DNA of 64,000 nt from Stella humosa. Its GTDB lineage: Bacteria > Pseudomonadota > Alphaproteobacteria > ATCC43930 > Allostellaceae. This document shows positions 1-64,000 of the stretch, one piece after another. The position numbers and the translations under genes are program-made. Where the stretch lies: positions 3,546,001 to 3,610,000 of the forward strand of contig NZ_AP019700.1 in assembly GCF_006738645.1 (NCBI RefSeq). The letters are read 5' to 3'. The notes beneath the pieces were generated by a model. The model saw only the letters and a program-made list of their open reading frames with translations. It ran no database searches and was not told the origin of the DNA. Position 1 is the stretch's first letter. Every line of letters begins with the position of its first letter.

Positions 1-1
1 C

Positions 2-913
2 CTGCGCGTCCTGCCGGACGGCGCGGCCCGCGCCATCGCCATGGAAAGCGGCGAGGCCGACGTGGCGCCGATGAGCGCCTTGCCCGAGGCCGAGATCGAG
101 CGCATCGCCAAGCTGCCGCACATCCAGGCCACCAAGGAAGGGGCGGAGGCACTCGGCCCCAACATGTGGCTGGAAGTGAACCTGCGCGAGAAGCCGCTGG
201 CCGACGTAAAGGTGCGCCAGGCCATCAGCATGGCGCTCGACCGCAGCCGCATCGTCGACGTCATCTGGTACGGCCAGGGCACGCCCGCCACGGGCCCCAT
301 CGTCAGCGGCAACCCCAACTTCTACAACAAGGCCCTCAAGCCCTACGTCTACGACCAGCGGGCGGCCAACCGGCTGCTCGACGAGGCCGGCTACAAGCGC
401 GGCGCCGACGGCGTCCGCTTCCGCCTGTCGCAGCACTTCCTGCCCTATGGCGAGACCTGGGTGCGGCTCGGCGAATACATCCGCCAGGAGCTGGGCAAGG
501 TCGGCATCGCCGTCGACACCAAGAGCGTCGACCTGGCCGGCTGGCTGAAGGCGATCTACACCGACTGGGACTTCAACCTGACCAGCACCTTCAGCCACAA
601 CTATTCCGACCCGACGATCGGCGTGCAGCGCACCTTCATCTCATCCAGCATCAACAAGGGCGCGACCTTCACCAACTCCATGGGCTATCGCAACGCCCGG
701 GTGGACGAGCTGTTCGCCAAGGCCGCGCGGGAGACGGACAAGACCGCGCGCAAGGCGCAGTTCGACGAGATCCAGCAGATCATGCATGACGAGCTGCCGG
801 TCATCTTCCTGGTCGAGCTGTCCTACACCTCGGTCTGGAACAAGCGGGTGCACGGCCTGATCACCAACGGCATCTCGATGTATTCGAGCTGGGACGGGGT
901 CTGGAAGGACTGA
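2..913 (+). CDS. Oligopeptide ABC transporter substrate-binding protein (SBP_bac_5 family), C-terminal part
   Basis: The frame is already open at base 2, so the N-terminus with its signal peptide lies outside the window; about 303 residues are visible. The segment shows the usual C-terminal lobe of family 5 extracellular binding proteins (DppA/OppA-like), for example the region around LREKPLADVKVRQAISMALD and the closing strand that precedes the stop at 911-913. The protein would bind peptides or a similar solute in the periplasm and deliver it to the permeases encoded next. It is followed after 43 bases by two permease and two ATPase genes in the canonical dpp order. The true ligand cannot be told from sequence; nickel, sugar or opine binders share the fold. 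Confidence 0.9.
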   Translation: MRVLPDGAARAIAMESGEADVAPMSALPEAEIERIAKLPHIQATKEGAEALGPNMWLEVNLREKPLADVKVRQAISMALDRSRIVDVIWYGQGTPATGPIVSGNPNFYNKALKPYVYDQRAANRLLDEAGYKRGADGVRFRLSQHFLPYGETWVRLGEYIRQELGKVGIAVDTKSVDLAGWLKAIYTDWDFNLTSTFSHNYSDPTIGVQRTFISSSINKGATFTNSMGYRNARVDELFAKAARETDKTARKAQFDEIQQIMHDELPVIFLVELSYTSVWNKRVHGLITNGISMYSSWDGVWKD

Positions 914-956
914 GGCCAGGCACTCAGCCGACCCCAAGGCCATCGGACCTGCCCCG

Positions 957-1934
957 ATGTCCCCCACGCTGACCTTCATCGTCCGCCGCCTGGTGCAGCT
1001 AGTGCCGGTGGTGCTGGCCATCGCCGCGCTCAACTTCGCGCTGCTGCACCTGGCGCCGGGCGACGTGGCCGACATCATCGCCGCCTCGACCGGCGGGTCG
1101 TCGGTCGAGTTCGTCGAGGAACTGCGTCGCAGCTTCGGCCTCGACCGGCCGCTCTACGAGCAGTTCTTTATCTTCATCGGCCGCCTGCTGGTGTTCGACC
1201 TCGGCTGGTCGCACATCCAGCAGGCCCCGGTGCTGGAGCTGGTGGCCGAGCGCATCCCGGCCACCCTGCTCCTGATGCTGGCCGCCATCGTGGTGGCGGT
1301 CGTGGTCGGCATGCTGCTCGGCATCCTGGCCGCCATGCGCCATCGCGGCTGGATCGACGGCGTGCTCTCGGTACTGGCCCTCATCGTCTATGCCACGCCG
1401 CAATTCTGGCTGGGCCTGATGCTGATCGTCCTCTTCTCGGTGACGCTGGGCGTGCTGCCGTCCGGCGGCATGATGACGATCGCTACCCAGATGGGCTGGC
1501 TCGCGCGTGCGGCCGACATCGGCCGCCACCTGGTGCTGCCCTCGCTGACACTGGGGCTCTTCTACGTCGCCCTCTATACCCGGCTGATGCGCGCCTCGAT
1601 GCTGGAGGTGTTCACACTGGACTTCATCACGACGGCGCGCGCCAAGGGCCTGTCCGAGACGCGGATCGGCTTCGTCCATGCCGCCCGCAACGCGCTGCTG
1701 CCGGTGGTCACGCTGGCTGGGGTGCAGATCGGCCATATCCTGGGCGGCTCCATCCTGGTGGAGACGGTGTTCGGCTGGCCGGGCCTGGGCCGGCTGGTGT
1801 TCGACGCGCTGCTGCAACGCGACCTGCCGCTGCTGCTGGGCGTGCTGCTGGTCTCGTCCGTGGTGGTCGTCCTGGTCAACCTCGCGGTCGACGTCCTCTA
1901 CGGCCTGCTCGACCCCCGGATCGTGCAGAAGTGA
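957..1934 (+). CDS. Dipeptide/oligopeptide ABC transporter permease, DppB type
   Basis: This 325-residue inner-membrane protein has an N-terminal membrane helix after a short basic head (FIVRRLVQLVPVVL), several further hydrophobic segments, and the cytoplasmic EAA loop around residues 220-245 (TTARAKGLSETRIGFVHAAR) that docks with the ATPases. Length and order match DppB. It forms the translocation pore together with the DppC-type protein encoded 10 bases downstream. Start is ATG at 957; no strong ribosome site is visible but the N-terminus aligns with family expectation. Confidence 0.93.
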   Translation: MSPTLTFIVRRLVQLVPVVLAIAALNFALLHLAPGDVADIIAASTGGSSVEFVEELRRSFGLDRPLYEQFFIFIGRLLVFDLGWSHIQQAPVLELVAERIPATLLLMLAAIVVAVVVGMLLGILAAMRHRGWIDGVLSVLALIVYATPQFWLGLMLIVLFSVTLGVLPSGGMMTIATQMGWLARAADIGRHLVLPSLTLGLFYVALYTRLMRASMLEVFTLDFITTARAKGLSETRIGFVHAARNALLPVVTLAGVQIGHILGGSILVETVFGWPGLGRLVFDALLQRDLPLLLGVLLVSSVVVVLVNLAVDVLYGLLDPRIVQK

Positions 1935-1944
1935 GCGGGCAGAA

Positions 1945-2781
1945 ATGACGGGCCTGCTGATCTTCTGGCGCCGCTTCCGGCGCAACTGGGCGGCCGTGGC
2001 CGGGCTGGCGGTGCTACTGCTCGTCGTGGCGGCGGCCGTCTTCGGGCCGATGCTATATCCGCTCGACCCGTTCGACATGGTGGGCCGGCCGACCCAGCCG
2101 CCTTCGGCACGCTTCCTGCTGGGCACCGACGTATCGGGCCGCGACATCCTGGCCGGCCTGCTGCACGGTGCGCGGGTGTCGCTGGTGGTCGGCATCGTCG
2201 CCAGCCTGGTCGCGACCGCCGTCGGCCTGCTGATCGGCGCCGTGGCCGGCTACTATGGCGGCGCGGTCGACAACGTGCTGATGCGCTGCACCGACTTCTT
2301 CCTGACCATTCCGTCCTTCGTGCTGGCGATCGTCATCGTCGCCATCTTCCAGCCGACGATCGCCACCGTGACCGCGGCGATCGCGGCCGTCTCCTGGCCG
2401 TCGGTCGCGCGCCTGGTTCGGGGCGAGTTCATCGCCCAGCGCGACCGCGACTATGTCCGCGCCTGCCGTGCGCTCGGCATGAAGGACTGGGAGATCATCC
2501 TGCGGCAGATCCTGCCCAACGCCCTGCCACCCGTCATCGTCGTCTCGTCGCTGATGGTGGCGACCGCGATCCTGACCGAATCCGGCCTGTCGTTCCTGGG
2601 CCTCAGCGACCCGGACGTCATCTCCTGGGGTTACCAGATCGGCGTCGGCCGAACGGTTCTGCGGGTCGCCTGGTGGATGTCGGCCATCCCCGGCATCACC
2701 ATCCTGGTGACCGTGCTCGCGATAAACCTGGTCGGCGAGGGGCTGAACGACGCGCTGAACCCGCGGCTGCAGCAGCGATGA
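1945..2781 (+). CDS. Dipeptide/oligopeptide ABC transporter permease, DppC type
   Basis: The gene encodes 278 residues and is the second pore subunit. The N-terminus carries the short amphipathic segment and first helix typical of the OppC_N domain (FWRRFRRNWAAVAGL), followed by the conserved lumenal block LLGTDVSGRDILAGLLHGAR. The EAA loop lies near residues 168-195 (DYVRACRALGMKDWEIILRQ). ATG at 1945 is chosen because the domain begins there; the frame is open further upstream but that part overlaps dppB. Its stop overlaps the next start as ATGA, suggesting translational coupling. Confidence 0.93.
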   Translation: MTGLLIFWRRFRRNWAAVAGLAVLLLVVAAAVFGPMLYPLDPFDMVGRPTQPPSARFLLGTDVSGRDILAGLLHGARVSLVVGIVASLVATAVGLLIGAVAGYYGGAVDNVLMRCTDFFLTIPSFVLAIVIVAIFQPTIATVTAAIAAVSWPSVARLVRGEFIAQRDRDYVRACRALGMKDWEIILRQILPNALPPVIVVSSLMVATAILTESGLSFLGLSDPDVISWGYQIGVGRTVLRVAWWMSAIPGITILVTVLAINLVGEGLNDALNPRLQQR

Positions 2782-3748
2782 CGGCCCTGCTCGAGGTCGA
2801 GGACCTCTCCGTCCATTTCCAGACCGTGCGCGGTACGGTGCGGGCGGTGCAGGACCTGTCGTTCAAGGTCGAGCGCGGGCAGACGGTGGCGCTGGTCGGC
2901 GAATCCGGCTCGGGCAAGAGCACGGCCGCCCTGTCGCTGCTGCGCCTGTTGCCCGCCGGGTCGGCCAGAATCGCGGCCGGCCGTGTCCTGCTGGACGGGC
3001 GCGACCTGCTGGCGCTGACCGACCGGCAGTTGCGTGACGTCCGCGGGTCCCAGGTCGGCATGATCTTCCAGGACCCGATGATGGCGCTCAATCCCGTCTA
3101 CACGATCGGGCGCCAGGTGGCCGAGACCCTGCGGCTGCACCAGGGCCTGGCCGGGCCGGCGGCCGAGGCGCGCGTGGTTGAGCTGCTGCGCCGGGTGCAG
3201 GTGCCGGCCCCAGAGCAGCGCATCCACCAGTACCCGCACAATCTGTCGGGCGGCATGCGCCAGCGGGTGATGATGGCGATGGCGCTCGCCTGCGGCCCCT
3301 CGCTGCTGATTGCCGACGAGCCGACGACCGCCCTCGACGTCACCGTCCAGGCCCAGGTGCTGACGTTGATCGATCGGCTGAAAGCCGAGCTGGGGATGGC
3401 CGTGCTGCTGATCACCCACGACCTGGCGGTGGTGTGGGAGACGGCGCAGCGGGTCATCGTCCTCTATGCCGGCCGCAAGGTCGAGGAAGGGCCGGTGGCC
3501 GAGATCCTGACCCGCCCGCGCCACCCCTACACCATGGGCCTGCTGCGCGCCGCCCAATGGCAGGAGGACGGGGACCGGCTGGCCGAGATCCCCGGCACGG
3601 TCCCCTCGCCCCACGCCATGCCGCCCGGCTGCGCCTTCGCCCCGCGCTGCGCCATGGCCGTCGACCATTGCCGGACGGCGCCGCCGCCGCTCCGCACCCT
3701 GGCGCCGGGCCATGTCGCCGCCTGCTTCCGCGCCGAGGAGATCGCGGC

Positions 3749-3752
<4 letters not shown>
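2778..3752 (+). CDS. Dipeptide/oligopeptide ABC transporter ATPase, DppD type
   Basis: This 324-residue ATPase has Walker A GESGSGKST at about residues 41-49, signature LSGGMRQRV near 156, and Walker B LLIADEPTTALD following it. The C-terminus carries the oligopeptide-transporter cysteine domain (CAFAPRCAM and a further Cys) that is typical of DppD/OppD and may hold an iron-sulfur cluster in some relatives. It pairs with the DppF-type ATPase to power import. Start and stop overlap its neighbours by four bases on both sides. Confidence 0.94.
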
Positions 3753-4733
<981 letters not shown>

Positions 4734-4734
4734 G

Positions 4735-5364
4735 CTACTGCCGCCGGTTGAACAGGTTCATCGGCAGCGGCATGCGGCGGAAGCCGGCCGGCACCGTAAG
4801 CTGGGCACGATCGACGTTGCCGACGCGCAGGTTGCGCAGTTCCTGCACCACCCGGGTGCGCTTGCCCTGCCGGCGGACGTCGAGGTCGGCGCGGACCATG
4901 ATGTTATCGCCCGTGACCCAGGCAACGCCGGTGATGCGATCACCGCGGTCGTTGGTGCCGTCCACCTGGTGCTTGCGGGCGCGCACCCCGTTCACCGTCT
5001 CGACCGCCAGCGGACGGGCGGTCCAGTGCAGCGACAGCAGTTCGCCCACGCCCGGCACCAGGGCGATGTCGGCATCCATGGCGACGCGCTGGTCCGGCAT
5101 CAGCAGCGTGGCGCGGCGCGCGCCCTGGTCGATCAGGACGATGCGGCGCAGGCCGTCCGTCACCATCTCGCGCCGCTCCAGCAGGCCCTGGCCCGTGACC
5201 CGCATATCGTAGCTGCGCCGGCCGAGCTGGAGCGTGGCATCGGCGGTGTAGGCCGCGGTCGGCGGACCGAACGGGCCATAGCCCTGGGCCTCGGCGGCTG
5301 CCGGCAGCCCCAGCGCCAGCAGCAGGAGGGCGCAAAGCCGCGCCAGAATCGTTCGGGCCAGCAT
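4735..5364 (-). CDS. Secreted LolA/DUF4412-like protein, paralogue 2
   Basis: The 209-residue product begins with a clear signal peptide (a basic start, then a Leu/Ala core ending in AEAQ), so it is exported to the periplasm or envelope. After it comes GYGPFGPPTAAYTADATLQL, closely matching the paralogue encoded immediately upstream on the same strand (EFGPFGFPTTPYSAD). Both then share an ERRE(M/V)...DG motif, a V(V)QEL(R/T)NL motif and a PAG(F/Y)(R/K)RM end. This resembles the beta-rich fold of LolA/DUF4412 proteins, which bind hydrophobic ligands, but the function is unknown. ATG at 5364 sits five bases after the upstream stop, so the two genes form a small operon. Confidence 0.78.
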   Translation of the reverse strand: MLARTILARLCALLLLALGLPAAAEAQGYGPFGPPTAAYTADATLQLGRRSYDMRVTGQGLLERREMVTDGLRRIVLIDQGARRATLLMPDQRVAMDADIALVPGVGELLSLHWTARPLAVETVNGVRARKHQVDGTNDRGDRITGVAWVTGDNIMVRADLDVRRQGKRTRVVQELRNLRVGNVDRAQLTVPAGFRRMPLPMNLFNRRQ

Positions 5365-5369
5365 GGCGG

Positions 5370-5987
5370 TCACTGGCGCATGACGGGCGGCGAGGCCGGG
5401 CCGCCGCCGGCCGGCATCTGCATGCGCTTGTAGCCGGCGGGCACGGCGAACAGGGCGGGATCGACCGGGCCGACTTTGAGGTTGGTCAGTTCCTGCACCA
5501 CGCGCGCGGTCTGGCCGTCCTCGGTCGCGTCCAGCTCGGACTTGACCGGGATCTTGTCGGCGGTCAACCAGACGTGGCCCACGACCCGGTCGCCGTTGGC
5601 TGCCTTGCCGTCGATATGGTGCTTGGTCGTCGCCAGCCCGCCCACCTGCTCGGGGCCTACGACCTGCGTCGTCCATTTCATGGCGTCCGGACCGGCCTCG
5701 TCGCCCATGTCGACCTCCATCGCCGTCTTGTCCTCGACCAGCAGCATCATCGCCTTCTTGCCGGCATGGTCGATCAGCATGGTGTGGGCCATCTCGCCGT
5801 CCTTCACCTCGCGCCGCTCACGCGGGCCGTCGGCATGGATGCGCGCGGTCATGGTCTGGCCGTCGGCGGTGACGCGGCTGTCGGCCGAATAGGGCGTGGT
5901 CGGGAAGCCGAACGGCCCGAACTCGGCCGCCGTCGCCGCGGGCACGAAGGACAGGAGGGCCAGCGCGACGAGGGTGGGGAATCTCAT
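5370..5987 (-). CDS. Secreted LolA/DUF4412-like protein, paralogue 1
   Basis: This 205-residue protein starts at an ATG preceded by AGGAG, giving the signal peptide MRFPTLVALALL...ATAAE. The mature part has no cysteine at its start, so it is a soluble secreted protein rather than a lipoprotein. Its sequence runs parallel to the next gene product for its whole length (see paralogue 2), which indicates tandem duplication. It is rich in charged residues and Met (MDDAGKKAMML-like stretch), unlike a binding protein for sugars or amino acids. Family assignment to LolA/DUF4412 is by general appearance only. Confidence 0.77.
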   Translation of the reverse strand: MRFPTLVALALLSFVPAATAAEFGPFGFPTTPYSADSRVTADGQTMTARIHADGPRERREVKDGEMAHTMLIDHAGKKAMMLLVEDKTAMEVDMGDEAGPDAMKWTTQVVGPEQVGGLATTKHHIDGKAANGDRVVGHVWLTADKIPVKSELDATEDGQTARVVQELTNLKVGPVDPALFAVPAGYKRMQMPAGGGPASPPVMRQ

Positions 5988-6143
5988 GGGAAGCTCCTGG
6001 TCTGCCGGCCGCGGGCGACCGGGAGGAATATGGGCTGGCGGCGATAGTACGAACCGAATCGGGGCGAAGTGATGGCGGCGCCGGGCGCCCGTGGCTATCC
6101 TGCCGCCCACCCTTTCCATCCCCACGAGTCACGAGGACCATCC

Positions 6144-6608
6144 ATGGCCGGAGCGATCGAAGCCCGTCTCGCCGAACTCGGCATCGAGCTGCCGCAGGCA
6201 GCCGCGCCGGCGGCCAACTACGTGCCGACGACGATGCATAACGGCGTGCTCTACGTTGCCGGCCAGATCCCCATGTGGAACGGCGAGCGCCGCTTCATCG
6301 GCACGCTCGGTGACGGCGTCAGCATCGCCGACGGCCAGGCCGCCGCCCGGCTCTGCTGCCTCAACATCATCGCCCAGGCCAAGCGCGCGCTGGGCGACCT
6401 CGACCGGATCACCCAGATCCTGCGGCTCGGCGGCTTCGTCGCCTCCACCCCGTCGTTCGGCGACCAGCCCCCGGTGGTGAACGGCGCGTCGGACCTGATG
6501 GTCGAGATCTTCGGCGACAAGGGCCGCCATGCGCGGGCCGCCGTCGGCGTCTCCGCCCTGCCCTTCGGCGTCGCCGTCGAGGTCGAAGCCACCATCGCCT
6601 TCGTCTGA
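6144..6608 (+). CDS. RidA family protein (YjgF/UK114)
   Basis: The 154-residue product has the RidA core: NGVLYVAGQIP, then LGDLDRI, and the C-terminal RAAVGVSALPFGVAVEVEA with the Arg (near residue 131) that in RidA enzymes holds the carboxylate of the imine or enamine substrate. Such proteins hydrolyse reactive 2-aminoacrylate or related imines in the cytosol. It belongs to the longer subgroup with a helical N-terminus (MAGAIEARLAELGIELP). ATG at 6144 is selected because the family N-terminus starts there. It probably shares a transcript with the SnoaL-like gene 26 bases downstream. Confidence 0.92.
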   Translation: MAGAIEARLAELGIELPQAAAPAANYVPTTMHNGVLYVAGQIPMWNGERRFIGTLGDGVSIADGQAAARLCCLNIIAQAKRALGDLDRITQILRLGGFVASTPSFGDQPPVVNGASDLMVEIFGDKGRHARAAVGVSALPFGVAVEVEATIAFV

Positions 6609-6634
6609 CAACCAGCCAAGGGGAGGACCGGGCC

Positions 6635-7000
6635 ATGGTGACGCTGGAGCGCCTGAAGGAGGTGGGCGTGCAGTTCGCCCGCCGCGACGTCGAGGGCATC
6701 GTCGGCTGCTTCGCCGAGGATGGGGTCTTCCGCAATGCCGTGGGTGCCGTCCCCGAAGGCGAGAGCTACCAGGGCCACGCGGCCATCCGCGCCTTCTTCA
6801 CCGGCCTCTTCCAGCGCACGCCCGACGTGCGCTGGGACCACACGGCCGAATATGTGACGGCCGACCGCGGCGTGACCGAGTGGCGGCGGACGGCCACGCT
6901 CGCCACCGGCGAGCGGCAGGAGTGGCTGGGCTGCGACCTCTATACCTTCAAGGACGGCATGATCGTGTTGAAGGACACCTACATCAAGGTGGTGCGCTGA
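6635..7000 (+). CDS. SnoaL-like / nuclear transport factor 2 fold protein
   Basis: A 121-residue cytosolic protein with the cone-shaped NTF2 fold signature: an N-terminal helix, the RRDVEGIVGCFAEDGVFRN block, GHAAIRAFFTGLFQRTPDVRW, and terminal strands ending YTFKDGMIVLKDTYIKVVR. Members act as small hydrolases, isomerases or ligand carriers; the substrate cannot be inferred. Ribosome site GGGGAGG lies upstream of ATG 6635. It is packed between the RidA gene and the acyltransferase gene. Confidence 0.86.
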   Translation: MVTLERLKEVGVQFARRDVEGIVGCFAEDGVFRNAVGAVPEGESYQGHAAIRAFFTGLFQRTPDVRWDHTAEYVTADRGVTEWRRTATLATGERQEWLGCDLYTFKDGMIVLKDTYIKVVR

Positions 7001-7053
7001 CCGGCCTGCCGGGCGACCTCCCAGCCGGGGCGGGCAGCCGCGCCCCCGCGCGG

Positions 7054-8190
<1,137 letters not shown>

Positions 8191-9459
8191 CTAGGGCCGC
8201 CGCCGCGGCGGCGCTTCGGTCATCAGTCGGGCGCTGCGGCCATAGGTGAGGTAGGACCAGATCCAGTCCAGCGACACCGACAGGCGGTTGCGGAAGTCGA
8301 TCAGGAAAAAGACGTGGACGATGCCCCAGAACCACCAGGCGATCGTGCCAGACAGCCGCACCCGGCCGAGATCGACCACCGCCTCGCCCCGGCCGATGGT
8401 GGCTAGGTTGCCCTGGTCGCGATAGCGGAAGGGGCCTGACGGCGCTTGCGCCCCCAGGCGCGCGGCGATGTCGCGCGCCACGTAGGCGCCCTGCTGTTTG
8501 GCGGCGGGCGCCACACCCGGCACCGGCCGGCCTTCGGCGCTGAGCACGGCAGCGGCATCGCCGATCACCCGGATGGATGGATCGCCCGGCAGGGTCAGGT
8601 CGGGCTCTACCCGCACGCGGCCGGCGCGATCGACCGCCACGTCCCCTCCCAACCAGCGGGCGACGGGCGATGCCTGGACGCCGGCCGCCCAGATGATCGT
8701 GCGGCAGGCCAGCACGTCCGGGCCGATCTCCACCCGGTCGGCTGCGCACAGCGTAACGGCAGCGCCAAGCCGCACCTCCACCCCCAGCCGCTTCAGGCCG
8801 GCCTCGGCCTTGGTCGACAGTTCGGGCGGCATCGCCGGCAGGATGCGGGGGCCTGCCTCGACCAGCACAACCCGGGCAGACGCGGCGTCGATGTGGCGGA
8901 ACTCGCGTGCCAGCGTGTTGCGCGCCAGTTCGGCGATCGCGCCCGCCATCTCCACCCCGGTCGGGCCGCCGCCGACAATGGCAAACGTCAGCAGCGCCCG
9001 CCGCTCGTCCTCGTCGGTGGCGATCTCGGCCCGCTCGAATGCAGCCAGGATGTTGCGGCGCGCGGCGGTCGCGTCGTCGAGCGACTTCAGCCCGGGCGCG
9101 AAGGGCCGCCATTCCTCATGCCCAAAATAGGCGTGCGAGGCGCCGGTTGCCAGGACCAGTTGGTCATAGGGGATGGGTCCCGCATCCGCGGTCAGGACCA
9201 AGCGATTTTCCCGGTCGATCCCCACCACCTCGCCCAGGACGACGGCGGCGTTGGCCTGCCGCCGCAGCACGGCGCGGATCGGCTGGGCGATCTGGGCGGG
9301 CGACAGGGCGGCGGTCGCCACCTGATAGAGCAGCGGCTGGAACAGGTGATGGTTGCGGCGGTCGACCAGCGTCACCGCGACGTCGGCGCGGGCCAGCCCA
9401 CGCGCGACCGCCAAGCCGCCGAAACCACCCCCCACGATCACCACCTTCGGCCGCGCCAA
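8191..9459 (-). CDS. Type II NADH:quinone oxidoreductase-like FAD protein
   Basis: The 422-residue protein has an N-terminal FAD-binding GGGFGG motif (VVIVGGGFGGLAVARGLA), a second dinucleotide motif GGGPTGVEMAGAIAEL for NADH, the GD-motif VRVIGDAAAV, and the C-terminal membrane-associating tail (WFWGIVHVFFLIDFRNRLS) of NDH-2. It oxidises NADH and reduces quinone at the inner membrane without pumping protons. The start chosen is TTG at 9459 because AAGGAGGT lies six bases before it; another TTG at 9480 lies upstream of that site and is less likely. It is downstream of the MFS gene on the same strand. Confidence 0.92.
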   Translation of the reverse strand: MARPKVVIVGGGFGGLAVARGLARADVAVTLVDRRNHHLFQPLLYQVATAALSPAQIAQPIRAVLRRQANAAVVLGEVVGIDRENRLVLTADAGPIPYDQLVLATGASHAYFGHEEWRPFAPGLKSLDDATAARRNILAAFERAEIATDEDERRALLTFAIVGGGPTGVEMAGAIAELARNTLAREFRHIDAASARVVLVEAGPRILPAMPPELSTKAEAGLKRLGVEVRLGAAVTLCAADRVEIGPDVLACRTIIWAAGVQASPVARWLGGDVAVDRAGRVRVEPDLTLPGDPSIRVIGDAAAVLSAEGRPVPGVAPAAKQQGAYVARDIAARLGAQAPSGPFRYRDQGNLATIGRGEAVVDLGRVRLSGTIAWWFWGIVHVFFLIDFRNRLSVSLDWIWSYLTYGRSARLMTEAPPRRRP

Positions 9460-9516
9460 GCGACACCTCCTTACCGACAACCATCCCCGTGGAGATGGCG
9501 ATCGGGCGCCCGGAAA

Positions 9517-10692
9517 TCACCCCGCGGCGGGCAGGTAGCGTCGGCGCAGTTCCCAGGCGGCCGCCGTCAGCACCAGGCCCAAGGCGGCCGAGAACCAGAG
9601 GGCGGCGGCACTGCCGGCATGCTCGATGATCGCGGCATAGGCGACGGGGGCGGCCGCGGCCAGCAGGAAGCTGGGAGCGACCAGCTTTCCCGCCAGCGCG
9701 CCGTAGCGCCGGGGGTCGAACAGCACCAGCGGCAGCGCGCCGCGGACGATGGTGGCGAGCCCGTTGCCGCTGCCATAGACGATGGCAAAGGCTATGGCGG
9801 CGGCCGCGAACTCGCCGCCCAGCACGCCGGCCGCGAAGCCCAGCGGCAGCAGGCCGGTCGCCAGCACCGCCAGAGTCAGCACATGCATGCGCCCGCCGAA
9901 CAACACCTCGGCCAGGCGGGCCAGCGACTGGCCGACGCCGCGCAGTGCCGACACCCACACCGCCAGGGTCGCCCCCATCCCCAGCCCGGCCAGGATGGCG
10001 ATCATGTGCGCCGACATGGCCGAGGCCAGAAAGGCGGTGATGGTGACGATCAGGGCATAAAGGAAAGCCGGCAGGCGCCCCGCCGGTGGCGGCGCCTCGA
10101 CCGGGCCACCGCCGGCCCGGCCCTCCTCCACCGCCCGGCCGGCCGGAATGGCCAGGTGCAACGGCAGCGTCGCCAGCGCGATCGCGGCATAGGCGAGCAC
10201 CGCCCCCCGCCAACCGAAGGCCGCCCCCAGGTAATAGCCGATCGGCCAGAACACGGTGGAGGCCAGCCCGCCCAGCAGGGTGATCTGCGAGATCGAACGC
10301 CGGGCGCCACGCCCGCCGATGCGCGCCAGGGCGGCGAAGGCGGCGTCGTAGAGCATCATCCGCATGGCGATGCCGAGCGCGATCCAGGCGGCATAGTAGA
10401 GGGCGATGCCATCGGCCAGGGCGAGCGCGACGCAGGCCGCCGCCGACAGGCACGACCCCGCCGCCATCACCGGGCGGCCGCCATGGCGGTCGAGCAGACG
10501 GCCGATCGGCGCCGAGGCCAGGCCCATGGTGACGAGGGCGGCCGAGAAGCCGCCATGCACGACGGCGGCCCCCCAGCCGAGATCGGCCACCATCAGCGGC
10601 CCGAGCGCGCCGATCAGGTAGTAGGTGACGCCCCATCCGACGAGCTGGGAGACGCCCAGCGCCCAGACGGTGCCGCGCCGGACGGGGTTCAC
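9517..10692 (-). CDS. MFS transporter
   Basis: The 391-residue product shows about twelve hydrophobic segments and the MFS loop 2-3 motif GRLLDRHGGRPVM after the second segment. The cytoplasmic loop between halves is Pro/Gly rich (near residues 190-215). It begins with GTG at 10692, which overlaps the stop of the acetyltransferase gene (GTGA). The pairing with a bar/pat-like acetyltransferase suggests export or modification of a small toxic amino compound, but the substrate is unknown. Confidence 0.9.
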   Translation of the reverse strand: MNPVRRGTVWALGVSQLVGWGVTYYLIGALGPLMVADLGWGAAVVHGGFSAALVTMGLASAPIGRLLDRHGGRPVMAAGSCLSAAACVALALADGIALYYAAWIALGIAMRMMLYDAAFAALARIGGRGARRSISQITLLGGLASTVFWPIGYYLGAAFGWRGAVLAYAAIALATLPLHLAIPAGRAVEEGRAGGGPVEAPPPAGRLPAFLYALIVTITAFLASAMSAHMIAILAGLGMGATLAVWVSALRGVGQSLARLAEVLFGGRMHVLTLAVLATGLLPLGFAAGVLGGEFAAAAIAFAIVYGSGNGLATIVRGALPLVLFDPRRYGALAGKLVAPSFLLAAAAPVAYAAIIEHAGSAAALWFSAALGLVLTAAAWELRRRYLPAAG

Positions 10693-11210
10693 GAGGCGGG
10701 GCTGGCGGGATGGAGCGGCCGCTGCATCAGGATGCTGTCCACCCAGCGGCCGAACTTGAACCCTACCTGCTCCAGCACGCCCACCGGGCGGAAGCCGAAG
10801 CGGCGGTGCAGCGCGATCGAGGGCTGGTTGGCGCTGTCGCCGATGACCGCCACCATCTGCCGCCACGGTCCGGCCTCGCAACGGGCGATGAGCTGGGCCA
10901 GGAGCGCACTGCCGATGCCCTGCCCCGCCATGCCGGGCGCCAGGTAGATCGAATCCTCGACCGAGAAGCGGTAGGCCGAGCGCGCGCGGTAGCCCGATGC
11001 GTAGCTGTAGCCGGCGACGCTCCCGGCCACCTCGGCCACGAGGTAGGGATATCCAGCGGCGACGACCCCGGCATGGCGCCGGCGCATCTCATCGAGATCG
11101 GGCGGGGTCTCCTCGAAGCTGGCCAGCCCGTGGCGGACATGATGGGCATAGATCGCGTGCAGCGACGGCAGGTCGGTATCGACGGCATCGCGCAGCAGGA
11201 TCGCGGGCAT
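10689..11210 (-). CDS. GNAT N-acetyltransferase, phosphinothricin/methionine-sulfone acetyltransferase type
   Basis: The 173-residue protein resembles the PAT/MddA group: ILLRDAVDTDLPSLHAIYAHHV, SFEETPPDLDEM, GYSYASGYRARSAYRFSVEDSIYL and the acetyl-CoA loop APGMAGQGIGSALL, ending GVLEQVGFKFGRWVDSILMQ. Enzymes of this group transfer acetyl from acetyl-CoA to phosphinothricin, methionine sulfone or sulfoximine, or related amino acids. It is the first gene of a minus-strand operon with the MFS protein and NDH-2, and is divergent from a LysR gene 104 bases away that may regulate it. Confidence 0.88.
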   Translation of the reverse strand: MPAILLRDAVDTDLPSLHAIYAHHVRHGLASFEETPPDLDEMRRRHAGVVAAGYPYLVAEVAGSVAGYSYASGYRARSAYRFSVEDSIYLAPGMAGQGIGSALLAQLIARCEAGPWRQMVAVIGDSANQPSIALHRRFGFRPVGVLEQVGFKFGRWVDSILMQRPLHPASPAS

Positions 11211-11292
11211 GGCTCGAAGGCTCCGGCATCGGTTCGGTTGCAGCGCAGCATGATGGTCGGTCGCATCAAAGAAAAATCGCGGTTTCTTATCG

Positions 11293-11304
11293 CTCGCATG
11301 AGAG
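11293..11304. promoter_or_regulatory. Short dyad in the LysR / GNAT divergent intergenic region
   Basis: The sequence CTCGCATGAGAG has the symmetric core CTC-N-CATG-N-GAG and sits ten bases before the LysR start, in an AT-richer patch (TTTCTTATC nearby). LysR proteins commonly bind dyads in the intergenic region between their gene and a divergent target. Assignment as the operator is an inference. Confidence 0.3.
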
Positions 11305-11314
11305 AATCTTTGGC

Positions 11315-12238
11315 ATGCGCAGCCTTAACCCCGACCAGCTCGAGGCCTTCGTCCAGGTGGTGCGCCTGGGCAGCTTCTCGGCCGCCGCCGCCCGCCTGAA
11401 CCTGACCCAGCCGGCGATCAGCCTGCAGCTCCGCCAGTTGGAGCAGCGGCTGGGCGTGCGCCTGATCGAGCGGGTGGGGCGGCGGGCGACGGCGACCGCC
11501 GCCGGCCTGGAGCTGATGGGCCATGCCGCCCGCATCGAGGCGGCATTGCTGGCCGCGGGAGAGGCGATGGCAAGCCATGCCAAGGGCGAGGTCGGGCGGG
11601 TGCGCATCGGCACGGGTGCCACGGCCTGCATCTACCTGCTGCCGCCGGTGCTGGCCGGGCTGCGCCAGCGGCTGCCGGCGCTGGAGATCGTCGTCACCAC
11701 CGGCAACACGCCCGAGATCCTGCGGGCGGTCGAGGACAACCTGCTAGATGCGGCACTGGTCACCCTGCCCGCTCCCGGCCGCATGTTCCAGGTGCGCCCG
11801 ATCGTCGAGGACCCGTTCGTCGCCATCTTCCCTGCCGGCGAAGAGCTGCCGGCGCGCGCCACGCCCGGCCTGCTGTCCGCCCGGCCGCTGGTGCTGTTCG
11901 AGCCCGGTGCCCGCACCCGCAGCCTGGTGGACGCATGGTTCCTGGCCGGCGGCCTGCCCGCCCGGCCGATGATGGAGTTGGGCAGCGTCGAGGCGATCAA
12001 GGAGATGGTGGGCGCCGGGCTGGGCTGCTCGGTCCTGCCGGGGATGGCGATGGCGGCCGGCCATCCGCGCCTGGCCTGGCGCCCGTTGTCGCCGCGCCTC
12101 GCCCGAAGCCTGGCGCTGGTGATGCGCCAGGACAAGCCGTTGTCGCGTGGACTGCGCGAGACGGTGGCGGCGCTGGTCCGGTTGGGCGAGAGTGTGGCCG
12201 CGATCCAGACCGCCGAGCCCAAGGAAATCCCCCAGTGA
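11315..12238 (+). CDS. LysR-family transcriptional regulator
   Basis: The 307-residue product carries the N-terminal LysR helix-turn-helix (LEAFVQVVRLGSFSAAAARL followed by NLTQPAISLQLRQLEQRLG, residues 6-47) and a periplasmic-binding-like effector domain beginning GRVRIGTGATACIYLLPPVL. ATG at 11315 is the only start consistent with the HTH; the frame extends upstream but into the intergenic region. Its stop overlaps the start of the purine permease gene (GTGA), so the regulator and permease are co-transcribed and the effector could be a purine or related heterocycle. Confidence 0.93.
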   Translation: MRSLNPDQLEAFVQVVRLGSFSAAAARLNLTQPAISLQLRQLEQRLGVRLIERVGRRATATAAGLELMGHAARIEAALLAAGEAMASHAKGEVGRVRIGTGATACIYLLPPVLAGLRQRLPALEIVVTTGNTPEILRAVEDNLLDAALVTLPAPGRMFQVRPIVEDPFVAIFPAGEELPARATPGLLSARPLVLFEPGARTRSLVDAWFLAGGLPARPMMELGSVEAIKEMVGAGLGCSVLPGMAMAAGHPRLAWRPLSPRLARSLALVMRQDKPLSRGLRETVAALVRLGESVAAIQTAEPKEIPQ

Positions 12239-13968
12239 GCGACAACAGCCACCTGCGCTACGAGCCCGAGGAGCGCCCGCCCCACGCGTTGGCCGCCGGC
12301 ATGGGCGCCCAGATCGTCGTGATGATCCTGACCGGGATCATGATCACCCCTCTGGTGGTGTCCCGCACCGCTGGGCTCGATGGGCCGACGACGAGTTGGC
12401 TCGTCTTCGGCGCCCTCATCGCCGCCGGCCTGTCGACCTGGCTCCAGGTGTCGCGCATCGGCATCATCGGCTCGGGCTACGTGATGTTCGTGGGATCGAA
12501 TGCGGCCTTCATCTCGGTCGCTGTGGCAGCGATCCAGTCGGGCGGCCCCGCACTGTTGGCGACGCTGGTCGCCGTGTCGGCCCTGGCCACCTTCCTGTTC
12601 ACCGCCAAGCTGCCGGCCCTGCGCCGAATCCTGACGCCGGCCGTCGGCGGCACGGTGCTGATGCTGATGGCGCTCAGCGTGGCGCCCATCGCCTGGGGGA
12701 TGATGAAGCGGGTGCCGGCACCGTTCGAGGGTTCGGTCGCCGTGCCGATGGTGGTGTTGGCGACGACGGTGCTGATCGTCGCGATTTCGCTGTTCGCCAC
12801 CGGCGCGTTGCGCCTATGGGCGCCGCTGCTGGGCGTCCTGGGCGGCTCGGCCGTGGCCGGAGCGACCGGCATGATCGATCTGGCGCCGATCGCGGCCGCC
12901 CCCTGGGTCGGTCTGCCCAGCGGCTCCTGGCCCGGCATGGCGCTCGATTTCGCGCCGGAGTTCTGGATGCTGCTGCCGGCCTTCGTGCTGATCACGCTGG
13001 TCGGCGGCATCGAGACCTATGCCGACAGCGTCTCGGTCCAGCGCACCTCGCGCCGCCAGGCCCAGCCGATCGACTTCAAGGGGGTGCAGGGGGCGATCAA
13101 CGCGGATGGCCTGGGCAGCTTCATCGCGGGCGTGCTCGGCACCGTGCCCAACACCGTCTATTCGTCCAGCGTCGCGGTCGTGGAACTGACCGGCGTCGCC
13201 TCGCGCCGGGTCGGCTGGTGGGGTGGCCTGTTCCTGATCCTGCTGGCCTTCTGCCCCAAGATCTCGGCCGTCGTCGCCGCCATGCCGGGGCCGGTGGCCG
13301 GCGCCTTCATCATGATGATCATCGTCCTGCTGTTCGGCCACGGCATCCGCCTGGTGAACGAGGACGGGCTGGGCTTCGAGACAGGGCTGGCGGTTTGCCT
13401 CGGCTTCTGGGTCGGCTTCGGGTTCCAGGAGAACGCGCTCTTCAACGAGATGCTGCCGGCCTGGGCCAAGCTCTTCCTGTCCAACAGCACCACGGCCGGC
13501 GGCCTGACTGCGATCCTGCTGATGTCGGTACTGTCCCTGGCCCGGCGCAGCCGCGACAAGCTGACGGTGCCGCTGGAGATCGGCTCCATCGGCCAGGTGC
13601 GCACCCTGATCCAGGGCTTCACCAGCCGGCTCGGCTGGGACAACCGGGCCGAGGACCGGCTGATGCTGGCGGCCGAGGAGGCGATGCTGTTCCTGCTGGA
13701 AGCCCAGGTCGGCGAAGGCCGCCGTGCCCGCGGCAACCAGTTGCTGGTCCGCCTGCGCCGGGTCGGCGACGATGCCGAACTCGAATACATCTCCGCCCCC
13801 GCCGGCAGCAATGCCGAGGCGGCGATGACTTCGGTCGCCGCCGTCGGCGAGGCCAACCCGGAGGTCGACCTGTCGCTGCGGCTGCTGCGCGCCATGAGCA
13901 AGGAGGTGAAGCACCTCCAGTATCACGGCATCGACTACCTCCTGGTGCGGGTCGACAGCACCGGCTGA
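12235..13968 (+). CDS. NCS2 xanthine/uracil permease family protein fused to an RsbW-like C-terminal domain
   Basis: The 577-residue protein has two parts. Residues 1-440 are an NCS2 (UraA/XanQ-type) permease with many membrane segments, the NCS2 region FVLITLVGGIETYADSVSVQ, and GLGSFIAGVLGTVPNTVYSSS, so it likely imports a nucleobase or related compound by proton symport. Residues about 445-577 are soluble and look like a histidine-kinase-type ATPase domain of the RsbW anti-sigma class: AEDRLMLAAEEAMLFLL (residues 472-487) resembles the N-box helix, and LLRAMSKEVKHLQYHG (near 548) resembles the terminal GLxLI...V region. The Asn of the N-box and the Asp of the DxGxG box (Ser520 here) are missing, so ATP binding is doubtful. 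Start is GTG at 12235, overlapping the LysR stop. Confidence 0.85.
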   Translation: MSDNSHLRYEPEERPPHALAAGMGAQIVVMILTGIMITPLVVSRTAGLDGPTTSWLVFGALIAAGLSTWLQVSRIGIIGSGYVMFVGSNAAFISVAVAAIQSGGPALLATLVAVSALATFLFTAKLPALRRILTPAVGGTVLMLMALSVAPIAWGMMKRVPAPFEGSVAVPMVVLATTVLIVAISLFATGALRLWAPLLGVLGGSAVAGATGMIDLAPIAAAPWVGLPSGSWPGMALDFAPEFWMLLPAFVLITLVGGIETYADSVSVQRTSRRQAQPIDFKGVQGAINADGLGSFIAGVLGTVPNTVYSSSVAVVELTGVASRRVGWWGGLFLILLAFCPKISAVVAAMPGPVAGAFIMMIIVLLFGHGIRLVNEDGLGFETGLAVCLGFWVGFGFQENALFNEMLPAWAKLFLSNSTTAGGLTAILLMSVLSLARRSRDKLTVPLEIGSIGQVRTLIQGFTSRLGWDNRAEDRLMLAAEEAMLFLLEAQVGEGRRARGNQLLVRLRRVGDDAELEYISAPAGSNAEAAMTSVAAVGEANPEVDLSLRLLRAMSKEVKHLQYHGIDYLLVRVDSTG

Positions 13969-13980
13969 GCCCCGGTAGCG

Positions 13981-14148
13981 CTACTTCTTCCTGGCAGCGG
14001 GCGCCGGCTCGACATTCTCCGCGCCGGCACGGGTGCCGCCGAAGCGGTCGGCGCCACCCTTGCCATCCTGCTCGTGATTGCCGGTGTGCTGCTGGCGGCG
14101 CACCGTTTCCACCGTTGCGTCCTTCTGGGGCGGCTGCTTGTCGGCCAT
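13981..14148 (-). CDS. Small hydrophilic protein of unknown function (55 residues)
   Basis: A 56-codon frame starts at ATG (14146-14148) preceded by GAGGGACAG at good spacing and ends with TAG at 13981. The product is entirely polar (MADKQPPQKDATVETVRRQQ, then HTGNHEQDGKGGADRFGG), lacks hydrophobic segments and ends in Lys. It is low-complexity and probably disordered. I do not recognise its family. It is encoded between the purine permease (convergent) and the DUF2383-like gene (divergent), and its codon pattern matches neighbours. Confidence 0.55.
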   Translation of the reverse strand: MADKQPPQKDATVETVRRQQHTGNHEQDGKGGADRFGGTRAGAENVEPAPAARKK

Positions 14149-14277
14149 CGGTCTGTCCCTCGAATGGTGCGTTCAAGGGGACAACCGGACGCCGTTCGCC
14201 AAGGTTCCGGGAACATCCGGGCGGGTTCGGGGTTCAACCTTGCGAACCCACCATTCCTTGAGCCTAAGGAGCAGGAC

Positions 14278-14910
14278 ATGGACGACGGACAGATCACCTC
14301 GCAGACCACCAAAGTCGGCGCCAGCGAAGCCGAAACGATCCGCCTGCTGCGCAGCCTGGCGGCGCAGGTGCGCGACAGCGCCACCGGCTATCGAAAGGCC
14401 GCCGACGAGACGACCGACCAGTCGCTGAAGGCGGAATTCGGCCATCTGGTCGACGAGCGTGAGGACATGGTAGAGGCCCTGGACGAAAGTCTGGTGGATC
14501 TCGGCGCCACGCCGGATTCCAACGGCACGGTGATGGGTGCGGCCCATCGCCTGTTCTTCGACCTGCGCGCGGCCCTTTCCGGCCATGACCGCGAGGCGAT
14601 CCTGCGCGAGATCGTGCGCGGCGAAAGCGTGCTGGAAGAGGCCTACGACGCGGCGATCCGCGCCGGCTTGCCGCCCGCGATCCACAACGTCATCCGCCGC
14701 CAGCATCGCCTAGCCCGGCGCAGCCGCGACCGATTCCGCGCCGCCATCCCGGATTTCCCCGAGGGCGAGCGCAAGATCGGCCAGATCACGGTCAGTTCGG
14801 TCGCAGCCGCCGTGCAGCGCAATCCGACCCTGACGACGGCGACCCTGGGTGCGCTGGCGGCGGGCTTCGCGGCGGCCCTGTGGCTGACCCGCCAGCCCCA
14901 TCGCCGATGA
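14278..14910 (+). CDS. DUF2383-like four-helix protein with C-terminal membrane anchor
   Basis: The 210-residue product begins after a strong AAGGAG site. Residues about 20-165 are alpha-helical with the ferritin-like pattern of DUF2383/PA2169 proteins (RLLRSLAAQVRDSATGYRKA, then LKAEFGHLVDEREDMVEAL, and GESVLEEAYDAAI). The last 35 residues form a membrane anchor (NPTLTTATLGALAAGFAAAL) similar to the tails of DUF883-type stress proteins. The family is often linked to stress or envelope responses, but no activity is known. Its stop overlaps the start of the next small gene. Confidence 0.78.
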   Translation: MDDGQITSQTTKVGASEAETIRLLRSLAAQVRDSATGYRKAADETTDQSLKAEFGHLVDEREDMVEALDESLVDLGATPDSNGTVMGAAHRLFFDLRAALSGHDREAILREIVRGESVLEEAYDAAIRAGLPPAIHNVIRRQHRLARRSRDRFRAAIPDFPEGERKIGQITVSSVAAAVQRNPTLTTATLGALAAGFAAALWLTRQPHRR

Positions 14911-15098
14911 CGGCGGCCGCGGACGAGATCCGGCCGGCGGCCGGGTTGGGGGCGCCGGTTGCCGGCGCCCCGCCGCCTGCCGACGAGCGCCGGGTGCGCG
15001 TGGCAGCCGCGCGCAGGCGCCGGGAATGGATGCTGATCGTCGTGATGGGCAGCATTGCGATCGCCGTGGCCGTGGGTGTGTTCTTCGCGCTACGGTAG
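14907..15098 (+). CDS. Small single-pass membrane protein, unknown function
   Basis: The 63-residue product has a Pro/Ala-rich N-terminus, a basic stretch (RRVRVAAARRRREW) and one membrane helix at the end (MLIVVMGSIAIAVAVGVFFA). The basic side would lie in the cytoplasm. ATG at 14907 overlaps the preceding stop (ATGA), which argues that it is real and translationally coupled to the DUF2383-like protein. An earlier in-frame ATG at 14880 lies within that gene. Confidence 0.65.
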   Translation: MTAAADEIRPAAGLGAPVAGAPPPADERRVRVAAARRRREWMLIVVMGSIAIAVAVGVFFALR

Positions 15099-15105
15099 GC
15101 GCACA

Positions 15106-15999
15106 ATGGTTAGCGGTAGCCCAACCCCGTGGTCGCACGTTTTCGCCAGTCCGTTCGGCGATCGGTTCCACGACATCCATTGCACGGTGTGGGGGTTCGA
15201 CAATCGCGGGCCAACCGCGATCCTGGTGCATGGCTACCTCCAGAACGGGCGAGAGTTCGATCCGCTGGCCATTGCGCTTGCGCGCGAAGGGTGGCGCGTT
15301 TTCTGCCCGGACCTGCCCGGTCACGGCCGCAGCCAATGGCATTCTCGGTCGCGCGACTATCGCGCCGGGGCCGACAGCCGGGCGATGGCGACGGTGATCG
15401 CCGTGGCCGTCGCGGATGCGCCGCGGCCGAGCCTCATTCACCTGCTCGGCAGTTCGATGGGCGGCGGCCTGGTGCTGGGGCTGGCGACCATCCCGGGCAT
15501 TCCGCTGAAGACCACCACGCTCGTCGACGTGAACCCGCAATGGCCGGGCCCGGGGCTGGAGCGGGTGATCGAGCTGATCCCGTCGGCAACGCTGTTCGAT
15601 TGCCACGCCGATGCGCGGGCGGCGCTGATGCACTATGCCCAGGACCGTGGCCCCCTCACCGAGACCGACATCGACGCCATCATGGACTACTGCTTCGTCC
15701 GCGAAGGCGAGGCCTATCGCCTGCGCTTCGACCCGGCCCTGCGCCAGTCGATCGAGGACATGCGCGGACGCGCCGGCCGCAGGGACCGCTGGCCGTTGTG
15801 GGATGGCCTGCGGGTGCCGACGCTGATCGTTCGCGGCGAGCACTCGGTCATGGTATCATCCGCAACTGCCCAGGAAATGGTCGCGCGCAACCCGCTTGCC
15901 GAAGTCATCACGATACCCGACTGCGGCCATCCGCCCTGGCTGCGCCGGGCCGAGGAGATCGAGCCCGTCGTCTCCTGGCTCGTACGGCACGCAGCCTAG
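15106..15999 (+). CDS. Alpha/beta hydrolase, tandem paralogue 1
   Basis: The 297-residue cytosolic protein has the hydrolase fold: oxyanion-hole region AILVHGYLQNGREFDP, then VFCPDLPGHGRS, the nucleophile elbow GSSMGG with Ser117, and His275 in DCGHPPWLR. The acid after the later strand, usually Asp in a GxxSD-type motif, is not visible (RGEHSVMV); the Asp in LVDVNPQW after the elbow is an alternative. It is the most divergent of four head-to-tail paralogues. Substrate unknown; esterase, lactonase or C-C hydrolase are possible. Confidence 0.85.
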   Translation: MVSGSPTPWSHVFASPFGDRFHDIHCTVWGFDNRGPTAILVHGYLQNGREFDPLAIALAREGWRVFCPDLPGHGRSQWHSRSRDYRAGADSRAMATVIAVAVADAPRPSLIHLLGSSMGGGLVLGLATIPGIPLKTTTLVDVNPQWPGPGLERVIELIPSATLFDCHADARAALMHYAQDRGPLTETDIDAIMDYCFVREGEAYRLRFDPALRQSIEDMRGRAGRRDRWPLWDGLRVPTLIVRGEHSVMVSSATAQEMVARNPLAEVITIPDCGHPPWLRRAEEIEPVVSWLVRHAA

Positions 16000-16016
16000 C
16001 CGCCGCGGCCGGCGGC
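15999..16016. terminator. GC-rich hairpin after hydrolase 1
   Basis: GCCGCC and GGCGGC pair across a six-base loop directly at the stop codon, followed by the AT-richer ATTCATTGTT. It is short and has no T-run, so it may be a weak terminator or nothing more than chance in GC-rich DNA. Confidence 0.25.
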
Positions 16017-16044
16017 ATTCATTGTTCGGCCTGACGAGAACCCC

Positions 16045-16962
16045 ATGACGACCGTTCCGCCGGAAGCGCAGTCCCGCTTCCTGACCGCCTATTCCGACCG
16101 GGCGTTCTACCGCCTGCACTGCACCTGCTGGGGCATCGAGCGTGTCGGCCCGACCGCCATCCTGCTGCACGGCTTCATGCAGAACGGGCGAGAGTTCGAC
16201 CCGCTGGCGCGCCGCCTCGCCCTGGCCGGCTGGCGGGTCTTCTGCCCCGATTTTCCCGGCCATGGCGGCACCGCCTGGTGGCACGACGGCCAATACAGCC
16301 CGGCTGCCTATGCGTCCGCCGTGGCCACCACGATCACCGCGGCCGGCGTGCCGGGGGTGCATCTCATCGGCGGCTCGATGGGCGGCGGCATCGCCATGCG
16401 CATGGCCGCCAGCCGCGGCATTCCGTTGCATTCGGTGGTGATCAATGACGTTGGCCTGGAATGGCCGCTGGCGGGGTTGGAGCAGCAGTCGGACCTGTAT
16501 CCCCGGCGGATGACGTTCGCGACGCTGCAGCCGGCCCGGGATGCGGTCATCCGCTTCACCAGCGACCGTGGCCAGATTTCAGAGGCGGACCTGCAGGACG
16601 TCGTCCGGTACAGCCTGCGACGGCTGCCGGACGGGCGCTTCGCGTTCCGCTGCGACCCGCGGCTTCTGGCCGCCGAAGGCGCCATGCGGCTGCGCCGCCG
16701 CAACAGCGATCGCAGCGCTATCTGGGCCGCCATTCCCGCTCCGATCCTGCTGATCCGCGGCGGGCGGTCGTTGATGTTCGAAGCCCACATCGCGCAGCAG
16801 ATGCTGGAACTGAATCCGCGGGCGGAACTCCTGACCATGCCGGATTCCGGTCATCCACCCTGGCTGCGCACGCCCGATCAGATCGAGCCGGTCGTGGAAT
16901 GGCTGAACCGCCAGGCGCGCGCGGTGCGCGAGCGGAAAGCCGGCCAGCCGGCGCCGACCTGA
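16045..16962 (+). CDS. Alpha/beta hydrolase, tandem paralogue 2
   Basis: The 305-residue product repeats the plan of its neighbours: GPTAILLHGFMQNGREFDPL, VFCPDFPGHGGT, elbow GGSMGG with Ser111, and His270 in SGHPPWLR. The loop normally holding the catalytic acid reads RGGRSLMF, with no Asp or Glu. Asp in VINDVGLEW, after the strand that follows the elbow, is conserved in all four copies and could serve instead. A basic tail (AVRERKAG) ends the protein. It starts 45 bases after paralogue 1. Confidence 0.87.
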   Translation: MTTVPPEAQSRFLTAYSDRAFYRLHCTCWGIERVGPTAILLHGFMQNGREFDPLARRLALAGWRVFCPDFPGHGGTAWWHDGQYSPAAYASAVATTITAAGVPGVHLIGGSMGGGIAMRMAASRGIPLHSVVINDVGLEWPLAGLEQQSDLYPRRMTFATLQPARDAVIRFTSDRGQISEADLQDVVRYSLRRLPDGRFAFRCDPRLLAAEGAMRLRRRNSDRSAIWAAIPAPILLIRGGRSLMFEAHIAQQMLELNPRAELLTMPDSGHPPWLRTPDQIEPVVEWLNRQARAVRERKAGQPAPT

Positions 16963-16993
16963 GCATCCCTTACCGCCCGCAGCAAAGGCGAGC

Positions 16994-17905
16994 ATGCCAC
17001 CCGAACCGCCGCGACCGCAAACACGCGTCGTCCCCGTCTATTGCAGCGATGCCCTGCATCCCGTTCATTGCGCCGTGTGGGGTGCCGCCAACACCGGCCC
17101 GACCGCGATCATCCTGCACGGCTTCCTGCAGAACGGCCGGGAATGCGATCATCTGGCGGCCGCCCTGGCGGCGGCGGGATGGCGGGTGTTCTGCCCCGAC
17201 TTCCCTGGGCACGGCCGCAGCGCCTGGCTGCGCGACGGCGAGTACCGGTTCACCACCTATGCCGCGACCATCGCGACCATGCTGGCGGTCGCGGACAGGC
17301 CTGACATCCATCTGGTTGCGCGATCCATGGGCGGCGTCGTCGCCATGCGGATGGCCGGCCAAGCGGGCATTCCCCTGGGCTCGCTGACCTTGGTCGACGT
17401 TGCCGTGCAGTGGCCGCCGGATGCCGTCGCGTATCATTCCAGCCTGCTGCCCAAGGAGATGGAATTCGCCAACCCGATGGCCGCGGCCGAGGCGGTCCGG
17501 CTGCTCGTCAGCGATCGCGGACCGATATCGTTCAAGGGCATGCGCGAAGTGCTGGAATACAGCATGACCCGGACGCGCGATGGCCGCATCCGCTTCCGCT
17601 GCGACCCGCGACTGCGGACCAGCATCCGCTTCCTGGACATGCAGCGCGGCGACAAGGATCGCTCGGACTCCTGGCGGGCGATCGAGGTGCCGACCCTGCT
17701 CGTGCGGGGCGGCCGGTCGATCATGCTGACGGCCGATACCGCCGACCGGATGATCGCCATGAACCCCAGGGCCGAACTGCTGACCCTGGCCGACGCCGGC
17801 CACCCGCCCTGGCTGCGGCGGCCAGCCGAGGTTGCCCCGATCGTGGCTTGGCTGGGCCGGCAAGCGCTGGCCGCGCGGCAGCGGCTCCGGGCGGGAGGGG
17901 TCTAG
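16994..17905 (+). CDS. Alpha/beta hydrolase, tandem paralogue 3
   Basis: This 303-residue protein is nearly colinear with paralogue 4 from PVYCSDALHPVHC onward, including WLRDGEY, MNPRAELLT and the C-terminal AGHPPWLRR with His270. Its nucleophile elbow reads ARSMGG, with Ser111 present but Ala instead of the usual first Gly, which may change the tightness of the turn. The acid loop is RGGRSIML. The gene begins with ATG 31 bases after paralogue 2. Function is unknown. Confidence 0.87.
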   Translation: MPPEPPRPQTRVVPVYCSDALHPVHCAVWGAANTGPTAIILHGFLQNGRECDHLAAALAAAGWRVFCPDFPGHGRSAWLRDGEYRFTTYAATIATMLAVADRPDIHLVARSMGGVVAMRMAGQAGIPLGSLTLVDVAVQWPPDAVAYHSSLLPKEMEFANPMAAAEAVRLLVSDRGPISFKGMREVLEYSMTRTRDGRIRFRCDPRLRTSIRFLDMQRGDKDRSDSWRAIEVPTLLVRGGRSIMLTADTADRMIAMNPRAELLTLADAGHPPWLRRPAEVAPIVAWLGRQALAARQRLRAGGV

Positions 17906-17948
17906 GCAGGCCTTCCCCCAACCGCCGGCAGTCGCCAATATGGCGCCC

Positions 17949-18845
17949 ATGCCCTCCGAACCCATCCAGCCGCGCGCCCTCGTCTTTCCCGTCTATTGCA
18001 GCGATGCCTTCCACCCCGTCCATTGCACGGTCTGGGGCGTCAGGAACACCGGCCCGACGGCCATCATCCTGCACGGCTTCATGCAGAACGGCCGCGAATG
18101 CGACCGGCTGGCGGCCACCCTGGCGGCGGCCGGCTGGCGGGTGTTCTGCCCGGACTTTCCCGGACATGGGCACAGCGCCTGGCTGCGCGACGGCGAGTAC
18201 AAGTTCGCCACCTATTCCGCCACCATCGCGACCATGATGGCCGTGGCCGGCACCAGCGACATCCACCTGATCGGCCGGTCGATGGGCGGCGGCGTCGCCA
18301 TGCGGATGGCAGCCCAGCCGGGCATCCCGCTCCGCTCGCTCACCCTGGTCGATGTCAGCGTGCAGTGGCCGGCGCCGGCCATTGCCCACCACGCGACCCT
18401 GATGCCGAAGGCGACGGAGTTCACCGATCCGATGGAGGCGTTCCGGACGGTTGCCTTGTTCGTCAGCGATCGGGGCGCGATATCGCCCAAGGGGCTCCGC
18501 GAGGTCGCCGAATACAGCCTGATGCGGACGCGCGAGGGGCGCATCCGCCTCCGTTGCGACCCCCGGCTGAGGAGCAGTGTCCGCTTCCTCGAGCTGCAGC
18601 GCGGGGACAGCGACCGCTCGGAATCCTGGAAGGGCATCGCGGTGCCGATCCTGCTCGTCCGCGGCGGCCGGTCGACGATGCTGCCGGCGGACATCGCCGA
18701 CCGGATGATCGCGATGAACCCGCGGGCCGAGCTGCTGACCATTCCCGACGCCGGCCACTCGCCCTGGCTGCGCCGGCAGGACGAGATCGCGCCGGTCGCG
18801 GCCTGGCTTGCCCGCCAGGCCGCGGCACCCCGATCGAGCGGCTGA
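17949..18845 (+). CDS. Alpha/beta hydrolase, tandem paralogue 4
   Basis: The 298-residue product shares long identical blocks with paralogue 3 (NTGPTAIILHGF, QNGREC, AAAGWRVFCPDFPGHG, DRMIAMNPRAELLT). Elbow GRSMGG carries Ser111 and AGHSPWLRR carries His270; the acid loop is RGGRSTML. ATG at 17949 (MPSEPIQPRA) matches the start of paralogue 3; an ATG nine bases earlier is an alternative. The high similarity at DNA level suggests that copies 3 and 4 arose by the latest duplication. No regulatory gene sits inside the array. Confidence 0.87.
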   Translation: MPSEPIQPRALVFPVYCSDAFHPVHCTVWGVRNTGPTAIILHGFMQNGRECDRLAATLAAAGWRVFCPDFPGHGHSAWLRDGEYKFATYSATIATMMAVAGTSDIHLIGRSMGGGVAMRMAAQPGIPLRSLTLVDVSVQWPAPAIAHHATLMPKATEFTDPMEAFRTVALFVSDRGAISPKGLREVAEYSLMRTREGRIRLRCDPRLRSSVRFLELQRGDSDRSESWKGIAVPILLVRGGRSTMLPADIADRMIAMNPRAELLTIPDAGHSPWLRRQDEIAPVAAWLARQAAAPRSSG

Positions 18846-18900
18846 TCAGGGCGCTTCTGGCGCGACCCTTGCTTGCTGTTCCGGCGGCGCCATTCGGCGT

Positions 18901-18930
18901 TTGACACCGGCGGAAATCGGACCCTACCGT
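18901..18930 (+). promoter_or_regulatory. Candidate sigma-70 promoter for the hydantoinase/Liv operon
   Basis: A perfect -35 hexamer TTGACA (18901-18906) is followed after 18 bases by TACCGT, a weak -10 element. It lies in the 142-base gap between hydrolase 4 and the first hydantoinase gene, 58 bases before that start. The weak -10 suggests dependence on an activator. Inferred from sequence only. Confidence 0.4.
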
Positions 18931-18987
18931 TGGCGCCTCTCCGGATGCGCCAGGGCCGGATCATCAGCCAGGAAGGATCGTCTCGCG

Positions 18988-21030
18988 ATGGGGCAATGGC
19001 AGGCTGGGGTCGATGTCGGCGGAACCTTCACGGACCTTCTTTTCATCGACGAGGCCGAGCGCCGCTTCCGGGTGGTCAAGGTGCCCTCCACCCCCGACGA
19101 CCAGTCGCGCGGCATGCTGGCCGGCATCCGCGACAGCGGCCTGGCGCCGGAGGCCCTGAGCTCGCTCGTCCACGGCACGACGGTCGGCACCAATGCCGTG
19201 CTGGAGCGCAAGGGCGTCGTCTGCGGCCTGATCACCACCGTCGGCTTCCGCGACGTGCTGGAGCTGGGCCGCCGCACCCGCCCCTTCGGCTACGGCATGA
19301 TCGGCAGCTTCGAAGCGCTGATCCCGCGCGAGATGCGGCTGGAAGTGCCCGAGCGGCTGGACGCGCGCGGCAACGTGCTGATCGCGCTGGACGAAGAGGC
19401 GGTCCGGGCCGCCATCCGCCGGCTGATCGACGCCGGGGCGGAGGCCCTCGTCATCAGTTTCCTCCATTCCTACGTGAACCCCGCGCATGAGCAGCGCGCG
19501 GCCGAGATCGCCCGCGAACTGTGGCCCAACCCCTTCATCTCGGTCGGCTCGGACATCCTGCGCGAGGTGCGCGAGTTCGAGCGCGGCAGCACGGCCGCCG
19601 TCAACGGCTACATCCAGCCGATCATGGCCCGCTATCTGGGCCGCCTGCAGAAGGAGCTGAAGCTCGCCCGCTTCCGCAGCGAGCTGCTGGTCATGCAGGG
19701 CAATGGCGGCACCATGAGCGGCAAGGCCGCGGCCGACTATGCCGTGCAGACGGTGATGTCCGGCCCGGCGGCGGGCGCGCTGGCGGCTGCCCGGATCGGC
19801 CAACAGTCCGGCCATCCGAACCTGATCGGCTGCGACATGGGCGGCACCAGCTTCGACGTGACGCTGATCCGCGGCGGCGAACCCGCCCTTTCGGCCGAGA
19901 AGGACATCGCCTACGGCGTGCCCATCCGCGTGCCGATGATCGACATCCACACCATCGGCGCCGGCGGCGGCTCAATCGCGCGCATCACCAAGGCGGGTCT
20001 GCTGCAGGTCGGCCCCGACAGCGCCGGCGCCAACCCCGGCCCGATCTGCTATGGCCGCGGCGGCACCGAGCCGACCGTGACCGACGCCAACCTGGTGCTG
20101 GGCAAGCTCGATACCGCGGCCCTGCCGGGCGTGGCCGGCGGCGTCTCGATCGAGGCGGTGAAGGCCGCCATCGTCGAGAAGATCGGCCGGCCGCTGGGGC
20201 TGGACGCGATCGAGGCGGCGGCGGCCATCATCACGGTCGCCAGCAACCACCTGGCCAGCGCCATCCGCCTGGTCTCGATCGAGCGCGGCTATGACCCGCG
20301 CGACTTCGCCCTATTCCCCTTCGGCGGGGCGGGACCGCTGCATGCCGTCGCACTGGCCCGCGAGTTGGGCGTGCCGACGGTGCTGGTGCCGCGCTTCCCC
20401 GGCCTTACCTCGGCGCTGGGCTGCATCCTGGCCGACCTGCGGCATGATTTCGTGCGCACCCTCAACCTGCCGCTGGCCAGCGTCGACCCGGCCATGGTCG
20501 ATGCCATCTATGCCGAGCACGAGGCGCGCGGCCGCACCCAGGTCGAGGGCGAGGGCGTGCCGGTCGATGGCGTCGATGCCCTGTTCGAGGCCGACCTGCT
20601 CTATCGCGGGCAGAGCCACGTGCTGCGCGTGCCGGTCACCCGGCCGTTCGACCCGGCCCAGGTGAAGGCCAGCCTGGAGGCGCTCTACAAGCGCCGCTTC
20701 GACATCGAGCTGATGGAGATGACGGCCATCCTGTCGAACCTGCGCACGGCCGTGTTCGGCCGGCGCCAGCGCATCGACTTCTCGATCTTCGCGCCGGAGC
20801 CGGGTGGCAGCCTGGAGGCAGCCCAACGCGCCAGCCGGCGGGTCTATTTCGCCGGCCGTTGGCTCGACACCCCGGTCTATGCCCGCGAGGGTCTGCCGGT
20901 TGGCGCCACCATCGCCGGCCCGGCCATCGTGGCCCAGCTCGACACCACCATCCTGATCGACCCCGGCGCCACGGCGACGGTGGATGCGGTCGGGAACCTG
21001 GTCATCGCCGTCGGCGCAAGCGCGGCCTGA
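18988..21030 (+). CDS. Hydantoinase/oxoprolinase subunit A (HyuA family), pair 1
   Basis: The 680-residue protein opens with the hydantoinase A N-terminal nucleotide-binding motif (AGVDVGGTFTDLL), has VHGTTVGTNAVLERKG, the second phosphate loop CDMGGTSFDV near residue 290, IGAGGGSIA and the FPFGGAGPLHA motif. The family uses ATP to open cyclic amides (N-methylhydantoin, 5-oxoproline) or to carboxylate ketones (acetone or acetophenone). ATG 18988 follows AGGAAGGA. It works with the B subunit encoded 13 bases later; the following transporter genes point to an imported substrate. Confidence 0.93.
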   Translation: MGQWQAGVDVGGTFTDLLFIDEAERRFRVVKVPSTPDDQSRGMLAGIRDSGLAPEALSSLVHGTTVGTNAVLERKGVVCGLITTVGFRDVLELGRRTRPFGYGMIGSFEALIPREMRLEVPERLDARGNVLIALDEEAVRAAIRRLIDAGAEALVISFLHSYVNPAHEQRAAEIARELWPNPFISVGSDILREVREFERGSTAAVNGYIQPIMARYLGRLQKELKLARFRSELLVMQGNGGTMSGKAAADYAVQTVMSGPAAGALAAARIGQQSGHPNLIGCDMGGTSFDVTLIRGGEPALSAEKDIAYGVPIRVPMIDIHTIGAGGGSIARITKAGLLQVGPDSAGANPGPICYGRGGTEPTVTDANLVLGKLDTAALPGVAGGVSIEAVKAAIVEKIGRPLGLDAIEAAAAIITVASNHLASAIRLVSIERGYDPRDFALFPFGGAGPLHAVALARELGVPTVLVPRFPGLTSALGCILADLRHDFVRTLNLPLASVDPAMVDAIYAEHEARGRTQVEGEGVPVDGVDALFEADLLYRGQSHVLRVPVTRPFDPAQVKASLEALYKRRFDIELMEMTAILSNLRTAVFGRRQRIDFSIFAPEPGGSLEAAQRASRRVYFAGRWLDTPVYAREGLPVGATIAGPAIVAQLDTTILIDPGATATVDAVGNLVIAVGASAA

Positions 21031-21042
21031 GGGAGCCCCAGC

Positions 21043-22722
21043 ATGGCAATCGATCCCGTAACGCTGGCCGTCATCCAGAACGGCCTGCGCCAGATCGCCA
21101 GCGAGATGGACCTGGTGCACGAGAAGACGTCCTTCTCGCCCGTCATCTCGGAGGCCTTCGACCGCTCCAACGGCATCTATCACCGCGAGACGGGCGAGGT
21201 CATCGCCCAGGGCGAGATGGGGCTGCCGATCTTCGTCGGCGTCATGCAGTTCACCACCCAGGCGGTGATCGAGCGGCGCCACGACCTGGAGCCGGGCGAC
21301 ATCATCATCGTCAACGACCCGTACCTGGGCGGCACCCATCTGATGGACGTCAAGATGGTGAAGCCGTTCTATTATCGCGGGAAGCTGTGGTGCTACCTAT
21401 CCAACACCGGCCACTGGCCGGACACGGGCGGGATGGTGCCGGGCGGCTTCGCCACCAAGGCGACCGAGATCCAGCAGGAAGGGCTGCGCATCCCGCCGGT
21501 GAAGCTCTATCGCCGCGGTGAGATCGTCCAGGACATCGTCGACATGATCCTGACCAACATCCGTGTGCCCGAGGAGCGGATCGGCGACATCAAGGCCCAG
21601 GTGGGGGCGCTCACCGTCGGCGAGCGCCGGCTGACCGAGCTGCTCGACCGCTACGGCGCCGACACGGTCGAGGATGCGATCGGCGAGTTGAAGGCCCGGT
21701 CCGAGCAGCAGATGCGCGCCTATATCGCGGGCGTGCCGGACGGCACCTACACCTTTTCCAGCTTCATCGACAGCGACGGCATCGTGAACGAGCCGCTGGA
21801 AATCGCGCTCGACATGACCGTCAGCGGCGACGAGATCCATTTCGACCTGTCGCGCTCCAGCCCGCCCTGCAAGGGGCCGCTGAACGGCGTCTGGGGCGCC
21901 ACCCAGTCGGCCGTCTATGTCGCGATCAAGCACATCTTCCCTGACGTGCCGATCAATTCCGGCTGCTTCGCGCCGCTGAAGATCGCCAAGCCGACCGGCA
22001 CCTTCCTGGTGGCCGAGTATCCCCGCCCCGTCGCCGGCTGCGCGTCCGAGGTGGCCCAGCGGGTGATGGAGGCGGTATTCGGGGCCATGGGCGAGGCCAT
22101 CCCCGAGCGGATGTTCGCGGCCCCCGCCGGCACCAGCGGCAACTTCAGCCTGGGCGGCTACGACCCGGGCGAGGACCGCAGCTACATCATGTATTTCTTC
22201 TCCGGCGGCGGCTATGGCGGCTGGTGGGAAACGGACGGCCTGACCAACGGCTGCTCCACCGTCGGCATTTCCAAGACCCAGCCGGTCGAGATCCTGGAGC
22301 AACACTACCCGCTGGTGTTCGAGGAGTATGCGCTGCGCGAGGGCTCGTCCGGCGCCGGTCGCCATCGCGGCGGCTACGGCATCAGCTATCGCATCCGCCT
22401 GCTGCGCGGCACCGCCATGGCGTCCTTCCTGATGGATCACGGGCGCGAGGGGCCGCCCGGCCTGATGGGCGGCGTGGCCGGCGCCACCAACGAGCTGATC
22501 GTCAGCCAGAACGGGACCACCAGCATCCCCGAGCACATCTCCAAGGGCGAGGGCTACGAGCTGCGCCCGGGCGACTGGGTGCAGGTGCGCACCCCCGGCG
22601 GCGGCGGCTATGGCGAGGCGATGGAGCGCGACCCGCTGCTGGTCCGGCGCGACATCGAGCGCGGCTACATCACGGCATCGGAGGCCAGGCACTGGTATCC
22701 CCCGGCAACCGCCGCAGAGTAG
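21043..22722 (+). CDS. Hydantoinase/oxoprolinase subunit B (HyuB family), pair 1
   Basis: The 559-residue product matches the HyuB family: DPVTLAVIQNGLRQIASEMD at the start, the block PGDIIIVNDPYLGGTHLMD near residue 90, GGFATKATEIQQEG, and the Gly-rich C-terminus RTPGGGGYGEA. It is the large partner of HyuA in a cytosolic complex. The gene follows hyuA closely and precedes a binding-protein gene by 57 bases. The actual substrate is not predictable from these motifs. Confidence 0.93.
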   Translation: MAIDPVTLAVIQNGLRQIASEMDLVHEKTSFSPVISEAFDRSNGIYHRETGEVIAQGEMGLPIFVGVMQFTTQAVIERRHDLEPGDIIIVNDPYLGGTHLMDVKMVKPFYYRGKLWCYLSNTGHWPDTGGMVPGGFATKATEIQQEGLRIPPVKLYRRGEIVQDIVDMILTNIRVPEERIGDIKAQVGALTVGERRLTELLDRYGADTVEDAIGELKARSEQQMRAYIAGVPDGTYTFSSFIDSDGIVNEPLEIALDMTVSGDEIHFDLSRSSPPCKGPLNGVWGATQSAVYVAIKHIFPDVPINSGCFAPLKIAKPTGTFLVAEYPRPVAGCASEVAQRVMEAVFGAMGEAIPERMFAAPAGTSGNFSLGGYDPGEDRSYIMYFFSGGGYGGWWETDGLTNGCSTVGISKTQPVEILEQHYPLVFEEYALREGSSGAGRHRGGYGISYRIRLLRGTAMASFLMDHGREGPPGLMGGVAGATNELIVSQNGTTSIPEHISKGEGYELRPGDWVQVRTPGGGGYGEAMERDPLLVRRDIERGYITASEARHWYPPATAAE

Positions 22723-22779
22723 GCCCGGGGAAGCTACAGCCAGGCAACAGGGACGGCAGAACAGGGGAGAGTTAGGATC

Positions 22780-23943
22780 ATGGCAAAGAAGCTTGTCGTC
22801 AGCCGCCGCAAGGTATTGGCGGGCATCGCGGCCACCACCGGGCTCACCATCTGGTCGCCCCGGCTGTCGGCCCAGGCGGGCGAAATCGCGGTCGGCGCGA
22901 TGGTGCCGATCACCGGCCCCTTCAACGTGTCGGGCCAGCAGTACCACTTCTCGCTGCAGATGGCGCAGGACGAGATCAACGCCAAGGGCGGCGTTGCCGG
23001 CAAGAAGCTGAAGATCGTCTTCGAGGACGTGAAGGACAGCAACAGCGTGGCGGTGAACGCCTATCTCAAGGTGGTGCGCGACATCAACCCGCCGCTCGTC
23101 TTCCTGTCCAGCTACACGACGCAGAACCTGGCGACCGAGCCCGAGGTCACCAAGGCGCAGATCCCGGCCATGTATGCCGGCGGCGGCGACGCCGTGCACA
23201 TGAAGAAGAACCCCTGGATGTTCCGCATCCGCCCGGCCGACGGCATCCAGGCACTCGCCCTGGCCAAGCACGCGACCGAGGGGCTGGGCAAGAAGAAGAT
23301 CGGCATCCTCTTCGTCCAGAACGATTTCGGCCAGCCCGGCGCCATCGCGGCCGAGAAGGTGATCAAGGCGGCCGGTGCCGAGGTCGTGGGCATGGAGGCC
23401 TATGCCTTCACCGACAACGACATGTCGGCCCAGATCCAGAAGCTGAAGAATGCCGGCGCCGACTGCCTGATGTGCATTTCCTACGGCAAGGACGGGGCGC
23501 TGATCCTGAAACTCGCCAAGGAGATGGGGATCAACCTGCCGATCGTCGTATCGTCCGGCATCATGGTGCCGGCCGCGCGCAACCTGATCGCGCCCGACGA
23601 GCTGGCCAACGTCCATGGCGTCATGGATTCCAACCTGGCGGCCGAGCGCGGGCCGGAGGTGGCAGCCTACATCAAGGGCTTCAAGGACCGCTTCAAGATC
23701 GATCCCGACCCCTACGGCTCCTGCTACTATGACGGCGCCTGGATCCTCAAGGGCATCCTGGACAAGGTCGGCCCCGACCGCGCCAAGGTCCGCGACGAGC
23801 TGAAGGCGGTGAAGGACTACAAGGGCATCACCAATACCTTCACCACCGACGCCGACGGCAACATGGTCCATTCGCTGGCCGTCTTCGGCATCAAGCCCGG
23901 CACCCGCGAGCCGGTGTTCGTGCGCACGATCAACGCCTCCTGA
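22780..23943 (+). CDS. ABC transporter substrate-binding protein, branched-chain amino acid/amide type (LivK-like)
   Basis: This 387-residue periplasmic protein has an apparent Tat signal (SRRKVLAGIAATTGLTIW, then SAQA), unusual for soluble binding proteins but frequent in this family in alphaproteobacteria. The mature region shows the Peripla_BP_6 fold: VGAMVPITGPFNVSGQQ, the DVKDSN hinge and PAMYAGGGDAVH. It would present an amino-acid-like or amide ligand to the permeases. Its position between hydantoinase genes and permeases suggests that the ligand is the hydantoinase substrate. A strong hairpin follows the stop. Confidence 0.92.
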   Translation: MAKKLVVSRRKVLAGIAATTGLTIWSPRLSAQAGEIAVGAMVPITGPFNVSGQQYHFSLQMAQDEINAKGGVAGKKLKIVFEDVKDSNSVAVNAYLKVVRDINPPLVFLSSYTTQNLATEPEVTKAQIPAMYAGGGDAVHMKKNPWMFRIRPADGIQALALAKHATEGLGKKKIGILFVQNDFGQPGAIAAEKVIKAAGAEVVGMEAYAFTDNDMSAQIQKLKNAGADCLMCISYGKDGALILKLAKEMGINLPIVVSSGIMVPAARNLIAPDELANVHGVMDSNLAAERGPEVAAYIKGFKDRFKIDPDPYGSCYYDGAWILKGILDKVGPDRAKVRDELKAVKDYKGITNTFTTDADGNMVHSLAVFGIKPGTREPVFVRTINAS

Positions 23944-23952
23944 CCACCCGGA

Positions 23953-23978
23953 CGGGGCCGGCGCAACCGCCGGCCCCG
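23953..23978 (+). terminator. Hairpin between binding-protein and permease genes
   Basis: Two 11-base arms (CGGGGCCGGCG and CGCCGGCCCCG) pair perfectly across the four-base loop CAAC. No T-run follows, so it is more likely an attenuating or mRNA-protecting stem that lets the binding protein be made in excess over the membrane subunits than a full terminator. Confidence 0.6.
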
Positions 23979-24003
23979 CCTGACATTGCCGGGGGCAGGT
24001 CCA

Positions 24004-24882
24004 GTGTCGCAGCAACTCATCCAGCTTATCGTCAGCGGCTTGGCCGTCGGCTCGGTCTACGCGCTGGTCGGGCTCGCCTTCATCATGGTGAACGAGGCGA
24101 CCGGCGTGGTGAACTTCGCCACCGGCCAGATGGTGGCGATCGGCTGCTTCCTGGCGGTCACCACCGGCATCCAGCTCGAACTGCCGCTGGTCGCAGCCTA
24201 TCCGGCGGCGCTGGCCGCCATGGCGCTGTTCGGCATCGTCTTCTATGCCGTCGTCTTCCGGCCGCTGCAGGACCGGCCCGTCGTCACCGTCATCATCGGC
24301 ACGGTGATGATCGGCATCGTCATCCAGAACGCGGCACTGATCACCTGGGGCTCGGTGCCGTTCCGGCCGCGCTCGCCCTTCGGCCGCCAAGTGGTGGACG
24401 TCTTCGGCGCCTCCATCTCGGCCCATGCGCTGTTCGTGATCGCGGTGGCCTTCCTGATGATCGGGCTGCTCTACGTCTTCATCTACAAGACCGCGATCGG
24501 CGCGCGCATGCGGGCCGTGGCCCAGGACCGCGACGCCGCCCGGCTGATGGGGATCGGCGTCGACCGTATGTTCGTGCTGACCTGGGTCATCGCCGGCCTG
24601 CTGACCGGGACCGCCGGCATCCTGGTCGGGCCGATGTGGTTCGCCGACGTGAACATGGGTGATCCGATCGCGCTGAAGGCCTTTGCGGCCATCATCATCG
24701 GCGGCTTCTCCAGCGTGCCCGGCGCCATCGTCGGCGGCATCCTGGTCGGCCTGTCGGAGATGCTGGGCGCCGCGTACATCTCGTCGGCCTACAAGGACGG
24801 TCTGGTCTTCCTGGTGATGATCCTCTTCCTGCTGGTGCGCCCGCAGGGGATCTTCGGCGAACGGATCGGGCAGCGAGCATGA
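24004..24882 (+). CDS. Branched-chain amino acid-type ABC permease, LivH-like
   Basis: The 292-residue membrane protein starts with IQLIVSGLAVGSVYALVGLA, a LivH hallmark, and continues with the conserved NFATGQMVAIG and the loop MRAVAQDRDAARLMGIGVDR that contacts the ATPase. GTG at 24004 is preferred, with the purine-rich GGGGGCAGG upstream; a TTG at 23986 is possible but lies before that site. It forms the pore with the LivM-like protein, whose gene overlaps its stop (ATGA). Confidence 0.93.
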   Translation: MSQQLIQLIVSGLAVGSVYALVGLAFIMVNEATGVVNFATGQMVAIGCFLAVTTGIQLELPLVAAYPAALAAMALFGIVFYAVVFRPLQDRPVVTVIIGTVMIGIVIQNAALITWGSVPFRPRSPFGRQVVDVFGASISAHALFVIAVAFLMIGLLYVFIYKTAIGARMRAVAQDRDAARLMGIGVDRMFVLTWVIAGLLTGTAGILVGPMWFADVNMGDPIALKAFAAIIIGGFSSVPGAIVGGILVGLSEMLGAAYISSAYKDGLVFLVMILFLLVRPQGIFGERIGQRA

Positions 24883-25835
24883 AACCCCAGCGCAACCGGC
24901 TGGCGCTGGCCGCCGCCACCCTGGCCTTCGTGCTGGCGCTGGTCCTGCCGGCCTTCGTCAGCGGCTATGGCATCCGCATCCTCAACCTGGCCCTGATCTC
25001 GGCCATCGCCGTCATCGGCCTCAACTTCGCCTTCGGCTATGCCGGGCTGATCACGCTGGCCCAGGCCGGGTTCGTCGGCTGCGGCGCCTACCTGACGGCG
25101 ATCCTGTCGACGGCGCTGGGACTGCCGCCCTGGCTGTCGATCCCGGCCGCGGTGGTCGGCACCACCCTCATTTCCGTCACCATCGGCCTGCCGATGCTGC
25201 GGTTGAAGGGACACTACCTGGCGCTCGCGACGTTGGGCTTCAACGTCTCCTTCGTCATCGTCGCCACCAACTGGAAGTCTGTGATGGGCGGCACGGACGG
25301 CATCTCCGGCATTCCCTCGCTGACGTTGGCCGGATGGTCGGCCGCCACCGACCACCGCTACTACTATGTGCTGTGGCTCGCCCTGGCGGCGGCTACCTGG
25401 ATCGCCTGGCGCATCCGCTACTCCCATATCGGCCTGGCGATGATCGCCGTGCGCGACGACGAGATCGCGACGGGTGCCGCCTCGGTCGGCGTCACCCGCA
25501 TCAAGGTGCAGGCCTTCGCGCTGTCGGCGGCCTATGCCGGGCTGGCGGGTGCCCTCTTCGCCCACATGACCAACTTCGTGGCGCCCGACGACTTCGCCCT
25601 CAGCCATTCGATCATCTATCTCGCCATGCTGATCATCGGCGGCGAGGGCTCGATCCTGGGCGCGATCGCCGGCGCCGTCATCGTCACCTTCATGCCCGAA
25701 CTGATGCGCGACCTGGGGCAGGCCTACATGATCGTCTTCGGCGGGCTGATGCTGCTCATCCTCATCTTCCTGCCCAAGGGGCTGCTCAGCCTGGCCGGCA
25801 TGGTCGGGCGCCGGCTGCGGATCGCCGGCCGATGA
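24879..25835 (+). CDS. Branched-chain amino acid-type ABC permease, LivM-like
   Basis: The 318-residue protein has multiple membrane helices and the LivM features NFAFGYAGLITLAQAGFVGCGAY-like block near residue 45 and the coupling loop MIAVRDDEIATGAASVGVTR near residue 190, followed by KVQAFALSAAYAGLAGALFA. It pairs with LivH. Both its start and stop overlap neighbours by four bases, so the five transporter genes are translated together. Confidence 0.93.
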   Translation: MKPQRNRLALAAATLAFVLALVLPAFVSGYGIRILNLALISAIAVIGLNFAFGYAGLITLAQAGFVGCGAYLTAILSTALGLPPWLSIPAAVVGTTLISVTIGLPMLRLKGHYLALATLGFNVSFVIVATNWKSVMGGTDGISGIPSLTLAGWSAATDHRYYYVLWLALAAATWIAWRIRYSHIGLAMIAVRDDEIATGAASVGVTRIKVQAFALSAAYAGLAGALFAHMTNFVAPDDFALSHSIIYLAMLIIGGEGSILGAIAGAVIVTFMPELMRDLGQAYMIVFGGLMLLILIFLPKGLLSLAGMVGRRLRIAGR

Positions 25836-26597
25836 CCGATCCCATCCTCACGATCGACGGCCTGTCGAAGAATTTCGGCGGCGTGCGAGCCGTGCAGTCG
25901 GTGTCGCTGGCCGTGCCCCCCGGCCGCGTCTTCTCCGTCATCGGCCCCAACGGAGCGGGCAAGACGACCCTCATCAACGTCATGACCGGCATCCTGCCAT
26001 CCTCCGGCGGGCGGGTGCGCCTGGGCCAGCGCGACATCACCGATGCGCCGGCCCATGTGGTGGCCGCCGCCGGCATGGTCCGCACCTTCCAGAACGGCCG
26101 CCTGTTCCAGCGCCTGACGGTGCTGGAGAATGTGCTGGTCGGCGCCCACCACCTGCTGCCGCAATCGGTCTGGTCGGCGATCGCCGGGCGTGCCGCGCGG
26201 CGGCGCATGGGCGACATCCAGGCCCGCGCGCGTGCGCTGCTGAAGACGCTGGGCCTGACCGACGATGCCGACCGGCTGGTGGGCGCCCTGCCCTATGGCC
26301 GCCAGCGCATGGTCGAGATCGCCCGGGCGCTGGTGTCGGAGCCCCGCCTGCTGCTGCTCGACGAGCCCGCCGCCGGCCTCAACTCGGGCGAGGTCGAGCG
26401 CCTGCGCGAGATCCTCCAGGGCCTGCGCGAGCAGGGCCTGACGCTGCTGCTGGTGGAGCACAACATGGGCCTCGTCATGCGGGTGGCCGACCGCATCGCC
26501 GTCATCAGCTTCGGCGAGAAGATCGCAGAGGGCACGCCGGCAGAAGTCCGCGCCGACCCCAAGGTGCTGGAAGCCTATCTGGGCCACGGGTATCGCC

Positions 26598-26611
<14 letters not shown>
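25832..26611 (+). CDS. Branched-chain amino acid-type ABC ATPase, LivG-like
   Basis: The 259-residue ATPase has Walker A GPNGAGKTT near residue 39, the Liv-typical RTFQNGRLFQRLTVLENV, a degenerate signature LPYGRQRMVEIARAL and Walker B LLLLDEPAAGLN. The C-terminal extension ending HGYRHAED is standard for LivG. ATG at 25832 overlaps the LivM stop. It hydrolyses ATP at the inner face of the membrane to drive import, as a heterodimer with the LivF-like protein. Confidence 0.93.
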
Positions 26612-27305
<694 letters not shown>

Positions 27306-27308
27306 ACC

Positions 27309-28313
27309 ATGCCAGACAGCGGACCCGCCCCGGGCAGCGTGCCCGCCATCGACCTGTCGCCCGTCCTGGCCGGGGTGCCGGGCGCGGCGGCCGAGGCCGG
27401 GCGCGCCATCGACCGCGCCTGTCGCGAGACGGGCTTCCTCACCATCGTCGGCCATGGCGTGCCGCTGTCCCTGATCCAGGAGACCAGGCGGCAGGCCAAC
27501 GCCTTCTTCGACCTGCCCCGCCCGGAGAAGGCGCGCATCGCCCGGGCCGCGCCGGCCTTCAACCGCGGCTGGGGTGCGGTCGGCGAGGAGAGCCTGGCCA
27601 AGACGCTGGGAGCAGCCGCCCCGCCCGACTACAAGGAATACCTGTCGATCGGGCCGGTCGACACCAGCGACGATCCCTATTTCCACCGCCCGGAAGCTTT
27701 CCCGCATTTCGCCGCCAACCGCTGGCCGGACGCGCCGGACGGGCTGCGCCCGGCCTTCACCGCCTATTTCCGCGCCATGGAGCGGCTGGCAGCCGACCTG
27801 ATGGAACTGTTCGCCGTGGCGCTCGACTTGCCGCCCGGCTTCTTCGCCGACAAGATCGACCGGCAGTGCGGCAGCCTGCGCGTCATCAACTACCCGGCCC
27901 AGACCGACGGGCCGGAGGATGGGCAGTTGCGCGCAGGCGCCCACACCGACTATGGAAGCCTGACCATCCTGCACGCCGAGGACCGGCCGGGGGGCTTGCA
28001 GGTGCGCCAGCCCGACGGCGGCTGGATCGACGTGCGGCCGACGCCGGACAGCTTCGTCGTCAACATCGGCGACCTGATGGCGATGTGGACGAACGATCGC
28101 TGGGTGTCGACCCTGCACCGCGTCGGCAACCCGCCGCGGGCCGATGCCGCCGCCAGCCGGCGCCTCAGCCTCGTCTTCTTCCACCAGCCGAACTACGACG
28201 CGCTGATCGAGTGCCTGCCGAGCTGCCGGGCACCCAACGAGCCGCCGCGCCACCCGCCGATCACGTCCGGCGCCCATCGCCTGCGCAAGCTGAACAGGGC
28301 CAATGACTACTGA
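27309..28313 (+). CDS. Isopenicillin-N-synthase-type Fe(II) oxygenase (2OG-Fe(II) superfamily)
   Basis: The 334-residue enzyme has the DIOX_N domain (IDRACRETGFLTIVGHGVP) and the 2OG-Fe(II) jelly roll with iron ligands His212 and Asp214 (AHTDYGS) and His270 (STLHRV); Arg285 in RRLSLVFF would bind the 2-oxoglutarate carboxylate. It probably hydroxylates or demethylates the substrate that the neighbouring importer brings in. It overlaps the second hydantoinase A gene by 11 bases, a strong sign of functional linkage. Its specific substrate cannot be told. Confidence 0.9.
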   Translation: MPDSGPAPGSVPAIDLSPVLAGVPGAAAEAGRAIDRACRETGFLTIVGHGVPLSLIQETRRQANAFFDLPRPEKARIARAAPAFNRGWGAVGEESLAKTLGAAAPPDYKEYLSIGPVDTSDDPYFHRPEAFPHFAANRWPDAPDGLRPAFTAYFRAMERLAADLMELFAVALDLPPGFFADKIDRQCGSLRVINYPAQTDGPEDGQLRAGAHTDYGSLTILHAEDRPGGLQVRQPDGGWIDVRPTPDSFVVNIGDLMAMWTNDRWVSTLHRVGNPPRADAAASRRLSLVFFHQPNYDALIECLPSCRAPNEPPRHPPITSGAHRLRKLNRANDY

Positions 28314-30324
28314 GTTGCAGGCGGCCGGCTGGCAGGTCGGCATCGACATCGGCGGCACCTTCACCGACCTGGTGGCGCTGCATCCGGCAACCGGCCAGGT
28401 GCGGTCGATCAAGGTGCCGACCCAGCGCCAGGACCCGGTCGCCAGCATCGAGGCCGCACTGGCCGCCGCCGGCCTGACCGCCGACCAGGTCGACGATCTG
28501 GTGCACGGCACCACGCTCGTCACCAACGCCATCGTCGAGGACCGGGTGGAACCCGTGGCGCTGGTCGCCACCGCCGGCTTCGAGGACGTGCTGGACATCG
28601 GCCGGGCGGGTCGCCAGCACCTCTACCGCCTCGACCTGATCCCGCGCCGGCCGGCCCAGGTGCCGCCGGAGCGTCGGGTCGGGCTGGCCGAGCGCGTCGA
28701 TTTCCGCGGGCAGGCGGTGCTGGTGCCGGATGCGGTCGCCATCGCCGACGCGGTGGCCCGCGTGCGGGCGACGGGCGTCGAGAGCGTCGCCGTCTCGCTG
28801 CTGCACGCCTATGCCAACCCAGACCATGAGCGCGCGATCGCAGCCGCCCTGCGCGACGCGGTGCCTTTCCTGTCCCTGTCGCACGAGGTGAACCCCGAGA
28901 CGCGGGAGTTCGAGCGCACGGCCGCCACCGTACTGAACGCTTCCGTGATGCCGATCGCCGCCCGCTATCTCGACCGGCTGCAGCGCGAGGTGAAGGGTGC
29001 GCGCCTGCATGTCATGCATTCGGCCGGCGGCATGGCCTCGCCCGAGGCCGCCGCCCGCCGGCCGCTCGCCATGGCGCTGTCCGGCCCGGCGGCCGGCGTG
29101 TCGGCCGCGGCCCATGTCGCGGCCGAACTGGGCATCGAGCGGGTGCTGAGCTTCGACATGGGCGGCACCACCACCGACGTCTGCCTGATCGTCGGTGGGC
29201 AGGCCGAGATATCGACCGATTCCAAGCTGGCCGGGCGCCCGGCGCGCCAGCCGATGGTGGCCGTCGAATCGATCGGTGCCGGCGGCGGCTCGCTCGTCAC
29301 CTACGGCACCGGCGGCCTGTCGATCGGGCCGGAGAGTGCCGGCGCCGAACCCGGTCCCGCCGCCTACGGCCGCGGCGGCACCCGGCCGACGGTGACGGAC
29401 GCGAACGCCGTGCTGGGCTATCTCGACCCGACGCGCCGCCTGGGCGGGGCGATCACGCTGGACGTGGCGGCGGCCGAGGCGGCGCTTGCCCCACTGGCCC
29501 GCCAGATCGGCGTCGGCGTCGTGGAACTGGCGCTCGGCATCCAGCGCGTCGCCAACGCCGCCATGGTGCGGGCGCTGGCGCGGGTCACGGTGGAGCGCGG
29601 GGTCGACGGCCGGCAATGCACGCTGCTGGCCTTCGGCGGCGCCGGGCCGATGCACGCCGCCCGCCTGGCGCGCGAGTTCGGCATCGCCGAGATCGTCGTG
29701 CCACGCTTCTCGTCCAGCTTCTCGGCGCTGGGCTGCATCGTCGCCGACATGAGCTACACCCAGCAGCAGGCCGTCCGCCTGTTGAGCGCCGCCTGGGACG
29801 ACGACCGCTTCCAGGCGCTGCACGACCGCATGCTGGACGCATTGACCGCCCCCCTGCTGGCCCAGGGCCATGGCGACGACGTGGTGACGGTCGAGCGCAC
29901 CGCCCTGGTGCGCTATGTCGGCCAGAGCTACGCCGTGGAAGTGCCGTTCACGCTGCCGCTCGACCTCGACCGCCTGGGACGCGACTTTCGCCGCCGCCAT
30001 GGCGAGATCTACGGCTACGCCACCGACGAGCATTGGGAGATGCAGAGCCTGCGCATGCGGGCACTCGTCGCCCGCCGCACCGCCTTCGGGCCGGTTGCGA
30101 TTGCGGCCGAGAGAGCCGTCCCGACCAGCATCGGTCCCTGCTGGTTCGAGCCGTCGGCCCCCCACCAGACGCCGCGCTGGGATCGCGACAGCCTGCCGCC
30201 CGGCTGGCGGGTCACGGGGCCAGCCATCATCGAGGATGCCTGGTCCACCATCGTCGTGCCGCCCGGCTATGCCGCGACGAGCGACGCCATGGGCCATCTG
30301 CGGATTGCCGAGGAAGCACCATGA
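28303..30324 (+). CDS. Hydantoinase/oxoprolinase subunit A (HyuA family), pair 2
   Basis: The 673-residue protein carries the same motifs as pair 1 (VGIDIGGTFTDLVAL, DLVHGTTLVTNAI, FDMGGTTTDVCLI, IGAGGGSLV, FGGAGPMHA) but with clearly different sequence, so it is an older paralogue rather than a recent copy. A second substrate or a successive step is likely. It overlaps both the oxygenase gene before it and the B-subunit gene after it (ATGA). Confidence 0.93.
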   Translation: MTTELQAAGWQVGIDIGGTFTDLVALHPATGQVRSIKVPTQRQDPVASIEAALAAAGLTADQVDDLVHGTTLVTNAIVEDRVEPVALVATAGFEDVLDIGRAGRQHLYRLDLIPRRPAQVPPERRVGLAERVDFRGQAVLVPDAVAIADAVARVRATGVESVAVSLLHAYANPDHERAIAAALRDAVPFLSLSHEVNPETREFERTAATVLNASVMPIAARYLDRLQREVKGARLHVMHSAGGMASPEAAARRPLAMALSGPAAGVSAAAHVAAELGIERVLSFDMGGTTTDVCLIVGGQAEISTDSKLAGRPARQPMVAVESIGAGGGSLVTYGTGGLSIGPESAGAEPGPAAYGRGGTRPTVTDANAVLGYLDPTRRLGGAITLDVAAAEAALAPLARQIGVGVVELALGIQRVANAAMVRALARVTVERGVDGRQCTLLAFGGAGPMHAARLAREFGIAEIVVPRFSSSFSALGCIVADMSYTQQQAVRLLSAAWDDDRFQALHDRMLDALTAPLLAQGHGDDVVTVERTALVRYVGQSYAVEVPFTLPLDLDRLGRDFRRRHGEIYGYATDEHWEMQSLRMRALVARRTAFGPVAIAAERAVPTSIGPCWFEPSAPHQTPRWDRDSLPPGWRVTGPAIIEDAWSTIVVPPGYAATSDAMGHLRIAEEAP

Positions 30325-31901
30325 GCAACATGGTCGACCCCTTCACGGTCGAGGTCATCCGCCACGCCCTGACGGCGGCGGCCGAGGAGATGTCCTTCGT
30401 CGTCATGCGCTCGGCCCGCTCGCCGCTGCTGCGCGAGGCGGGCGACCTGTCGTCGGCCATCACCGACCACAAGGGCGACCTGATCGCCCAGGGGCGCGAC
30501 ATCCCGGTTCATCTGGGGGTGATGAGCTTCACGGTCCGCAAGTTCCTGGAGCGGGTGCCGGCCGAGCGGCTGCGGCCGGGCGACGTCTGGTTCCTCAACC
30601 TGCCCGAGGTCGGCGGCAACCACCTGCCCGACGTGAAGGCGATCCGGCCGATCTTTCTGGAAGGGAAACTCTTCGCCTTCGGCGTCAGCCTGGCCCACTG
30701 GGGCGATATCGGCGGCGCCTGGGCCGGCAGCTATTTCGCGGCCGCGACCGAGACCTGGCAGGAGGGCGTGCGCATCCCGCCCCTGCGCCTGGTCACGGCC
30801 GATGGCGTCGATGCCGAGAAGCGCGACTTCCTGCTGGCCAACATCCGCGGGCCGGCCGAACGCGAGGGCGACATCCTGGCCCAGGTGGCGGCCACTCGCG
30901 CGGCCGAGATCCGCCTGCATCGCCTGGCCGAGGAGCATGGCGCGGCCACCATCCGGGCCGCCCTCGACCGCCTCGACGACCTGTCCGAGGCGCAGATGCG
31001 CGAGGCGATATCGAGCCTGCCGGACGGCATCTATGACGGCGAAGACTTCCTCGACGATGACGGGCCGGGCGGCCAACCGGCCGGCATCCGGGTCCGGGTC
31101 GAGATCGCGGGCGACCGCGCCAGCTTCGACTTCTCGGCCACCGACGACGCCGTCGCCGGGCCGCTGAACACCACGCCCTTTGTCGCCATGGCCGCCGTCT
31201 ACTACGCCATCAAGGCCGTGGCGGGGCCGGAAATCCAGCCCAATGGCGGCTGCTACCGGGCGCTCGACGTGCGCACCCGGCCCGGCTCGATCCTGGAACC
31301 CGGCATCGACAAGCCCGTCGTCGGCGGCAACCACGAGACCTCGCAGCGCGCCGTCGACGCCATCATGCGCGCCTTCGAGCTGGCCGTGCCGGAGCGGCTG
31401 ACCGCCGGCGGCTCGACCACCGCCGGCCTGCTGATCTTCGGCGGGCCGCGGCGCGACGGCGCCATCGGCACCTTCTACGAGACCCATGGCGGCGGCGAGG
31501 GTGCGCGGACCGATCGCGACGGCGCGCCCGTGGTCCGTGTCCACCTGACCAACACGATGAACACCCCGGTCGAGATCGTCGAGGCGGAGTATCTGATCCG
31601 GGTCGACGAGCAGCGGCTGCGCACCGGCTCCGGCGGCGGCGGCCGGCACCAGGGCGGACCCGGCATGGTCCGCGCCTATACCGTCATGGGGGACGGGCTG
31701 TCGCTCACCACCATGTTCGAGCGCCGGGTCGTGCCGCCCTACGGCATGCAGGGCGGCGCCCCCGGCCTGCCCTTCCGCGCCACGCTGCATCCGGTCGCGG
31801 GCGACAGCCGAGAGCTGGGCGGCAAGGAGAACCTGAAGCTGTCCGCCGGGGACCGGGTCGTCATGGAGACTTCGGGCGGCGGGGGCTACGGCCCGGCCTG
31901 A
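30321..31901 (+). CDS. Hydantoinase/oxoprolinase subunit B (HyuB family), pair 2
   Basis: The 526-residue product has the HyuB features DPFTVEVIRHALTAAAEEMS-like start, LRPGDVWFLNLPEVGGNHLPD, HWGDIGGAWAGSY, TPVEIVEAEYLI and a terminal Gly-rich SGGGGYGPA. In place of the family NDPYxGGTH it has NLPEVGGNH, close to acetophenone/acetone-type variants, which hints at a different substrate from pair 1. ATG at 30321 overlaps the HyuA stop. It closes the large operon. Confidence 0.93.
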   Translation: MSNMVDPFTVEVIRHALTAAAEEMSFVVMRSARSPLLREAGDLSSAITDHKGDLIAQGRDIPVHLGVMSFTVRKFLERVPAERLRPGDVWFLNLPEVGGNHLPDVKAIRPIFLEGKLFAFGVSLAHWGDIGGAWAGSYFAAATETWQEGVRIPPLRLVTADGVDAEKRDFLLANIRGPAEREGDILAQVAATRAAEIRLHRLAEEHGAATIRAALDRLDDLSEAQMREAISSLPDGIYDGEDFLDDDGPGGQPAGIRVRVEIAGDRASFDFSATDDAVAGPLNTTPFVAMAAVYYAIKAVAGPEIQPNGGCYRALDVRTRPGSILEPGIDKPVVGGNHETSQRAVDAIMRAFELAVPERLTAGGSTTAGLLIFGGPRRDGAIGTFYETHGGGEGARTDRDGAPVVRVHLTNTMNTPVEIVEAEYLIRVDEQRLRTGSGGGGRHQGGPGMVRAYTVMGDGLSLTTMFERRVVPPYGMQGGAPGLPFRATLHPVAGDSRELGGKENLKLSAGDRVVMETSGGGGYGPA

Positions 31902-32003
31902 TTCAAGTCGATGGCGTGAAACGAGGGAAATACGTCGTTTGCGCCATCATCCCGCTGCACCACAGTGTCGGCCGACGCTCCGGTCCAGAGGGACATCCCG
32001 ATC

Positions 32004-33212
32004 ATGCCAAGCAGCGGCACGCGCAACACCGTGGTCCTGGCGCTCTCCCAGGCGCTTTTCACGGCCGTCATCTCCATCGACCTGACGCTGACCGGCCTGA
32101 CCGGCTATCAGCTCGCCCCCGACAAGGCGTTGGCCACGCTGCCATTCGCCCTGATCACCGTGGCGGGCGCGGTCGTCACCCTCTATGCCTCACTGCTGAT
32201 GGAGCGGATCGGCCGACGCTGGGGCTTCACGCTCGGGGCGGTCATCGGCGCCGCGGGCGGCCTGGTATCGGTCTGGGCCGTCATCCACGCCAATTTCTGG
32301 GTGTTCTGCGCCGGCACCGCGGCGGTCGGCGTGTTCCAGGCCTTCGCCCAGTATTATCGCCTGGCCGCCGCCGATTCCGTCGGCCCGGAAGCGAAGGCCC
32401 GGGCGATCTCGATCGTGCTGACCGGCAGCGTCGTGGCGGCCGTGGCCGGGCCAGCGCTGGCGGCGTGGAGCAAGGACTTCTACCCCGCGCTCTTCGCCGG
32501 CTCCTACCTGATGGTGTTCGTCCTCAGCCTCGTCGCGGCCATCCTGCTGGCGGCGGGATATCGCGACGCTGGCGACCGGCCTGCCGCCGTCGCGCCCGAT
32601 GCGGCAGCCGACCTGCCCGCCCGGCCGCTGCGGGAAGTGCTGCGCCAGCCGATTTCGCTCGCGGCCATCGCCAACAACGTCGTCGGCGGCACCGCCATGA
32701 TGCTGGTGATGACGGCGGCCCCTCTGGCTGCCGTCGGCCACCATCACAGCATCGACGACGGTGCGGGCATCATCCAGTGGCACCTCGTGGGCATGTTCGC
32801 GCCCTCGCTGGTGGCAAGCTGGCTGATCGGCCGCTTCGGCCTGCCCGCCATCCTCTATGCCGGCATGGCGATGAACCTCGCCTGTGCCGTGATCGCCGTC
32901 ACCTCGTCCAGCCTGCCCGCCTACTACGCCGCGCTGGCACTGCTGGGGGTCGGCTGGAACTTCATGTTCGTGGGCGGCAGCACGCTGCTGGCGCAATCCT
33001 ATCGCCCGTCGGAACGGGCCCGCGTGCAAGGGATGACCGAGCTGATCCGCTATGTCGCCACCGCGGCGGCCACGCTGGCGGCCGGGCCCCTGCTGCTGGC
33101 CTATGGCTGGGCCAACCTCAACCTCGCCATCCTGCCGATGCTGGCCGTTGCCGCGCTGATGACGCTGGCCTGGGCCCGCACGCTGCCGGCCACCGCCGGG
33201 CGCGCGGCATGA
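32004..33212 (+). CDS. MFS transporter
   Basis: The 402-residue membrane protein shows about twelve hydrophobic segments, motif GRRWGFTLGAVIGAAGGL after the second segment, and KAIS-like cytoplasmic loops. Its N-terminus (SGTRNTVVLALSQALFTAVIS) resembles the YcaD/NreB-type exporter or solute symporter group. ATG at 32004 follows AGAGGGAC, which is a better site than the in-frame GTG at 31965, although the latter is possible. It overlaps the GlxA-type regulator gene (ATGA). Substrate unknown. Confidence 0.87.
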   Translation: MPSSGTRNTVVLALSQALFTAVISIDLTLTGLTGYQLAPDKALATLPFALITVAGAVVTLYASLLMERIGRRWGFTLGAVIGAAGGLVSVWAVIHANFWVFCAGTAAVGVFQAFAQYYRLAAADSVGPEAKARAISIVLTGSVVAAVAGPALAAWSKDFYPALFAGSYLMVFVLSLVAAILLAAGYRDAGDRPAAVAPDAAADLPARPLREVLRQPISLAAIANNVVGGTAMMLVMTAAPLAAVGHHHSIDDGAGIIQWHLVGMFAPSLVASWLIGRFGLPAILYAGMAMNLACAVIAVTSSSLPAYYAALALLGVGWNFMFVGGSTLLAQSYRPSERARVQGMTELIRYVATAAATLAAGPLLLAYGWANLNLAILPMLAVAALMTLAWARTLPATAGRAA

Positions 33213-34186
33213 GCGCGCCCTTGGAGGTGGGGTTCCTCGTCTTCCCCCGCTTCCAGTTGCTGGACCTCAGCGGGCCGCTCGCCACCTTCGACTCGCCCGG
33301 CGGCTATCGCTGCCGGGTGCTGTCGACCGCAGGTGGGCCGGTCGCGAGTTCGGCCGGCATCGCGGTGCTGACGGAGCCCCCGGGCGACACGCAGTTCGAC
33401 ACCTTCGTCGTGGTCGGCGGCCTGGGCACCGTGGAAGCCGCCGGCACGGCCGCGATCGTCGAGATGGTGCGGCTGGCGGCTGCGCGCAGCCGGCGCGTCG
33501 CCAGCGTCTGCACCGGCGCCTTCGTGCTGGCGGCGGCCGGCCTGCTCGACGGCCGCCGGGCCACCACCCACTGGCGCCACGTCGCCCATCTGCAGCGGCT
33601 CCATCCCCAGATCCGCGTCGAGGGCGACCGCATCTTCACCCGCGACGGGGCGGTCTGGACGTCGGCCGGGATCACCAGCGGCATCGACCTGGCGCTGGCC
33701 ATGGTCGAGGAGGACCTGGGCATCGCCGCCTCGCGCGCCGTCGCCCGCAACCTCGTCGTCTATCACCGCCGCCCTGGCGGCCAGTCCCAGTTCTCGACCC
33801 TGCTGGAGATGGAGCCGGAATCCGACCGCATCCGTCGCGCTTTGGGTTTCGCGCGCGAGCATCTGGCCGAGCCGTTGCCGGTCGGGCGCCTGGCCCAGGC
33901 CGCCGCCCTCAGCCCCCGCCAATTCGGCCGCGCCTTCCTGGCCGAGACGGGCGAGACGCCGGCACGCGCCATCGAGCGCCTGCGCGCCGAGGCCGCGCGT
34001 ACCCGGATCGAGAACACGGCCGAGCCGATCGAGGCGATTGCCGCGGCGGTCGGATTCACTGATCCAGAACGCATGCGCCGGGCCTTCCTGCGCATCTTCG
34101 GGCAGCCGCCGCAAGGAATGCGTCGCGCTTCCCGGGTGTTGTCCAGCAACTCCATAATAATTCCCGCCGGTGCGATCGACGCTTGA
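33209..34186 (+). CDS. GlxA-type AraC-family transcriptional regulator
   Basis: The 325-residue product has a DJ-1/PfpI-like N-terminal domain (VGFLVFPRFQLLDLSGPLA, then VASVCTGAFVLAAAGLLDGR with the elbow Cys) and a C-terminal AraC HTH (PLPVGRLAQAAALSPRQFGR and PIEAIAAAVGFTDPERMRRA). Such regulators sense small nitrogen compounds such as glycine betaine or carnitine derivatives. Co-transcription with the MFS gene suggests that it controls that exporter or the adjacent operons. Confidence 0.92.
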   Translation: MSAPLEVGFLVFPRFQLLDLSGPLATFDSPGGYRCRVLSTAGGPVASSAGIAVLTEPPGDTQFDTFVVVGGLGTVEAAGTAAIVEMVRLAAARSRRVASVCTGAFVLAAAGLLDGRRATTHWRHVAHLQRLHPQIRVEGDRIFTRDGAVWTSAGITSGIDLALAMVEEDLGIAASRAVARNLVVYHRRPGGQSQFSTLLEMEPESDRIRRALGFAREHLAEPLPVGRLAQAAALSPRQFGRAFLAETGETPARAIERLRAEAARTRIENTAEPIEAIAAAVGFTDPERMRRAFLRIFGQPPQGMRRASRVLSSNSIIIPAGAIDA

Positions 34187-34208
34187 CCGTCCGATCGCGA
34201 ATCCCGGA

Positions 34209-34268
34209 GGATTAAATCACCGTAATCCCCGGTCTTCCGGTGAATGGTTGCGGTCGTAGTGCGACCGC
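34209..34268. promoter_or_regulatory. Inverted repeats upstream of the first TRAP operon
   Basis: The 150-base gap before the TRAP genes holds three symmetric elements: GGATTA...TAATCC (34209-34228), CACCG...CGGTG (34218-34242) and GCGGTCG-TAGTG-CGACCGC (34250-34268). Any may be a regulator site or an untranslated-leader stem. Ribosome site GGGAGGAAG precedes the start at 34337. Confidence 0.4.
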
Positions 34269-34336
34269 GGACGCCTCTGGCCACCCGTCGGCGCCGAAAT
34301 TAGGCGCGCCACAAGGCGTAGCCACGGGAGGAAGAC

Positions 34337-35335
34337 ATGATGGCTTACTCGAAGAGAGTGGCCGGGATGGGCGTTGCCGCCCTTCTGGCTTTTTCGGCGG
34401 GCGGCGTTGCCGTCTCGGCCCAGGAAATGAGCATGGGCGACGTGAACCCGCCCAAGCAGGGCACGTCGGTCGCGGCCAAGCACTTCATCGACAAGCTGGC
34501 AGAGCTTTCGGGCGGCAAGATCAAGGTCGCCCACCATCACTCGGGCGCATTGGGCGGCGAGCGCGAAGTCTCGCAGCAGATCCAGCTTGGCGCGGTCGAT
34601 TTCGGGCCGATCACCACGGCGCCGCTGTCGACGCTGATCCCCGAGATGTCGGTGTTCCAGCTTCCCTACATCTTCCGGGACTACGACCACCTCTTCAAGA
34701 CGCTCGACGGCAGCGACACGGTCGTGAAGTACTATGACGCCGTGCTGGACAAGAAGGGCCTGAAGCTCGTCGGCTTCATCGCCGCCGGCTATCGCGGCAT
34801 CTACGGCCACTACCCGATCAACGGCCTGGCCGACGTGAAGGGCAAGAAGGTGCGGGTGCAGGAGGACAAGATCTTGGTCGCCACCTTCAAGGCGCTGGGC
34901 ATGATCTCCACCCCCATCGCCTTCCCGGAGGTCGCGACCGCGCTCCAGACCAAGGTGATCGAGTTCGCCGAGGGCGGCGTCAACACTTTCTACCACAACA
35001 AGTTCTACGACATCGTGAAGTACGTGGCCGATGTCCGCCATACCCACCAGGCCGTCGCGCTCATCATGTCCAAGAGTAGCTGGGCCAAGCAGGATGCGGC
35101 CGGCAAGAAGGCGATCGAGGGTGCCTGGGCCTCGACCCGCACCTTCAACCGCGAGTTCATCCTGAACGAGGACAAGTCGATCCAGGACAATGTCCGCGCC
35201 AAGGGCGTCACCATCACCAAGCCCGACGCGGCCCCGTTCCGGGCGGCGACGCAAAGCGTCTACGAGGAGTTCTACGCCACGCCGGCCGGCAAGGACGCGC
35301 GCAAGATCGTCGATCACATCCTGGCCGTGAAGTAG
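34337..35335 (+). CDS. TRAP transporter substrate-binding protein (DctP family), system 1
   Basis: The 332-residue protein has a signal peptide (MMAYSKRVAGMGVAALLAFSA, then VSAQE) and the DctP fold: VAAKHFIDKLAELSGGKIKV, GGEREVSQQIQLGAVDFGPI, and KGKKVRVQEDKI, where the conserved Arg salt-bridges the ligand carboxylate. It binds an organic acid in the periplasm. It is followed directly by the small and large membrane subunits. A second ATG lies three bases in. Confidence 0.92.
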   Translation: MMAYSKRVAGMGVAALLAFSAGGVAVSAQEMSMGDVNPPKQGTSVAAKHFIDKLAELSGGKIKVAHHHSGALGGEREVSQQIQLGAVDFGPITTAPLSTLIPEMSVFQLPYIFRDYDHLFKTLDGSDTVVKYYDAVLDKKGLKLVGFIAAGYRGIYGHYPINGLADVKGKKVRVQEDKILVATFKALGMISTPIAFPEVATALQTKVIEFAEGGVNTFYHNKFYDIVKYVADVRHTHQAVALIMSKSSWAKQDAAGKKAIEGAWASTRTFNREFILNEDKSIQDNVRAKGVTITKPDAAPFRAATQSVYEEFYATPAGKDARKIVDHILAVK

Positions 35336-35339
35336 CTCC

Positions 35340-35861
35340 ATGGCTGGTGTTCCGGGGGGCGGCGGGCCTGAGGACGGCCCGCCCCCGGGCGCTCTCGCCC
35401 GGGCCTATGACGGCCTCGGCCATGTCGGCGGGTTCATTCTCGCCATCATGACCGCGGCCGTCTTCGTGCAGGTGGTCTTCCGCTACCTGGGCATCAATGC
35501 GATCGACGGGCTGGAGGAGATCCCGCGCTATCTCTTCATCTGGCTCGTGATGATCGGCTCGGCCGCCGCCATGTGGCGCAACGAGCACACGATGCTGGAC
35601 TATTTCGTGAAGCTGCTCGGCCCGCGCGGCCAGGCGATCGTGCGGATCATCACCTGGTCCGCCTGCATCGCCGTCTTCGTCTACCTCATCATCCTGAGCT
35701 GGACCCTGGTGCCGAACGCCCAGTACCAGACCAGCGCCGGGCTTGGCCTGCCGCTCGGCTACGTCTTCGCGGCCGTGCCCATCGGCAGCGCCCTCATCAT
35801 CGTGCCGATGATCCTGCAACTCGTCGCAGCCGTGAGGGCGCTATGGCCGAAATCCTCCTGA
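35340..35861 (+). CDS. TRAP transporter small permease (DctQ family), system 1
   Basis: The 173-residue membrane protein has a Gly/Pro-rich N-terminal head and four predicted helices, with FRYLGINAIDGLEEIPRYLF in the first loop and MWRNEHTMLDYF in the second, both DctQ signatures. It scaffolds the large permease. It starts four bases after dctP and overlaps dctM by 19 bases. Confidence 0.9.
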   Translation: MAGVPGGGGPEDGPPPGALARAYDGLGHVGGFILAIMTAAVFVQVVFRYLGINAIDGLEEIPRYLFIWLVMIGSAAAMWRNEHTMLDYFVKLLGPRGQAIVRIITWSACIAVFVYLIILSWTLVPNAQYQTSAGLGLPLGYVFAAVPIGSALIIVPMILQLVAAVRALWPKSS

Positions 35862-37129
35862 TCGTCTTCGTCATCTTCATCGTGATGGGGGCGCCGATCA
35901 GCATTTCGCTGGGCATCGGGGCGTTCGGCGCGGCCATCTTCTATCCGATCCTGAATCCCATCATCGTGCCGACCCGCTTCGTCGGCCTGCTGTCGGACTC
36001 CTACCTGCTGCTGTCGGCCCCGCTCTTCATCCTGGCCGGCAACATCGCCGCGCGCGGCGGTGTTGCCCGCGTCATCATCGACCTGGCGACGGCCGTCGTC
36101 GGCCGCTTCCGCGGCGGGCTGGCCTACGTCAACGTCGCCGACAGCATGGTGTTCGGCGGCATCTCCGGCTCGGCCGTGGCCGACGTGGCCGCACTCGGCA
36201 CGTTCCTCATCCCGCAGATGGAGCGCAAGGGCTACGACCGCGACTTCGCCACCGCGCTGACGGTGGCCACTGCCGTGGTGGCACCGATCATCCCGCCCTC
36301 GATCATCGCCGTCATCTATGCCTGGATGGCCGACCAGTCGGTGGCCGCCATGTTCGCGGCCGGCGTCATCCCCGGGCTGCTGGTCGGGCTGGGCATGGCG
36401 GTGCCGGTCTACGTCATCTCCAAGAAGCGCAACTACCCGCGCGAGAAGCCGCCGACCTTTCCGGAATTCCTGCGCGTCCTGTGGGCCGCCCTGCCCGCCC
36501 TGATGATCCCGGTCATCATCATGGGCGGCATCCTGTTTGGCCTGTTCACCCCGACCGAGGCAGCGGCCGTGGCCGCGGTCTATGCCCTGGTCGTGCCACC
36601 CATCTTCTACCGCCAGCCGAGCTGGCGGGAGCTGCCGTCGATCTTCGCCGATTCCGCCCGCCTGTCGGGGGTGATCGGGCTCATCATCGGCTTCGTCGGC
36701 GCCTTCGGCTGGGTGCTGACCTATTCCAAGTTCCCGTTCATCGTGGCCGAGGCCATCTCGCAGATCGCGCCGCACTGGTTCGTCTTCATCTTCATCGTCA
36801 TCTTCCTCTACCTGATCCTCGGCACGTTCCTCACCCCGTCTGAGATCATCCTGGTGACGGTGCCGGTGCTGCTGCCGGTGGCCGAAGCGCTGGGCGTCCA
36901 CCCGATCCATTTCGGGCTGGTCTGCGTCGTTGCGTCGGCGATCGGGCATGTCACGCCGCCGGTCGGGCTCTGCCTCTTCGTCGGCATGGCGGTCAGCGGG
37001 CTGCCGATGGAGAAGCTCGTGCCGCCTCTGTTGCCCTTCATCGCCGCCATCGTGGCGGTGCTGCTGCTGCTGGCGGTGTTCCCGGAAGTGACATTGTTCC
37101 TGCCGCGACTGCTGGGCTTCATCACATAG
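35843..37129 (+). CDS. TRAP transporter large permease (DctM family), system 1
   Basis: The 428-residue protein has the DctM pattern of about twelve helices and re-entrant loops: [53 protein letters not shown] and GHVTPPVGLCLFVG. It moves the acid across the inner membrane using the sodium gradient. ATG at 35843 is preferred to upstream in-frame codons inside dctQ. The operon ends at the strong hairpin just after the stop. Confidence 0.92.
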   Translation: MAEILLIVFVIFIVMGAPISISLGIGAFGAAIFYPILNPIIVPTRFVGLLSDSYLLLSAPLFILAGNIAARGGVARVIIDLATAVVGRFRGGLAYVNVADSMVFGGISGSAVADVAALGTFLIPQMERKGYDRDFATALTVATAVVAPIIPPSIIAVIYAWMADQSVAAMFAAGVIPGLLVGLGMAVPVYVISKKRNYPREKPPTFPEFLRVLWAALPALMIPVIIMGGILFGLFTPTEAAAVAAVYALVVPPIFYRQPSWRELPSIFADSARLSGVIGLIIGFVGAFGWVLTYSKFPFIVAEAISQIAPHWFVFIFIVIFLYLILGTFLTPSEIILVTVPVLLPVAEALGVHPIHFGLVCVVASAIGHVTPPVGLCLFVGMAVSGLPMEKLVPPLLPFIAAIVAVLLLLAVFPEVTLFLPRLLGFIT

Positions 37130-37132
37130 AGG

Positions 37133-37164
37133 AAGGGCCGCCGGGGTTTCCCCCCGGCGGCCCT
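37133..37164. terminator. Strong bidirectional terminator-like hairpin
   Basis: Arms AAGGGCCGCCGGGG and CCCCGGCGGCCCTT pair over 14 bases with a four-base loop TTTC, between the convergent dctM and TauD-type genes. The A/T ends give a short A-run before and T-pair after the stem in both directions, suitable for terminating both operons. Confidence 0.8.
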
Positions 37165-37190
37165 TCGCCACCTCCACGATCGCGGAAGGC

Positions 37191-38177
37191 TCAGCCGCGA
37201 AACTGCCGGCGGTCGCCGGCGCGCAGCCAAAGGCGCAGCAGGTGGCGGCGCTTCTCCGGCTCGTCATGGTCGACATAGGGCGTCCGGCCGTGGACGATGA
37301 AGCGGTTGTTCAGGATCTGCATCTGCCCCGGCTCCATGAAGAAGTCGTGGCGGTGGGCGGGATCGCCCAGGAACCCGTCCATGATGTCGACCGCCTGCAC
37401 GCCTTCATTGTCCAGCACCTGGCCGGTCTTGGCATAGCCGCGGCGGATGACGCGGGCGTTGAAGCGGATGCGCAGGCCGCCGTCCGGCTCGGTGCCGAAG
37501 ATCGGATACCAGTTGGTCTTGCCGGCGTTGGCGGCCTGGTATTCCTGGTGGTGGCGGTAAAACGGCTTGTAGAGCCGGTCGAGCAGCTCGGGATGCTCCT
37601 GGGCGAAATGGTCGCGCGCCGAATAGGCGCTGGACAGCGAGGACTTGCCGCCCGACTTCGCCGTATTGAGGCACAGCAGACTGATGTAGTTCGGCGGCGC
37701 CTCGCCCATCGAACTGTCATTGTGCATGTCGAGGCCCTCGGGCGTCAGCGCGGTGCGCGTCTCGCCGGTATAGGGCCGCCCGTCATGGCGCACGTCGTAG
37801 ATCATGGTGCCTGGCCAGTCCTGGGCGACCGGCGGCTCCAGCAGGGTGCCGAGCAGCCAGTAGATGTCCGTCAGCTCGCGCTGCGTCCAGCGGCCGACCG
37901 GCATGCGGTCGAGGATGACGAAACCCAGCCCATGGTCGAGCCGCTGCTTGATGCCGGCCATCCAGCGCCGGCACGCCGACATCTCGAAATGCTCGGGTGC
38001 CAGGATGAAGGTCGGCACGGGTGCGCGCCGCTGCTCCTCCACGATGGCATCCAGTTCGGCCAGGCAATCGGCCGGCAGGCCGACCACGAACTCGTCGTCG
38101 CGTAGCTGCGGGCCGAGCCAGGCACGCGGCGCGGGCGGGGCACGGGTCGGCGAAAGAGTGGCGAGGTTCATCGTCAT
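37191..38177 (-). CDS. TauD/TfdA-family 2-oxoglutarate-dependent dioxygenase
   Basis: The 328-residue enzyme has the iron ligands His152 and Asp154 (MHNDSS) and His296 (FIVHGRTPY), and the late Arg block KRRHLLRLWLR for the co-substrate. These enzymes hydroxylate amino acids, sulfonates, aryloxy-acids or betaines in the cytosol. Start ATG 38177 (MTMNLATL) is favoured over the Met two codons later; a frame continues upstream without a domain. The gene lies alone at the end of a minus-strand cluster, 104 bases after the amidohydrolase stop. Confidence 0.87.
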   Translation of the reverse strand: MTMNLATLSPTRAPPAPRAWLGPQLRDDEFVVGLPADCLAELDAIVEEQRRAPVPTFILAPEHFEMSACRRWMAGIKQRLDHGLGFVILDRMPVGRWTQRELTDIYWLLGTLLEPPVAQDWPGTMIYDVRHDGRPYTGETRTALTPEGLDMHNDSSMGEAPPNYISLLCLNTAKSGGKSSLSSAYSARDHFAQEHPELLDRLYKPFYRHHQEYQAANAGKTNWYPIFGTEPDGGLRIRFNARVIRRGYAKTGQVLDNEGVQAVDIMDGFLGDPAHRHDFFMEPGQMQILNNRFIVHGRTPYVDHDEPEKRRHLLRLWLRAGDRRQFRG

Positions 38178-38281
38178 TGGGATGGGGCTCCCACCGAGAA
38201 AAGCGACAGGGGTCGAGTAAGGCAGCCCGGCTTGGGATCGGTCAAGCTGAAATGGCGCCAGCCCCAATCCTGGTCCGCATC

Positions 38282-39115
38282 TCAGAAGCGATACAGTCGC
38301 GCCGCGTTGCCGGCCAGTACGGCGTGCCGGGTCGTCTCGTCGGGCAACCACGCGAGGAAACGCTGCAGCAGTTCGCGGTCGTCCGGGCGCGCATCGTCGG
38401 GCAGGCTCGGGTGGGGCCAGTTCACGCCCCAGACCATGCGGTCCGGCCGGGCGGCGACCAGCGCCTTCACCCGCGCTTCCATGTCCCGCCAGCCACCGTC
38501 GGGGTCGCGGCCGTAGTATATGGCCGACAGCTTCACCCAGCAGCGGCCGCCCTCGACCAGGCGCAGCAGGGCGCGGAAGGCGGGATGGTCCGCCCCCTGC
38601 CCGTGCGGGACGAGGCCGACATGGTCGACCACGAAGTCGGACGGCAGGCGGCCCAGCATCGCCTCCCAATCCGGCAGGCGGGTGCCGTTGCCCTGCACCT
38701 GGACATGCCAGCCGAGCGGGGCGACGCGGGCCGAGAACCGCTCCAGGTCGCCCATCGCCATGAGGCCGGCCAACGTGTCATGGAAGCGCGCACCGCGCAT
38801 GCCCAGGCCGTCGAGGCGCCGTAGCTCCGCGTTGGCCATATCCGGGTCGACGACGGCGATGCCGCGCGCCCGATCCGGCCCCAGTACGGCCATCGCCGCC
38901 AGGGTGCAGGCATTGTCGGTGCGGTAGGCCGAGGGCTGGACGATGACCGCACGATCGACGCCGAGCCGGTCCAGCATCGCCACATAGGCGGCGAACGACC
39001 CGCCGGCCGGCGCGTGCGCGCCTTCCGGCAGGGGGAAGCGGTCGAACGGCCCATAGACGTGCGAGTGGCAGTCGCAGGCCCCGGCCGGGGTCGGGATGTC
39101 GCCGGCCTGCGCCAT
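38282..39115 (-). CDS. Amidohydrolase-superfamily hydrolase, 2-pyrone-4,6-dicarboxylate lactonase (LigI) type
   Basis: The 277-residue protein has the metal-binding HxH at ACDCHSHVYG (residues 13-21), the barrel strand VIVQPSAYRTDN, VDHVGLVP and the late WGVNWPHPSLPD with its Asp, consistent with the LigI/COG3618 family of cobalt- or metal-independent lactonases. It would open a lactone in aromatic or sugar-acid degradation. Its ATG overlaps the stop of the CinA-like gene by one base (TGATG), so both are co-translated. Confidence 0.85.
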   Translation of the reverse strand: MAQAGDIPTPAGACDCHSHVYGPFDRFPLPEGAHAPAGGSFAAYVAMLDRLGVDRAVIVQPSAYRTDNACTLAAMAVLGPDRARGIAVVDPDMANAELRRLDGLGMRGARFHDTLAGLMAMGDLERFSARVAPLGWHVQVQGNGTRLPDWEAMLGRLPSDFVVDHVGLVPHGQGADHPAFRALLRLVEGGRCWVKLSAIYYGRDPDGGWRDMEARVKALVAARPDRMVWGVNWPHPSLPDDARPDDRELLQRFLAWLPDETTRHAVLAGNAARLYRF

Positions 39116-40362
39116 CACACCTTCTCGAAATCGATGCGCTCGGCCACGGGCAGGCCCAGCAGGAAGCGGCGCAGGCAGTCCAGCCCCATCTCGGTGGCGC
39201 CCAGGCGCACCCACTCGCGCCCGCCCAGCACGCGTGCCTCGCGGGTCTCCACCCGATCGCCGGCGACGATGGCGATGCGGATCGTGCCGCCCAGGTCGAT
39301 GCGGTCGCTGCCCTCGTCGAGGTCGACCAGGACGGCCATGGCGTGGCTGGCGCCGCTGGCCGCTGCCAGGGCGCGGGCGATCTCGACGCCATCCGGCTCG
39401 CCCGCCAGCCCGACGGCGGCAGCCACCCCCGCCACGGAGCGCGCGGCCACACCGCGGACAAAGACCCGCTCGGCCCCCGGCTGTGGAGAGAAGCGGGCGG
39501 CGACCTGGCCGCCGGTGAAGGTCTCGGCCAGGGCCAGCGTGCCACCGGCCGCCACCAGCCCGCCCAGCACCTCGCCCTCCAGCGTGCGGTCGTCCTCGGA
39601 GACGATGAAGTTGCCGAGCCTGGCCCGCACCTCGGCCGTCACCGGCTCCAGCTTGCGCAGCACGTCATCCATGTCGGTGCCGCGAATGGTGATCTTGGTC
39701 TCGAGCTGGGGGTAGTGGGCGCGGAAGCCCAGCTTCATGGCGCCGTCCGGCACCAGTTCCTCGATCCCCGCCAGAAGGGTGTCGGCGCGCGATTCGCCGA
39801 TGCCGTAGGAATGGAACCGCTTCAGGTGGATGACCGCCTGGATGCCGCTGCGGGCCAGCAGGCGGGGGATGATCTGCTCCTCCAGCATGCGGCGCAGTTC
39901 CCGCGGCACACCTGGGGTGAAGAAGAAGCGCGCGCCGCCGATGTCGAGCGCGAAGCCGCAGGCGGTGCCGACCGGGTTGTCCAGGATCTCGGCCGTCGAC
40001 GGCAGCATCGCCTGCTTGCGGTTGTTGGGCGGCATGATGCGGCTGCGGCGCTGGAAATAGCTCTCCATCTTCTCGAGCCATTCCTCGCTCAGGACCAGCT
40101 CGACCCCGGCCGCGCGCGCCGCCATCTCCTGCGACAGGTCGTCGACGGTGGGCCCCAGCCCGCCATTGACGATGACGGCATCGGCGCGGCCAGCCGCCAG
40201 GCGGAACGCCTCCAGCAGCTTTTCGCGATCATCGCCGACCGTCGTCCCCCAGACCACCGTGAGGCCGAAATCCTCCAGCTTCTGGCTGATGTAGCTGAAG
40301 TTGCTGTTGACGATCTTGCCGGTCAAGACTTCGTCGCCGGTACACAGGATCTCGATGCGCAT
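39115..40362 (-). CDS. CinA-like protein (MoCF domain plus degenerate CinA C-terminal domain)
   Basis: The 415-residue product has an N-terminal molybdopterin-binding-like (MoCF, COG1058) domain: ILCTGDEVLTGKIVNSNFSY and NGGLGPTVDDLSQEMAAR. The C-terminal third matches the CinA/PncC nicotinamide-mononucleotide deamidase domain, but the catalytic AES(C)TGG motif is AETFTGG at residues 279-285, with the Ser replaced by Thr. So only the ADP-ribose pyrophosphatase-like half may be active. The gene sits within a presumed catabolic cluster and is probably housekeeping. Start ATG 40362. Confidence 0.88.
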   Translation of the reverse strand: MRIEILCTGDEVLTGKIVNSNFSYISQKLEDFGLTVVWGTTVGDDREKLLEAFRLAAGRADAVIVNGGLGPTVDDLSQEMAARAAGVELVLSEEWLEKMESYFQRRSRIMPPNNRKQAMLPSTAEILDNPVGTACGFALDIGGARFFFTPGVPRELRRMLEEQIIPRLLARSGIQAVIHLKRFHSYGIGESRADTLLAGIEELVPDGAMKLGFRAHYPQLETKITIRGTDMDDVLRKLEPVTAEVRARLGNFIVSEDDRTLEGEVLGGLVAAGGTLALAETFTGGQVAARFSPQPGAERVFVRGVAARSVAGVAAAVGLAGEPDGVEIARALAAASGASHAMAVLVDLDEGSDRIDLGGTIRIAIVAGDRVETREARVLGGREWVRLGATEMGLDCLRRFLLGLPVAERIDFEKV

Positions 40363-40391
40363 GGGAGCGGGCCTCGTTGGCGGGGTAGCGG

Positions 40392-41405
40392 TCAAAGTTG
40401 CGGCAGGAGTTCGCGGGCGAGCAGTTCGTAGCTGCGGTGGCGCACCTGCTCCTCGTGGGCCCAGGTGACGATCGCCAGCTCCTGGAGATCGAGGCGGCGG
40501 GCGAGGTCGCGGATGCGCTGGGCCACGACCGGGCCGGTGCCGACGAAGGCGTTGCGCCGCATCTCCGCGATCCGCGCCTTCTCGGCGTCCCCGAAGGGAT
40601 AGGCGGCGGCTTCCTCCGGCGCCTCCAGCGGGCCGTAGATGCCGCGGTCGCGGAATAGCCGCCACTTGGCGCGCGAGGTGAAATAGTGCTGCGCCTCCTC
40701 CTCGGTGTCTGCCGCCAAGGCCCAGACGCAGATGCCGGCCTTGGGCTCCGGGTGGCGCGGGCTGGGCTGGTAGCCGGCGCGGTAGAGATCGAGCGCCTGC
40801 TGCCCGCCCTGCCCGTCGGTGAAGAACCAGGCAAAGCTGTAGGGCAGGCCGAAATGGGCGGCAACGCGGGCGCCGAAGTCGGAGCTGCCGAGGATCCACA
40901 TCTCCGGCACCGTGTCGCCTTGGGGATAGGCGTGGACGGTGCGGAACGGGTGCCCCTCCGGCAGCGGCTCGCCCGCGAGCCACAGTTGCAGGTCGCGCAC
41001 GTCGCTCGGGAACTGGTCCGGCCGCTCGTTGGCCAGTGGGTGGAGGGCAAAGGCGGTGCGGCCGTCCGACCCCGGCGCGCGACCCAGCCCGAGGTCGATG
41101 CGGCCGGGCGCGATCGCATCCAGCACGCGGAACTGCTCGGCCACCTTGTAGGCGGAATAGTGCGGCAACATCACGCCGGCGCTGCCGACGCGGATGCGGC
41201 TGGTGGTGGCGGCAATGGCCGCGATCAGGATCTCGGGCGCGGCCCCCACGATGGTCGGGTGGTTATGGTGCTCCGACACCCAGAAGCGGGCATAGCCGAG
41301 ACGTTCGCAATGCTGGGCGAGCGCGATGGTGTCGCGGATCGCCTGGCCCTGCGGCCGGCCGGCGGCCGCGATCGATTGATCGAGGATGGATATGGCGAGT
41401 GGCAA
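40392..41405 (-). CDS. Luciferase-like (LLM class) flavin-dependent oxidoreductase, MsnO8 subgroup
   Basis: The 337-residue protein has the LLM TIM-barrel features: SILDQSIAAAG, RFWVSEHHNHPTIVGAAPE, VGSAGVMLPHYSAYKVAEQF and GRIDLGLGRAPGSD. These use reduced FMN or F420 to oxidise small molecules. TTG at 41405 is chosen because GGGAG lies five bases upstream; the GTG at 41417 has no such site. The conserved HH(N/F)HP in strand 2 is present. Upstream lies the XylB-like kinase gene, 90 bases away. Confidence 0.88.
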   Translation of the reverse strand: MPLAISILDQSIAAAGRPQGQAIRDTIALAQHCERLGYARFWVSEHHNHPTIVGAAPEILIAAIAATTSRIRVGSAGVMLPHYSAYKVAEQFRVLDAIAPGRIDLGLGRAPGSDGRTAFALHPLANERPDQFPSDVRDLQLWLAGEPLPEGHPFRTVHAYPQGDTVPEMWILGSSDFGARVAAHFGLPYSFAWFFTDGQGGQQALDLYRAGYQPSPRHPEPKAGICVWALAADTEEEAQHYFTSRAKWRLFRDRGIYGPLEAPEEAAAYPFGDAEKARIAEMRRNAFVGTGPVVAQRIRDLARRLDLQELAIVTWAHEEQVRHRSYELLARELLPQL

Positions 41406-41495
41406 AGGGGCTCCCACGGGGCGGGATTGGGCGGGTATGGCCGCCGATCATACTCCTACGCCTGCACGATGCACGCGGGGCCTTCGCCTCCCGGC

Positions 41496-42947
41496 TCAGC
41501 GCCGCGGGTGGGCGCAGTAGCGGTCCCGCTTGGCCGCCAGCGCGCCGGCCAGCGACGCGTCGGGCTCGGCCGCGAAGAGCAGTTCGCCCGCCCCGCCGAT
41601 CAGCGGGCCACCGGCACCGGCGCGGGCCAGCCGGGCGGCCCCCAGTGCAGGACCGACCGCCGCATCGGCCGCCACCGACACCGGCCGGCCGGTCGCGGCC
41701 GCCACCAGACGCGCCCACAAGCGGCTGCGGGCGCCGCCGCCGACCAGCGCGATCGGCCCGGTGACGGCGGCACCGGTGGCCGCCAGGGCATCCTGGCAAT
41801 CGGCGAGCGCCAGGGCCACGCCCTCCATCACCGCCTGCACCAGATGCAGCCGCCCGGTCGCGAAGGACAGGCCCGAGAAGGCCGCCAGCAGTCCCGGATC
41901 ATCGTGCGGCGTACGCTCGCCCGCCAGATAGGGGGTGAAGACGGGGGTATCGGCCGAAGAGATGCCGGCGGCCTCGACCTCCGCCACGAGGCGGCCGACA
42001 TCGTCGGCCCCCAGCAGATCGGCCACCCACGTCAGGGCGGCGGCCGCGCTGAGGATCACCGCCTGCTGGCAGAACAGCCCGGCCACGCCATGGCGGTGGG
42101 TGTGCATGCCCTGCCCGACCGAGGACTGGAAGTCGCGATTGGCGACGAAATAAACCCCCGACGTGCCCAGGCTGACGAAGGCCGCTCCATCGGTCACCAC
42201 GCCGGCGCCGACGCCGCCGCACATGTTGTCGCCGGCCCCGCCGACGATGGGCAGCCCCACGGGCAGCCCCCAGCGCCGCGCCAGTTCCGGCCGCAGGTGA
42301 CCGGTCACTTCCGCACACTCGACCAGGCGTGGCAACTGGTCGGCGGTGATGCCGCAGGCGGCCAGGATCGGCGGGTGCCAGGTGCCGGCGGCCGTATCCA
42401 TCAGCAGGGTGGCCGAGGCATCGGCCCGGTCGGACGCGGCGTCGCCCGACAGGCGCCAGCGCAGATAGTCCTTGGGCAGCAGGACATGCCGGGCGCGCCG
42501 CAGCACGTCCGGCTCGTGGAAGTTCAGCCACAGGAGCTTGGGTGCGGGAAAGCCCGCCATGGGCCGGCTGCCGGTGATGGCGGCGAAGCCCGGCACCACC
42601 CGCTCCAGCATGGCGCCCTCGCGCGCGGCGCGGCCGTCGTTCCACAGGATGGCCGGGCGCAGCGGCCGGTCGTGCCGGTCGACCGCGGCCACGCCCAGCA
42701 TCTGGCCGGATAGGCCCATCCCCGCCACCCGCGCCATTGCCGCCGGGTGGTCGGCAGCCAGCCGGTCGAGTGCGGCGCCGGCGGCCAGCCACCAGTCCTC
42801 GGGGTCCTGCTCGGCCCATTGCGGCTGCGGCCGGTCGACCCGCAGCGGCGAAGCGGCATCGGCCACCGGCCGGTCGGCGTCATCGACCAGCACCACCTTG
42901 ACCGAGGAAGTGCCGACATCGATGCCCAGCCAGAGCGGCCCGGTCAT
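41496..42947 (-). CDS. FGGY-family carbohydrate kinase, xylulokinase type
   Basis: The 483-residue kinase opens with IDVGTSSVKVVLVDD (phosphate 1 loop), has MGLSGQMLGVAAVD, AILWNDGRA, the catalytic GGAGDNMCGGVGAG and VSLGTSGVYF, closely following XylB. Substrates include D-xylulose, and, in polyol loci, ribulose, L-xylulose, D-erythrulose or glycerol. ATG at 42947 overlaps the glpD-like stop (ATGA). As the last gene of the SorC-driven run it would phosphorylate a ketose produced from a polyol. Confidence 0.9.
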   Translation of the reverse strand: MTGPLWLGIDVGTSSVKVVLVDDADRPVADAASPLRVDRPQPQWAEQDPEDWWLAAGAALDRLAADHPAAMARVAGMGLSGQMLGVAAVDRHDRPLRPAILWNDGRAAREGAMLERVVPGFAAITGSRPMAGFPAPKLLWLNFHEPDVLRRARHVLLPKDYLRWRLSGDAASDRADASATLLMDTAAGTWHPPILAACGITADQLPRLVECAEVTGHLRPELARRWGLPVGLPIVGGAGDNMCGGVGAGVVTDGAAFVSLGTSGVYFVANRDFQSSVGQGMHTHRHGVAGLFCQQAVILSAAAALTWVADLLGADDVGRLVAEVEAAGISSADTPVFTPYLAGERTPHDDPGLLAAFSGLSFATGRLHLVQAVMEGVALALADCQDALAATGAAVTGPIALVGGGARSRLWARLVAAATGRPVSVAADAAVGPALGAARLARAGAGGPLIGGAGELLFAAEPDASLAGALAAKRDRYCAHPRR

Positions 42948-44440
42948 GCTGTCGCCAGCCAGTCGGCAAAGGCCCCGCGCTGGTCGGCCGACAGGTGCAA
43001 GCCATGCTTGGTGCGCCGGTCGAGGATGTCGTCGGCCGTGCGCGCCCATTCGGCCGTCATCAGGTAGCGGGCCTCGCGCTCGTAGAGCAGGCCGCCGAAA
43101 TGCCGGCCGAGCCCGGCCATGTCGACGGCGTCCCCCAGCACCCGCCCGGCGCGCGTGCCGTAGAGGCGCCCGAGATGCCGGGCGAGGTCCGCCGGCAGCC
43201 ATGGCCGCTCGGCCTGGAAGGCGGCCAGGAACCGGTCGAAGTCGGCATCGGCGATGTCGCCGCCGGGCAGGTGGGCCGTCGCGGTCCAGGCCGGCGCCAG
43301 GTTCGCAAAGAACGGAGCCAGCGCGCGCATGGCGTGTTCCGACAGCTTGCGGAAGGTGGTGATCTTGCCGCCGAAGGCCGACAGCATGGGCGCCATCCCC
43401 TCCGGCGCGTCGACGTCGAAGACATAGTCGCGGGTGACGGCGCTGGGGTTCTCGGCCGCGTCGTCATAGAGCGGGCGCACGCCGGAATAGGCATGGACGA
43501 TGGACTGGCGGGTGAGCTGCTGGCGGAAATAGCGGTTCACGATATCCAGCAGATAGTCGATCTCGCGATCGTCGATCGCGACCGCCTCGGCTGGCCCCTC
43601 ATAGGGGATGTCCGTGGTGCCGATCAGGCAGAGGTCGTCCTCGTAGGGATTGACGAAGATCACCCGGCGGTCCTGGTTCTGCAGCAGGTAGGCGTGCGGC
43701 CCGTCCCAGAACTTGGGCACCACGATGTGGCTGCCCTTCACCAGGCGGACGTTGCGGGCGGAGTTCTGGCCGGCGACGCGGCCGATCACGTCCTTCACCC
43801 AGGGGCCGGCCGCATTCACCAGGACGCGCGCATGCACGGTGACCGGCCCGCCCTCTCCCGCCAGTTCGGCCCGCCACAGCCCGCCCTCGCGCCTAGCCGC
43901 CACGCAGGCGGTGCGCGGCAGGATGCGGGCGCCGCGCTCGGCCGCGTCGATCGCGTTCAGCACCACCAGGCGGGAATCGTCGACCCAGCAGTCGGAATAC
44001 TCGAAGCCGATGCGCGGCGGGTCGGCCAGCGCCCGGCCCTCCGGCGCGCGCCGCAGGTTCAGCGTCCGCGTGCCGGGCAGCCGCTTACGCCCGCCCAGAT
44101 GGTCGTAGAGGAACAGGCCCAGCCGCACGAGCCAGGCCGGCCTGGCCGACGCCCGGTGCGGCAGCACGAAGCGCATCGGCCAGATGATGTGGGGGGCCGC
44201 CGCCAGCAGCACCTCGCGCTCGATCAGCGCCTCGCGCACCAGGCGGAACTCGTAATATTCCAGGTAGCGCAACCCGCCATGGACGAGCTTGCCCGACCGC
44301 GAACTGGTACCCTGGCCCAGGTCATCCTTCTCGCACAGCACCACCGACAGGCCGCGGCCGGCGGCGTCGCGCGCGATGCCGGCACCGTTTACGCCGCCGC
44401 CCACGATCAGCAGGTCGACTGGATCGGCTTGCCCCCCCAT
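42944..44440 (-). CDS. FAD-dependent glycerol-3-phosphate dehydrogenase family protein (GlpD/EryB-like)
   Basis: The 498-residue protein has the FAD motif VDLLIVGGGVNGAGIARDAAGRG, the GlpD block GQGTSSRSGKLVHGGLRYLE, and GPWVKDVIGRVAG. Family members oxidise sn-glycerol-3-phosphate or erythritol-4-phosphate to the keto-sugar phosphate, passing electrons to quinone at the inner membrane. In erythritol operons the EryB homologue lies with an FGGY kinase and a SorC regulator, exactly the company found here. ATG 44440 chosen; GTG 44443 lies just before. Confidence 0.92.
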   Translation of the reverse strand: MGGQADPVDLLIVGGGVNGAGIARDAAGRGLSVVLCEKDDLGQGTSSRSGKLVHGGLRYLEYYEFRLVREALIEREVLLAAAPHIIWPMRFVLPHRASARPAWLVRLGLFLYDHLGGRKRLPGTRTLNLRRAPEGRALADPPRIGFEYSDCWVDDSRLVVLNAIDAAERGARILPRTACVAARREGGLWRAELAGEGGPVTVHARVLVNAAGPWVKDVIGRVAGQNSARNVRLVKGSHIVVPKFWDGPHAYLLQNQDRRVIFVNPYEDDLCLIGTTDIPYEGPAEAVAIDDREIDYLLDIVNRYFRQQLTRQSIVHAYSGVRPLYDDAAENPSAVTRDYVFDVDAPEGMAPMLSAFGGKITTFRKLSEHAMRALAPFFANLAPAWTATAHLPGGDIADADFDRFLAAFQAERPWLPADLARHLGRLYGTRAGRVLGDAVDMAGLGRHFGGLLYEREARYLMTAEWARTADDILDRRTKHGLHLSADQRGAFADWLATA

Positions 44441-44453
44441 CACGACGATCCGA

Positions 44454-45122
44454 TCAAGCCGACTTCCGGTCCTGCAGGCCGTAGGTCGAGAAGCCCTTGC
44501 GGGTATCGGCGATCTGCTCCTTCGACAGCAGCGCCGGGCCGCCGGCCAGCAGCAGGGTGTGGTAGTACTGGCGCGCGATCGTCTCCAGTTCGACCGCCAG
44601 CCACATCGCCTTGTCCAGGCCGCTGCCGATGGCGATCATGCCGTGGTTGGCGAGCAGGCAGCCGTTGCGCCCCTCCATCGCCTTCAAGGCGTTGGCCGAC
44701 AGTTCCGCCGTGCCATAGGTCGCGTAGTCCGCGCAGCGGATCTCGTCGCCGCCGAAGGCCGCGATCATGTAGTGGCAGGAGGGGATCTCCTTGCGCGCGA
44801 TCGCCAGCACCGTGGCGAAGGTCGAATGGGTGTGGACGACCGCGCCAGCATCGGGCCGGGCGCGCAGGATGTCGCGATGGAAGCGCCATTCCGTCGAGGG
44901 CTTTAGCGGGCCGTCCCAGGCGCCGGTCTCGTCGGCCAGCGGCATGGAGGCGATGCTCTCGGGCGTCAACTGCTCGTAGGGGGTGGCGCTGGGGGTGATC
45001 AGCATGCGGTCGCCCCAGCGCGCCGAGATGTTGCCCGACGTGCCCTGGTTGAAGCCGGACGAGTTCATCCAGATGCACTTGTCGATGATCGCCTGGCGCA
45101 GCGCGCGTTCTTCGTTCGTCAT
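44454..45122 (-). CDS. Class II aldolase/adducin-family protein
   Basis: The 222-residue enzyme has the zinc ligands in VVHTHSTFATVLAI (two His) and LLANHGMIAIG (third His), and the GTSGNIS phosphate-binding motif near residue 28. Relatives are L-fuculose-phosphate aldolase and the OtnC 4-carbon acid sugar decarboxylating aldolases. It would split a phosphorylated keto-sugar or ketose to DHAP and an aldehyde. Start MTNEERAL at 45122 is taken after the upstream, non-homologous extension. Confidence 0.9.
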   Translation of the reverse strand: MTNEERALRQAIIDKCIWMNSSGFNQGTSGNISARWGDRMLITPSATPYEQLTPESIASMPLADETGAWDGPLKPSTEWRFHRDILRARPDAGAVVHTHSTFATVLAIARKEIPSCHYMIAAFGGDEIRCADYATYGTAELSANALKAMEGRNGCLLANHGMIAIGSGLDKAMWLAVELETIARQYYHTLLLAGGPALLSKEQIADTRKGFSTYGLQDRKSA

Positions 45123-45135
45123 GTGGGCTCTCCGG

Positions 45136-46179
45136 TCAGCAGGGTTGAAGGGGCGGCTCGCCCGCCAGATAGCGCCGCACCTCGTCGGCCACCCGGGCCG
45201 CCGCATAGGTGACGGTGCGCAGCGAGGCGCCGGCGATGTGCGGGGTCAGCGTGACGTTGGGCAGCTTCAAGAGCGGCCAGTCGGGCGGCGGCGGCTCGAT
45301 CGCGAAGGTCTCCAGCATGGCGCCGCGCAGATGGCCGGAAGCGAGCGCGTCATGGAGCGCATCGTAGTCGACCAGCGGTCCACGCGCGGTGTTGACGAAG
45401 ATCGACCCGGCCCGCATGCGGGCGAAGCGCGCGGCATCCATCATGCCGGTCGTCTCCGCCGTCACCCGGGCATGCAGCGAGACCACGTCGGCGCGCGCCA
45501 GCAGTTCGTCGAGCCCCACCTGCTCCACCCCATCGGCCGCGTCCTCGTTGGAGAGGCGGGCGTAAGGGTCGGCCACCAGGATCGACCCGCCGAAGGCGCG
45601 CAGCAGGCGCACCACGCGGGTGCCGACCTCGCCGTAGCCGACGATGCCGACGGTCAGCTCCGACAGTTCGCGGCCGGTCACGTCGGCGCGGTAGAGATCG
45701 CCCCGCCACTCGCCGCGGCGCAGGCTGTCGTGGCCGGCGCGGATCAGCCGCGTCTCGGCCAGGATGGCGCCGATGGTGAATTCGGCCACCGCGCTGGCAT
45801 TGCGGCCGGGCACGTTCACCACGCGCAGGCCGCGGCGGCGGGCCGCCGCCAGGTCGATGTTGACCGGCCCGCCGCGCGACACGGCCACCAGCCGCAGGGC
45901 GGGCATTGCCGCCATCATGGCATCCGACAGCGGTGCCAGGTGGGTCACCAGGATTTCCGCGTCGCCCACGAAACCGACGATCTCGTCCGGCTCGCCCAGA
46001 TATTCGCGCAGGCCCGCCAGGGGCGAGCCCGCCTCGGCGTTGCGCATCGGCACGTCCGGCCAGGGCAGTTCCAGCAGGCGGATCGCCAGATCCCCGCCGC
46101 AAGCCCCTTCCAGGGCGCGGCGAAAGGATTCGGCCTGCATGAAGCGGTCGCCGATGACGGCGATGGCGGGGCTAGGCAT
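45136..46179 (-). CDS. D-2-hydroxyacid dehydrogenase (3-phosphoglycerate dehydrogenase superfamily)
   Basis: The 347-residue protein has the NAD-binding motif VGIVGYGEVGTRVVR (residues about 160-174) and the catalytic trio Arg in LHARVTAETT, Glu in FAIEPPP, and His in LTPHIAGAS. The block AMLETFAIEP replaces the usual ALDVFE. It would oxidise or reduce a 2-hydroxy acid in the polyol pathway. It overlaps the FGGY kinase gene stop by eight bases; ATG 46179 is preferred over upstream in-frame codons. Confidence 0.88.
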   Translation of the reverse strand: MPSPAIAVIGDRFMQAESFRRALEGACGGDLAIRLLELPWPDVPMRNAEAGSPLAGLREYLGEPDEIVGFVGDAEILVTHLAPLSDAMMAAMPALRLVAVSRGGPVNIDLAAARRRGLRVVNVPGRNASAVAEFTIGAILAETRLIRAGHDSLRRGEWRGDLYRADVTGRELSELTVGIVGYGEVGTRVVRLLRAFGGSILVADPYARLSNEDAADGVEQVGLDELLARADVVSLHARVTAETTGMMDAARFARMRAGSIFVNTARGPLVDYDALHDALASGHLRGAMLETFAIEPPPPDWPLLKLPNVTLTPHIAGASLRTVTYAAARVADEVRRYLAGEPPLQPC

Positions 46180-47731
46180 CGCCGCCGCCCTCCGCCAGGC
46201 GTCGCCACACCGGCGGCATCGCGCGGCGCGCCTCCTGGTAGGCGGGGAAGATCCGGGCATAGGCGGCCACCAGCTCCGGGTCGGGCGCCAGCGCCGTGCC
46301 CAGATGCGGCGTCACCCAGCGGGCGACGCAAGCATCCATGTCGGTGAAGAGGCCGAGCGAGACGGCGGCGATCATGGCGGCCCCGGCGGCCCCCGCCTCC
46401 TGCCGGGTGCTGGCACGCACCGGCGCGTCCAGCGTCGCCGCCAGCATCTGCCGCAGGGCCTGGCTGCGGGCGCCACCGCCGGACACCCGCACCTCGGCCG
46501 GCATCGGCCCCATCGCGGCGTAGCAATCCCGCGCGGCCAGGGCCAGCCCCTCGAACACCGCGCGCACCAGGTCGGCATGGCCATGGCGGGTGGACAGGCC
46601 GAAGAAGCCCGCGCGGGCATCGACGTCGACGAACGGCCCGCGCTCGCCGCCCTCGGAGATATAGGGGTGGAACAGCAGCGTGCCCGGCGCCGTGCCGGCC
46701 AGCATGTCGTCGACCCCAGCCAGGAGCTGGGCGCGGTCGCGGTGGACGCCGGCCGACGCCAGCACCCCGCCGATCAGGTCCAGCATCCAATCGATGTTGA
46801 GCGTGGCAGCCAGGTTCGACTGCATCTGGGCATAGGTGCCGTCGACCGGGAAGGCGATGGTGTAGCCGGTGCGCTCGGCCGGCAGCGCCACGTTGGCGGC
46901 ACCGCGCACCAGGCGCATGTGCATGCCGGTGGAACCCAGGATGCTGGTGCCGGCGGCACCGTCTCGGTCATAGAGACCCGCGCCCAGCGCCGAGCAGACG
47001 ATGTCGATGTATCCCAGTACGACCGGCGTGCCGGCCAGCAGGCCCGCCGCCCGGGCGGCGTCGGCCGTCAGCGTCGCATGGCCGGCGGTCCCGTCGACGA
47101 TTTCCGGCAGCAGGTGGCGCAGCGGGGCCATGTCGAGCGCGTCCACCACCGCATCGCTGTAGGCGCGCGTGCGGAAGTCGCCGAAGCTGAGCGCCCCCTC
47201 CGACGGGTCGGTGGCGCGCTGGCCGGTCAGCTTCAGATAGAGCCAGTCCTTGCAGTGGAAGGCGGTTGAGGCCGATGCGATCGCGTCGGGCCGGTGCTGC
47301 CGCAGCCAGGCGAGCTGCGGACCCTGCTGGCAGGCGGCAAGGCCGGTGCCCGTCGCGGCGAACCGGATAGCGTCGGCGGGCTGCCGGCGCATCGCGTCGA
47401 CGATGCGGCCGGCGCGGGCATCCAGCCACAGCATAGCGGGGCCAACCGGCTCGCCGCCCGCGTCGACCAGCCAGGTGCCGTCCCCCTGCCCGGTGACGGC
47501 GATGCCGGCCAGTCGCCTGGCCAGGTCCGGTACCTGCTCGCCCATCCGGCGCAGGGTCTCGGCAGCGGCCAGCCAGGTCGCCTGCATGTCCTGCTCGGCC
47601 CCGCCGCCGGGCACGACGGCCCAGCGATTGGGGACGAAGGTGACCGCCAACGGCGTGCCGTCGAGCGCGAAGGCAACCGACTTGATGACCGACGTGCCGG
47701 CGTCGATGCCGACGAGGATAGGCTCGGCCAT
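46172..47731 (-). CDS. FGGY-family carbohydrate kinase, second of the locus
   Basis: The 519-residue kinase carries LVGIDAGTSVIKSVAFALDG, GIAVTGQGDGTWLVD, AMLWLDARA, GTSILGSTGMHM and the C-terminal RVSGGGARSQALRQMLA. It resembles the EryA/RhaB/AraB branch more than XylB and probably phosphorylates the primary polyol. Two FGGY kinases in one operon suggest two substrates or two successive steps. It lies four bases before the SorC gene stop on the same strand. Confidence 0.9.
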   Translation of the reverse strand: MAEPILVGIDAGTSVIKSVAFALDGTPLAVTFVPNRWAVVPGGGAEQDMQATWLAAAETLRRMGEQVPDLARRLAGIAVTGQGDGTWLVDAGGEPVGPAMLWLDARAGRIVDAMRRQPADAIRFAATGTGLAACQQGPQLAWLRQHRPDAIASASTAFHCKDWLYLKLTGQRATDPSEGALSFGDFRTRAYSDAVVDALDMAPLRHLLPEIVDGTAGHATLTADAARAAGLLAGTPVVLGYIDIVCSALGAGLYDRDGAAGTSILGSTGMHMRLVRGAANVALPAERTGYTIAFPVDGTYAQMQSNLAATLNIDWMLDLIGGVLASAGVHRDRAQLLAGVDDMLAGTAPGTLLFHPYISEGGERGPFVDVDARAGFFGLSTRHGHADLVRAVFEGLALAARDCYAAMGPMPAEVRVSGGGARSQALRQMLAATLDAPVRASTRQEAGAAGAAMIAAVSLGLFTDMDACVARWVTPHLGTALAPDPELVAAYARIFPAYQEARRAMPPVWRRLAEGGGDA

Positions 47732-47735
47732 GGCC

Positions 47736-48704
47736 CTACTTGCGCGGTGCTGGGCCGCGCGGCCGCTCCAGCCGCTCGATCAGGGTGCGCGCGGTACGCT
47801 CGTCGGTGATCAGCCCCTTCAGCATGCGGCTGGCCAGCACCGATGCGATCGCATCCACCTTGGCGACGCCGCCGGCGATCGCGATCATTCGGCTGCGCCG
47901 GAGGTCTTCCAGTTCCAGCGACAGGACGCGGTGGCTGACCTCGGTATCGACGGGCTTCCCGGCGCGATCGAAGAACCAGCCCAGGATCTCGCCGCAGCCG
48001 CCGTCGCGCCGCACCTGGTCCATGTCGGCGCGGTCGATCATGCCGGTCGCGATCAGGGATGCCTGGCGCTCGACCGCGCCGATGCTGACGAAGAGCAGGC
48101 TGGCGGAGCGGGCCAGGTCGAACACCTCGGCCACGCCGCGCTGCGCCAGCAGGACCGCCCTGTCCTCGACCGAATTGGCGATGAAGGGTACCGGCATGAC
48201 ATAGGCTTCCGCCCCGGTGCGATCGGCCAGGCGATGGATGACATCGTGCGGATTGGCCGAGAACTTGCGCGTCAGCCCACCCAGCAGCGACACGAAGCGG
48301 GTGCGCTTCACCGGCATGCGCATCAGGTGGTCGGCGCAGGCCGCCAGCGTGCGGCCATGGCCGACGCCGATCAGTGTGTCCTCGTCGCGCTCCAGCACGC
48401 CTTTCAGGTATTGCGCGCCGACGATGCCCAGCGCCTTCAGCGGCAGGGGGTCGTCATCGAGAACCGGCACGACGCGGCAGAAATCCAGCCCGTGCGCGGC
48501 TGACAGCGCGCCCTCCATCTGGGCGCACTCGGCGATCTCGCCATCGATGAAGACGCGCACGAGCCCGTCGCGGGCGGCACGGGCCACCAAGCGATGGGCC
48601 TTCAGGCGGGTGATGCCCAGGCGTTCGGCCACCTCGGACTGGGTCAGCCCGCCGGCGAAATGCATCCAGGCCGCCCGCGTCGCCAGTCCGATCTCGTCTT
48701 CCAC
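47736..48704 (-). CDS. SorC-family sugar-binding transcriptional regulator
   Basis: The 322-residue product has an N-terminal HTH (GLTQSEVAERLGITRLKAHRLV, residues 19-40) and the SorC sugar-binding domain (VGAQYLKGVLERDEDTLIGVGHGRT and MPVPFIAN, DTEVSHRVLSLELEDL). EryD, RbtR and DeoR-type members respond to phosphorylated sugars. GTG 48704 is the first codon of the run and starts just downstream of a group of 12-base repeats. It most likely represses both divergent operons. Confidence 0.92.
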   Translation of the reverse strand: MEDEIGLATRAAWMHFAGGLTQSEVAERLGITRLKAHRLVARAARDGLVRVFIDGEIAECAQMEGALSAAHGLDFCRVVPVLDDDPLPLKALGIVGAQYLKGVLERDEDTLIGVGHGRTLAACADHLMRMPVKRTRFVSLLGGLTRKFSANPHDVIHRLADRTGAEAYVMPVPFIANSVEDRAVLLAQRGVAEVFDLARSASLLFVSIGAVERQASLIATGMIDRADMDQVRRDGGCGEILGWFFDRAGKPVDTEVSHRVLSLELEDLRRSRMIAIAGGVAKVDAIASVLASRMLKGLITDERTARTLIERLERPRGPAPRK

Positions 48705-48720
48705 CCACCGCCCCAGATTT

Positions 48721-48831
48721 GGAACTTATGTTCTTATAGAGAAATAATGTTCCGACTTGCCCGGCCGTGTCAAGGGGCGCCGCGGCCGTCATCGCCCTGC
48801 AACATATGTTGCCTATCCTATACAAATGTTC
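48721..48831. promoter_or_regulatory. Four-copy 12-base operator motif between the SorC gene and the glycerol-1-phosphate dehydrogenase gene
   Basis: Copies are GAACTTATGTTC (48722-48733), GAAATAATGTTC (48741-48752), CAACATATGTTG (48800-48811, a perfect palindrome) and ATACAAATGTTC (48820-48831). The starts are 19 and 20 bases apart within each pair, about two helical turns, and one pair is close to each divergent start. TATAAG on the minus strand (48733-48738) could be a -10 element overlapped by the first pair. SorC proteins act as tetramers on such paired sites. Confidence 0.7.
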
Positions 48832-48891
48832 GCGACCATGTTAAGGCTCGCGACGATCGGAACCAAGATCGCGCAATGCGACCGGAGAACG

Positions 48892-50268
48892 ATGGGCGGA
48901 GCGGCCGACAGCCTGGAGCGCGCGGTGCGGGGTGCATCGGTGACGCGCGAAGTGGTCCTGGAACGCGGGGCGACGGCAGCATTGCCGGGCCTGCTGCGCC
49001 GCCATTTGCCGGCCGGGCCGATTCTCCTCGTCGCCGACGACAACACGTTGGCCGCTGCCGGCATGGCGGTCGGCGCGGTGCTGGCCGGTGCCGGCATCGC
49101 CCATGACCGTTTGGTCCTGCCGGGCCAGCCGCGACTGAAGCCGCGGGTTTCCCATACCGAGATGATCGCGGCCCGCATCCGCGCCGATGGCGCCGTGCCC
49201 GTAGCGATCGGCGCCGGCGTGCTCAACGACCTGGTGAAGCGGGCCGCCGCCATGGCCGGGACGCCCTATGCCGTCGTCGGTACGGCCGCTTCCATGGACG
49301 GCTATGCCGCATCGGGTGCCGCCCTGATGGACGGCGACTTCAAGCGCACCCTGCCCTGCCCGCCGCCGGTGGCGGTGCTGGCCGATCTCGACGTCGTGGC
49401 CGCCGCCCCGCCCCGCATGGCGGCCTGGGGCTACGGCGATCTCGCCGGCAAGGTCGTGGCGGGCGCCGACTGGATCGTGGCCGACGCCCTGGGCGAGGAG
49501 GCGATCGACGCCGACATCTTCGGCCTGGTGCAGGACGGGCTGGCCGGCTGGCTCGATGCCCCGGCGCGCCTGCCCCAGGGCGACCCCGAGGCGCTGCGCG
49601 GCCTGATGCAGGGGCTGCTGATCACCGGCTTTGCCATGCAGGCGCATGGCACGTCGCGCCCGGCGAGCGGCAGCGACCACCAGTTCGCCCATCTGTGGGA
49701 GATGGAGGGTCTGTCGGTGCCCGGCGCGTCTGGCGGCAAGGAGCCCGTCTCGCACGGTGCCTGCGTTGGCATCGGCACCGTAGCCATGCTGGCGCTCTAC
49801 GAATGGCTGCTGGCGCAGGACCGGCCGGTCCGCGACATCGACGCGGCCGTCGCCGGCCAGCCGACCGCGGCGGCCGAGGCCACCCTGGTCGCCGCCGCCT
49901 TCCCCGACGCCGGCATGGCCGTCAGTGCGGCGGCCGAGATGGTCGCCAAGCGGCCGTCGCCCGCGCGGCTGCGCGCACGGCTCGAGCGCCTCGACGCCGC
50001 CTGGCCGGACCTCCGCCGGCGCCTGGCCGGCCGGCTGCCGCCGGCCGCGCGGATGCAGGCGCAGCTTGCCGCCGCCGGCGCGCCGTCTCGGCTGGACCAG
50101 ATCGCCGTCAGCCCCGCCAGGATGGCGGCCGACTATCGCCGCGCCCGGCTGATCCGCCGGCGCTATACCGTCCTCGACCTGCTGGCCGACCTGGGCCGGC
50201 TCGACGAGGCGGTCGATTCCCTGTTCGCCCCGGACGGGTTCTGGGGCGCGCAGGCAGCGAAGCACTGA
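48892..50268 (+). CDS. sn-Glycerol-1-phosphate dehydrogenase family protein (AraM/EgsA-like)
   Basis: The 458-residue protein shows the iron/zinc-alcohol-dehydrogenase-like AraM features: VAIGAGVLNDLVKRAAAMAG, VGTAASMDGYAASGAAL (metal-ligand Asp), AWGYGDLAGK, SGSDHQFAHLWE (His) and PVSHGACVGIGTVAM (His). These enzymes interconvert DHAP and sn-glycerol-1-phosphate with NAD(P)H, the reaction used by archaea for lipid backbones. ATG 48892 is preferred after GGAGA. Heading an operon of import and phosphodiester-cleaving genes implies oxidation of G1P for catabolism. Confidence 0.85.
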   Translation: MGGAADSLERAVRGASVTREVVLERGATAALPGLLRRHLPAGPILLVADDNTLAAAGMAVGAVLAGAGIAHDRLVLPGQPRLKPRVSHTEMIAARIRADGAVPVAIGAGVLNDLVKRAAAMAGTPYAVVGTAASMDGYAASGAALMDGDFKRTLPCPPPVAVLADLDVVAAAPPRMAAWGYGDLAGKVVAGADWIVADALGEEAIDADIFGLVQDGLAGWLDAPARLPQGDPEALRGLMQGLLITGFAMQAHGTSRPASGSDHQFAHLWEMEGLSVPGASGGKEPVSHGACVGIGTVAMLALYEWLLAQDRPVRDIDAAVAGQPTAAAEATLVAAAFPDAGMAVSAAAEMVAKRPSPARLRARLERLDAAWPDLRRRLAGRLPPAARMQAQLAAAGAPSRLDQIAVSPARMAADYRRARLIRRRYTVLDLLADLGRLDEAVDSLFAPDGFWGAQAAKH

Positions 50269-50297
50269 ACCGACAGAAACCTGGTAGGGAGGACAAC

Positions 50298-51617
50298 ATG
50301 GCCTTCGTTGGTCGCAACATGATGCTGGGCGGCGTGCTGCTCGGCCTGGCCGCCGCCCCCGCCGCGGCCCAGCGGGTCGAGGTGCAGTGGTGGCATGCCA
50401 TGGGCGGCGTGCTGGGCGAGCGCGTCGACGAGTTGGTGAAGGGCTTCAACGAGGCCCAGGACAAGTACACCGTGGTCGCCGTCAACAAGGGCAACTACGA
50501 CGAGGTCATCAACGGCACCATCGCCGCCTATCGCGCCAAGCGCCATCCGCACCTGGTGCAGATCTACGAGCGCGGCTTCATGACCATGCTGCTGTCGGAC
50601 GCGACCGTGCCCGTGCACCAGCTGATGAAGGAGCAGAAGTACGACATCGACTGGTCGGACTTCATCAAGCCGGTGGCCAGCTTCTACACCTACAAGGGCA
50701 ATCTGATGACGATGCCCTTCAACTCGTCCACGCCGATCCTCTGGTACAACAAGGACCAGTTCGCCAAGGCCGGGTTCGAGAAGCCGGCCGCCACCTGGCA
50801 GGAATTCGAGAAGCAGCTCTACGAGATCAAGTTGAAGGGTGCGGCCGAATGCGGCACGGCACTCGCCAACGACTATTTCTGGAGCCTGATCGAGAACTAC
50901 AGCGCGATCAACGACCAGCCCTTCGCGACGAAGTCGAACGGCTTCGACGGCATCGACACCGAGTTCGTCTACAACAAGACGAAGGTCGTGGGCCAGGTCA
51001 CTCGCCTGAAGAAGTGGCTGGACGACGGCGTGCTGCAACTGGCCGGCACCGGCCTCAGCCCGCAGCAGCTCTTCGCGTCGGGCAAGTGCGCCACATACAT
51101 CTCGTCGACCGCCGACCATGGCGCGATGGAGCGCAACGCCACCATCCCGTGGAGCGCCACCTACATGCCCTACGAGGCCGATGTCGGCACGCCGCGCAAC
51201 AGCACGATCGGCGGCGCCACCATCTGGGTGATGAAGGGCCACAAGGCCGAGGAGTATGCGGGCGTCGCCGCCTTCTTCAACCACCTGGCCAGCCCCAAGG
51301 TGCAGGTCTGGTGGCACAAGGTGACGGGCTACGTGCCGCTGACCAACGCCGCCTACAAGGTGGCCAAGGACGAGGGCTACTACACCCAGAACCCGACGCG
51401 CGAGATCGCCGTACTGCAGTTGAGCCGCGGCACGCCGACCCAGAACTCCATGGGCTTCCGCTTCGGCAACTTCACCCAGACCACCTTCGCGCTGCGGCAG
51501 GAGATGGAAGCGGTGATGACCGGCAAGAAGAAGCCGCAGGAGGCGCTGGACGATTCCGTGAAGCGCGGCAACGACATCCTGCGCCAGTTCGAGAAGCTGA
51601 ACGCGGGCAAGTACTGA
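50298..51617 (+). CDS. ABC transporter substrate-binding protein, UgpB-like (family 1)
   Basis: The 439-residue periplasmic protein has a Sec signal (MAFVGRNMMLGGVLLGLAA, cleavage after AAAQ) and UgpB-like blocks: VEVQWWHAMGGVLGERVDEL, KGNYDEVINGTIAAYRAKRH, and TPILWYNKDQFAKAG. UgpB binds glycerol-3-phosphate or glycerophosphodiesters. Ribosome site AGGGAGGA precedes ATG 50298. It is followed by a strong hairpin that likely raises its yield relative to the permeases. Confidence 0.93.
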   Translation: MAFVGRNMMLGGVLLGLAAAPAAAQRVEVQWWHAMGGVLGERVDELVKGFNEAQDKYTVVAVNKGNYDEVINGTIAAYRAKRHPHLVQIYERGFMTMLLSDATVPVHQLMKEQKYDIDWSDFIKPVASFYTYKGNLMTMPFNSSTPILWYNKDQFAKAGFEKPAATWQEFEKQLYEIKLKGAAECGTALANDYFWSLIENYSAINDQPFATKSNGFDGIDTEFVYNKTKVVGQVTRLKKWLDDGVLQLAGTGLSPQQLFASGKCATYISSTADHGAMERNATIPWSATYMPYEADVGTPRNSTIGGATIWVMKGHKAEEYAGVAAFFNHLASPKVQVWWHKVTGYVPLTNAAYKVAKDEGYYTQNPTREIAVLQLSRGTPTQNSMGFRFGNFTQTTFALRQEMEAVMTGKKKPQEALDDSVKRGNDILRQFEKLNAGKY

Positions 51618-51633
51618 GCCTGTAGCGCGGGCG

Positions 51634-51657
51634 GGGGGCGTCCTTTCGGGCGCCCCC
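51634..51657 (+). terminator. Hairpin between UgpB-like and UgpA-like genes
   Basis: GGGGGCGTCC pairs with GGGCGCCCCC (one G-T pair) across loop TTTC, 17 bases after the stop. There is no T-run, so partial termination or protection of the upstream message is more probable than complete termination. Confidence 0.55.
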
Positions 51658-51688
51658 ACCGCCACATCCATATCCGGGAAATCCCATC

Positions 51689-52600
51689 ATGGCCGGCCGC
51701 AGCCGGGAGTCTGGCCTGAAGCGCGCCCACTTCGTGGAGCCGCGCGTGGCAGCACTGTTGCTGCTGCCTCAGCTGGCCATCCTCCTCCTCTTCTTCTTCA
51801 TCCCGTCGATCCGGGCGCTGGCGCAGTCGTTCCTGCTGGCCGACCCGTTCGGCGCGCGCGTCCAGTTCGTCTGGTTCGACAACTTCACCGCGCTGTTCCG
51901 CAGCCCGGAGTACCATGAATCCATCTGGGTGACGGTGTGGTTCACCCTGGCCCAGAGCGCGCTGACCATCGTGATCGCCGGCGTACTGGCATTCGCCACC
52001 GACCGGGTGATCCGCCTGCGCGGCACCTACAAGATGGTCCTGCTGCTGCCCTATGCGATTGCGCCGGCCATCGCCGGCATCCTGTGGGCGTTCCTCTTCA
52101 ACCCGGCCGTCGGCCCGATCGCGCACGCGCTGCGCGCCATCGGCATCGCCTGGGACCCCAACCTGAACGCCACCGACGCGCTGATCCTGGTGACGCTGGC
52201 GGCCACCTGGAAGCACATCTGCTACGACTACATCTTCCTGGTGGCGGCCCTGCTGGCGATGCCGCCGTCGCTGCTGGAGGCAGCGGCCGTCGACGGCGCC
52301 GGGCCGCTGCGGCGTTTCTTCCTGATCGCCATGCCGATGATCAGCCCGACGATCTTCTTCCTGACCGTGATGAATTTCGTCTACGGCTTCTTCGACACCT
52401 TCGCGATCATCGACGCGGTGACCCGCGGCGGGCCGGCCGGGGCCACCAACATCCTGGTCTACAAGGTCTACCAGGACGGGTTCGTCAACCTGGACCTGGG
52501 GTCGTCGGCCGCCCAGTCGGTCGTCCTGATGCTGTCCGCCCTCACCCTGACGCTGCTGCAGTTCCGCTATGTGGAGCGCAAGGTGAACTACGATGTCTGA
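51689..52600 (+). CDS. ABC transporter permease, UgpA-like
   Basis: The 303-residue protein has a UgpA/MalF-type N-terminus (ALLLLPQLAILLLFFFIPSI) and the ATPase-contact loop EAAAVDGAGPLRRFFLIAMP near residues 198-217. Pairs with the UgpE-like permease. No ATPase gene is present nearby, so the energising UgpC-type subunit must come from elsewhere. It lies 71 bases after ugpB with the hairpin in between. Confidence 0.92.
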   Translation: MAGRSRESGLKRAHFVEPRVAALLLLPQLAILLLFFFIPSIRALAQSFLLADPFGARVQFVWFDNFTALFRSPEYHESIWVTVWFTLAQSALTIVIAGVLAFATDRVIRLRGTYKMVLLLPYAIAPAIAGILWAFLFNPAVGPIAHALRAIGIAWDPNLNATDALILVTLAATWKHICYDYIFLVAALLAMPPSLLEAAAVDGAGPLRRFFLIAMPMISPTIFFLTVMNFVYGFFDTFAIIDAVTRGGPAGATNILVYKVYQDGFVNLDLGSSAAQSVVLMLSALTLTLLQFRYVERKVNYDV

Positions 52601-52618
52601 GCCCGGGATGTGTAAGCC

Positions 52619-53539
52619 ATGATCGAGCGCCATCCCGTCCTCGACCTCGCCTGCCACGCCGTCCTGGTGCTGGGCGCGGCCATCGTCTGCATGCCCATCT
52701 ACTTCGCCTTCGTCGCGGGGTCGCTGACGATCCAGGAGGTGCAGCAGGTTCCCCTGCCCTGGCTGCCCGGCAGCCATTTCGTGGCCAACGCCGAAACGGC
52801 CTGGAACAAGGGCAACTTCGCGCGTCTGTTCATCAACTCGGCCATCGTCGCGGTGGGCATCACGGTCGGCAAGATCGCGGTCTCGATGCTATCGGCCTTC
52901 GCGCTCGCCTATTTCCGCTTCCGCTGGCGGATGACGGCGTTCTGGCTGATCTTCGCCTCGCTGATGCTGCCGGTCGAAGTGCGCATCGTGCCGACCTTCG
53001 AATCGGTCGCCAACGCCGCGCTGCCGCTGCAATGGGTGGTGGACGAACTCGACCTCGCCGGCTGGTGGGAGGTGCTGACCGGCAACCGCATCGAGATCGC
53101 CCTGCAGTGGAACCTGATCAATACCTATAGCGGCCTGATCCTGCCGCTGATCGCGTCGGCCACGGCGACCTTCCTCTTCCGACAGTTCTTCCTGACCATC
53201 CCGGACGAGTTGTGCGAGGCGGCCCGCATCGACGGCGCCTCGCCCTGGCGCTTCTTCCGGTCCATCCTGCTGCCGCTATCCACCTCGAACATGGTGGCGC
53301 TGGCGATCATCCTCTTCCTGCATGGCTGGAACCAGTATCTCTGGCCGCTCCTCTTCACGACCGACAAGAACATGGCGACCGCCGTCATCGGGCTGAAGCA
53401 CCTGATCCCGCGCTCGGACATGGAGCCCGCCTGGAACATCGCCATGAATGCGGCGCTCATCACCATGCTGCCGCCGGTCGTCGTCGTCGTCGCCCTTCAG
53501 CGCTGGCTGGTGAAGGGCCTAGTTGACAGCTCGAAATAG
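52619..53539 (+). CDS. ABC transporter permease, UgpE-like
   Basis: The 306-residue protein is the second permease. It carries the coupling loop CEAARIDGASPWRFFRSILL at about residues 200-220 and AIILFLHGWNQYLWPLL characteristic of UgpE/MalG. Six hydrophobic segments are evident. It starts 18 bases after ugpA and is followed by the phosphodiesterase gene. Confidence 0.92.
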   Translation: MIERHPVLDLACHAVLVLGAAIVCMPIYFAFVAGSLTIQEVQQVPLPWLPGSHFVANAETAWNKGNFARLFINSAIVAVGITVGKIAVSMLSAFALAYFRFRWRMTAFWLIFASLMLPVEVRIVPTFESVANAALPLQWVVDELDLAGWWEVLTGNRIEIALQWNLINTYSGLILPLIASATATFLFRQFFLTIPDELCEAARIDGASPWRFFRSILLPLSTSNMVALAIILFLHGWNQYLWPLLFTTDKNMATAVIGLKHLIPRSDMEPAWNIAMNAALITMLPPVVVVVALQRWLVKGLVDSSK

Positions 53540-53552
53540 GAAACACTGCCTC

Positions 53553-54293
53553 ATGGTCATGATCGTCGCCCATCGCGGAGCCCGCAACCTCTGGGCCGAG
53601 AACGGGCTGGCCGGCTTTCGCCGCACCGCCGCCCTGCCCGCGGACGCCATCGAGTTCGACGTGCACGGCACCCGGGACGGCGGCGTGGTCGTCATCCACG
53701 ACGCCACGCTGGAGCGCACCACCCACGCAACCGGCCTGGTGGTCGACCACACGGTGGCCGAACTGGGCCAGATCGCGCTCCGCGACGGCCGCGGCGAGAC
53801 GGTGCCGACGCTGGAAGCCGTGCTGGAGGTCTTCAAGCCGACCCGCTACGAGATCCAGCTCGAGATCAAGACCGATGCGCTGGGCCGGCCCTATGCCGGC
53901 TTGGAGCAGAACGTGGTCGATATCTCCCGCCGCCTCGGCCTGATGGAGCGCACGCTCTTCACCAGCTTCGCGCCCGAGGTGCTGGAGACGATCCGCGCCA
54001 TCGACCCGAAGGCCGGCCTGCTGGCCTCCGTCGATCGCCGCTCGGCCGAGATGATGGGCGGCGTCGAGCCGATGCTGGACCGCTTCCTGGCGCTGGAGGG
54101 TTGCGCGATCGCCGTCCACGCGGCGCTGATGCAGATCGACCCGGCCTACTTCATCCGCCGCATCGGCGGCGACAAGCTGGGCGTGTGGATGACCAACACG
54201 GTCGACGAGATCGCCTACTGGATGGGCCAGCCCATTCGCCAGATCACCACCGACCGGCCGGACCTGGCGATCCTCGAGCGCGACGGAGGTTGA
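53553..54293 (+). CDS. Glycerophosphodiester phosphodiesterase, UgpQ-like
   Basis: The 246-residue enzyme has the GDPD motifs: IVAHRGARNLWAENGLAGF (catalytic His and Arg, Glu-Asn), AIEFDVHGTRDGGVVVIHD (metal Glu and Asp, then His), and IQLEIKTD. It lacks a signal peptide, so diesters must be imported intact before hydrolysis to glycerol phosphate and an alcohol. ATG 53553 follows AGGAAA; a TTG at 53523 overlaps the ugpE end. It links the transporter to the glycerol-1-phosphate dehydrogenase. Confidence 0.92.
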   Translation: MVMIVAHRGARNLWAENGLAGFRRTAALPADAIEFDVHGTRDGGVVVIHDATLERTTHATGLVVDHTVAELGQIALRDGRGETVPTLEAVLEVFKPTRYEIQLEIKTDALGRPYAGLEQNVVDISRRLGLMERTLFTSFAPEVLETIRAIDPKAGLLASVDRRSAEMMGGVEPMLDRFLALEGCAIAVHAALMQIDPAYFIRRIGGDKLGVWMTNTVDEIAYWMGQPIRQITTDRPDLAILERDGG

Positions 54294-54294
54294 A

Positions 54295-55824
54295 ATGATG
54301 CGCCTGACCCGACGCGGCCTCCTGCTGGGGGCCGCCGCCCTGGGGCCGCTCGCGGTGCTGCGGCACGGTCGGGCGCAATCCGCCGATCCCTTCACGCTGG
54401 GTGTCGCGTCCGGCAGCCCCAGGCCGGACCGCCTGGTGCTGTGGACGCGGCTGGCGCCGCAGCCGCTGGATGGCGGCGGCATGCCGGACCAGCCGGTGCC
54501 GGTCGAATGGGAACTGGCCGAGGACGAGCGCTTCGCGCGCATCGCCGCCCGCGGCACCTTCACCGCCATCCCCGCGCACGGCCACAGCGTCCATGCCGAG
54601 CCGACGGGCCTGGCGCCGGGGCGGACCTACTGGTACCGCTTCCGCGCCATGGGGGCCGAGAGCCCGGTCGGGCGCACGCGGACCGCGCCGGCCGAGGGGG
54701 CGGCGACCGACCGCTTCCGCTTCGCGTTTGCCTCCTGCCAGATGTACGAGCACGGCTATTTTTCGGCCTATCGCCACATGGCCGGGCAGGATCTCGACCT
54801 GGTCGTGCATCTGGGCGACTACATCTACGAGATGTCCTGGGGCCGGCGGCATGTGCGCCGCCACACCGGCGCCATCCCGACCGAGCTGTGGGAGTTCCGC
54901 GACCGCTGGGCGCTCTACAAGGGCGATCCCGACCTGGCCGCCGCCCACCGCATCGCCCCCTGGGTGGCGATCTGGGACGATCACGAGGTCGCCAACGACT
55001 ACACCAACGACCGGTCGCCGCGCACCGAGGACCCCAAGCAGTTCCTGCGCATCCGGACGGCCGCCTACCAGGCATTCTGGGAGCATATGCCGCTGCCGAT
55101 GGCGGCCGCCCCCAAGGGCCCGGACATGCGCATCCATGAGCGCTATCGCTTCGGGGACATGCTGGACCTGACCCTGCTCGACGACCGGCAGTACCGGTCG
55201 CACCCGCCCTGCGGTGCGGGCAAGGGCAATGCGCCCGGCCATGCCGACTGCCTGGACCGGCTGTCGGCCGAGCGGACGATGCTGGGCGCCCCGCAGGAGG
55301 AATGGCTGGGCCGCAGCCTGGGCGAGGCACGCGGGCGCTGGACGATCCTGGCGCAGCAGACGCTGATGGCCGAACTGGATCGCAAGGCCGGCGAGGGCCA
55401 GAGCTTCTGGATGGATGGATGGGACGGCTACCCCGCCGCCCGCGGCCGGCTGCTGGCGGCGATCGCCGAGCGCAAGCCCTCCAACCCGGTCGTCATCAGC
55501 GGCGACGTGCACGCCTTCTGGGTGGCCGACCTGAAGGAGGACTTCGCCAACCCCGCCTCGGCCACCCTGGCGAGCGAGATCGTCGGCACGTCGATCACCT
55601 CGCAGGGGCCGAACGAGGCCACCATCCGCACCGGCCAGGCCGAGAATGCCCACATCAAGTACGCCCGCGGCGACAAGCGCGGCTATGTCGCCATGACCCT
55701 GACGAAGGACAGCGCCCGCGCCGATTTGATGGCCGTCGACGACGCCTTCGAGCAGAACTCGGCGGTTCGCCCGCTGGTCAGCTTCGTCATCGAGAACGGC
55801 CAGCCGGGCGCCAAGCCGGCGTAG
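54295..55824 (+). CDS. PhoD-family alkaline phosphatase/phosphodiesterase
   Basis: The 509-residue enzyme has a Tat signal (LTRRGLLLGAAALGPLAVLR, then RAQS) and the PhoD_N domain (FTLGVASGSPRPDRLVLWTR). Metal-site motifs are FASCQMYE, VHLGDYIYEM, WDDHEVANDY and SGDVHAFW. It acts in the periplasm on phosphomonoesters or diesters, calcium/iron dependent in characterised relatives. Located directly after the GDPD gene, it may release phosphate or glycerol phosphates from lipid or teichoic-type compounds before import. Start ATG 54295, second Met three bases on. Confidence 0.92.
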   Translation: MMRLTRRGLLLGAAALGPLAVLRHGRAQSADPFTLGVASGSPRPDRLVLWTRLAPQPLDGGGMPDQPVPVEWELAEDERFARIAARGTFTAIPAHGHSVHAEPTGLAPGRTYWYRFRAMGAESPVGRTRTAPAEGAATDRFRFAFASCQMYEHGYFSAYRHMAGQDLDLVVHLGDYIYEMSWGRRHVRRHTGAIPTELWEFRDRWALYKGDPDLAAAHRIAPWVAIWDDHEVANDYTNDRSPRTEDPKQFLRIRTAAYQAFWEHMPLPMAAAPKGPDMRIHERYRFGDMLDLTLLDDRQYRSHPPCGAGKGNAPGHADCLDRLSAERTMLGAPQEEWLGRSLGEARGRWTILAQQTLMAELDRKAGEGQSFWMDGWDGYPAARGRLLAAIAERKPSNPVVISGDVHAFWVADLKEDFANPASATLASEIVGTSITSQGPNEATIRTGQAENAHIKYARGDKRGYVAMTLTKDSARADLMAVDDAFEQNSAVRPLVSFVIENGQPGAKPA

Positions 55825-55836
55825 CGCAGGTCGCGG

Positions 55837-56817
55837 TCAATCGGCTGACAGGCCCTCTGCCTCCGGAAGCAGGCCTTCTCGCACCAGGTCGTCCCAAAAG
55901 GCTGGCGGAACGGGATGGCGCATCCACGCGGCGCAGGATGTCGTCTGGGCGGCTGTCCGCGGTCCCGGAAGCACCGAGACGACGCCCGGGTGGCGCAGCG
56001 GAAACTGCAGGGCCGCCGCCGGCAACGGCACGCCATGGCGGGCCGCCACCCGTTCGATCGCCGAGACGCGCGCCAGCAGCCCGGCATCCGCCGGGCGATG
56101 GCGGAAGCGGGCGCCCTCGCGCGCGCCAGTGGCAAGGATGCCGGTATTGAAGGGTGCCCCCACCACCACCCGCGCGCCCCGAACAAGACAGGCGGGCAGC
56201 AGCCGACCGGCAGCGCCCTGGTCGATCAGCGTGTAGCGGCCGGCCATCAGGAACAGGTCGAAATCGCCGTGATCGAGGGCGGCGAGGCAGACATCGGGGT
56301 CGTTGACGCCGATGCCGATCGCGCCCACCCGGCCTGCCCGCCGTAGCTCGGCCAGCGCCGGATAGGCGCCCGCCATCGCCTCACGAAAGCGGGCCGGCGC
56401 CGCGTCGCCGTGATTGTAGGGGTCGAGGTCATGGATGTAGGCGATGTCGACCCGGTCGACCCCGAGCCGATCGAGGCTCGCCATCAGCCCGTCGACCGTC
56501 GCCTGCCGGCCATAGTCGATGTGGCATGCTCCGTCCGCCGCCAGCCAGCCGACCTTGGTCGACAGCCGGAAGGAAGCCCGTGGCCGGCCGGCCAGGAGGC
56601 CGCCGACGCGACGCTCGCCCAGTCCCGCGCCGTACAGGGGGGCCGTGTCGTAGTAGCGGATGCCGGCTGCCCACGCCGCCTCCAGCGTGGCGGCTGCATC
56701 CGTCTCGTCGACCGGGCCATGCAGCGTGCCGATGGTGGCGCCGCCGAAGCCCATCTCGGGCAGGCCGAAGCCCGCGCCCGGCAAGGCGCTTTCCGCGAAC
56801 GGCATCGGCGCGGTCAT
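55837..56817 (-). CDS. Aldo/keto reductase
   Basis: The 326-residue protein is an AKR of the D-threo-aldose/L-fucose/L-galactose dehydrogenase group: MGFGGATIGTLHG, GIRYYDTAPLYGAG (catalytic Asp and Tyr), LSTKVGW (Lys), VDIAYIHDLDP (His) and IGIGVNDPDVC. It reduces or oxidises an aldose or aldehyde with NAD(P). Its ATG overlaps the stop of the CoA-transferase gene, making it the last gene of the TRAP/CoA operon. Its 3' end faces the convergent phoD gene. Confidence 0.9.
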   Translation of the reverse strand: MTAPMPFAESALPGAGFGLPEMGFGGATIGTLHGPVDETDAAATLEAAWAAGIRYYDTAPLYGAGLGERRVGGLLAGRPRASFRLSTKVGWLAADGACHIDYGRQATVDGLMASLDRLGVDRVDIAYIHDLDPYNHGDAAPARFREAMAGAYPALAELRRAGRVGAIGIGVNDPDVCLAALDHGDFDLFLMAGRYTLIDQGAAGRLLPACLVRGARVVVGAPFNTGILATGAREGARFRHRPADAGLLARVSAIERVAARHGVPLPAAALQFPLRHPGVVSVLPGPRTAAQTTSCAAWMRHPVPPAFWDDLVREGLLPEAEGLSAD

Positions 56818-58370
56818 GCGGATGGCAGGTCGTTCGCGAGCCCCATGGCCCCTTCACGGAAGATGCGCGCATCCATCGTGCGCAATGCCGGGTCGACGGC
56901 CGGTGCGAAGTCCATGTGGGCCAGCACGTCCTCGGCCAGGCGCAGCCCCGGCGCGATCTCGGTCATGACGACGCCTTCGGGCTCCAGCCGGAACACCGCG
57001 CGCTCGGTCACGTACATCACCGGCTGGCTGCGCTCGCGCGCTCGACGGCCGCTGAAGCTGACCTGCTGCACGGCCGGCACGCACTTGCGCGTGCGCCCTT
57101 CCTCCAGGATCGCCAGCATGCCCTCGCCGATACGATATTTGGCGCCAGCCACCAGCGTGCCCATGAAGACGACGCGCTTGGCGTTCTGCGAGATGTTGAT
57201 GAAGCCGCCGCAGCCATCAGCGCGGTTGCCGAACTTGGTGACGTTGACGTTCCCTTCCGGGTCGAGCTCGGCGAAGGAGAGGAACGCGGTGTCGAGCCCG
57301 CCGCCATCATAGAAATCGAACTGGTAGGCCTGGTCGAGGATCGCGCGCGGATTGTAGGCCGCGCCAAAATTGAGGCCCGAGCCGGGGACGCCGCCGACCA
57401 CGCCCGATTCGACCGTGAGGTAGAACCAGTCGTCGATCCCCTCCTCGGCGCAGACGTTGGGGATGGAGGTCGAGATGCCGACGCCGAGGTTCACCACGGC
57501 GCCGCGATGCAGTTCGAAGGCGCCGCGGCGGGCGATCACCCGGCGCTCGCTCAACGGGTCCGGTGCCAGCGTCGAGATCGGCCGCGGCACCTGGCCGCTG
57601 AGGCTGGGATCGTACTTGCTGCCCCAGGTCTGCCAGGCGTCGGGGTCCAGGACAAGGGCATCCACCAGGAAGCAGGGCAGCCGCACCGATTGCGGCAGCA
57701 GGTGCCCCTTCGGCGCCAGCCGCTTCACCTGGCAGATGACGATGCCGCCATTGTTGTGGACGGCCTGGGCGATCGACAGCGTCTCCAGCGTCACCGCCTC
57801 CTCCTCGAGGCTGACATTGCCCTCCTCGTCGGCGGTGGTGCCGCGCAGGATGGCCACGTCGGCGGGCAGCGACTTGTAGAGCAGCCACTCCCGCCCCGCG
57901 GCCTGGACCACCTCGATCAGCTCATCGCGGGCGACCGCGTTCATCTTGGCGCCGGTGTTGCGCGGGTCCATGTAGGTGTCGAGCCCGACATGGGTCAGCA
58001 CGCCCGGCTGCTTGGCCGCCATCGCCCGGTAAAGCTGGCTCAGCACCCCCTGCGGCAGGTTGTAGGCCTCGACCTTGTTGGCCACGATCAGCTTCATGAA
58101 GCGCGGCTGCGGCCCGTAATTGCCGCCGATCACGCGGCGGACGAGCCCTTCCTCCGCCAGCCAGCCCATGCCCTTGGAATCGAAGTCGCCGACCCCGGTC
58201 GTGTGGATGACCGTCAGGTCGCGGGGATGCGCCTCCGCCCGGTAGCGGGCGTTGATCGCCGCCAGCACCGTGTCGGCCACGCCCATGCCCTGCGAGCCGC
58301 CGACGATGACCGTGCGGCCGTCGCCGATAAGGTGGACCGCCTCCTCGGCGGTCAGGATGCGCGCCTTCAT
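56814..58370 (-). CDS. Family I CoA transferase (acetate/propionate CoA-transferase, YdiF-type)
   Basis: The 518-residue fused alpha-beta protein has [19 protein letters not shown]-like N-terminal half and in the second half the nucleophile Glu321 in the TVESGVVGG motif and [14 protein letters not shown]. It swaps CoA between acetyl- or succinyl-CoA and a free carboxylic acid, activating the acid taken up by the TRAP transporter. Overlaps its neighbours by four bases on both sides. Substrate chain length is not predictable. Confidence 0.92.
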
Positions 58371-59518
58371 GCCCGCGCCTCCGCCTCGCGGGCGACGCGC
58401 CGCGCGATGATCATGCGCTGGATCTGGTTGGTGCCCTCGTAGATCTGCGCCAGCTTGACGTCGCGGAAGATCCGCTCCACCCGATACTCCCGCGAATAGC
58501 CGTTGCCACCATGGATCTGGATGGCGTTGGTCGCGTGCAGCATCGCCATGTCGGTGGTGAAGAGCTTGGCGATGGCCGCCTCCTTGGCGATCGAGCGCCC
58601 GGCATCCAGCAGGCGGGCGGCGTTGTGGATGAGGAGGCGGGAGGCGGCGATGTCCTTGGCCATGTCAGCCACCATGAACTGGACCGCCTGATGCTCGAAG
58701 ATCGGCCGGCCGAACTGGACGCGCTGCTGGGCATAGCCGAGCGAGTCCTCGAAGGCCGCCTGGGCCATGCCGAGCGCCATCGACGCCATGGCGATGCGGC
58801 CATAGTCGAAATTGACCATCGCCATGCGGAAGGCATCGTTCTCGGCGCCCAGCCGGTCGCGCACCGGCACGCGCACCTCGTCGATGCCAAGCTGGCAGGT
58901 CGCCAGGCCGCGCATGCCGAGCAGCCGCTCCTTGCGGCCGAACGACAGCCCCCTGGCGTCGCGCGGCACCATGAAGGCGCTGACGCCCTTGCCGCCCAGC
59001 GTCGGATCGGTCTTGGCAAAGACCAGGATGTAGTCGGCGACGAGGCCGAGGCTCAGCCACGCCTTGGTGCCCGACAGCACGTAGTCGCCACCGTCGCGCC
59101 GGGCGTGGGTCTTCATCGCCGCCACGTCCGATCCGCCGTCGGGCTCGCTCACCGCGGTCGAGGTCAGCAGCCGGCCGGCCAGCACGTCCGGGATCATGCG
59201 CCGGTGATGCTCGTCCCCCTGCTCGTGCAGCAGCTTGGCCATCTCGACCGGGATGGCGAAACAGTTGCCGACCGCCCCCGATGCCTTGGCCAGTTCTTCC
59301 ATCGCCAGGGAGAAGCAGACCGTATCGAAGCCGCTGCCGCCCGCCGCCTCCGGCAGGTTGATCCCGAACAGGCCGAGATCGGCCATGCCGCGATAAATCT
59401 CGCGCGGGAACTCGTCGGCCTCGTCGATGGCGGCGGCCGCCGGCCGCACCACCGCTTCGGCGAAGCGCCGGGTCATGTCGATGACCTGGCGCTGCACGTC
59501 GTCGTAGAAGAATTCCAT
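58367..59518 (-). CDS. Acyl-CoA dehydrogenase
   Basis: The 383-residue enzyme has the full ACAD layout: N-terminal helices, [19 protein letters not shown] for FAD and substrate, [40 protein letters not shown], and the catalytic Glu361 in [12 protein letters not shown]. It introduces a trans double bond in an acyl-CoA, passing electrons to ETF. ATG at 59518 follows the real domain start. It overlaps the CoA transferase gene by four bases. Confidence 0.93.
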
Positions 59519-59562
59519 GGCGTCGCTGTTTCCTCGCCCGTTCCGGCCGATTGATCTGGTCT

Positions 59563-60036
59563 TCAGGTTCCCCGCCGGCGGAGCAGCGTCGCGTGCTCCG
59601 CCTCGACCAGGACCGTTCCGTCCTGCCGCTCCAGGGTCGCCGCCTCGATCACGACGCCGCGGTCGGGCTTGCTCGACTCGCGCTTGGAGACGAAGGCGAA
59701 GCGCACCCGCACGGTGTCGCCCGACAGGATGGGTGCCCGGAAGCGCACCCGGTCCCAGCCGAGGGAGGCGATCGAGGTTTGGTCGTAGAGCCGCAGCTTG
59801 CTCTTCAGCCCTTCCATCAGCGAAAGGCCGTAGAGCCCGTGCGCGATGCGGCGCGGGAAGCCCATGCTGCGCGCCAGCGCATCGTCCAGATGCAGGCTGG
59901 AATGATCGAGCGTCACGTCGGCGAAGCGCGTGATCGCCTCGTCGGTGACAGTATGCGCGGGCGTGACGAAGGTTTCTCCCAGGACCACATCCTCGAAATG
60001 CAGGTCCTGGGGCGACATTGCGGTCATCGGCGCCAT
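59563..60036 (-). CDS. MaoC-family (R)-enoyl-CoA hydratase
   Basis: The 157-residue protein has a hot-dog fold with the hydratase motif [21 protein letters not shown], whose Asp and His correspond to the catalytic pair, and [15 protein letters not shown]. It adds water to the enoyl-CoA made by the dehydrogenase. Start is ATG 60036, overlapping the dctM stop by one base (TGATG); in-frame ATGs at 60027 and 60018 are alternatives. The Asn-Pro of the common GDxNP motif is replaced, so its substrate may be unusual. Confidence 0.88.
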
Positions 60037-61316
60037 CAGCTGAGAAACGTGCGCGGCAGGTACAGGACCAGATCCGGCACATAGGTGATCAGGATCTGGA
60101 CGAGCAGCATCGCCCCCAGCGGCAGGCCCAGATGCGGCGCCACCTGCATCACCTTGCGGCCCGTCACCGAGCAGGCGACGAAGAGGCAGATGCCGTAGGG
60201 CGGCGTTACCAGACCGATCGACAGGTTCACGGCGATCAGCACGCCGAAATGGATCGGGTCGACGCCGAACCCGACCGCGATCGGCATCAGCACCGGCACC
60301 AGGATCAGCACCGCGGCGATGCTTTCCATGAACATGCCGACGACCAGCAGCAGCAGATTCACGAAAAGGAGGTAGAGCAGCGCATTGTCCGAGGTGGCGC
60401 GGAGAAAGCGGCCGAGCGTGCCGGGAACATCCTGCACGGCGATCAGCCACGAGAAGATCGCCGCGGTGCCGATGATCAGCATGACCGCCGCCGTGGTGCA
60501 GGCGGCTTTCAGAAAGAGCTTCGGCAACATCGCGAAAGTCAGCTCGCGATAGACGAACAGGCCGACGACCAGACCGTAGAAGAGGACGACGGCCGCCGCC
60601 TCGGTCGGGGTGAACACGCCGCCGACAATGCCGCCGACGATGATGACCGGCATCAGCAGCGCCGGGATGGCGGCGATGAAGGCGCGGCGGACGCGCGCGC
60701 CCGAGAAGGGCTCGGCATCCTTGTAGATGCCGGGGTTGCGCCTGGCATGCAGGTAGCAGGCGCCCAACAGGGCCAGCCCCATCAGCAGGCCCGGCACGAT
60801 GCCGCCCAGGAACATCCGGCCGACCGATTGGCCGGACACGGTGGCGATGATGACCATGATGATCGAGGGCGGGATGATCGGCCCGAGCGCCCCCGCGCAG
60901 GCCATGATGCCGGCGGCGAAGTCGATGTTGTAGCGCCGCCGCCGCATGTCGGGCGTCATCACCGAGGCGATGGCCGCGGTATCCGCCGACCCGGAACCGG
61001 AGATCGAGGCGAGGCCGGCGCCGGCGACGACCGCCACCATCAGCAACCCGCCGGTGATCCAGCCGACGAGCGAGGTCGCAAACTCGATGATGCGGCGCGC
61101 GATCCCGCCCATCTCCATCACCAGGCCGGCACCGATGAAGAACGGGATGGCGAGGAGCGTGTAGCTGTCGAGCCCCGAATAGAGCCGCTGCGGCAGCACG
61201 ACGAGCGGCGTCGACGTGGTGAGATGAAGTGTCAGCGCCGCCGCCACGCCGAGGCAGAAGACGATCGGCATGCCCATCAGGATGAAGGCGAGGAATACCG
61301 GGAAGGTGACCATCAT
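60036..61316 (-). CDS. TRAP transporter large permease (DctM family), system 2
   Basis: The 426-residue membrane protein has [55 protein letters not shown] and [14 protein letters not shown], all DctM landmarks. It uses the sodium gradient to import an organic acid. ATG 61316 overlaps the dctQ stop (ATGA). The frame continues upstream without homology. It is in an operon with enzymes that would activate the imported acid. Confidence 0.92.
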
Positions 61317-61879
61317 GGCGAATGCTCCCCGGTGGCATGCTTCTCGAAGGGCTCCCGGCCAAGCAGCAGCCGCCCGATGACGATCAGGTATTCGAGGGCC
61401 AGGTAGGCGACGCCGATCGGGATGGCCAGGTAGACGTGCGCCATGCTGATCTGCAGCAGCGGCGATGTCTGGAACTGCCCCATGTCCACGATGGCGAGGC
61501 TGCCGTCGAAGATGACCCAGAGGAAGAGCAGCGAGGCCGCGCCGAGCACGATCGCCAGGAGCCGCTGGAGCGGCGGCGGCAGCATCCCGGCCAGGACATC
61601 GACGCCGATATGCATGCCGTAGCGCATGGCAATGCCGCTCGCCAGGAAGACCAGCCAGATCTGCGAGAAGGTCGCGACCTCGGTCGTCCAGGCGATCGCA
61701 TAGCCGAAGATGTAGCGGCCGGCGACCTGGACCAGCGTCGCCGCCGTCATGGTCACGAACAGGACGACGACGACGCTCGAGATCGCCATCCGCAGCAGGC
61801 CGAGGGCCCGGCCCGCCAGCCGCAGGGCCAGGTTGGCGGGCACGGCTGCGACCGGTGGATGGGAGAGTGTATTCGCCAT
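61313..61879 (-). CDS. TRAP transporter small permease (DctQ family), system 2
   Basis: The 188-residue protein has four membrane segments, with VAGRYIFGYAIAWTTEVATF and MRYGMHIGVDVLAG, the two conserved DctQ loops. A longer polar N-terminus (MANTLSHPPVAAVP) precedes the first helix. It starts 60 bases after the binding-protein gene stop. Confidence 0.9.
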   Translation of the reverse strand: MANTLSHPPVAAVPANLALRLAGRALGLLRMAISSVVVVLFVTMTAATLVQVAGRYIFGYAIAWTTEVATFSQIWLVFLASGIAMRYGMHIGVDVLAGMLPPPLQRLLAIVLGAASLLFLWVIFDGSLAIVDMGQFQTSPLLQISMAHVYLAIPIGVAYLALEYLIVIGRLLLGREPFEKHATGEHSP

Positions 61880-61939
61880 GGCACCTCGCCCGGGCGGGGC
61901 GGCGGGGCAATCCCGAAGGACGACCCGCGCCGGCCGTCC

Positions 61940-62920
61940 CTACTTCGTGTCGATCACTTCCTGCAGCAGCACCCGGTCGGCCGGCTGCAGGAACTTCTCG
62001 TAGACGGGCTTCACCGCCTCGCGGAACGGCGCCACGTCGGGGCGCGACACCTTGGTCCCGCCGGCGATCGCCAAGGCCAGGCGTGCCTCCTCGCCCGAGG
62101 CATAGGCCTTGCGCTCGGCGCGGGAGGACAGGAGGCCGGCCTCGAGGAAGATCTTCTGCTCGTCGGCGGACAGCGCCTGGAACTTGCGCTCCGACATGAC
62201 GAGCGGGTTCGCCAGGAGCAGCCAGGCAACCATCGACCAGTTCGGCGCCACCTCGAAGAAGCGCTGGGCGGCATAGTTGGTGTTGGCCGCCTCGGCGCCA
62301 TCGACGACGCCGGACTGGAGCGCGCCGTAAAGCTCGCCATAGGCGAGCGGCGTCGGGTTGGCGCCCATCGCCTGGAATGCTGCGATATGCGCCGAGCTCT
62401 GCATCGTGCGGATCTTCAGGCCCTTCATGTCGGCGATGCTGGCGACGGCCTTGGAGCGGGTCATGATGTGGCGCACGCCCGCCTCGTGCCAGCCCAGGAT
62501 GCGAAAGCCGCGGCCGCGCGCGGCGTCGGCCAGCTTCTGGCCGATAGGCCCCTCGACGACCTTTGCCATGTGCTCGCGGTCGCGGAAGAGGAACGGCATG
62601 TCGAACAGGATGAGCTGCGGGACGAAATTGGTCAGCACCGCGTTCGATGGGTTGGCGATATCGACCGTGCCGAGCAGGATCTGCTCGGCCACCTCGCGCT
62701 CCTGGCCCAACTGGTTGTTGGGGAAGATCTGCAGCTTGTACTTGCCGTTCGTCTTTTCCCCGACGATCCGGGAGAACTCTTCCATGCCGACCTGGAACGG
62801 TTCGTCCGGGGCGGCGGAATGGCTTGCCTTCAGGATCGTCTGGGCGGTCGCTGGCGACAGTGTCACGGCCGACGCCATCATCAGCGAGGCGGCGAGCGTT
62901 CGTATCGGATGAGCCGTCAT
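61940..62920 (-). CDS. TRAP transporter substrate-binding protein (DctP family), system 2
   Basis: The 326-residue protein has a Sec signal (MTAHPIRTLAASLMMASAV, cleavage near ATAQ) and DctP features ILKASHSAAPDEPFQVGMEE, GQEREVAEQILLGTVDI, and MKGLKIRTMQS with the ligand-binding Arg. Ribosome site GGAGAAGG precedes ATG 62920. As first gene of the operon it lies next to a promoter region with two LacI-type palindromes. Confidence 0.93.
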   Translation of the reverse strand: MTAHPIRTLAASLMMASAVTLSPATAQTILKASHSAAPDEPFQVGMEEFSRIVGEKTNGKYKLQIFPNNQLGQEREVAEQILLGTVDIANPSNAVLTNFVPQLILFDMPFLFRDREHMAKVVEGPIGQKLADAARGRGFRILGWHEAGVRHIMTRSKAVASIADMKGLKIRTMQSSAHIAAFQAMGANPTPLAYGELYGALQSGVVDGAEAANTNYAAQRFFEVAPNWSMVAWLLLANPLVMSERKFQALSADEQKIFLEAGLLSSRAERKAYASGEEARLALAIAGGTKVSRPDVAPFREAVKPVYEKFLQPADRVLLQEVIDTK

Positions 62921-63041
62921 TGCCTTCTCCTTGCACCCCTGTTCCCGCCATTGCCCGATTTTCAGGCAGATGGCTGTCCCGTTCGACGGGGTCGCGGCAT
63001 GAAGCCCGCCGCCTGGCCACGCTGACGCGCACCATGCTTGA

Positions 63042-63053
63042 GCAAACGTTTGC
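63042..63053. promoter_or_regulatory. LacI-type operator palindrome, copy 1
   Basis: GCAAACGTTTGC is a perfect 12-base palindrome with the central CG of LacI/PurR-family sites, preceded by GA as in the second copy. It lies 122 bases upstream of the TRAP binding-protein start and 110 bases upstream of the PhyH-type gene. Confidence 0.8.
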
Positions 63054-63075
63054 CGCCGACCAGTCCAATGCCAGA

Positions 63076-63087
63076 GCAAACGTTTGC
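63076..63087. promoter_or_regulatory. LacI-type operator palindrome, copy 2
   Basis: A second perfect GCAAACGTTTGC, 34 bases centre-to-centre from copy 1, with the same flanking GA. Two sites about three helical turns apart permit cooperative binding between two dimers. No LacI-family gene lies inside the window; one may flank it downstream. Confidence 0.8.
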
Positions 63088-63162
63088 ACTAGCCATCCGA
63101 CCGATGCAGGATCATGCAGTTCCCGCGCCAAGCGCGCGCCACCCATCCGGCAAGGACCACGC

Positions 63163-63972
63163 ATGACCGTCGCCCCCTTCCCGCTTGAACGCGGACTAGC
63201 CGAAGCCTACGAGCGCGACGGCATCGTGTGCGTGCGCAACGCCCTCGACCCAGCATGGGTCGAGCGGATGCGGGCGGCCGTGGAAAACGTGCTGGCCGCC
63301 CCCTCCGAGTTCGGCGAGCGCTACGGCGATCCGACCCGCGCCTCGTTCCTCGGCGACAAGTTCATGTGGATGCGCGACCCGGACTTCCGCGCGTTCGCCA
63401 TGGAATCGACCTTGCCGGCGATCGCCGCCGGCCTCGTCGGCAGCCCCACCGTCAATCTCTTCTACGACCATCTGCTGGTGAAGGAGCCGGGCAGCGACGT
63501 TCCCACCCGCTGGCATCACGACCAGAACTACTGGCCCTGCGTCGGCAGCCAGTGCCTGTCGATCTGGGTGGCGCTCGACAAGGTGGACGCGGGCAACGGC
63601 CGGGTGGAGTTCATCCGCGGGTCGCACCGCTGGACGGAGCGATTCCAGCCGATGAACTTCACCGACATGGCGCCGATCGCCGACCCCGACTACCAGCCGA
63701 TTCCCGACATCGACGCCGATCGCAACCGCTACGACATCGTCGCCTACGACCTGGAGCCCGGCGACTGCGTGGTCTTCAGCGCCCTCACCGTGCATGGCGC
63801 CAGCGGCAATGCCGCGGGCGACCGGCGCCGGCGCGCCATCGCCGTCCGCTATACGGGCGACGACGTGCGGTTCGCGGTCAAGCGGGCGGTCATCAAGCTG
63901 CCGACCGACCCAGGCCTCGCCCACGGCGACCGCATGGGCGGCCCGCAGTTTCCGTTGATCCCGGTCGCCTGA
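63163..63972 (+). CDS. Phytanoyl-CoA dioxygenase family (PhyH) protein
   Basis: The 269-residue enzyme has the PhyH jelly roll: iron ligands His118 and Asp120 (WHHDQNYW) and His211 (TVHGAS), and Arg near 222 (RRRAIAVRY) for 2-oxoglutarate. The start YERDGIVCVRNALDP is typical. It hydroxylates a small acid or acyl chain. Divergent from the TRAP/CoA operon and sharing its LacI-type sites, it likely acts in the same pathway. ATG 63163 chosen; only 28 bases remain in the window after its stop. Confidence 0.88.
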   Translation: MTVAPFPLERGLAEAYERDGIVCVRNALDPAWVERMRAAVENVLAAPSEFGERYGDPTRASFLGDKFMWMRDPDFRAFAMESTLPAIAAGLVGSPTVNLFYDHLLVKEPGSDVPTRWHHDQNYWPCVGSQCLSIWVALDKVDAGNGRVEFIRGSHRWTERFQPMNFTDMAPIADPDYQPIPDIDADRNRYDIVAYDLEPGDCVVFSALTVHGASGNAAGDRRRRAIAVRYTGDDVRFAVKRAVIKLPTDPGLAHGDRMGGPQFPLIPVA

Positions 63973-64000
63973 AGCAGCGGATGGGGACGGCCCTCGCCGT

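Follow-up and report, generated by a model that had tools for sequence, protein, structure and literature searches.

The AraM-containing gene cluster of the soil-type bacterium Stella humosa probably, though by no means certainly, encodes a SorC-regulated carbon-catabolic system for a phosphodiester that carries sn-glycerol-1-phosphate (G1P). The more specific version is about evenly balanced: a dedicated SorC-controlled pathway in which AraM oxidizes intracellular G1P freed from imported G1P-diesters, the diester being bound by a specialized UgpB subfamily. The evidence comes from the gene content of the locus, the residues kept and lost in its proteins, and the recurrence of the cluster in other genomes.

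Organization of the locus

The window (the whole 64,000-nucleotide stretch analyzed) is part of a complete 5.83 Mb chromosome. AraM, UgpB, UgpA, UgpE, GDPD and PhoD follow one another on the plus strand (48892-55824), with intergenic gaps of 29, 71, 18, -17 and 1 bp. They form a tight operon. The first-pass annotation had also described an operon, and all the genes lie at the place and on the strand it gave. The divergent operon consists of SorC, FGGY1, a D-2-hydroxyacid dehydrogenase, a class II aldolase, GlpD and FGGY2; the annotation was silent on the SorC regulator and the two FGGY kinases. A close relative locus (L007) is that of Stella vacuolata, whose AraM is 80% identical. The features, in chromosomal order, are:

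41496-42947, minus strand: FGGY2, XylB-like kinase subfamily with GQMLG replacing GQMHG, core cluster member (TIGR01312, xylulokinase, 449 bits, above the cut-off of 380; alignments)
42944-44443, minus strand: GlpD, sn-glycerol-3-phosphate (G3P) dehydrogenase, Stella-type clusters only (PRK13369, 823 bits, above cut-off)
44454-45206, minus strand: class II (L-fuculose-phosphate-like) aldolase, Stella-type accessory (PF00596; PRK08087, 216 bits, cut-off 264)
45136-46260, minus strand: D-2-hydroxyacid dehydrogenase, Stella-type accessory, true start probably downstream (PF02826, PF00389)
46172-47731, minus strand: FGGY1 kinase, Stella-type accessory (TIGR01312, 232 bits, below cut-off)
47736-48704, minus strand: SorC/DeoR-type sugar-phosphate-responsive regulator (LsrR, 163 bits; DeoR, 153 bits)
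48705-48891, no strand: divergent promoter region (sequence and alignment of three Stella-type loci; no Pho box)
48892-50268, plus strand: AraM/EgsA-type G1P dehydrogenase, 458 aa (PF13685, 95 bits; AlphaFold model; conserved residues, see below)
50298-51617, plus strand: UgpB-like periplasmic binding protein, divergent subfamily, ATG start at 50298 (NF008211, 391 bits, cut-off 411; 9lff, E 1e-110; pocket comparison)
51689-52600, plus strand: UgpA-like permease (NF007852, 316 bits, cut-off 335)
52619-53539, plus strand: UgpE-like permease (NF008210, 350 bits, above cut-off)
53523-54293, plus strand: GDPD, cytosolic glycerophosphodiester phosphodiesterase, likely ATG start at 53553 (PF03009, 98 bits; motifs)
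54295-55824, plus strand: PhoD-type phosphodiesterase/phosphatase with twin-arginine signal (PF09423, 352 bits, and PF16655; 2yeq, E 3e-132)

AraM, a candidate G1P dehydrogenase

AraM is a credible candidate G1P dehydrogenase because its predicted structure is closest to Bacillus subtilis AraM and the signature residues are kept. The AlphaFold model was built from 24 cluster sequences and has a mean pLDDT of 93. Its best structural match (VIA-align) is B. subtilis AraM, 9h4x (Z 41.6, rmsd 2.5, 374 residues), and the second is 3ce9 from Clostridium, whose deposited name is glycerol dehydrogenase. Archaeal G1P dehydrogenases follow at Z 35-36 (4rgq 36.4, 5fb3 35.9), with the Methanocaldococcus jannaschii enzyme at 36, and GldA-type glycerol dehydrogenases at 31 and lower; within the Fe-ADH_2 fold the nearest structures are G1P dehydrogenases. 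The residues common to the archaeal and Bacillus enzymes (D136, K187, S255-R256-P-A-S259-G260, H263, H267 and H288) are all present, as is each element of the signature set tested, namely the xDG-motif Asp, SRPxSG, two His and HG. Against the NCBIfam model for G1P dehydrogenase (NF002022) AraM scores 126 bits, below the curated equivalog cut-off of 413, and this was counted against the proposal.

Annotation transfer from Rhizobiaceae proteins named sn-glycerol-1-phosphate dehydrogenase was rejected. Those proteins carry Asn for the Asp and have no SRPxSG motif, which shows that the name by itself is not sufficient; the Stella AraM passes the motif check. A quick tree groups the window protein, with support, with Rhodospirillales/Reyranella and Burkholderiales proteins, and places the Actinobacteria, Rhizobiaceae and Bacillus proteins outside this group.

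The B. subtilis enzyme, a Ni2+-dependent G1P dehydrogenase, shares the fold, the motif residues, PF13685 and an adjoining FGGY kinase with the Stella protein, which is only 28% identical to it and about 60 residues longer. The B. subtilis gene is part of the arabinose operon, and the G1P made there is used for heptaprenylglyceryl phosphate; we know of no Ugp, GDPD or PhoD linkage for B. subtilis araM. The link of that AraM to heptaprenylglyceryl phosphate synthesis (PMC4244643, PMC5059525) might suggest that the Stella enzyme makes G1P for an archaeal-type lipid. This is very improbable. No PcrB/GGGP synthase, the G1P-using prenyltransferase, was found above the family cut-off in the genome, which makes an anabolic role unlikely, and the neighbors are an importer and hydrolases. 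A partial PcrB/GGGP synthase match (61 residues, 21 bits) was discounted as below cut-off. The importer, the hydrolases and SorC, together with the lack of such a prenyltransferase above cut-off, make the oxidative direction the most likely one for AraM.

The UgpB pocket and the importer

The Phaeobacter MED193 UgpB has been solved with G1P and with G3P. In that structure the phosphate is held by Y64, S143, S266 and Y342, the hydroxyls are contacted by E88, G303 and R393, and the glycerol is clamped by W188 and W191 (PMC12718374). When the window UgpB and 15 cluster relatives were aligned (Phaeobacter numbering), all four phosphate contacts were kept in 16/16 proteins, and E88, G303 and W191 were also kept. 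At the W188 position there is N or G plus a one-residue insertion, and at R393 there is T, again in every one of the 16. The canonical Stella UgpB paralogue (L049) keeps all nine contact residues. The cluster UgpB has Y or F two residues ahead of W191, and this aromatic side chain could partly stand in for W188.

Mycobacterium tuberculosis UgpB, which has Leu at the position of W188, binds glycerophosphocholine and not G3P (PMC4929945). That protein (6r1b/4mfi) and the cluster UgpB are alike in lacking the first Trp of the clamp and keeping the phosphate contacts. They differ at the clamp position, Leu in the one and N/G with a one-residue-longer loop in the other, and at the Arg393 equivalent, which is Thr in the cluster UgpB and is a retained Arg in the M. 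tuberculosis protein (PMC12718374). The loss of Trp188 and Arg393 with the phosphate contacts kept, and the parallel with the mycobacterial Leu, suggest that a larger phosphodiester is a likelier ligand than free G1P or G3P. Uptake of free G1P appears doubtful since every cluster member has lost two residues that contact the glycerol moiety. The Phaeobacter UgpB/GpxB, which belongs to a bacterium using G1P as carbon source, shares the family and the phosphate-binding residues with the cluster protein; it has the Trp clamp, Arg393 and its own UgpC (PMC12718374), whereas the Stella cluster UgpB is without Trp188 and Arg393.

No UgpC ATPase is encoded in the araM-ugp operon, so UgpB/A/E must borrow one. 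UgpC-like ATPases above cut-off lie elsewhere in the genome, the best one with ugpBAE in the canonical ugpBAEC operon at 217-221 kb. The missing ATPase was counted against the proposal. Compared with E. coli ugpBAECQ, the Stella operon likewise combines a UgpB/A/E importer with a cytosolic GDPD (UgpQ); it lacks UgpC, has AraM, PhoD, SorC and an FGGY kinase in addition, and no Pho box was found.

The phosphodiesterases

GDPD shows no signal peptide, and its orthologues keep the HRG, E-x-D-x-H, HD and EIK motifs of the family. GDPD enzymes could yield G3P rather than G1P, a point counted against the proposal. PhoD, which matches 2yeq (alkaline phosphatase D), has MMRLTRRGLLLG at its N-terminus, a predicted twin-arginine signal. 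The assignments of GDPD to the cytosol and of PhoD to Tat export made in the first-pass annotation are borne out by these features. The B. subtilis PhoD/GlpQ teichoic-acid degradation system (PMC7086022) also has a PhoD homologue and breaks down poly(glycerol phosphate); the Stella cluster differs in showing no sign of phosphate-starvation control, in its cytosolic GDPD and in the coupling to AraM.

Conservation across genomes

Scanning one genome per species yielded 40 AraM-related loci. UgpB and UgpA come after AraM in 15/40 of these and in the window. GDPD is present in 15 of the 17 alphaproteobacterial-type loci (window included); in the other two the contig ends before that point. A core of FGGY kinase-SorC, diverging from AraM-UgpBAE-GDPD and often accompanied by PhoD, recurs in about 15 Rhodospirillales/Reyranella-type genomes. 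SorC adjoins AraM in nearly all clusters, and PhoD, where present, lies 3' of GDPD in some genomes and 3' of FGGY2 in others, at one end or the other but still within the cluster. The survey of araM-ugp-gdpd-phoD linkage that had been suggested thus finds it conserved across genera. The loci share descent, and the linkage amounts to a handful of independent cases rather than 17. It is not due to chance, since it repeats across genera and the 5.83 Mb genome contains just 6 GDPD matches. The distribution does not follow vertical inheritance within the order, as the cluster occurs in 3/4 Stella genomes and 0/39 others.

Other partners vary. In L020, AraM overlaps GDPD directly and Ugp is absent; the downstream importer is of another type, distantly 2-aminoethylphosphonate-type, and its relatives also follow GDPD in L012 and L022. 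Among Burkholderiales, L023 has AraM with GDPD, and L013, L019 and L044 have AraM with a metallophosphoesterase, an inositol-monophosphatase-family protein and a HAD phosphatase. The closest solved structures to the L019 metallophosphoesterase are 2dxl/2zo9/3d03, deposited as phosphohydrolase (2dxl, E 4e-43), and we take it to be GpdQ-like. The partners of AraM thus include two unrelated glycerophosphodiesterase families and at least three types of importer, and the repeated linkage ties it to the cleavage of glycerophosphodiesters. Actinobacterial AraM relatives occur with FGGY kinases, HAD phosphatases, RpiB or DHAK-type genes. They have no phosphodiesterase, which hints at polyol phosphates and was counted against the proposal.

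Kinases, regulator and promoter

All 13 cluster FGGY2 sequences aligned, like the window protein, have GQMLG where E. coli and Brucella XylB have GQMHG. D-Xylulose is probably not the substrate, given this conserved change. GlpD, named as a homologue in the first-pass annotation and a true family member, occurs in only three clusters, the altered-site FGGY kinase being the commoner partner. A second GlpD and a genuine GlpK are encoded elsewhere in the genome. A pathway for glycerol phosphate alone would have no use for the core FGGY kinase, and this too, with GlpK encoded elsewhere, was counted against the proposal. The kinase implies either that the substrate has a second half other than glycerol or that AraM must be read differently, as a polyol-phosphate enzyme.

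Under the latter reading AraM would be a dehydrogenase of tetritol or pentitol phosphate, the imported diester would contain such a polyol, and the FGGY kinase and SorC would serve a sugar-alcohol route. An FGGY kinase does accompany AraM in most loci; in Rubrobacter, AraM and FGGY occur with HAD phosphatase, RpiB, DHAK and GlpD-like genes; the XylB-like FGGY2 has its conserved site change; and UgpB lacks two glycerol-end contacts. We nevertheless regard it as rather unlikely, because the motifs of AraM match those of G1P dehydrogenases, the AraM-linked phosphodiesterases belong to glycerophosphodiesterase families, and the AraM-adjoining kinases differ in subfamily between clades.

The divergent promoter region, aligned across three Stella-type loci, contains GAACttATGTTC (48722-48733), AATAATGTTC and ACAAATGTTCG (48822-48832), and repeated ATGTTC/GAAC motifs between SorC and AraM are common to the Stella-type loci. 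A 14-bp palindrome, GCAACATATGTTGC (48799-48812), was rejected as operator since S. vacuolata does not conserve it. In other bacteria Ugp, GDPD and PhoD are classic genes of phosphate starvation, and the operon could be a general phosphate-scavenging one to which AraM is linked incidentally. Phaeobacter UgpB is induced by phosphate stress (PMC10132767). This explanation is quite improbable for the Stella cluster: no Pho box was found between SorC and AraM (the best candidate matches 10/14 positions and is absent in other Stella loci), the conserved neighbor is SorC, no cluster lacks AraM, and the genome has its canonical ugpBAEC operon at another site.

Proposed pathway

Catabolism of a G1P-containing diester would proceed as follows. 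Exported PhoD may trim a larger polymer or diester. UgpB/A/E would then import the phosphodiester fragment with a UgpC-type ATPase from elsewhere, as suggested by the UgpB pocket and the missing ATPase. Cytosolic GDPD, judging by its family and intact motifs, would cut the fragment to G1P and an alcohol. AraM, assigned by family and active-site motif, would oxidize G1P to dihydroxyacetone phosphate (DHAP) with NAD(P)+. The FGGY kinase may phosphorylate the other half, and the phosphorylated intermediate may relieve SorC. In Stella, GlpD of the divergent operon would additionally handle G3P. The earlier suggestion that the cluster converts both glycerol phosphate enantiomers to DHAP holds in part: AraM is a good candidate for the G1P branch, and the pairing of AraM with GlpD is a Stella-specific addition.

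Source of G1P

G1P is not confined to archaeal lipids; it is also the headgroup of phosphatidylglycerol. G1P is the repeating unit of lipoteichoic acid, a poly(sn-glycerol-1-phosphate), and PhoD acts on wall teichoic acid as an endo-teichoicase (PMC7086022); osmoregulated periplasmic glucans carry an sn-1-phosphoglycerol substituent (PMC4244643). The natural sources are likely phosphatidylglycerol-derived, that is, glycerophosphoglycerol, lipoteichoic-acid fragments or phosphoglycerol-substituted glucans. Archaeal lipids, which the first-pass annotation had offered as a source, are not favored given these bacterial occurrences, bacterial polymers being likelier and no less compatible with PhoD, GDPD and an importer of diesters. 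Archaeal glycerophosphodiesters would give G1P after GDPD, and G1P uptake and growth on G1P are shown for Phaeobacter (PMC12718374). That the cluster scavenges the G1P-backbone headgroups of archaeal lipids is still improbable: bacterial sources are abundant, neither an ether-cleaving nor an archaeal-specific gene was seen in the cluster, and nothing in the locus indicates archaea.

Significance

Bacterial growth on G1P, with binding and uptake of G1P by UgpB/GpxB, was published in December 2025 for Phaeobacter MED193; the main text of that paper names no AraM or other G1P-oxidizing enzyme for this growth (PMC12718374). No description of an araM-ugp-gdpd cluster was found in the open-access journal literature searched. 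The families are known, their conserved combination is apparently undescribed, and the substrate is predicted from the genes. The earlier view that the combination may be new as one pathway therefore applies to the oxidative operon, apparently undescribed, and not to bacterial recycling of G1P through UgpB, already published (PMC12718374).

If the proposal is true, the cluster would supply the oxidation step downstream of the recently shown bacterial G1P uptake. It would also provide an enzyme route by which lipoteichoic acid, phosphoglycerol-substituted glucans and possibly archaeal headgroups are turned over in soil. G1P is regarded as an archaeal hallmark, and bacterial AraM has mostly been treated as an enzyme that makes G1P for an unclear purpose. 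Should the cluster prove catabolic, a "G1P dehydrogenase" gene need not, in many bacteria, be a sign of archaeal-type lipids, which bears on inferences about the lipid divide.

Importers and the divergent module

In three loci related to the AraM-UgpBAE-GDPD-PhoD operon, a second importer lies immediately 3' of GDPD:
L012, 14035-16828
L022, 15409-18199
L020, 2049-4924
It consists of a distant PhnS2-like binding protein and a fused PhnU2-like permease, and in L020 it takes the place of UgpBAE. The genome of S. humosa itself encodes two more UgpB paralogues, at 3.459 Mb (L048) and 4.967 Mb (L050). Their Trp clamp is intact and the glycerol-contact residues are changed (E88 to G/T, R393 to V/Q); their ligands are probably other organophosphates.

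Two features lie upstream of AraM in the window:
41496-47731 (-), Stella-type FGGY1-2-hydroxyacid dehydrogenase-class II aldolase-GlpD-FGGY2 accessory module
48799-48812, perfect 14-bp palindrome GCAACATATGTTGC, SorC-AraM intergenic region
The module, a putative sugar-phosphate route with aldolase, was found complete only in the window, S. vacuolata (L007) and L021. The palindrome is not kept in S. vacuolata.

AraM-like proteins in other contexts

Rhizobiaceae plasmids (L072, L073, L075, L076) carry proteins labelled "sn-glycerol-1-phosphate dehydrogenase", from which both the xDG-motif Asp and the SRPxSG motif are gone. Encoded in FGGY-SorC / AraM-HAD-GlpD-ABC-SDR clusters, they are probably a different enzyme, misannotated. 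On Rubrobacter plasmids (L070, L071), AraM, present in two copies in R. indicoceani, lies within polyol-type loci beside FGGY kinases, a HAD-IIA phosphatase, RpiB, the DHAK family and a GlpD-like oxidase, which suggests that AraM is employed in sugar-alcohol catabolism.
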